The position numbers were made by a program, and so were the translations under genes. Of a DNA stretch of 21,879 nucleotides, positions 1 to 21,879 are shown one piece after another (the first letter of the stretch is position 1; each line of letters starts with the position of its first letter). The DNA is taken from positions 1 through 21,879 of the IMG/VR virus record IMGVR_UViG_3300042868_003165; one strand, written 5' to 3'. This stretch comes from a virus. Below the pieces are notes generated by a model. That model saw only the letters and a program-made list of their open reading frames with translations. It was not told the origin of the DNA and searched no databases.

Positions 1-894
1 CCAAATACCTATGCGGGTCTGTTTGGTAACAAATATATTGCGGCCGCGTTGTTGTCGGGTGAAACCTTGGCAAAAGAACTTATCACATTGCACCCCAATG
101 TAGCATTCAAAGAAGTTATCCGTAACTACCAAAATTCAGTTGTTATCGCTTCTGCATCTTGTGACTTTACAGATTCTTCATCTGTGACTTTGGGTGAATA
201 TGTGTTGACCACAACCGAAAAGCAAGTGAACTTACAACTTTGTAAGAACGAATTGCGTACAACTTGGGAATCAGCACAAGCGGGTTTCAGTGCATTTGAG
301 AAATTACCAGCAACATTTGAAGAATTTTTGTTGGCTCAAACTGCGGCGGAAGTTGCACAAGCAAACGAATTGGGTATTTGGAAATCTAACCTTTGGTATG
401 ATTCCGCAATCGTAGCGGGTCAAGACGGAATGGTTGGTTATTTGATTGATAACTCTGCAGTCGTTCGTCCATTCTCGGGTGCAACAAGTGGATCAAATGT
501 TGTTGCTCGTTTGCAAGAAGCATTGGATTACTCACCCGCTGCATTGTATGGCAAAGAAGGTTACCAATACTATGTTGGTCCATCTACCATGAAGGCATAC
601 CAAGCGGCGTTATCTGCGGGTAACTACAACTTCCAATTCTATGTTGGTGAAAAGCCAATGAACTTCCAAGGTATTCCCGTTACCATGTGTCCAGGTCTTA
701 ACGACTACGATTGTGTATTGGGTATGAAGTCAGATTTGCACTTTGGAACGGGATTGTTGAGCGATTACAACGAAGTGAAGGTTATCGACATGAGCGATAT
801 CGATGGTTCACAGAATGTTCGTGTAATCATGCGTTTCACGGGTGGTATCATTGCTACAAACCCAACCCAACAAGTTGTAATTAATGTAACCTAA
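1..894 (+). CDS. Major capsid protein, 5' end missing
   Basis: The frame is open from base 1, so the true start lies upstream; 297 residues are visible. The first Met/TTG inside the window (base 49) is not the start, because the in-frame residues before it (PNTYAGLFGNKYIAAALL) continue the protein. The C-terminal third has a run typical of Bacteroidota phage capsid proteins: a GIPV..CPGL stretch, then G(M)KSDLHFGTGLLSDYNEVKV, then DGSQNVR and a final GG. The product should assemble the icosahedral head shell. It is followed at once by a strong terminator, as expected for a highly expressed virion gene. No head protease or scaffold is visible; these may lie upstream of the window. The capsid name is by recognition of family-like motifs, not by search. 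Confidence 0.68.
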   Translation, partial: PNTYAGLFGNKYIAAALLSGETLAKELITLHPNVAFKEVIRNYQNSVVIASASCDFTDSSSVTLGEYVLTTTEKQVNLQLCKNELRTTWESAQAGFSAFEKLPATFEEFLLAQTAAEVAQANELGIWKSNLWYDSAIVAGQDGMVGYLIDNSAVVRPFSGATSGSNVVARLQEALDYSPAALYGKEGYQYYVGPSTMKAYQAALSAGNYNFQFYVGEKPMNFQGIPVTMCPGLNDYDCVLGMKSDLHFGTGLLSDYNEVKVIDMSDIDGSQNVRVIMRFTGGIIATNPTQQVVINVT

Positions 895-917
895 TCCGAT
901 AAGGAAAATATAAACTT

Positions 918-949
918 GGGGTGGGCATAAACACCCACCCCTTTTTTTT
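918..949 (+). terminator. Intrinsic terminator after capsid gene
   Basis: Perfect 8-bp stem GGGGTGGG (918-925) / CCCACCCC (934-941), 8-nt loop, then eight T (942-949). It sits 24 bases after the capsid stop and would end or reduce transcription into the next gene. Confidence 0.92.
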
Positions 950-970
950 AACCAAGATAATAGAAAAGAT

Positions 971-1543
971 ATGCCAAGTTGTGGAACTTTAGTCGGAAGA
1001 TACGAACCTTGTAAACAATATGTCGGTGGTATCAAAGGTGCGTTTTTTATCCCCTTTGAATTTGCAAATACCATCGTAACAGACGGAGCGGGTTTGATTA
1101 CTCAAATCAATAATGGTGCAACTCCACCCGTAAAAGTAACGGGTTACTTTTGGGAGTTGAAAGGATTGTCTACATTGGAAACAACCATCACCGCATCACG
1201 CGACAATGGAACAACCATGTATGAGAGTATTTTCACCTTATCATTCAAACCAAGTGGGCTTACACCTGCTGCGGGAGATTTAGACATGGATTCAATCCAA
1301 ACTTTGTCCAAGGGCAGATGGCAAATTGTCATTTGGGACAGAAACGACCAATTTTGGTTGATTGGTCAAACCTTAGGTTGTGATGCCAACGGCGGATCAT
1401 CTTCATGGGGTGTACAAATGGGTGATGCCCGTTTGAATACAATTACCTTTTCAAGCCAAGAAAAAACACCACCATCACCAATTGATGCGGACAATTACAC
1501 AGAATTGTCAACGAGTGTTATTATCGTGTCAACCGCACCTTAA
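971..1543 (+). CDS. Probable tail tube / major tail structural protein
   Basis: 190 residues, no signal peptide or membrane segment, beta-rich. The order of motifs (an N-terminal C..VGGIKGAFFIPF segment, then AGLITQI, a GTTMYES segment, a V.WDRNDQFWLIGQTLG segment, then SSWGVQMGDARLNTITF) matches a family common in Bacteroidota siphovirus-like phages that occupies the tail-tube position. The tube protein polymerises around the tape measure and carries the DNA channel. It is flanked by a terminator on each side (918-949 and 1568-1593), so it is an isolated unit, which fits a high-copy protein whose dose is set separately. The ATG at 971 follows the A-rich stretch AATAGAAAAGAT. Tube identity is inferred from pattern and position; another abundant virion protein is possible. 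Confidence 0.55.
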   Translation: MPSCGTLVGRYEPCKQYVGGIKGAFFIPFEFANTIVTDGAGLITQINNGATPPVKVTGYFWELKGLSTLETTITASRDNGTTMYESIFTLSFKPSGLTPAAGDLDMDSIQTLSKGRWQIVIWDRNDQFWLIGQTLGCDANGGSSSWGVQMGDARLNTITFSSQEKTPPSPIDADNYTELSTSVIIVSTAP

Positions 1544-1567
1544 TTTTAATTATATTTCTATGTTTAA

Positions 1568-1593
1568 GCCCTCACCATTCGGTGGGGGTTTTT
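1568..1593 (+). terminator. Intrinsic terminator after tail tube gene
   Basis: Stem CCCTCACC (1569-1576) / GGTGGGGG (1581-1588) with one T.G wobble, tetraloop ATTC, then five T (1589-1593). It lies 25 bases after the preceding stop. Confidence 0.88.
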
Positions 1594-1618
1594 CATTTAT
1601 AACAAAAAATGTATTTCG

Positions 1619-1627
1619 CGTTTTATA
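1619..1627 (+). promoter_or_regulatory. CGTTTTATA start-proximal motif, copy 1
   Basis: The nine bases CGTTTTATA end 3 bases before the ATG at 1631. Exact copies sit 4 bases before the ATGs at 7211 and 21280. Possible phage late-promoter element or translation-start signal; see findings. Confidence 0.45.
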
Positions 1628-1630
1628 ACT

Positions 1631-1972
1631 ATGCACATCAATAACGCATCCACCAATATCAATTTCACATCCTTTGTGGAATTTACGGGTGTATCAACGA
1701 TTGAGGTGTGGCATAAGCCCACCAAAACAATGGTAACGGCTACAAGTACCCCAAGCAAGTTATATTCGTTCTACACAATGAATTTGCCCGTTTTAACGCC
1801 TATCAATTTAGTGGCTAATAATACGGATGAGATATTAATTCGTGTATTCAATGCAAATAATTTGGTGTGGGAGTATTTAGGGTATTGGATTGTGGGAACT
1901 ACAAACATCAACAACACATGGAAGGATTGGGATACCACCGCCCCCGTGTCACCTAATTGGATAACACTATGA
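1631..1972 (+). CDS. Small virion-region protein of unknown function
   Basis: 113 residues, not recognised. It is Thr/Asn/Trp-rich with alternating hydrophobic residues (INFTSFVEFTG, TIEVWHKP, YLGYWIVG), which suggests a beta-sandwich and no membrane segment. It begins a transcription unit after a terminator, behind motif CGTTTTATA, and its stop overlaps the portal start as ATGA (1969-1972), so the two are probably translated together. Position directly before the portal suggests a head or neck decoration role, but nothing in the sequence proves this. Confidence 0.75.
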   Translation: MHINNASTNINFTSFVEFTGVSTIEVWHKPTKTMVTATSTPSKLYSFYTMNLPVLTPINLVANNTDEILIRVFNANNLVWEYLGYWIVGTTNINNTWKDWDTTAPVSPNWITL

Positions 1973-3750
1973 GTTTAGAATTTATACAACTACAATCATA
2001 CACCGCACCATCAATCATTGAGCAAAAGAACAAAGATTGGGTGCAATATGGTGACGATAACAATTATTATCAGTATTTGATTGACTTGTATCATGGTTCA
2101 CCAACCAATAATGCGTGTATAAAAGGCATTGCAGACCAAATTTATGGCAAGGGATTAGAGGTGACAAGCACATCAAGGAACTTACCAGGTTACATTGAGT
2201 TCAAAACCATGTTTAGTGCTGATGATTTACGGGCGGTTATCATGGATTTGAAAATGTTAGGCCAAGCATCGTTTCAACTTATCAAATCAAAGGATAAGAA
2301 AAAGTATGTAAAGGCCAAGCACTTTCCACAACAAACACTTCGCCCCGCCAAGTGCAACGACAAAGGCGAGATTGAAAAGTATTATTATTATCCCGATTGG
2401 GCCAATATCAAGCGTGGAACACAACCAACAGAGATAAGGGCATGGGGTTACGACCAAAACGCGAACGAATGTATACTAACCATCAAACCATATTCAACGG
2501 GTTCGTTTTACTTCGCACCCGTGGACTACCAAGGCGGTACGCAATATGCAAACTTGGAAGCGGAGATATCGAATTTCCACATCAACAACATCATGAATGG
2601 TTTGGCACCAAGTATGTTGATAAACTTCAACAATGGGCAACCACCCGCCGAGGTTAAAGATACAGTTGAATCACAAATCAAAGCCAAGTTTGGCGGATCG
2701 TCCAATGCGGGTCGTTTTATTATCAGTTGGAACGATGGCAAGGATTCAGCGGCGGACATTACCCCAGTACAATTAAGTGATGCACACAACCAATATCAAT
2801 TCCTAAGTTCTGAATCAATGCAAAAGGTTATGATATCGCATCGCGTGGTATCGCCGTTGTTATTGGGTATTAAAGACGGAACGGGATTTGGTAATAACGC
2901 GGATGAATTAAAGTCGGCATCCATCTTGTTTGACAATGTGGTTATCAGACCTTTTCAACGATTGGTTATTGATGCGGTTACCAAGGTATTGAACCACAAT
3001 GGTTACAACCTTAATATGTATTTCAAGACCTTACAACCGCTTGAATTTACTGATTTAACTGGTAATGTAATTGATGATGAAACACGCGAGGAAGAAACGG
3101 GCGTATCGTTGTCATTAAAAAAAAAGATTGATTTAGCGGACATGACCATCGCGGATGAAGATTCGTGGTTGGAACATTTGAAAACCCGTGGGGAAATAAT
3201 TAACGAAGAGGTGTGGGAACTCATTGATGTTACAGAAGTTACGGATGCGGATGAGGAACTAAGATTTAACATGGCGTATGAAAACCCCAATAAAAAAAGT
3301 GGTGATGATAAAGGGGTTTACAAAATCCGTTATCGGTACGGCCCTAATATCGTGGCCGACAATTCAAGGCAGTTTTGTAGTACAATGGTTCAAGAATCCA
3401 AAGGGGGAGTAATTTATCGCCGTGAAGATATTTTGACAATGGGGGATGCGGGAGTGAACGGACAATTTGCACCAAGCGGACAAAGTTCATATTCCATTTG
3501 GAAATACAAGGGTGGTGTTAATTGTCACCACAGATGGGAACGATTGACATTCAGACGGAAGCAAATCAAGGGTAAATTTTTACCCAAGCAACCAGGCGAA
3601 ACGGGTGAGAACCGAGATTTAGAAAATTACAACGAAGTATCAAATAAGAGTGCCAACGCTGCGGGGGTTCCATTTTCACCTAGTGGATGGGAAACGGCAT
3701 CAACACGCCCAATTGATATGCCAAACAAAGGTTCATTAAAAAACAAATAA
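1969..3750 (+). CDS. Portal protein with an extra C-terminal domain
   Basis: 593 residues from the ATG at 1969; an in-frame TTG at 1957 is less likely because the ATG forms a 4-base ATGA overlap with the previous stop. Residues about 1-360 look like the portal fold of Bacteroidota phages: NNACIKGIADQIYGKGLEV near 47-65, the FHINNIMNGLAPSMLINF segment near 203-220, an SSNAGRFIISWNDGKD segment near 244-259, and SHRVVSPLLLGIKDGTGFGN near 290-309. The portal forms the dodecameric DNA gate where terminase docks. Residues about 445-530 form a separate Cys/His/Trp-containing part (RYRYGPN..., FCSTM, IYRREDI, WKYKGGVNCHHRWER) reached through a Lys/Asp-rich linker. This resembles small domains attached to head-morphogenesis proteins, so this may be a portal/minor-head-protein fusion. 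The tail end is low complexity. Confidence 0.85.
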   Translation: MSLEFIQLQSYTAPSIIEQKNKDWVQYGDDNNYYQYLIDLYHGSPTNNACIKGIADQIYGKGLEVTSTSRNLPGYIEFKTMFSADDLRAVIMDLKMLGQASFQLIKSKDKKKYVKAKHFPQQTLRPAKCNDKGEIEKYYYYPDWANIKRGTQPTEIRAWGYDQNANECILTIKPYSTGSFYFAPVDYQGGTQYANLEAEISNFHINNIMNGLAPSMLINFNNGQPPAEVKDTVESQIKAKFGGSSNAGRFIISWNDGKDSAADITPVQLSDAHNQYQFLSSESMQKVMISHRVVSPLLLGIKDGTGFGNNADELKSASILFDNVVIRPFQRLVIDAVTKVLNHNGYNLNMYFKTLQPLEFTDLTGNVIDDETREEETGVSLSLKKKIDLADMTIADEDSWLEHLKTRGEIINEEVWELIDVTEVTDADEELRFNMAYENPNKKSGDDKGVYKIRYRYGPNIVADNSRQFCSTMVQESKGGVIYRREDILTMGDAGVNGQFAPSGQSSYSIWKYKGGVNCHHRWERLTFRRKQIKGKFLPKQPGETGENRDLENYNEVSNKSANAAGVPFSPSGWETASTRPIDMPNKGSLKNK

Positions 3751-3751
3751 G

Positions 3752-4264
3752 ATGTACGCAAACGATGATGTATTATTAATCACCAAGGAGGACATATTCA
3801 AATACACCCAATTGAGTGGGAATTTTGATGTGGATAAAATAACCCCATTTATTAAGATAGCCCAGGACATCCAAGTTCAAGAATTGTGCGGTACTGTGTT
3901 GTATCGTAGGTTGTTGGATGATGTAAAGGCAAACACCTTAGCGGGGTTTTATCTTTTGTTGGTTGAACACTATTTGCAACCTTTGTTGATCCATTACGCC
4001 ATGAGTGATTTGTTGTTATTCCACGGGTATGAGGTAACCAATGGTGGTATCGTTCGTAATTCCCCCGAGAATACACAGTTACCAAGCAAGGAGGAATTGG
4101 ACACCATTGTCCAAAGACAAAGAAACATCGCAGAAACTTATCGGAGGCGTTGCGTGGATTACCTATCGTATTTCCCACAACGATATCCAGAATACACCGC
4201 CAACCAACAAGCGGGAGAATACCCAAATAGTAACCCATCGAATTTCGTTACATGGAATTTGTAA
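3752..4264 (+). CDS. Head-tail connector / adaptor candidate
   Basis: 170 residues starting one base after the portal stop. The pattern is LLITKEDIFKYTQLSGNF near the N-terminus, then helical segments (TPFIKIAQDIQVQELCGTVL, a long YLQPLLIHYAMSDLLLFHGYEV helix), then IVQRQRNIAETYRRRCVDYL. It matches a mostly helical protein found directly after the portal in many Bacteroidota phages and is about the size of gp6-like connector proteins, which form a ring under the portal and join head to tail. No catalytic motif is seen. The assignment rests on position, helical content and remembered family pattern. Its 3' end overlaps the next gene by 13 bases. Confidence 0.55.
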   Translation: MYANDDVLLITKEDIFKYTQLSGNFDVDKITPFIKIAQDIQVQELCGTVLYRRLLDDVKANTLAGFYLLLVEHYLQPLLIHYAMSDLLLFHGYEVTNGGIVRNSPENTQLPSKEELDTIVQRQRNIAETYRRRCVDYLSYFPQRYPEYTANQQAGEYPNSNPSNFVTWNL

Positions 4265-4761
4265 AAAAGACATATAAACCCAAGGAGGAAAAGGTCAAGA
4301 AATTGACTACCTACATAACGCAATTGAAAATCGTTAATGCGGTCAAATGTGATTTGTTTACAAAAACAACCAAGATAATCGCCATTATGATATTCTTAAC
4401 GGGGTGTTCGGCCGAATGGCACTTAAAAAAAGCCATCCAAAAGAACCCCGCTATGGCACAAACATCAACCCACACCATTGATACGCTATTTGTAACCGAT
4501 TCTGTGAGCATTACAGACACTTTCACAACAAAAACGATTGATACCATCACAATTGAAAAAGACGGCGTTAAAACGATTGTTTACAGAAACCACGATGTTA
4601 TCCGAGTTCAAACAGTTGTAAAGGCCGACACCATCAGATACACCAAAACAATTCAGTTACCCGCACAAATAAAGTACACGGAACGCGTAAAGGTTCCACA
4701 ATGGATTGGATTAACTTTGTTTTTGGGATTAATTTTGTTAATGATAATTATAAAACGATGA
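4252..4761 (+). CDS. Lipoprotein with C-terminal membrane anchor; candidate unimolecular spanin
   Basis: 169 residues from ATG 4252. Residues 41-52 (KIIAIMIFLTGC) form a hydrophobic stretch ending in a lipobox (L-T-G-C52), and residues about 150-168 (QWIGLTLFLGLILLMIIIKR) are a terminal membrane segment. The middle (about 70-145) is Thr/Val/Ile-rich and beta-prone, without a coiled coil. An outer-membrane lipid anchor plus an inner-membrane C-terminal anchor is the layout of u-spanins such as phage T1 gp11, which join the two membranes in the last step of lysis. With the ATG start, 40 residues precede the signal hydrophobic region; a TTG at 4354 (residue 35) would give a normal 18-residue lipoprotein signal, so the start is uncertain. 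It lies in the virion block about 3.4 kb upstream of the endolysin. A virion-attached lipoprotein is the alternative. Confidence 0.6.
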   Translation: MEFVKKTYKPKEEKVKKLTTYITQLKIVNAVKCDLFTKTTKIIAIMIFLTGCSAEWHLKKAIQKNPAMAQTSTHTIDTLFVTDSVSITDTFTTKTIDTITIEKDGVKTIVYRNHDVIRVQTVVKADTIRYTKTIQLPAQIKYTERVKVPQWIGLTLFLGLILLMIIIKR

Positions 4762-5021
4762 GCGATTGGGGTCAAGAATATAACAACAAGTCAGCACCAT
4801 CGCAAGGATGGAAAACACCATCACGGAGTTCGCCACAAGGGGGCGGAACGCGGGGGTGTTTATGCAAGAATGAAAATAAGTATTCACGAAAGTGTTGCGA
4901 TGGGTCATTATGGGCGCAAGGGATTGGAAACATCACACGAAGCCCCGTGTTTACAAATGAGCAATGGCAAGGAATCACTACAAAGTGGGAAGAAATTAAC
5001 GAAACTTGGAATAATATATAA
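4758..5021 (+). CDS. Small Cys-rich protein of unknown function
   Basis: 87 residues from ATG 4758, chosen over an upstream in-frame TTG because it makes an ATGA overlap (4758-4761) with the lipoprotein gene. It carries a compact Cys cluster, CLC...YSRKCCDGSLWAQGIG, at about residues 33-57, after a Gly/Ser/Pro-rich N-terminus, and ends in a Trp/Glu-rich helix. A similar CLC/KCCDGS block recurs in Bacteroidota phage proteins as far as I recall, but no function is attached to it. Four Cys within about 15 residues could bind a metal or form disulfides. Its place before a fibre-like gene suggests a virion role. Confidence 0.75.
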   Translation: MSDWGQEYNNKSAPSQGWKTPSRSSPQGGGTRGCLCKNENKYSRKCCDGSLWAQGIGNITRSPVFTNEQWQGITTKWEEINETWNNI

Positions 5022-5024
5022 GAT

Positions 5025-6119
5025 ATGGGAATTTCATTAACGGGTTTAACACCCGCAACAACATACGACGCCTTGATTAAGGTAGGCGATAACGGACCAA
5101 TCGATGCAACATTAAAAGTGCTATCCGATGGATTAGGTACAAACCTACCAATGGAGGCATCCACCACGGGTGTAAATTTCACGGGTAATTTAACGCAAAG
5201 CGGAACGGCATTGCAACCCGTGTTGGTCAGTGGTACCAACATCAAGACCATAAATTCCACATCAATTTTAGGAAGTGGGAATATCTCGGTGGTAACATCA
5301 CCAAGCGGTGTTGCGGGTGCTATTCAGTTTAGCAATGGAAGTGCGTTTGCAAGTGATGCGGCTAACTTGTTTTGGGAGGATACCAATAATAGATTGGGGA
5401 TTGGCACTAATGCCCCTATAAACAATTTAACAGTAATTGATTCAACATCGGGAAGCACAAGTGGAGATAAAGGAATAACGGTTGGCAATTCTCATACTGC
5501 AAATGTTTTACGTTTTGGTTCATATTTTAACGTTGGGGTAATTTCGGTACCAAGTGGTCCATTAATGCTACAAACACCCGCTTCAAACAAAGGGGTTTCT
5601 ATTTCAACGGGTTACTTAATTCCAACTGCAATGGCACACATTCAAGGCAGTGGCTCAACATCCGCCACTACATCGCTTTTGGTGCAGAATAGTGCGGGGA
5701 CGGCAACATTGACCTCAAGGGATGACGGCAAAATCCTTATTAGAGATTATATTGCGGGAGTAGGGGAAAATGCATATTTGAGATTGAACAATTCCAATGG
5801 CTTTGAAGGTGGGTACAACGAAGGAAGCGGTGGTTCATTTCAAGCGGGTGGCTCAACGGTGAACCTTAACATTGGAGGAAGTAAAATTTTACAAGGTTAT
5901 TCGGGTGGTATTTCAATTGGAAAAGGTGCATCGAATCCCGTTGCATCTGCTCAATTAGAAGTATTCAGCACAACAAAAGGATTTTTGCCACCCGTTATGA
6001 CAACAACCCAAAAGAACGCCATCGCATCACCCGCAGCGGGATTGGTTGTTTACGATTCCACATTGGGAAAACTTTGTGTTCGTACGGCATCAGCGTGGGA
6101 AACAATAACATCACTTTAA
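5025..6119 (+). CDS. Tail fibre / receptor-binding-like structural protein
   Basis: 364 residues, Ser/Gly/Thr/Asn-rich and low in Cys, of the fibrous-repeat type. An N-terminal part (GISLTGLTPATTYDALIKVGD) has a fibronectin-III-like edge-strand pattern. The middle has segments usual in long fibres (GAIQFSNGSAFASD, LFWEDTNNRLGIGTNAP). The last 55 residues, from LEVFSTTKGFLPPVMTTTQ to GLVVYDSTLGKLCVR and a final SAWETI, make up a trimerisation or tip segment widespread in Bacteroidota phages. No intramolecular chaperone domain is visible. It probably contacts the host surface and should be among the fastest-changing genes. Start ATG 5025 follows the previous stop by three bases. Confidence 0.72.
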   Translation: MGISLTGLTPATTYDALIKVGDNGPIDATLKVLSDGLGTNLPMEASTTGVNFTGNLTQSGTALQPVLVSGTNIKTINSTSILGSGNISVVTSPSGVAGAIQFSNGSAFASDAANLFWEDTNNRLGIGTNAPINNLTVIDSTSGSTSGDKGITVGNSHTANVLRFGSYFNVGVISVPSGPLMLQTPASNKGVSISTGYLIPTAMAHIQGSGSTSATTSLLVQNSAGTATLTSRDDGKILIRDYIAGVGENAYLRLNNSNGFEGGYNEGSGGSFQAGGSTVNLNIGGSKILQGYSGGISIGKGASNPVASAQLEVFSTTKGFLPPVMTTTQKNAIASPAAGLVVYDSTLGKLCVRTASAWETITSL

Positions 6120-6124
6120 TTCTA

Positions 6125-6132
6125 TAATTTTG
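6125..6132 (+). promoter_or_regulatory. Bacteroidota-type -7 element
   Basis: TAATTTTG fits TAnnTTTG and lies 7 bases before the ATG of the truncated gene copy at 6140. I see no TTTG at the right distance upstream, so this is only a possible promoter. Confidence 0.3.
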
Positions 6133-6139
6133 TAAATAT

Positions 6140-6226
6140 ATGAAAGCAATTCAAATCAATACAAGCGTAAACCTAACAAGCGGTTTATCAATTCCATCGG
6201 GTTCAGTATGCGTAATCGCCCATTAA
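6140..6226 (+). pseudogene. Truncated duplicate 5' end of the gene at 6852
   Basis: Twenty-eight codons and a TAA. The product begins MKAIQINTSVNLTSG, and 24 of its 28 residues match the first 28 of the intact protein at 6852 (MKLIQINTPVNLTSG...). Then the match ends (C-V-I-A-H-stop against V-V-I-A-E-G). Only 8 of 28 codons are identical at DNA level, and 16 of the 20 differing codons are synonymous. The fragment sits directly before the GIY-YIG endonuclease gene and looks like the original start of the interrupted gene. It could still be translated as a 28-residue peptide. Confidence 0.82.
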
Positions 6227-6233
6227 AAAATCG

Positions 6234-6241
6234 TATCTTTG
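6234..6241 (+). promoter_or_regulatory. -7 element abutting the GIY-YIG gene
   Basis: TATCTTTG fits TAnnTTTG and ends 3 bases before the ATG at 6245. If used, the mRNA would be leaderless or nearly so. No clear -33 TTTG is present. Confidence 0.4.
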
Positions 6242-6244
6242 TGT

Positions 6245-6871
6245 ATGGCAATAGTTTACAGACATATTAGATTAGACAAGAACCAACCATTTTACATTGG
6301 TATTGGGAAAACTGAAAAACGGGCTTACACGAGATTTTCAAGAAATCCAAGGTGGAAACTGATTGCCAAAAAAACCGATTGGAGAGTGGACATTCTATTT
6401 GAAGATGTTTCAATGGATTTTGCAAAGGAAAAAGAAATAGAATTAATTGCATTGTACAAACGATATGAGGATGGCGGATCGTTGTGTAATTTAACCAAAG
6501 GCGGTGATGGTGTTACGGGCTATGTGTTCACAGAAGAAGCAAAGAAAAATGTTAAAGCCAACACCGCCAAAGGAGAGAATCATTACAGATATGGAAAGGG
6601 TATGCCACCCCATGTTATGGAAGCGTTGGTAAATGCAAATAAAGGAAAGCCATCACATAGCAAAGGCAAAAAACGACCAGAAATAAGCGGAATAAACAAT
6701 GTTCGTTCTAAACCACTTTATTGTGAAATGACAGGAATGTTTTTTGAATCATTTACCGATGCGGCGAATTTTTTAGGAATGCCAAGTTATCAAATTGTCA
6801 ATATGTTCAATGGTAAAAATAAAAATATCACATCACTAAAATTATACAAAAATGAAACTTATACAAATTAA
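6245..6871 (+). CDS. GIY-YIG homing endonuclease with NUMOD-type DNA-binding modules
   Basis: 208 residues from ATG 6245 (an in-frame TTG at 6239 is less likely). The N-terminal GIY-YIG nuclease has VYR (4-6) in the GIY position, YIG (17-19), arginines in RAYTRFSRN (26-33) and the acidic residue in EKEIELIALY (62-71). Residues about 95-148 carry Lys/Gly-rich NUMOD3-like segments (FTEEAKKNVKAN, NKGKPSHSKGKKRPE). Residues about 155-200 fit a NUMOD1/IENR1-like helix-turn-helix (CEMTGMFFESFTDAANFLGM). Such proteins cut a target and copy their gene into it. The last 20 bases overlap the start of the following gene. The gene is more A+T-rich than its neighbours, a sign of separate origin, and lies between two versions of the same 5' coding end. 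Confidence 0.93.
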   Translation: MAIVYRHIRLDKNQPFYIGIGKTEKRAYTRFSRNPRWKLIAKKTDWRVDILFEDVSMDFAKEKEIELIALYKRYEDGGSLCNLTKGGDGVTGYVFTEEAKKNVKANTAKGENHYRYGKGMPPHVMEALVNANKGKPSHSKGKKRPEISGINNVRSKPLYCEMTGMFFESFTDAANFLGMPSYQIVNMFNGKNKNITSLKLYKNETYTN

Positions 6872-7196
6872 CACCCCCGTAAATTTGACATCGGGATTAA
6901 GCATCCCAAGTGGATCGGTTGTTGTTATTGCCGAAGGATATTCGGATAACAAATCACAAAAAGACGGAATCATCCCCGCCCAAATCGCAACCTTTGTTTT
7001 TGCAAGTGTACAAGCATTGGCAGAAGGCAAAGCCCCGATTCAAGGGATTGAAGATTTTAACACCACTTTTTCCAACCTTGAATTATCGGTGGTATCGTAT
7101 GAAACAATCCCAGCGGAATCATTGTTGGTGAATGCCGTGTACGATGCATTGGTATCCATTTATGGTGCGGAGAATGTGGAACAAATAACCATCTAA
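6852..7196 (+). CDS. Small virion-region protein; target gene of the GIY-YIG element
   Basis: 114 residues, not recognised by function. No membrane segment or signal peptide; mixed alpha/beta. Features are NLTSGLSIPSGSVVVIAEGY near the N-terminus, a KDGIIPAQIATFVFASVQAL helix, and a C-terminal half ending in VNAVYDALVSIYG. Similar short proteins appear between fibre genes and lysis genes in Bacteroidota phages. Its first 28 residues are duplicated at 6140-6226, and its first 20 bases overlap the end of the homing endonuclease. It is the only complete copy and keeps a normal reading frame, so its function appears to have been preserved through the insertion. Confidence 0.78.
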   Translation: MKLIQINTPVNLTSGLSIPSGSVVVIAEGYSDNKSQKDGIIPAQIATFVFASVQALAEGKAPIQGIEDFNTTFSNLELSVVSYETIPAESLLVNAVYDALVSIYGAENVEQITI

Positions 7197-7197
7197 T

Positions 7198-7206
7198 CGT
7201 TTTATA
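7198..7206 (+). promoter_or_regulatory. CGTTTTATA start-proximal motif, copy 2
   Basis: Exact CGTTTTATA, 4 bases before the ATG at 7211, in the only intergenic gap of this block. Same arrangement as at 1619-1627 and 21267-21275. Confidence 0.45.
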
Positions 7207-7210
7207 GGCA

Positions 7211-7492
7211 ATGACCGCCGTCAAGAAAACCCCCTCGCCAATCCCTGTCAGCTTTGAGCAATTTCGTAAGAATCCAGTTGCTGCCGTTGCTTTTTGTATG
7301 TTGTTGGCTGTGTCTTATTTGTATATGGACTTGCGTTCGGGGTATAAGGAACAGATTGAAAAAGCCAATTTCAAGATTGAAGCGTTGGATGTGAAGATTG
7401 ATAAATTGACCTACGCATTGAAACGATCCGATTCGTGCTTGGCATCCGCCATGACCGAAATCCGTATTATGCAAACAATGAAAAAACTATGA
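7211..7492 (+). CDS. Single-pass membrane protein with coiled coil, lysis region
   Basis: 93 residues. A basic N-terminus is followed by one membrane segment (about 23-40, VAAVAFCMLLAVSYLYM) and a charged, heptad-like helix (about 44-75, YKEQIEKANFKIEALDVKID...). By the positive-inside rule the C-terminal part would face the periplasm. This topology is shared by inner-membrane spanins (Rz-type) and by some holin-associated proteins, but no outer-membrane lipoprotein partner overlaps it, and the following gene has a signal peptide without a lipobox. The stop overlaps the next start as ATGA (7489-7492). It is first in a five-gene block running to the endolysin. Confidence 0.75.
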   Translation: MTAVKKTPSPIPVSFEQFRKNPVAAVAFCMLLAVSYLYMDLRSGYKEQIEKANFKIEALDVKIDKLTYALKRSDSCLASAMTEIRIMQTMKKL

Positions 7493-7839
7493 GAACGGCA
7501 TTGTTAGTTTTTACCGCCCTATTTATGACGGCTTATGTGTTCACAATTGCAAACGCAAAACAAAGCCCCACAATCGACGAAATAGATGCGTTGCTTAGCA
7601 AGGTATCAAAAAATGTAGAAAGTGCGGGAGAAGTCACCAAAATGGCTCAAACGATGAATGCAAAGATGGTTGAATCCAAGGTTGCGGAAAAGGAAGCGTT
7701 AAAAGAGGATATTGTCAAGGCACAAGCCAAGGCGGAAAAGTATGCAAAGACCATGATGTACATGGGTATCGACACGGCAATGGCGGACATGGACACGGCA
7801 TCAATTGAAAATATGTTACGATTAAACGGAATGAAATAA
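7489..7839 (+). CDS. Secreted helical protein, lysis region
   Basis: 116 residues from ATG 7489, which forms an ATGA overlap with the upstream gene; an earlier in-frame TTG at 7435 lies wholly inside that gene and is rejected. Residues 1-23 (MRTALLVFTALFMTAYVFTIANA) look like a Sec signal peptide with an A-N-A cleavage site and no lipobox Cys. The rest is strongly helical and Ala/Lys/Glu/Met-rich (about 30-90), probably a coiled coil. It would be periplasmic. Position suggests a part in lysis or in an envelope-spanning step, but the function is unknown. Confidence 0.72.
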   Translation: MRTALLVFTALFMTAYVFTIANAKQSPTIDEIDALLSKVSKNVESAGEVTKMAQTMNAKMVESKVAEKEALKEDIVKAQAKAEKYAKTMMYMGIDTAMADMDTASIENMLRLNGMK

Positions 7840-7955
7840 TGGCAAAGGCAACCAACACATCGACATTTCGTGCAAAGCCCAAAAATAAGTTGGGCAGACA
7901 TACAAAGCACATCAACAAACACAAATCAAAAAAAGCCAGTAGAGGCCAAGGATAA
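7839..7955 (+). CDS. 38-residue very basic protein
   Basis: Too short for most gene finders. It runs from ATG 7839 (one-base TAATG overlap with the gene before) to TAA 7953-7955 (one-base TAATG overlap with the holin gene after). It is rich in Lys, His and Arg, begins MAKATNTSTFRAKPKNKLG and ends KKASRGQG. The FRAKPK...LGRH...RGQG pattern recalls short basic proteins I have seen in Bacteroidota phages at this place. The overlap with both neighbours argues that it is translated. Function is unknown; nucleic-acid or anionic-surface binding is possible from composition alone. Confidence 0.75.
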   Translation: MAKATNTSTFRAKPKNKLGRHTKHINKHKSKKASRGQG

Positions 7956-8182
7956 TGAAAAAGATATTAGAGATTTTCAAAGGTGACCAAGGTCAATTCA
8001 GTTCAAAGCGTTTCGTGGGGATCATCGGGGCGTTTGTGCTATTTGGAACGATGGCACACAATTCAATGTCACCCCAGGAGATAGCACCATCCAAAGAATT
8101 GGTGGAAGCGGTGGAATGGGTAACGATTTTAACATTGGGATTTACATCAATAGATAAATTTAGCAAGAAGGATGAAAACTAA
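7955..8182 (+). CDS. Holin candidate
   Basis: 75 residues with two predicted membrane segments, about 20-37 (FVGIIGAFVLFGTMAHNS) and about 51-66 (AVEWVTILTLGFTSID), and a charged C-terminus (KFSKKDEN). It lies directly before the amidase gene and overlaps it by 11 bases. Size, two-segment topology and position fit a small holin that forms inner-membrane lesions and times lysis. Sequence families of holins are very diverse, so the call rests on topology and context. The ATG at 7955 is coupled (TAATG) to the small basic gene upstream. Confidence 0.68.
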   Translation: MKKILEIFKGDQGQFSSKRFVGIIGAFVLFGTMAHNSMSPQEIAPSKELVEAVEWVTILTLGFTSIDKFSKKDEN

Positions 8183-8807
8183 ACAAGTACATTTTAGGTC
8201 GTACAATTACGAAAAGATTGAAAAGAAACAAATCTATTTACACCACACGGCGGGTGGACCAAGTGGCGAACAAGTGTTTCAGTTTTGGGAATCACAAGCC
8301 AACAAGGTTGCAACTTGCGTATCCATCAGCAATGACGGAACAATCGTGCAAGGTTTTGGAAGCGAGTGTTGGGCGTATCATTTGGGATTAGGTACAAAGC
8401 ACTTTATGAGCCAGGGGTTGCCATACCTTCCGTTGGATCGTTCATCCATTGGTATTGAGATATGTAATTACGGACCATTAACACAAAAAGGTGGTAAGTA
8501 TTATAATTATGTAGGTGGTGAAATCAAAAAGGACGATGTAATTGAGTTGGAGAAACCATATAAGGGTTACAAGTTATGGCAGAACTACACGGATGCACAA
8601 ATCGAATCCGTAAAGGAGTTGTTGATCCATTGGAATACCAAGTACGGTATTGATTTGACTTACAATGAGGATATTTGGGAAGTGAGCAAACGGGCATTGA
8701 AGGGCGAGGAAGGTGTATTTACACACAATTCGGTTAGACCAGACAAGGCGGATGTGTACCCACACCCCAAGTTGATTGCAATGTTGAAGTCACTCACAAA
8801 AAAATAA
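8172..8807 (+). CDS. Endolysin: N-acetylmuramoyl-L-alanine amidase (Amidase_2 type)
   Basis: 211 residues, one catalytic domain, no signal peptide and no separate wall-binding domain, as usual for phages of Gram-negative hosts. It should cleave the amide bond between N-acetylmuramic acid and L-Ala. Visible motifs: IYLHHTAGG (21-29, first zinc His at 24 or 25), CWAYHLGLG (66-74), SSIGIEICNYG (91-101), and the C-terminal THNSVRPDKADVYPHP (184-199), with His185 as second ligand, Lys192 near the active site and Asp194 as likely third ligand. The start overlaps the holin gene. A terminator follows 15 bases after the stop, closing the late block. With no export signal, release would depend on the holin. 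Confidence 0.93.
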   Translation: MKTKQVHFRSYNYEKIEKKQIYLHHTAGGPSGEQVFQFWESQANKVATCVSISNDGTIVQGFGSECWAYHLGLGTKHFMSQGLPYLPLDRSSIGIEICNYGPLTQKGGKYYNYVGGEIKKDDVIELEKPYKGYKLWQNYTDAQIESVKELLIHWNTKYGIDLTYNEDIWEVSKRALKGEEGVFTHNSVRPDKADVYPHPKLIAMLKSLTKK

Positions 8808-8821
8808 GGTCATTCACAAAG

Positions 8822-8848
8822 AAAGTGGGTTAATTCTCACTTTTTTTT
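8822..8848 (+). terminator. Intrinsic terminator after endolysin
   Basis: Stem AAAGTGGG (8822-8829) / CTCACTTT (8836-8843) with one G.T wobble, 6-nt loop, T run 8841-8848. It separates the virion/lysis block from the early-type block. Confidence 0.85.
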
Positions 8849-8856
8849 AATCTTTT

Positions 8857-8864
8857 TATATTTG
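8857..8864 (+). promoter_or_regulatory. Possible -7 element
   Basis: TATATTTG fits TAnnTTTG just after the terminator. No matching -33 box is seen at 19-20 bases, so it is weaker than the promoter at 8868-8899. Confidence 0.3.
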
Positions 8865-8867
8865 TAA

Positions 8868-8899
8868 TTTGGAATTTACAATTAATACCCCCATCTTTG
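8868..8899 (+). promoter_or_regulatory. Host-type promoter for the 8910 gene
   Basis: TTTG (8868-8871), 20-base spacer, CATCTTTG (8892-8899, one mismatch to TAnnTTTG), 10 bases before ATG 8910. The -33 region AATTTGGAATTTACAATTA (8866-8884) is 17/19 identical to the same region of the promoter at 9349. Confidence 0.6.
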
Positions 8900-8909
8900 T
8901 TATATAAAT

Positions 8910-9173
8910 ATGACAAACGAACACAAATTTACTCGACTTAATGGCATCACGGGATTTGGAATGGCCGAATACAAGTTTGAAATTATGGTTGGTGACAAAA
9001 GATTTGTTATCACCAAACTAATTGAAGGCGAGTGCAAGGGATTGTGGCAGTTATACGATGCCACAAGTGGATATTGCGATGAATGTATTTGTATTGATTG
9101 CCAGTTGAGATTTATCAAAGACGAAATTCGTCATGGCATTATTGAAGATTACATTCAAAACAAATACAACTAA
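8910..9173 (+). CDS. Early-region protein of unknown function
   Basis: 87 residues, not recognised. It has a beta-rich core (KFEIMVGDKRFVITKLIEG, GLWQLYDATSGY) and a Cys cluster C-D-E-C-I-C-I-D-C (about 56-64) that could bind metal, then an acidic helical tail. It is the first gene after the late-block terminator and has its own promoter, the usual place for an early host-takeover or regulatory protein. Confidence 0.75.
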   Translation: MTNEHKFTRLNGITGFGMAEYKFEIMVGDKRFVITKLIEGECKGLWQLYDATSGYCDECICIDCQLRFIKDEIRHGIIEDYIQNKYN

Positions 9174-9177
9174 TAAC

Positions 9178-9348
9178 ATGGATATGACAATCAACATTTA
9201 CGAGTGTGTTTATCGCACAGAACAAGGCAAAGAATTGTACACGAAAACTTGGTATGCACCGACATGGGAACACGCTTATCGCATGGCTGAAATTTATCGC
9301 ACAGTCACTTTACACGATGCGTTTGATTTTATTTTACAACGCATTTAA
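9178..9348 (+). CDS. Small protein of unknown function
   Basis: 56 residues from ATG 9178, preceded by TAATAAC; a longer reading from a TTG at 9133 would lie inside the upstream gene and is less likely, and ATG 9184 is a second possibility. Aromatic and charged (YECVYRTEQGKELYTKTWYAPTW), ending FDFILQRI. No recognised domain. Confidence 0.65.
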   Translation: MDMTINIYECVYRTEQGKELYTKTWYAPTWEHAYRMAEIYRTVTLHDAFDFILQRI

Positions 9349-9380
9349 TTTGGAATCTAAAATTATTTAACCTATTTTTG
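9349..9380 (+). promoter_or_regulatory. Host-type promoter for the 9395 gene
   Basis: TTTG (9349-9352), 20-base spacer, TATTTTTG (9373-9380), 14 bases before ATG 9395. The leader ends CAAATAACATGGA, also found at the Mom-like gene (20179). Confidence 0.72.
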
Positions 9381-9394
9381 AAAAGACAAATAAC

Positions 9395-9592
9395 ATGGAT
9401 ATAATTTACTTCATTCTACTTACACCCGTTGCGGTGGTTGTTTCCTTCCTTGGATGGAAGTTGAGACAGTACAAAAATGACATTAACAAATTACCAGAGG
9501 CCAAGCCATTCGAGTTTGAGCGGGACCAATACATTCCGCATTTTGATGAGTACACCCAAACATTGTATCAGTTTAAGACGGGAAAAAAATGA
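9395..9592 (+). CDS. Small single-pass membrane protein
   Basis: 65 residues. Residues 3-21 (IIYFILLTPVAVVVSFLGW) form an N-terminal membrane segment followed by KLRQYKN, so the soluble C-terminus (about 45 charged residues) probably stays in the cytoplasm. It is first of a set of small genes linked by ATGA overlaps (9589, 9786) behind the promoter at 9349. Small early membrane proteins of phages often act in superinfection exclusion, but nothing specific is visible here. Confidence 0.72.
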   Translation: MDIIYFILLTPVAVVVSFLGWKLRQYKNDINKLPEAKPFEFERDQYIPHFDEYTQTLYQFKTGKK

Positions 9593-9789
9593 ACAATCAA
9601 TTATTAATTTGGACCCCCGAACTTAACAAGTTGCGGGAGGTATTAGAAACCAACAAGCATTTCAAACACATCAAGATTATTGAGATGCACTATGAATCGG
9701 AGTTAATGGATTTATGGCGTATCACATTTAAGGATGATTTGACATTGTGGGATGGTTATGAATTAGGAAAAGAATGTAAAATTATATGA
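9589..9789 (+). CDS. Small protein of unknown function
   Basis: 66 residues, ATGA overlaps with both neighbours (9589-9592 and 9786-9789). Alternating helix and strand (LNKLREVLETN, HIKIIEMHYESELMDLWRITF, LTLWDGYEL). No known motif. The overlaps make a real gene likely. Confidence 0.72.
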   Translation: MNNQLLIWTPELNKLREVLETNKHFKHIKIIEMHYESELMDLWRITFKDDLTLWDGYELGKECKII

Positions 9790-9998
9790 CAACACACGAA
9801 GCGTTAGAGCAAGTATTCAGCAAATCAAACAAAGAATTATCAGAGGTATTGCAAACCAATTACAACACCGTTACCACATGGAAATTTCAATTCAAACGGA
9901 ACGGGTTATCAATGGAAAAACAATTTGAGATTTTAGAGCAATTAAACTACACATTAAAAAACAAAATAATATGGAACAAACAAAAAGAAGTGCGGTAA
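9786..9998 (+). CDS. Small helix-turn-helix-like protein
   Basis: 70 residues. A pattern SNKELSEVLQTNYNTVTTWKFQFKRNGLS (about 14-42) resembles a phage HTH in which NYNTVTTWK is the recognition helix. It could be a small DNA-binding regulator of the early block, though the match is by eye. It starts in an ATGA overlap and its last 28 bases overlap the SSB-like gene. Confidence 0.6.
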   Translation: MTTHEALEQVFSKSNKELSEVLQTNYNTVTTWKFQFKRNGLSMEKQFEILEQLNYTLKNKIIWNKQKEVR

Positions 9999-10438
9999 CC
10001 AATGTCACCGCCAACGGATCATTCGATGGCCAGTATGGCACATTGTACAAATTTGAAATCACCTTTGCCAATGGCGATTCGGGTGAGTATGCGAGTAAGT
10101 CAAATCCACAAACCAAATTTAGCGTAGGGGTTGAAACGGATTACACGATTACGGACAGAACATTTAAGGACCGCATTTATTACAAGATTGCACCCGTAAT
10201 GGCACAACCAGGGGCAACGCAACAATTCACACCAAAGGCCAAGGACCCCGAAACGGGCAAACACATCATGCGTATGAGCGTGTTAAAGGTTGCGGGTGAC
10301 CTTGTTATCAACGGTGACATTAAACTGCATGAGATACTATCCTATGCCCAAATTTTTGAGAATTTCGTGAACAATGGTGTTGACACTTTGCAGAACGCGA
10401 AGCCAACAACTTACGATGCCAATGACTTACCATTTTAG
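9971..10438 (+). CDS. Single-stranded DNA-binding (OB-fold) protein
   Basis: 155 residues. An N-terminal beta-rich OB-fold-like domain (GQYGTLYKFEITFANGDSGEY, NPQTKFSVGVETDYTI, DRIYYKIAPV) covers about 10-80. After a basic linker and a helical part comes a C-terminus ending N-D-L-P-F, which resembles the acidic D-(L/I)-P-F tip that bacterial and phage SSBs use to recruit replication and repair proteins. It should coat single-stranded DNA during replication. The start overlaps the preceding gene by 28 bases. An HNH nuclease gene lies immediately downstream. Confidence 0.75.
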   Translation: MEQTKRSAVTNVTANGSFDGQYGTLYKFEITFANGDSGEYASKSNPQTKFSVGVETDYTITDRTFKDRIYYKIAPVMAQPGATQQFTPKAKDPETGKHIMRMSVLKVAGDLVINGDIKLHEILSYAQIFENFVNNGVDTLQNAKPTTYDANDLPF

Positions 10439-10452
10439 AATGGTAATATAAT

Positions 10453-10483
10453 TTTGAATCTACCTTTTTAATCCTTACATTTG
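10453..10483 (+). promoter_or_regulatory. Consensus host-type promoter for the HNH gene
   Basis: TTTG (10453-10456), 19-base spacer, TACATTTG (10476-10483): a full match to the Bacteroidota consensus. The -7 box ends only 4 bases before ATG 10488, so the transcript would be leaderless or nearly so. Confidence 0.75.
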
Positions 10484-10487
10484 TGAT

Positions 10488-11012
10488 ATGAAAGTAAAAA
10501 ATTGTTTTGTTTGCCAAGTCATAAAGCCGTTATCGGATTTTTATGTACACTCAAAAATGGGTGATGGTTATTTGAACAAGTGTAAGGATTGCACAAAGGA
10601 ACAAGTCAAAAAGCGTGAGCAAAATTTGCGTAACGATAAGGAATGGTTAAAAAAAGAAAGAGAAAGGTCAAGAGAAAAATATGTTAGGTTGGGTTACAAA
10701 GACAAACACAAGCCAACAAAAGAATCTAAAAAACTTGCAATGTCTAGATATAATCAAAAGTTCCCAGAAAAGTATTACGCAAAAGTAGCCTCACAAAAAT
10801 TAGTTAAAATTGAAGGGTATCATGTGCATCATTGGTCTTACAACGAAGAACATTACACAGATATTATTTACTTAACCATTATTGAACACGCATTAGCACA
10901 CCGACACATGATTTATGACCAAGAAAGAAAAATGTATAGAAAAATTGACACTATGGAATTATTAGATAACAAAGAACAACACGAACAATACATTAAAAAT
11001 TTACCTTTCTAA
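10488..11012 (+). CDS. Zinc-ribbon HNH endonuclease, probably mobile
   Basis: 174 residues. The N-terminal zinc ribbon is C6-x2-C9 and C32-x2-C35 (NCFVCQ... KCKDC) with the KPLSDFY segment common to phage HNH proteins. A Lys/Arg-rich helical linker follows (about 38-100). The C-terminal part has [16 protein letters not shown] (110-125) and [13 protein letters not shown] (129-141), a His-Asn-His metal-finger-like arrangement with His114/115, His134 and His138. Such nucleases are usually selfish homing elements between phage genes; a role in packaging or restriction is less likely. It has its own promoter and separates the SSB gene from the gene at 11024. The protein ends N-L-P-F, echoing the SSB end N-D-L-P-F. 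Confidence 0.78.
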
Positions 11013-11023
11013 ACAAACAAGAT

Positions 11024-11365
11024 ATGACACAACAACAATTATTTAGCCAGTTCACGGAGGGTGAATTGGCTACCTTGAAAAAGGCAACGGAGATTTTGGG
11101 CAAGTTATTTGGCGATGCATCTTTAAACACAACCAAACCAAATGTTCAACTTCACACATCTACACGGAATTTTCTTGACTATGTTCAAAGAGAATTTGGA
11201 AACGAATGGATTGAGCGAAAGCATCCAATCCTTCAAAAAATTATGCGTGAACACTATGTTAAAGATTTGTACACGATGCTAAGGCAATATGATAAACATA
11301 ACCTTGTGGAAATCGTCAGAAATGACAACAAAAATCAAAACATTGCTAAATTCCGATTTGTATGA
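11024..11365 (+). CDS. Helical early protein of unknown function
   Basis: 113 residues, mostly helical, basic in the middle (STRNFLDYVQREFGNEWIERKHPILQKIMREHYVKDLYTML). No membrane segment. Its stop overlaps the next start (ATGA, 11362-11365). It follows the HNH gene by 11 bases and was probably next to ssb before the HNH arrived, which would suggest a role in DNA metabolism. Not recognised. Confidence 0.75.
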   Translation: MTQQQLFSQFTEGELATLKKATEILGKLFGDASLNTTKPNVQLHTSTRNFLDYVQREFGNEWIERKHPILQKIMREHYVKDLYTMLRQYDKHNLVEIVRNDNKNQNIAKFRFV

Positions 11366-11763
11366 CAAACGATATTAGCAAATTGGCAAACATGATGATT
11401 GAAGTGGAGGGGGGCGAACGATGCCCCCTTGCATTCCACATCCACTTAAAAGAAATGGCGGAAGCCATCAAGGAGTTTCAAGACCAGGTAAAACCATTGG
11501 CATTAACCGAGGCCGTAAAATGGCATGGTCAAGTGTACTTAGGTTATGAGATAACAAAGAAAGCGGGTGGGGGTCGTTACAATTATGACCATATACCCGA
11601 GATAATTGAATTAAAGAACCAGGTGAAGGAGTTGGAGAAACAAGCCCAATATGCGTATAAAACAACCAACCAAGGTTTGTTGATTAGTGCGGATGGGGAA
11701 TTAATAACACCCGCCCAGTACATTCAGAACGAGGACACGATCCAAATAAAACTAGCCAAATGA
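11362..11763 (+). CDS. Coiled-coil protein near SSB, unknown function
   Basis: 133 residues. A HIHLKEMAEAIKEFQDQVKPLAL region (about 26-48) and an AGGGRYNYDHIPEIIELKNQVKELEKQAQYAYK helix (about 68-100) indicate a coiled-coil protein with a central Gly-rich turn. A similar layout occurs beside SSB or recombination genes in Bacteroidota phages from memory, but I cannot name a family. It starts and ends in ATGA overlaps. Confidence 0.75.
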   Translation: MTNDISKLANMMIEVEGGERCPLAFHIHLKEMAEAIKEFQDQVKPLALTEAVKWHGQVYLGYEITKKAGGGRYNYDHIPEIIELKNQVKELEKQAQYAYKTTNQGLLISADGELITPAQYIQNEDTIQIKLAK

Positions 11764-11930
11764 GAATGTTTATTTTATCCCTTGTCTGTATTGTATTAAG
11801 TGGGTTGGGTTACGGGTGGTTAATTGTGCATCACCCGTATGTGGCCCAGTGCATCGGAATGTCGATGGTGGGGTTGGGTGGTGTCATTTGGATTGTTGTG
11901 ATGTTTAACGCAATAAAAAGGGGGCAATGA
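11760..11930 (+). CDS. 56-residue two-pass membrane protein
   Basis: Short gene from ATG 11760 (ATGA overlap, 11760-11763) to TGA 11930. Two hydrophobic segments: about 3-22 (MFILSLVCIVLSGLGYGWLI) and about 34-50 (MSMVGLGGVIWIVVMF), joined by VHHPYVAQC, and a basic end (KRGQ). Topology would place both ends in the cytoplasm. The function is unknown: a small holin-like or exclusion protein is possible. The stop lies inside a GC-rich hairpin (11920-11937). Confidence 0.72.
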   Translation: MRMFILSLVCIVLSGLGYGWLIVHHPYVAQCIGMSMVGLGGVIWIVVMFNAIKRGQ

Positions 11931-11937
11931 AGCCCCC
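11920..11937 (-). terminator. GC-rich hairpin, terminator-like on the minus strand
   Basis: GGGGGC (11920-11925), AATGAA loop, GCCCCC (11932-11937). On the + strand no T run follows. On the - strand it is followed by TTTTTATTG, the form of an intrinsic terminator, although no minus-strand gene is credible here. It may instead stall or protect the upstream mRNA 3' end. Confidence 0.4.
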
Positions 11938-11948
11938 CATCCTATGAT

Positions 11949-11981
11949 ATGACAAATAACAAACGGATTGTGCAAATATAG
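11949..11981 (+). other. Short reading frame resembling the start of the 14560/14793 genes
   Basis: Ten codons, M-T-N-N-K-R-I-V-Q-I, then TAG. The first 16 bases match the starts of the genes at 14560 and 14793 at 14 of 16 positions, and all share the MTNNK start. It may be a remnant of another family copy, or just a leader. Confidence 0.3.
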
Positions 11982-11992
11982 GTTTTTTGATT

Positions 11993-12000
11993 TATATTTG
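11993..12000 (+). promoter_or_regulatory. -7 element in front of the structured RNA
   Basis: TATATTTG fits TAnnTTTG. The best -33 candidate is ATTG at 11967-11970 with a 22-base spacer, longer than usual. Transcription would begin near 12006. Confidence 0.5.
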
Positions 12001-12005
12001 TAGGG

Positions 12006-12104
12006 TATTACAGTTATGTCGCAGATAACTTGGAAAAATCTTTACAACCTCATTCTTTGTTTGGCACTGCGACCGCCATTCGAAGTCTGAGGTTTTATTT
12101 TTTT
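12006..12104 (+). ncRNA. Candidate small RNA with two hairpins and complementary loops
   Basis: Hairpin 1 has stem AGTTAT (12012-12017) / ATAACT (12025-12030) and 7-nt loop GTCGCAG (12018-12024). Hairpin 2 is long: AACCTCA (12046-12052) / TGAGGTT (12088-12094), an internal loop, CTTTG (12055-12059) / CGAAG (12081-12085) with one wobble, a small internal loop, TGGC (12062-12065) / GCCA (12075-12078), and 9-nt apical loop ACTGCGACC. Seven of those nine bases, CTGCGAC (12067-12073), are the exact reverse complement of loop 1, so a 7-bp kissing interaction is possible. A U-rich tract (12093-12104) follows hairpin 2 directly, giving it the form of an intrinsic terminator. A -7 element lies just upstream. 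It may be a free small RNA or an attenuator leader for the gene at 12105. No known family was recognised. Confidence 0.65.
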
Positions 12105-12335
12105 ATGAAATACACAACCCAAACCAGAGTAGAAAAGAATTATTGCATTATTGAAGTTTACAGAGACCACGAATGGTGGCTTACTTACGATTTTCATTTA
12201 GACAAATTGTATTACGACAACCAAGGTAGAAACATTTATTCAGACCTTGAATGCAAACATTGGGGAACGCCCGAAAACATCCAAGAAATTGACAATTCAA
12301 TTTTGAAAAACTTATTATCGAGGAACCATGTCTAA
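12105..12335 (+). CDS. Small protein of unknown function downstream of the structured RNA
   Basis: 76 residues from ATG 12105, placed directly after the U tract; an in-frame TTG at 12030 would run through both hairpins and is rejected. Aromatic-rich and probably beta (TTQTRVEKNYCIIEVYRDHEWWLTYDF, LYYDNQGRNIYSDLE). No recognised motif. Its last 8 bases overlap the replisome-organiser gene. If the upstream hairpin terminates transcription, this gene and the replication genes after it would depend on read-through or on antitermination. Confidence 0.68.
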   Translation: MKYTTQTRVEKNYCIIEVYRDHEWWLTYDFHLDKLYYDNQGRNIYSDLECKHWGTPENIQEIDNSILKNLLSRNHV

Positions 12336-12966
12336 AGATCCCGCATTCCTTTTTTATTCAAGTGACTTTTTAACGGGTACGATGTTTATGGACAACGACC
12401 AGGTTGGAAAGTTTATTCGATTGATGTGCGCCCAACATCAAAAAGGTAGGTTAACCAAAAAAGATATGTTAAAGATATGTGTCACACATGACGAAGATAT
12501 ATTTTCAAAGTTTGCCGTGGACGAGGCGGGTTTGTATTACAATGAAAGGTTGGAAGAAGAAGTAACCAAACGAAAGGCTTATTCTGAATCAAGGCGTAAT
12601 AATCGTAAAAAGAAAGAAGATGTGAATGACATATCTTTATCATATGTTCCACATATGGAAAATGAAAATGAAAATGAAAATGAAGTTAAAGATGAAGTTA
12701 AAGATAAACCAGTTGATAAACCAAAAACAACAAAGGTATTCACCAAGCCAACCATTGATGAGATTGCGGTTTATATGGATGAAAAAGGAATGAATAATGT
12801 TGCAGAGCGTTTTTATCATCACTACGAAGCGAAAGGGTGGAAAATTGGAAAAGAACAAATGAAAAATTGGAAATCATGTGTTATCACTTGGAAGGATGGT
12901 AACTTAAAAACCGCCACGGCGACACAACCAACACAAAAAAGATTTAATATCGCGGACTATGAATGA
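12328..12966 (+). CDS. Replisome organiser / replication initiation protein
   Basis: 212 residues. Residues about 3-95 (PAFLFYSSDFLTGTMFMDNDQVGKF..., RLMCAQHQKGRLTKKDML..., ERLEEEVTKRKAYSESRRNNRKKK) match the N-terminal winged-helix-like domain of phage replication proteins of the DUF1376 type. A repeat-rich acidic linker (about 105-135, NENENENE and VKDEVKDK) joins it to a C-terminal domain (about 138-198, FTKPTIDEIAVYMDEKG... AKGWKIGKEQMKNWKSCVITWK) usual for replisome organisers that load the DnaB-type helicase. It sits directly before that helicase and overlaps it by 8 bases. It should bind the phage origin and recruit the helicase; origin-like repeats occur within its linker DNA. Confidence 0.78.
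   Translation: MSKDPAFLFYSSDFLTGTMFMDNDQVGKFIRLMCAQHQKGRLTKKDMLKICVTHDEDIFSKFAVDEAGLYYNERLEEEVTKRKAYSESRRNNRKKKEDVNDISLSYVPHMENENENENEVKDEVKDKPVDKPKTTKVFTKPTIDEIAVYMDEKGMNNVAERFYHHYEAKGWKIGKEQMKNWKSCVITWKDGNLKTATATQPTQKRFNIADYE
12641..12705 (+). repeat. Palindrome and iterons within the initiator gene; candidate replication origin
   Basis: CATATGT (12641-12647), TCC, ACATATG (12651-12657) form a perfect 7-bp inverted repeat. It is followed by four tandem GAAAAT units (12658-12681) and two tandem GAAGTTAAAGAT units (12682-12705). Origins inside initiator genes, between DNA-binding and partner-binding domains, are known from lambda O. The repeats also encode a plausible acidic linker, so coding slippage is the alternative. 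Confidence 0.4.
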
Positions 12967-14227
12967 CAATATCGAGGATTACATCTTGGGGCAATTATTG
13001 TATTACCCCCAAGCCCAGGCACTTTTGCCACGCATCAAGCCCAATTGGTTTGATGGAGTTTTACACAAACACATCGTGGAACAAATGATTGAAAAGTATT
13101 TTAACAACGATCCAATTGATTACATGAGTTTGTCCAAAGGTTTAACACGGGAACAAATAGCGTGGATGGTCCGCATTGGAAACGATGTTTATCACGCATT
13201 CAATGTGCCATCGTACTTACCCAAGTTGGAACAAAAGTTTTTGAAAAAACAATTCATCGAGGAAATTGAAAAGTTGGATTTTGCAACCGATTTGCCAAAC
13301 TTGATTACACAGACCCAAAATGTAATTGACAACACACAGTTCACAACGATACACGACCCCGAATCCATCCACAAGGTGAGTGCCAAGGCATTGGATAACA
13401 TAACCGAAGCCATTGCCCGTGGTGTAAGCATAACGGGTAAGCCAACGGGGTGGAAATCATTGGATCGGATATTGGGTGGATGGAACGCGGGTGATTTAAT
13501 CGTCATGGCGGCAAGACCAGGAATGGGAAAGACGGCATTGGCCTTATCGCTTATTTATGAATTTGGCAAGTTGGGTGGCAAAGGTTTGATTATCAGTTTG
13601 GAAATGAGTTCCGAGCAATTGGCAAAAAGATACTTTTCATTATTGACCGATATTGTAAATTGGAAGATACGAAACGCCACATTGCGGGAACATGAAATTA
13701 CCCAATTGTGTGAATCGGTAAACAAAAGCGATGTGGAGTTTTTTGTGGATGAGGAACCAAACGCATCAATCCAACAAATAAAATCAAAGGCAAAAATCCA
13801 CAAAGCCAAACACGGGTTGGATTTATTGGTCATTGATTACATTCAGTTGATGAAGGGATCAAAGCAAAACCGCGAACAAGAAATTGCCGAGATATCACGC
13901 GGGTTGAAATTGTTGGCAAAGGAATTACAAATCACGGTTATCGTATTGGCCCAGTTATCACGGAAGCCAGAAGATAGGGCAGACAAACGCCCCATGTTAA
14001 GTGACATTCGGGAATCGGGTGCGATTGAGCAGGATGCGGATGTGGTTATGTTCCCCTTCCGACCCGCTAAATACGAAGCAATGCAACCCGAAATCGAGGA
14101 TGCGGAATTAATTATTGCCAAGAACCGACACGGGGAATGCAGTATCATCCCAACCACATACATCGGTAACCGCACTTTGTACAAAGAAAATATCGAACCA
14201 AAAATTTCATCACCTTTTGAATTTTGA
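12959..14227 (+). CDS. dnaB: Replicative DNA helicase, DnaB family
   Basis: 422 residues. The N-terminal domain (about 1-105) is short and helical. The RecA-like motor domain starts near 160 (TGKPTGWKSLDRILGGWNAGD). Walker A is ARPGMGKT (185-192), the SLEMSSEQLAKR motif is at 213-224, Walker B is LLVIDYIQLM (289-298, Asp293), and QLSRKPEDRADKRPMLSDIR...EQDADVV (332-363) holds the sensor and the intersubunit arginine region. It is slightly shorter than E. coli DnaB (471), the difference being mostly at the N-terminus. It should unwind DNA 5'-3' as a hexamer at the phage fork, loaded by the protein encoded just upstream. No primase domain was seen. Confidence 0.96.
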   Translation: MNDNIEDYILGQLLYYPQAQALLPRIKPNWFDGVLHKHIVEQMIEKYFNNDPIDYMSLSKGLTREQIAWMVRIGNDVYHAFNVPSYLPKLEQKFLKKQFIEEIEKLDFATDLPNLITQTQNVIDNTQFTTIHDPESIHKVSAKALDNITEAIARGVSITGKPTGWKSLDRILGGWNAGDLIVMAARPGMGKTALALSLIYEFGKLGGKGLIISLEMSSEQLAKRYFSLLTDIVNWKIRNATLREHEITQLCESVNKSDVEFFVDEEPNASIQQIKSKAKIHKAKHGLDLLVIDYIQLMKGSKQNREQEIAEISRGLKLLAKELQITVIVLAQLSRKPEDRADKRPMLSDIRESGAIEQDADVVMFPFRPAKYEAMQPEIEDAELIIAKNRHGECSIIPTTYIGNRTLYKENIEPKISSPFEF

Positions 14228-14246
14228 AATTAAAATAGTATAATTG
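14216..14246 (+). promoter_or_regulatory. Probable host-type promoter for the 14256 gene
   Basis: TTTG (14216-14219), 19-base spacer, TATAATTG (14239-14246, one mismatch to TAnnTTTG), 9 bases before ATG 14256. The -33 box lies in the last codons of the helicase gene. Confidence 0.5.
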
Positions 14247-14255
14247 TATCGACAA

Positions 14256-14558
14256 ATGAAAATGGATATCAAACAAACGGTGATTGACTTGCTAAGGCAA
14301 TACACCGACTTCAAAGACAACGACCAACAATTGGTTGCATGGTATTGGAAATTGGAAATGGAAGCGATGGGATACCCATCATCCAATACCACCGCGATGA
14401 ACTTCTTAAAATTAATGGCCAATGGGCGGTTAACATCCTCCGACACCATTACACGGGTTCGTAGGTTGGTGCAAGAAGAAACACCCGAATTGCGTGGTAA
14501 AAAGTACGATGAACGCCAGGCAAAACAATCACAAGTTAAAAAGGATTTAGGATATTGA
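14256..14558 (+). CDS. Small basic helical protein of unknown function
   Basis: 100 residues from ATG 14256 (MKMDIKQ...); the upstream in-frame TTG 14244 lies in the -7 element and is rejected. All-helical with DNQQLVAWYWKLEMEAMG-like packing, then TSSDTITRVRRLVQEETPELRGKKYDERQ at the basic end. This RRLVQE..PELRG pattern is common in small phage proteins of the replication region, where the role is unknown. It is probably cotranscribed with the three related small genes that follow. Confidence 0.75.
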   Translation: MKMDIKQTVIDLLRQYTDFKDNDQQLVAWYWKLEMEAMGYPSSNTTAMNFLKLMANGRLTSSDTITRVRRLVQEETPELRGKKYDERQAKQSQVKKDLGY

Positions 14559-14559
14559 T

Positions 14560-14597
14560 ATGACAAACAATAAACAACAGACGGCAGTGGATTGGTT
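14560..14597 (+). repeat. Direct repeat, copy 1
   Basis: The first 38 bases of this gene match 14793-14830 at 36 of 38 positions. It marks a recent tandem duplication or conversion of the gene start. Confidence 0.85.
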
Positions 14598-14796
14598 CTT
14601 AATTGAATGCGGAAAATATGGTGATACTGCACAAATTCCAGATGAAGTAATTAAACAAGCCAAAGAAATGGAGAAGGAAAGAATTGAAACTGCATACAAC
14701 AAAGGAACAGTTCATGGAATTGATTATCCTGAAAGTACACTACCAATAACTGGTGAACAATACTACAACGAAACCTACGGAGGAGGTGAGCAATGA
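14560..14796 (+). CDS. Small acidic protein, paralogue 1 of 3
   Basis: 78 residues beginning MTNNKQQTAVDWF. Pattern: TAVDWF, then QIPDEVIKQAKEMEKERIETAYNKG, then YYNETYGGGEQ. The A-V-(D/E)-W start and the K-A-K-E-M-E-K...AYNKG helix define a small family that is frequent and often tandem in Bacteroidota phages; the function is unknown. It ends in an ATGA overlap with its paralogue at 14793. A GGAGGAGGTGAG string (14779-14790) encodes its C-terminus and could also act as a ribosome site for the next gene. Confidence 0.78.
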   Translation: MTNNKQQTAVDWFLIECGKYGDTAQIPDEVIKQAKEMEKERIETAYNKGTVHGIDYPESTLPITGEQYYNETYGGGEQ

Positions 14797-14830
14797 CAAA
14801 CAATAAACAACAAACGGCAGTGGAGTGGTT
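14793..14830 (+). repeat. Direct repeat, copy 2
   Basis: Partner of 14560-14597 (36 of 38 bases identical). Confidence 0.85.
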
Positions 14831-15014
14831 GTCGGAAACTTTGAGATTGGCAAACAAGGAGGCATACGCTGAAATTTATGATGACATCAACAAAGCCAAA
14901 GAAATGGAAGCGATTGGAAAGGAAATGAGTTATGACGATGGTTATGCGGAGGGTTATAAACGGGCATTGGATTACATGACCATGTCAATTAAAAACGCAA
15001 TTGAAACAAAATAA
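14793..15014 (+). CDS. Small acidic protein, paralogue 2 of 3
   Basis: 73 residues beginning MTNNKQQTAVEWL. Its first 13 codons are nearly identical to those of the gene at 14560. After that the two diverge, keeping the INKAKEMEAIGKEMSYDDGYAEGYK helix and turn. It starts in an ATGA overlap and ends in a one-base TAATG overlap with the third member. Function unknown. Confidence 0.78.
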   Translation: MTNNKQQTAVEWLSETLRLANKEAYAEIYDDINKAKEMEAIGKEMSYDDGYAEGYKRALDYMTMSIKNAIETK

Positions 15015-15193
15015 TGTTAAACGAAGAAATTACACCCATAGACCAGTTGATTGAATGGTTACAGATAAACCACGACATCACCATCCCAACGGATTTATTC
15101 CACGAATTAAAACGGGATGAAAAAATACACGCCCAATGGTGGTATAACAAAGGATTCACAAAAGCCAAATCAATCTATTTAGACGGGGAATGA
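15014..15193 (+). CDS. Small protein, probable paralogue 3 of 3
   Basis: 59 residues, below many length cut-offs. It starts at ATG 15014 (TAATG overlap) and ends at TGA 15193 in an ATGA overlap with the VRR-NUC gene. The pattern ITPIDQLIEWLQINHDI...TDLFHELKRDEKIHAQWWYNKGFTKAK keeps the (D/E)-x-L-I-E-W-L start, the helix of charged residues and the Y-N-K-G turn of the two genes before it. The shared pattern and coupled overlaps make it a real gene; function unknown. Confidence 0.75.
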   Translation: MLNEEITPIDQLIEWLQINHDITIPTDLFHELKRDEKIHAQWWYNKGFTKAKSIYLDGE

Positions 15194-15543
15194 AACACCT
15201 TGAAAGCCGTATGCAAGTGCAATGTGTAAAGTGGTTTCGACTACAATACCGCCAAATGGGGGATTTATTAATCCATGTTCCTAATGGCGGATCACGCGAT
15301 TTGCGAACGGCCCAAAGGTTAAAAGCGGAAGGGGTTATCCCAGGGGTTTCGGATTTGGTGTTGTTTATGCCCAACCTAACCCACCACGGGTTATTCATTG
15401 AGTTAAAAATCAAACCGAATAAACAATCCGAACATCAAAAGAAGTGGCAATTGATGGTTGAGGCCATGAATTACAAATATGTGTTGGTATATTCGTTTGA
15501 TGATTTTATTGTGCAAATAGAAAGTTACTTTGATAACGCTTAA
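15190..15543 (+). CDS. VRR-NUC domain nuclease (PD-(D/E)XK fold)
   Basis: 117 residues, a stand-alone VRR-NUC domain. Motifs: HLESRMQVQCVKWFR at the N-terminus (Glu5 region), LLIHVPNGGSR (26-36), GVIPGVSDLVLF (48-59, catalytic Asp55), and GLFIELKIKPNKQSEHQKKW (67-86, with Glu70 and Lys72 as the E-x-K pair). Stand-alone domains of this kind cut branched DNA such as Holliday junctions and flaps. In a phage they may resolve replication or recombination intermediates before packaging. Start in an ATGA overlap; the last 14 bases overlap the sigma-like gene. Confidence 0.9.
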   Translation: MKHLESRMQVQCVKWFRLQYRQMGDLLIHVPNGGSRDLRTAQRLKAEGVIPGVSDLVLFMPNLTHHGLFIELKIKPNKQSEHQKKWQLMVEAMNYKYVLVYSFDDFIVQIESYFDNA

Positions 15544-16138
15544 CGATATCGCCAAACGCCACATTGAATGGATTAAAATAGCCAAATACTTAGGTGCGAA
15601 TCGTGATGAGGTCGATGATATGGTACAAACGATGTATTTGAAGTTGGGGGAAATACAAATCAAAGAGGGTTCGCTAAACAGATTCGCCAATTACAACGGA
15701 ACCATCAATACCATCTATCTTTTCAAAATGCTACACAATGCGTTTATAGACATCAAAAGGGCGGAAAACAAGACAATACCACACCAAGACCAATTCAACC
15801 CCGTAGAAAGCCCCGAAATGGCTGAAATGGCCCACATGGACTTGATGGGTGAAGTAAAGAAAGCAATTGACGACCTTCGCGATTATGACCAGATGTTATT
15901 GGAACTGCATTTTGTGTACGGACATTCGATGCGTGACATTGAAAAAAAGACGGGCATTCCAACCCATAGTGTATTTAACTCAATCAAAAACGCGAAACAA
16001 TTTATCAAACAAAGAACAACGGTAAAATATAAAATTTATGCAGAAGAAAAACGAAACACGGAAGAAGTACACCGAATCACGACCATCCATCGGGGTGGGG
16101 GATACGATAGCGAAGGTGACCAAAGCCACGGGGATTGA
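15530..16138 (+). CDS. Sigma-70-like (ECF-type) transcription factor
   Basis: 202 residues with TTG as the likely start: the next ATG (residue 31) would remove part of the region-2 domain, so the TTG at 15530, overlapping the nuclease gene by 14 bases, is preferred. Region 2 is at about 20-80 (RDEVDDMVQTMYLKLG, then LFKMLHNAFIDIKRAEN). Region 4 is at about 112-160 (LRDYDQMLLELHFVYGHSMRDIEKKTGIPTHSVFNSIKNAKQF), a typical helix-turn-helix. Such a factor could redirect host RNA polymerase to phage promoters; the CGTTTTATA motif before three start codons is one possible target. The last 101 bases overlap the next gene in another frame, so the true C-terminus is less certain. A sigma-like DNA-binding protein without polymerase contact is the alternative. 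Confidence 0.72.
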   Translation: MITLNDIAKRHIEWIKIAKYLGANRDEVDDMVQTMYLKLGEIQIKEGSLNRFANYNGTINTIYLFKMLHNAFIDIKRAENKTIPHQDQFNPVESPEMAEMAHMDLMGEVKKAIDDLRDYDQMLLELHFVYGHSMRDIEKKTGIPTHSVFNSIKNAKQFIKQRTTVKYKIYAEEKRNTEEVHRITTIHRGGGYDSEGDQSHGD

Positions 16139-16445
16139 AGCCCTTGTGAAATTTATTGGAGGGGAAGATTGTGGATGCACAGAACGAAAGGAAAAATTAA
16201 ACAAGATATTTCCTTATCGCAAACCATTGTGTATGACAGAACATGAATACGAATGGTGGACATATTTTAAGAGTGTAAATAGCACAACATTGGCCCCAAT
16301 GGAAGCCGACAAAATCGCGGTGATGTGGTCACGCATATTCCAAAGTAAAAGAATCCAAAAGCCATGTTCATGCAACCCAAAGGCATGGCAAAACATGATA
16401 AACGAGTTAACCCAGGTGTATGAAACTTACGAGAAACCTTTGTGA
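16038..16445 (+). CDS. Cys-containing replication-region protein of unknown function
   Basis: 135 residues from ATG 16038, preceded by the A/T-rich run AAAATATAAAATTT. Conserved-looking core: GVGDTIAKVTKATGIEALVKFIGGEDCGCTERKEKLNKIFPY (about 19-60) and a C-terminal KPCSCNPKAWQNMINELTQVYETYE. The GDTI..VTKATGI...GEDCGC..RK..LN pattern recurs in many unrelated tailed phages as a protein of unknown role. C-G-C and C-S-C pairs may jointly bind zinc. The first 101 bases overlap the sigma-like gene in another frame; the conserved core begins near residue 19, so both frames may be used. Confidence 0.75.
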   Translation: MQKKNETRKKYTESRPSIGVGDTIAKVTKATGIEALVKFIGGEDCGCTERKEKLNKIFPYRKPLCMTEHEYEWWTYFKSVNSTTLAPMEADKIAVMWSRIFQSKRIQKPCSCNPKAWQNMINELTQVYETYEKPL

Positions 16446-16617
16446 TTGTTGTGACCACCACAAAGAATCAACAAAAGAACTTATCAACGAGTTGGGGCCA
16501 AACATTGAACCCAACCAAATTTATATGTGTATAAAATGCAGACAGAAATTTCAAGACCGAGCAAAATGGGGGCCGTGGTTACTCGCCGCCAAAAACTTGC
16601 AAAGCAATACGCCATAA
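16420..16617 (+). CDS. Small zinc-finger-like protein
   Basis: 65 residues. N-terminal C-D-C-C (8-11) and C-I-K-C (37-40) pairs separated by about 26 residues suggest a zinc finger of the treble-clef kind (LCDCCDHHK... IYMCIKCRQKFQD). It overlaps the gene before by 26 bases and the HTH gene after. Small size and partner overlaps make the boundaries uncertain; function unknown. Confidence 0.6.
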   Translation: MKLTRNLCDCCDHHKESTKELINELGPNIEPNQIYMCIKCRQKFQDRAKWGPWLLAAKNLQSNTP

Positions 16618-16763
16618 TTATTTTACGCGAGGACATGGCAATGACATGGGAAAAGGTAGGCAAAGCCATGGGAATGAACCCACGCGTTTGTAATGAACTA
16701 TATTTGAAAGCCATCAAAGATGAAACCTTGGACAAAGATTTATTTAGATTACTTTGGGTATGA
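16536..16763 (+). CDS. Small helix-turn-helix protein
   Basis: 75 residues from ATG 16536; ATG 16527 and ATG 16566 are alternatives, and only 16566 keeps the overlap with the zinc-finger gene to 52 bases. The conserved part is RRQKLAKQYAIIILREDMAMTWEKVGKAMGMNPRVCNELYLKAI, in which MTWEKVGKAMGMNPRVCNELY fits a helix-turn-helix. It could regulate phage genes or help pick DNA sites. The stop codon forms an ATGA with a short frame at 16760 that looks like the original start of the methyltransferase gene. Confidence 0.62.
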   Translation: MQTEISRPSKMGAVVTRRQKLAKQYAIIILREDMAMTWEKVGKAMGMNPRVCNELYLKAIKDETLDKDLFRLLWV

Positions 16764-16780
16764 TAAAAAAGAAATTATGA
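16760..16780 (+). pseudogene. Probable remnant of the original methyltransferase gene start
   Basis: ATG 16760 makes an ATGA overlap with the HTH gene, the normal junction in this genome, but the frame stops after six residues (M-I-K-K-K-L). Its DNA, ATGATAA...GAAATTA, matches the start of the methyltransferase gene at 17303 (ATGATAA..GAAATTA) apart from a 2-base length difference. The HNH gene starts inside it. Short matches can be chance. Confidence 0.4.
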
Positions 16781-17292
16781 ATACTTGGAAAAAAATATTA
16801 AATGTCAAAGGGGATTATGAGGTTAATGAACTTGGTGATGTCCGTGTTGTATTAAAAGATAAACGCCAGAGAAGTGGCGAGTATCGAATGTTAAGTGGAT
16901 CTATTTATAACAATGGATACATTTATTACAAATTAGATAATGCAATTAGATTTTCAAAGCATAGATTAATTGCAATGTATTTTATTGACAACCCATTAAT
17001 GAAATCACAAGTCAATCACATAGATGGGAATAAATTAAATAATTCAATAACCAATTTGGAATGGGCAACACCAAAAGAAAATGCCATTCATGCTTGGGCA
17101 ATTGGTTTGCAAAAAGTTAGTGAATATCAAAAGCAACAAGTCATTAAAAGACAAAATAAACAGACATTGGATTTGAGAACGGGAGTTGTTTATGATAGTT
17201 TGAAACAAGCGTGTGAATCCGCAAATGTAAACACATCAAGTGTTCGGGTGCGATTGCATAAAAATACCGAAACTAGATTTTTATATGTATAA
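16777..17292 (+). CDS. HNH homing endonuclease (NUMOD4-HNH-IENR1 layout)
   Basis: 171 residues from ATG 16777. N-terminal NUMOD4-like part (about 2-30, WKKILNVKGDYEVNELGDVR). HNH core: FSKHRLIAMYFIDNPL (59-74), then VNHIDGNKLNNSITNLEWAT (79-98) and the Asn in ENAIHAW. C-terminal IENR1/NUMOD1-like helix-turn-helix (about 130-165, LDLRTGVVYDSLKQACESANV). This is a standard free-standing homing endonuclease. It is A+T-richer than its neighbours and sits between the HTH gene and the methyltransferase gene, apparently at the latter's start codon. A longer reading from 16720 would run through the HTH gene and is rejected. Confidence 0.93.
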   Translation: MNTWKKILNVKGDYEVNELGDVRVVLKDKRQRSGEYRMLSGSIYNNGYIYYKLDNAIRFSKHRLIAMYFIDNPLMKSQVNHIDGNKLNNSITNLEWATPKENAIHAWAIGLQKVSEYQKQQVIKRQNKQTLDLRTGVVYDSLKQACESANVNTSSVRVRLHKNTETRFLYV

Positions 17293-17302
17293 AACTAAAC
17301 AA

Positions 17303-18463
17303 ATGATAATTGAAATTAAGAAAATATCGGAATTAACACCCGCCCCGTATAACCCCAGGGAATCAACGGAAAAACAAGAATCGCAGTTAAAACAATCCCT
17401 TAAAAAATTCGGAGTTGTTGAACCAATTATTTACAATAAACAAACGGGGTACATTGTCGGTGGGCATTTTAGGGTAAGGGAGTTGCAAAAATTAGGGTAC
17501 ACCGAAATCGAATGTGTTATTGTGGATTTGTCGGAGGAAGATGAAAAGGAATTAAACATTAGATTAAACGCAAACACGGGTCAATGGGATTGGGATGAGT
17601 TAGCAAACAACTTTGAGTTGGAGGACTTGAACGATTGGGGTTTAGAGGTTCCAAACATGAAACACGAATTGGAAGCCGAGGAAGATGATTTTGATGTTGA
17701 TGCGGATGGCATTGAAACCGATATTGTGTTGGGTGATTTGTTTGAGATAGGCGAACACCGATTGTTGTGTGGTGATTCCACAGATAGTGATGCGGTTGCA
17801 CGATTGATGGATGGGCAGAAAGCGGATATGGTGTTTACCGACCCTCCGTATAAAATAGAAACCGATGGTGGCGCAAAAGGAGATATTGGCAAGGCGTTAA
17901 GAAAGCAAGGAAAAGACATTGAATTTATTGCGGAATTCAATCCTTTGGAATTTTTACAAATTTTACCATTGGTATTTGATAAAAATATGAATGCGTATAT
18001 TTTTTGCAATAATGAGTTATTGCCAGATTATTTAATTTGGGCAAGAGATGCTGGGTATTCATTTAATGTTTTAATTTGGAAAAAGCCAAACGCAATACCC
18101 ATTAATTCAGCGCACAGACCAGACATTGAATATATTTTGTTATTTCGCAAATCATCAATTTGGAATTATGGGTTACAAGATGTTAATTATTCAAGATGTT
18201 TAGAATTTGCAAGGGAAAGCGGATTGCACCCAACAATGAAGCCAATTGAATTAATTGCAAATGAAATGAAGATAAGTTCCCACGCAAATAGTTTGGTGTT
18301 TGATTTCTTTTTAGGTAGCGGATCAACAATGGTTGCATCACACCAACTTAAACGCAAATGTTATGGAATGGAACTTGACCCAAAGTATTGCCAAGTGATT
18401 ATTGACCGAATGAAAAAGTTAGACCCCACAATTAAAATTAAAAGAAACGGAGTTGAATTATGA
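17303..18463 (+). CDS. ParB-like nuclease domain fused to an adenine/cytosine-N4 DNA methyltransferase
   Basis: 386 residues from ATG 17303 (ATG 17285 is an alternative, overlapping the HNH stop). Residues about 4-95 form a ParB/sulfiredoxin-like domain (LTPAPYNPRE, SLKKFGVVEPIIYN, YIVGGHFRVREL). An acidic linker (about 120-140) leads to a beta-class methyltransferase: DIVLGDLFEIGEHRLLCGDS (140-159), catalytic DPPY (180-183), HPTMKPIELI (309-318), and the SAM-binding FFLGSGST (335-342). It should methylate the exocyclic amino group of A or C in phage DNA. The fusion is widespread in phages. It may protect against host restriction or work alongside the Mom-like enzyme. The central part (about 17900-18340) is more A+T-rich than the ends. 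The stop overlaps the next gene as ATGA. Confidence 0.92.
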   Translation: MIIEIKKISELTPAPYNPRESTEKQESQLKQSLKKFGVVEPIIYNKQTGYIVGGHFRVRELQKLGYTEIECVIVDLSEEDEKELNIRLNANTGQWDWDELANNFELEDLNDWGLEVPNMKHELEAEEDDFDVDADGIETDIVLGDLFEIGEHRLLCGDSTDSDAVARLMDGQKADMVFTDPPYKIETDGGAKGDIGKALRKQGKDIEFIAEFNPLEFLQILPLVFDKNMNAYIFCNNELLPDYLIWARDAGYSFNVLIWKKPNAIPINSAHRPDIEYILLFRKSSIWNYGLQDVNYSRCLEFARESGLHPTMKPIELIANEMKISSHANSLVFDFFLGSGSTMVASHQLKRKCYGMELDPKYCQVIIDRMKKLDPTIKIKRNGVEL

Positions 18464-18633
18464 AAGCATGGAGAGAAACCAACCGAACCACCCCCATCGA
18501 TAATGAATGGGTATTAATTGACACCAAACAAATAGGGTACATAATGGAAGACCAATGGTATTTGGCACACGATGATTCCCCAATCGCCACACCATTTATG
18601 TGGATGCCCATTCCAATTTTACCTTTTGATTGA
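18460..18633 (+). CDS. Small DUF551-like protein
   Basis: 57 residues from ATG 18460 (ATGA overlap, 18460-18463) to TGA 18633. Layout W-x2-T...P-I-D-N-E-W-V-L-I-D...W-Y-L...F-M-W-M-P-I-P matches DUF551, short proteins with a terminal W-M-P-(L/I)-P motif that are common in phages and of unknown function. Confidence 0.65.
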   Translation: MKAWRETNRTTPIDNEWVLIDTKQIGYIMEDQWYLAHDDSPIATPFMWMPIPILPFD

Positions 18634-18653
18634 TTTGATAAAGATTTGAAATT

Positions 18654-18977
18654 ATGCCAAACCCAGAAAACATAATTCCACCAAAGCCAGGTGAGGTAAG
18701 GAATCCCAACGGGAAACCCAAAGGAACAAAGAACCGAAGCACCATTGCACGAAAGTGGTTGGAGGTAATGCAAGACACCAAAAACCCCATCACGGGTGAA
18801 TTAGAAAAACTAAGCCAGGAAGATTTAATCACACTTGCAATGATACACAAGGCAAGGAAAGGTGATGTGGGTGCGTACAAACAATTGATGGATTCGGGAT
18901 TTGGAATGCCCACCCAACAAATTGATGTTACCACGGAAAAACCAATCTTCAACGGCATTGATTTGGATGTGAAGTAA
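18654..18977 (+). CDS. Probable small terminase subunit / DUF5681-type protein
   Basis: 107 residues. The N-terminal KPGEVRNPNGKPKGTKNRSTIARKWL (about 11-36) is the basic DUF5681-type motif found in proteins next to large terminase genes. A helical middle (LSQEDLITLAMIHKARKGDVGAYKQLMDSGFGMP) and a short acidic end follow. The gene ends in a TAATG overlap with the large subunit, so it is placed as the small subunit that recognises phage DNA for packaging. Sequence families of small subunits differ widely, so position carries much of the call. Confidence 0.68.
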   Translation: MPNPENIIPPKPGEVRNPNGKPKGTKNRSTIARKWLEVMQDTKNPITGELEKLSQEDLITLAMIHKARKGDVGAYKQLMDSGFGMPTQQIDVTTEKPIFNGIDLDVK

Positions 18978-20134
18978 TGTTGCAAACCACGACCGCCCAG
19001 AGTAAAATTGCCAACCTGCGGAAGCGGGTTAGAATCGTGCGTGGTGGAACATCGAGTTCAAAAACATTCAGTATCATTCCGATGCTTATCACATACGCGG
19101 TGCAAAACGCAAAGTGTGAAATTAGTGTGGTATCGGAAACCATCCCGCATTTGCGAAGGGGTGCAATCCGTGACTTTCTAAAAATTATGGACATGGTGGG
19201 AATGTTTGATCCGAACAAATGGAACAAATCATCATTGACCTACACATTCAGCAATGACAGTTACATTGAATTTTTTAGTGCAGACCAACCTCAAAAATTA
19301 AGGGGTGCAAGGCGTGATGTTTTATTTGTAAACGAGTGCAATAACATAGATTGGGAATCATACTACCAAATGGCAATTCGTACGCGAAAGTTTATTTATT
19401 TGGATTATAACCCCGTTGCGGAGTTTTGGGTGGATAGTGAATTAATGAACGACCCCGATGCGGAAATGATTGTACTCACCTACAAGGACAACGAAGCGTT
19501 GGATAAATCCATAGTAACGGAAATCGAAAAGGCACGGGATAGGGCAACCACATCAAATTATTGGGCTAATTGGTGGCGGGTATATGGACTTGGTGAGATT
19601 GGAAACTTGCAAGGGGTTATATTCAGCAATTGGCAAACCATTGACACCATTCCCGAGGATGCAAGGTTGCTTGGCATTGGTGTGGATTTTGGGTATACAA
19701 ACGACCCCACGGCAATTGTAGCCGTTTATGAATACAATGGTCAAAGAATAATAGATGAGGTGGCATATCGCACGGGAATGCTTAATTCAGACATTGCAAA
19801 GGCCTTACCCAACTTTGTACCCGTTTATGCGGATAGTGCGGAACCGAAATCAATTGATGAAATAAAAAGATACGGCATTAGAATCAAGGGAGTAACCAAG
19901 GGTAAGGATTCCATCAATTACGGAATACAGATTATGCAATCACAATCGTATTTAATCACATCCACATCCACCAATTTAATCAAGGAGTTGCGGAATTATT
20001 GTTGGGATAGCGATGCCCAGGGGCGAAGCATGAACAACCCCATTGGCACAGACCACGGAATTGATGCGTTTCGCTACGCGGAGATGATGATGTTAGGTAT
20101 CAAAAGTAATTTTGGAAAGTACGATATTCGTTAA
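18977..20134 (+). CDS. Large terminase subunit (packaging ATPase and nuclease)
   Basis: 385 residues. Walker A is RGGTSSSKT (22-30) and Walker B is VLFVNE (115-120, catalytic Glu120); SADQPQKLRGARRD (101-114) precedes it, and coupling motif LDYNP (142-146) follows. The RNase-H-like nuclease has GVDFGYTNDPTAIV (235-248, Asp237), VYADSAEPKSIDE (283-295, Asp286) and GIDAFRYAEMM (361-371, Asp363). It pumps DNA into the prohead and cuts it. The length is close to short PBSX-like (Terminase_3) subunits. Start in a TAATG overlap with the small subunit. Confidence 0.96.
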   Translation: MLQTTTAQSKIANLRKRVRIVRGGTSSSKTFSIIPMLITYAVQNAKCEISVVSETIPHLRRGAIRDFLKIMDMVGMFDPNKWNKSSLTYTFSNDSYIEFFSADQPQKLRGARRDVLFVNECNNIDWESYYQMAIRTRKFIYLDYNPVAEFWVDSELMNDPDAEMIVLTYKDNEALDKSIVTEIEKARDRATTSNYWANWWRVYGLGEIGNLQGVIFSNWQTIDTIPEDARLLGIGVDFGYTNDPTAIVAVYEYNGQRIIDEVAYRTGMLNSDIAKALPNFVPVYADSAEPKSIDEIKRYGIRIKGVTKGKDSINYGIQIMQSQSYLITSTSTNLIKELRNYCWDSDAQGRSMNNPIGTDHGIDAFRYAEMMMLGIKSNFGKYDIR

Positions 20135-20164
20135 TTGTTTATTACTTGTTTATTTGTACCTTTG
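20134..20164 (+). promoter_or_regulatory. Host-type promoter for the Mom-like gene
   Basis: ATTG (20134-20137), 19-base spacer, TACCTTTG (20157-20164), 14 bases before ATG 20179. The leader GGCAAATAACATGGA matches that of the gene at 9395 at all but one base, which hints at shared early expression. Confidence 0.68.
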
Positions 20165-20178
20165 TGAAGGCAAATAAC

Positions 20179-20805
20179 ATGGAAAATATCAAATTGGATA
20201 AAGCAAAGTGTGAAATACGGAGTTGTAAATTCAGCGATATCCGACACATTTTTGAGGAATTTCATTACAAAAAAGGTGCAATGGGAGGGGGCATTAGTAT
20301 TTGTTTTGCCATGTTTATTGATGGTGGGTTAGTTGGTGGAAGCGTAATGGGTAAACCCAGGCACGAAAAGAAATATCAAAATTGCATTGACATTCGGAGA
20401 ATGGCGTGTTTAGACGACGCCCCGTGCAATAGCGAAAGTTGGTTTTTATCACAAATAATTAAATGGTGTGCGAGTAATACCCAATATGATTATGTTCTAT
20501 CTTATAGCGATAAAACGGTTGGACATAACGGGACAATATACAGGGCAGCCAATTTTAGAAACATCGGGGAAACTACACCAACCAAGTATGTTGAATGGAA
20601 TGGTAAAACATACCACCCAAGAAGTTTAAGCATAGAAAGACCTTATTCGTACAATCTAAGGGATGCAGTAAAAATTGGTGAAGCCATAGTGCATACGGGG
20701 TTACCAAAAACAATATGGTTGTATGAAATAAGTAAAAAATTAAAGCGTAAAAATAAAATTGTAAAAGAGTTTAACCAAGTAAGCGAACAATATAAACTAT
20801 TCTGA
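20179..20805 (+). CDS. Mom-like GNAT-fold DNA-modification protein
   Basis: 208 residues from ATG 20179; TTG 20146 lies upstream of the promoter's -7 box and is rejected. Pattern of the phage Mu Mom family: an early H-Y-K-K (29-32), a central AMFIDGGLVGGSVMGKP (44-60), IDIRRMACLDDAPCNSESWFLSQIIKW (70-96), VLSYSDKTVGHNGTIYRAANF (106-126) and a G-E-T-T-P-T-K-Y end. Mom turns adenine in phage DNA into an N6-carbamoylmethyl-type derivative and so blocks many restriction enzymes. The gene has its own host-type promoter among packaging genes and may act with the methyltransferase at 17303. Another GNAT acyltransferase role is possible. Confidence 0.75.
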   Translation: MENIKLDKAKCEIRSCKFSDIRHIFEEFHYKKGAMGGGISICFAMFIDGGLVGGSVMGKPRHEKKYQNCIDIRRMACLDDAPCNSESWFLSQIIKWCASNTQYDYVLSYSDKTVGHNGTIYRAANFRNIGETTPTKYVEWNGKTYHPRSLSIERPYSYNLRDAVKIGEAIVHTGLPKTIWLYEISKKLKRKNKIVKEFNQVSEQYKLF

Positions 20806-20806
20806 T

Positions 20807-21250
20807 ATGACAAGCCATTACCAACAATTACACTTACAACGACAAGAAATTAAACGACTGCGATTATTGTTAGTGCAGATACAAAGCGAAGCCCTAACCA
20901 AAATCCAATTGTTAAAGCGTGAAATAATAAACCCACGGGTTGATTTTAACGATGCACCCAACCATTGGAAGGAGGTTTTACGGGCGGTTTGCACAGTATC
21001 CGAATTAACCCCCGATGAAATACTTTGCCCATCACGGAAACGGGCATCGTTATACGCCCGTCACATGTTCAACTTTATTTGCAGAAAAAGATTAGGGATG
21101 CCGTGGGCAGAAATTGGTCGGATCATCCACCGCGACCATTCAACGGCAATCAATTCTGTAAACGAGTTTAGTAACATTTTACACACCGATAAGGAGGTGC
21201 AAAGGCAATATGCCAAAGTGTGTGTGTTGCTCAATGAAGCGTTGGAATAA
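20807..21250 (+). CDS. DnaA domain-IV-like DNA-binding protein
   Basis: 147 residues, one base after the preceding stop. An N-terminal coiled coil (about 5-42) is followed by a DnaA C-terminal domain (about 55-125): VCTVSELTPDEILCPSRKRA, then RHMFNFICRKRLGMPWAEIGR and IIHRDHSTAINS, which is the DnaA-box-binding signature (normally ..GR..RDHSTV..). There is no AAA+ ATPase domain, so it cannot act as a full initiator. Similar stand-alone proteins occur in many phages. It may bind DnaA-box-like sites in host or phage DNA, to compete with host DnaA or help phage packaging/replication site choice. Confidence 0.85.
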   Translation: MTSHYQQLHLQRQEIKRLRLLLVQIQSEALTKIQLLKREIINPRVDFNDAPNHWKEVLRAVCTVSELTPDEILCPSRKRASLYARHMFNFICRKRLGMPWAEIGRIIHRDHSTAINSVNEFSNILHTDKEVQRQYAKVCVLLNEALE

Positions 21251-21266
21251 CAAAGCGGGGTTTGGT

Positions 21267-21275
21267 CGTTTTATA
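21267..21275 (+). promoter_or_regulatory. CGTTTTATA start-proximal motif, copy 3
   Basis: Exact CGTTTTATA, 4 bases before ATG 21280, as at 7198-7206; the T before it is also shared with copy 2. Confidence 0.45.
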
Positions 21276-21279
21276 ATTA

Positions 21280-21879
21280 ATGATTGAATCAAAAACCATA
21301 TTAGTACCCACATCGCTTAAGGATGTAAAGTTGCATCAAATGTTGGCGTATCAAGGTCTTAAAGAAGACATGGAAGATACCCAACGCCAATTGGAAGCGG
21401 TATCAATTTTTTGTGAATTGACAATGACCGAGGTCATGGCCATGCCGTTTGATGTATTACAAAAGGCGGTCGAACGCATCACATTGATGTTGACAGAACA
21501 ACCGACATTCACGCCCAGGTTCAAAATGGATGGCGTTGAATACGGGTTTATTCCAAACTTGGATGATATGTCGGTGGGTGAGTTTATAGACATTGAAACA
21601 TACACAAAGGAAACGCACGATTTGTGGAAGGTGATGAGCGTGTTATATCGCCCCGTTACCCATAGCGGGCAGAACGGAAGGTATGAGGTTGCACCCTATT
21701 CGGCAAACCTTGTCACGGGTTTCAAGGATTTAGATTGCAACACCGCATTTGGGGCAATGGTTTTTTTTTGGAGTTTAGGAATCGACTTACTGAATTCTAT
21801 CCAGAAGTATTTGGAGGTGGAGATGGCACCGCAGATGAAAACCGCCTTACCAAAAAATGGGGATGGTTTGGAATGGTCT
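21280..21879 (+). CDS. Tail assembly chaperone, 3' end outside window
   Basis: 200 codons in frame from ATG 21280 with no stop before the window ends. Pattern: LVPTSLKDVKLHQMLAYQ, SIFCELTMTEVMAMP, KMDGVEYGFIPNLDDMSVGEFIDIE, VMSVLYRPVT, and TAFGAMVFFWSLGIDLL near 155-170. This order is usual for the protein that precedes the tape measure in Bacteroidota siphovirus-like phages and acts as tail assembly chaperone (the gpG/gpGT role of lambda). A run of nine T (21761-21769) within the FFW codons is a probable -1 frameshift site that gives an extended product. It is preceded by the CGTTTTATA motif. Confidence 0.72.
   Translation, partial: MIESKTILVPTSLKDVKLHQMLAYQGLKEDMEDTQRQLEAVSIFCELTMTEVMAMPFDVLQKAVERITLMLTEQPTFTPRFKMDGVEYGFIPNLDDMSVGEFIDIETYTKETHDLWKVMSVLYRPVTHSGQNGRYEVAPYSANLVTGFKDLDCNTAFGAMVFFWSLGIDLLNSIQKYLEVEMAPQMKTALPKNGDGLEWS
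21762..21768 (+). promoter_or_regulatory. Slippery heptamer T TTT TTT for -1 frameshift
   Basis: In frame 0 the codons are GTT TTT TTT TGG, so positions 21762-21768 read T TTT TTT, a canonical X XXY YYZ slippery site. The -1 frame continues at TTG 21768 without a stop to the window end. Confidence 0.6.
21768..21879 (+). CDS. Frameshift extension of the tail assembly chaperone (-1 frame), partial
   Basis: In the -1 frame from 21768, 37 codons are open to the window end: LEFRNRLTEFYPEVFGGG, then DGTADENRLTKKWGWFGMV. The KKWGW(F/Y) block resembles the C-terminal chaperone module of Bacteroidota phages, in which (G)KKWGWY is the hallmark. This frame may be read by slipping at the T run, giving the longer form, or as a separate overlapping gene from TTG 21768. 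The shorter form would end at the frame-0 stop beyond the window. The 3' end is missing, so its length is unknown. Confidence 0.55.
   Translation, partial: MEFRNRLTEFYPEVFGGGDGTADENRLTKKWGWFGMV

Follow-up and report, generated by a model that had tools for sequence, protein, structure and literature searches.

A 21,879-base stretch of a virus record, hereafter the window, carries directly ahead of its replication genes a short two-hairpin RNA whose loops are complementary to each other over seven bases, and the changes seen in its relatives leave us in hardly any doubt that it represents a real family of structured RNAs in which loop-loop pairing is under selection. Genes for a terminase, a portal protein, a DnaB helicase and an amidase mark the window as a tailed-phage fragment. 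Two features, the 51% identity of the terminase to those of Flavobacterium psychrophilum phages and an RNA promoter of the Bacteroidota type TAnnTTTG, point to a flavobacterium or a relative as the probable host; phages carrying the RNA family probably infect Bacteroidota. The same phage also encodes a Mom-family DNA modification protein (PF25680, 20146–20805), a ParB-N6/N4 methyltransferase fusion (17240–18463) and a candidate transcription regulator with weak matches to sigma-70 region 4 and antitermination Q (15530–16138). The elements of the RNA and of the operon behind it are the following:

11968–11970, + strand: TTG of the -33 element, 22 nt upstream of TAnnTTTG
11993–12000, + strand: TATATTTG, Bacteroidota -7 element (TAnnTTTG), read from the sequence
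12005, + strand: predicted transcription start (G), fifth base after TAnnTTTG
12012–12030, + strand: hairpin 1, 6 bp, minimum-energy fold; the stem covaries in relatives (5 of 5 modelled pairs with two-sided changes)
12018–12024, + strand: loop 1, GTCGCAG, 7 nt, complementary to loop 2; fold and covariation
12031–12045, + strand: linker, 15 nt; fold
12046–12094, + strand: hairpin 2, three tiers, with terminator-type base AACCTCA/TGAGGTT; fold
12067–12073, + strand: loop 2, CTGCGAC, within the apical loop of hairpin 2; fold and covariation
12095–12104, + strand: T-rich tract (U run of the predicted intrinsic terminator), running into the ATG at 12105
12105–12335, + strand: first gene of the operon, 76 aa
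12328–12966, + strand: primosomal/replication-initiation-like protein, 212 aa (PHROG 15768, 1e-18; PHROG 3992, primosomal protein, 2e-4)
12959–14227, + strand: DnaB-like replicative helicase, 422 aa (PHROG 19, 1e-89)

The two-hairpin fold claimed in the original prediction is exactly the minimum-energy fold of 12006–12104, with an energy of -25 kcal/mol against -14.9 ± 3.1 in shuffled sequences (z = -3.3), of which 1 in 200 folded as well. The perfect 7-nt complementarity of the loops proved correct to the base, with no further occurrence of GTCGCAG or its complement anywhere in the window, and the TAnnTTTG element upstream and the U-rich tract after hairpin 2 are both present in the sequence. 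A coding explanation was rejected, as the TTG-start ORF at 12030–12335 overlaps the RNA merely by extending the 76-aa gene upstream, and in relatives the bases of the RNA obey pairing rules. The interval separating the RNA promoter from the upstream genes contains a G/C-rich hairpin (GGGGGC...GCCCCC, 11919–11938), terminator-like on the minus strand only, and many relatives have similar hairpins.

Querying IMG/VR with two proteins encoded behind the RNA returned about 90 loci, nearly all of which carry a homologous RNA upstream of replication genes. In these relatives an RNA of about 95 nt occupies the same place, after a TTG/TAnnTTTG promoter and ahead of the replication operon's initial ATG. 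Twelve sequences, none of the window type, served to train a covariance model, which matched once in each of 79 sources out of 91 and recovered the window at E = 0.006; across 24 whole records it gave one match or none per record. Two DNA patterns run across all of IMG/VR added further loci, for a total of about 180 RNA places that are not all independent. Some members depart from the common plan. At L169 (50–240) and, on the reverse strand, at L150 and L199, an extra small hairpin, GGTGGCAACGCC, stands between the two kissing hairpins; this variant precedes a Toprim primase-helicase operon and has the loops GTCGGAG/CTCCGAC and GTGGAAG/CTTCCAC. The far relative L087 (approximately 2655–2800) keeps the same plan without sequence similarity, with loops TGGAACC/GGTTCCA and a longer linker. 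Upstream of a replication gene, L085 and L088 have an RNA of another kind, likewise with promoter and terminator, in which GACTAC lies close to the 5' end and GTAGTC is part of the terminator hairpin; it is perhaps an analogous but unrelated element.

Among cellular sequences, no convincing match was obtained under strict filters in 697 genomes from the family and phylum of two Bacteroidota, a search whose model scores the window's own type weakly and which leaves absence unproven; the single cellular-genome match, L241, turned out to be a plain terminator. The RNA was not found in the phage isolates Fpv5, BT2, BV57P1, BU183P1, PM116P2 and TCUEAP1 or in a 4-kb stretch of a Porphyromonas phage, and two alleles, compared by blastn with 50,697 phage records, gave no match.

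When compensatory changes were searched for, as had been proposed with the original prediction, both loops and all stems proved to covary. An alignment of 40 distinct sequences shows 94.5% pairing in the loop-loop helix and contains 65 two-sided changes there, a count that relatedness inflates, and none of 500 shuffles matched the observed covariation; shifting the loop register by 1–3 columns lowers pairing to 24–49%. Two-sided changes fall at 5 of the 7 loop-loop pairs, as expected of kissing loops, the first of the seven being missing in some types, and at 16 of 17 modelled pairs of hairpin 2. Because the alignment was fitted to the stems and the loop pairing was not used, the loop count is independent of the fit. 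At least 14 distinct 7-nt loop pairs were found, a number that relatedness does not affect, and every one is complementary: GTCGCAG/CTGCGAC, GTACGAG/CTCGTAC, GTGCGAG/CTCGCAC, GTTGCAG/CTGCAAC, GTTGCGG/CCGCAAC, ATTGCGG/CCGCAAT, GTAGCAG/CTGCTAC, GTAGAAG/CTTCTAC, GTAGGAG/CTCCTAC, GTAGGCT/AGCCTAC, GTCAGAT/ATCTGAC, GTGCAAG/CTTGCAC and the two of the variant with the extra hairpin. Pairs of 6 nt also occur (TCGCAG/CTGCGA, TGCGGG/CCCGCA and, with one G-U pair, TGCGGG/CCCGTA). As the loops always match while their letters change, it is the match itself that matters. Covariation of a single sequence does not tell pairing within a molecule from pairing between molecules. By rough geometry, the seven loop pairs and the stems would stack to about 30 bp or about 85 Å, which a linker of 15–20 nt would barely span, so kissing inside one molecule appears possible but strained, and kissing between two molecules may be easier.

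A TTG stands 17–25 nt 5' of TAnnTTTG at 189 of 200 homologous sites, and TAnnTTTG is kept at loci where the RNA allele was exchanged. Since the TAnnTTTG consensus occupies positions -12 to -5 relative to the start site in F. psychrophilum (PMC9723704), transcription would begin at about 12005; the structured RNA unit originally proposed was thus retained, with a small correction of its start from 12006 to a predicted 12005. A purine, G or A, fills the predicted +1 position in 199 of the 200 homologous sites, and in many relatives an outer stem (GUUAAC...GUUAA) opens with this base. Most alleles measure about 90–97 nt up to the U run, including a linker of approximately 15–20 nt with a conserved U-rich stretch ahead of the C-rich base of hairpin 2. 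In relatives the U run stops 0–15 nt short of the first ATG, with no gap at all in 112 sites, so that no promoter fits between them and any mRNA for the first gene has to pass through the terminator. A predicted intrinsic terminator (hairpin plus U run) lies between the promoter and the first ATG of the operon, the sequence arrangement of an attenuator, and we infer that the locus is both transcribed and terminated.

As had been claimed, replication genes lie directly behind the RNA; where the 76-aa gene is missing (L020 and L083), the next gene directly follows it. A replication module was found behind the RNA wherever enough sequence is present, and its proteins vary: a DnaB helicase after primosomal-like, DUF6291, helix-turn-helix or other first genes, a BT4734/VapE-type primase-helicase (L132), or a Toprim primase-helicase (L150, L169 and L207). 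With so variable a module downstream, the RNA belongs to the entrance of the operon rather than to any single Rep protein. For one such protein to exert autoregulation here is unlikely, as the same alleles of the RNA recur in front of unrelated replication genes. In some relatives, HNH/NUMOD4 or GIY-YIG endonuclease genes sit exactly between the RNA terminator and the first replication gene (L033, 2477–2998; L040, L055 and others; L201, 3904–4203), as if this junction were a homing site of inserted endonuclease genes. No PF00589 integrase was detected in 19 contigs, which are possibly incomplete, the control being positive in 14 of 14 genomes; judged by integrases, the one marker of lysogeny covered, a lysogeny switch is unlikely and a role in lysogenic immunity gains no support.

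The reading we lean towards, with somewhat more confidence than doubt, is that the RNA is a self-terminating leader (attenuator or sRNA) of the replication operon with the loop-loop pairing as its functional core, and it probably acts as a switch for phage replication. A host sigma-A promoter would start the transcript at about 12005, hairpin 1 would fold first and the long hairpin 2 next, and the base of hairpin 2 together with the U tract would act as an intrinsic terminator that reaches up to the first ATG. There the majority of transcripts would end as a short RNA, with read-through or relieved termination giving the replication mRNA. Kissing of the two loops, the putative selected core, would most likely set the closure of hairpin 2 and hence the frequency of read-through, and finished copies may compete in trans for the kissing contact, resulting in allele-specific feedback on the replication genes. 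Terminator function, control of read-through and any action in trans are what we infer from these arrangements. Among the roles originally offered, that of attenuator is a possible one, beside free sRNA and dimer. A conserved antiterminator fold (pairing of the 5' end to the foot of hairpin 2), sought by eye across alleles, was not recognised, and, against an attenuator, kissing could instead serve stability, dimerisation or protein binding.

Comparison of closely related records showed how the RNA itself varies. Among 114 record pairs in which promoter and gene interior are both at least 85% identical, the RNA falls below 75% identity in 18 and the gene start in just 2; in 15 of the pairs an RNA below 75% accompanies a gene start of at least 90%, and the reverse (gene start below 75%, RNA at least 90%) never occurs. 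Nine kinds of allele exchange were distinguished (e.g., promoter 100%, RNA 69%, gene 97%), near-identical phages with exchanged alleles having identities of up to 100% in the promoter, about 97% in the gene and 50–72% in the RNA; the window allele and that of L028 share 95% in the flanks and 55% in the RNA. Judging from these identities, it is the RNA alone that is exchanged or rapidly replaced, which fits a specificity element, and recombination without selection could also account for it.

Such exchange bears on a tentative alternative, in which the RNA recognises itself in trans: its loops would pair with those of other copies, as a homodimer or on a nascent leader, setting a compatibility type and restraining replication in co-infecting phages that share the allele, as in ColE1 incompatibility. 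Loop pairs that always self-match yet differ between alleles would be expected from it, as would different alleles in near-identical phages (the 15 pairs, with none the other way, and the nine kinds of exchange), and in ColE1 diversified RNAI/RNAII loops do alter plasmid compatibility (PMC9458437). However, drift and recombination with pairing kept predict exchange and variation equally well, and neither a second complementary transcript nor extra target copies were generally found in the contigs. In its fullest form, which we likewise regard as speculative though worth stating, the loops would constitute a self-matching code, recognising each other in trans, so that each allele senses its own RNA only, gates the replication operon and defines compatibility groups among co-infecting virulent phages, with the cassettes exchanged under diversifying selection.

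A third copy of loop 1 lies just behind the terminator and before the next ATG in L033 (2466–2472, also at 2262 and 2838) and L040 (2465–2470), two lineages that both carry HNH genes. It is absent from the window and from most lineages, and in L039, which has another RNA allele, it is mismatched and thus not kept on allele change. These copies, together with the RNA's own predicted promoter and terminator, would suit a free regulatory sRNA that uses loop 2 to act on mRNAs of the host or the phage and stands before the replication genes only incidentally; we consider this unlikely, since the site is conserved across unrelated replication modules, the third copy is confined and lost as described, and loop-1 copies in 11 phage records gave no clear enrichment across whole contigs beyond the local cluster in L033. 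More improbable still is an origin RNA, whose transcript would prime or open a replication origin beside the replication genes: the constant position at the start of the operon, ahead of replication proteins that can be exchanged for one another, agrees with it, but the strong terminator hairpin and U tract favour release and paired loops need no DNA role. An ordinary strong terminator with a chance hairpin and loops without a role, suggested by the terminator look of hairpin 2, is contradicted by the loop-loop covariation (40 distinct sequences, 0 of 500 shuffles) and by the 14 or more loop pairs, all matching, and deserves practically no credence.

What emerges is a phage RNA family with unusually clean loop-loop covariation, spread widely among uncultured phages and placed just where the replication genes begin. 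Should the RNA govern the entry into replication, apparently virulent phages would possess a timing or copy control at the RNA level. The exchanged self-matching loop alleles could serve as ready-made orthogonal kissing pairs, and they allow a direct test of RNA specificity between co-infecting phage genomes.

The family is absent from Rfam and was previously unlisted. The Rfam search suggested at the outset gave no match among the 4227 families of Rfam 15 for the window and eight relatives; a relaxed threshold returned chance-level matches only, far below gathering scores (E 0.77 and higher), and the C4 covariance model (RF01695) matched neither the window nor the eight relatives. No such RNA was found in the open-access literature, subscription papers and preprints lying outside this search.

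In ColE1, the 7-nt loops of RNAI and RNAII pair along their full length. The comparison with this system made originally holds for the loops and fails for the transcripts, as the ColE1 partners are sense and antisense RNAs of opposite strands, whereas here both loops lie on one transcript with apparently no antisense transcript involved; in all relatives they are read off one strand, enclosed by a single promoter and a single terminator. In the phi29 pRNA, identical copies join to one another through their loops. The phage-linked GOLLD and ROOL RNAs share this property (PMC12286853). These RNAs are much larger or packaging-related, whereas the RNA described here leads into the replication operon, some 7 kb away from the gene for the terminase, and has no Rfam match. 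The putL and putR elements of HK022 also form a two-hairpin RNA after an early phage promoter; put RNA, of about 70 nt, suppresses termination (PMC9378689), whereas the present RNA ends in a conserved terminator hairpin and its loops pair.

By analogy, the nearest known system in logic is the P4 CI RNA (seqA-seqB-seqC), which acts in lysogeny from the leader of the replication operon and terminates by pairing with seqA and seqC (PMC4825925). CI is processed from a longer leader and is a lysogeny factor, whereas the RNA here has its own predicted intrinsic terminator, both pairing partners are hairpin loops and no integrase was found in the contigs. Of the partner copies that flank CI on both sides as seqA and seqC, the upstream one always has a counterpart in loop 1, the downstream one in the L033 and L040 types only; there the third loop-1 copy behind the terminator recalls seqC, a likeness that is not general. 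Common to both are self-complementary segments in one leader, for which premature termination is proposed, and, as also in the C4 RNA of P1 and P7, a short RNA placed in the untranslated leader of a replication operon.
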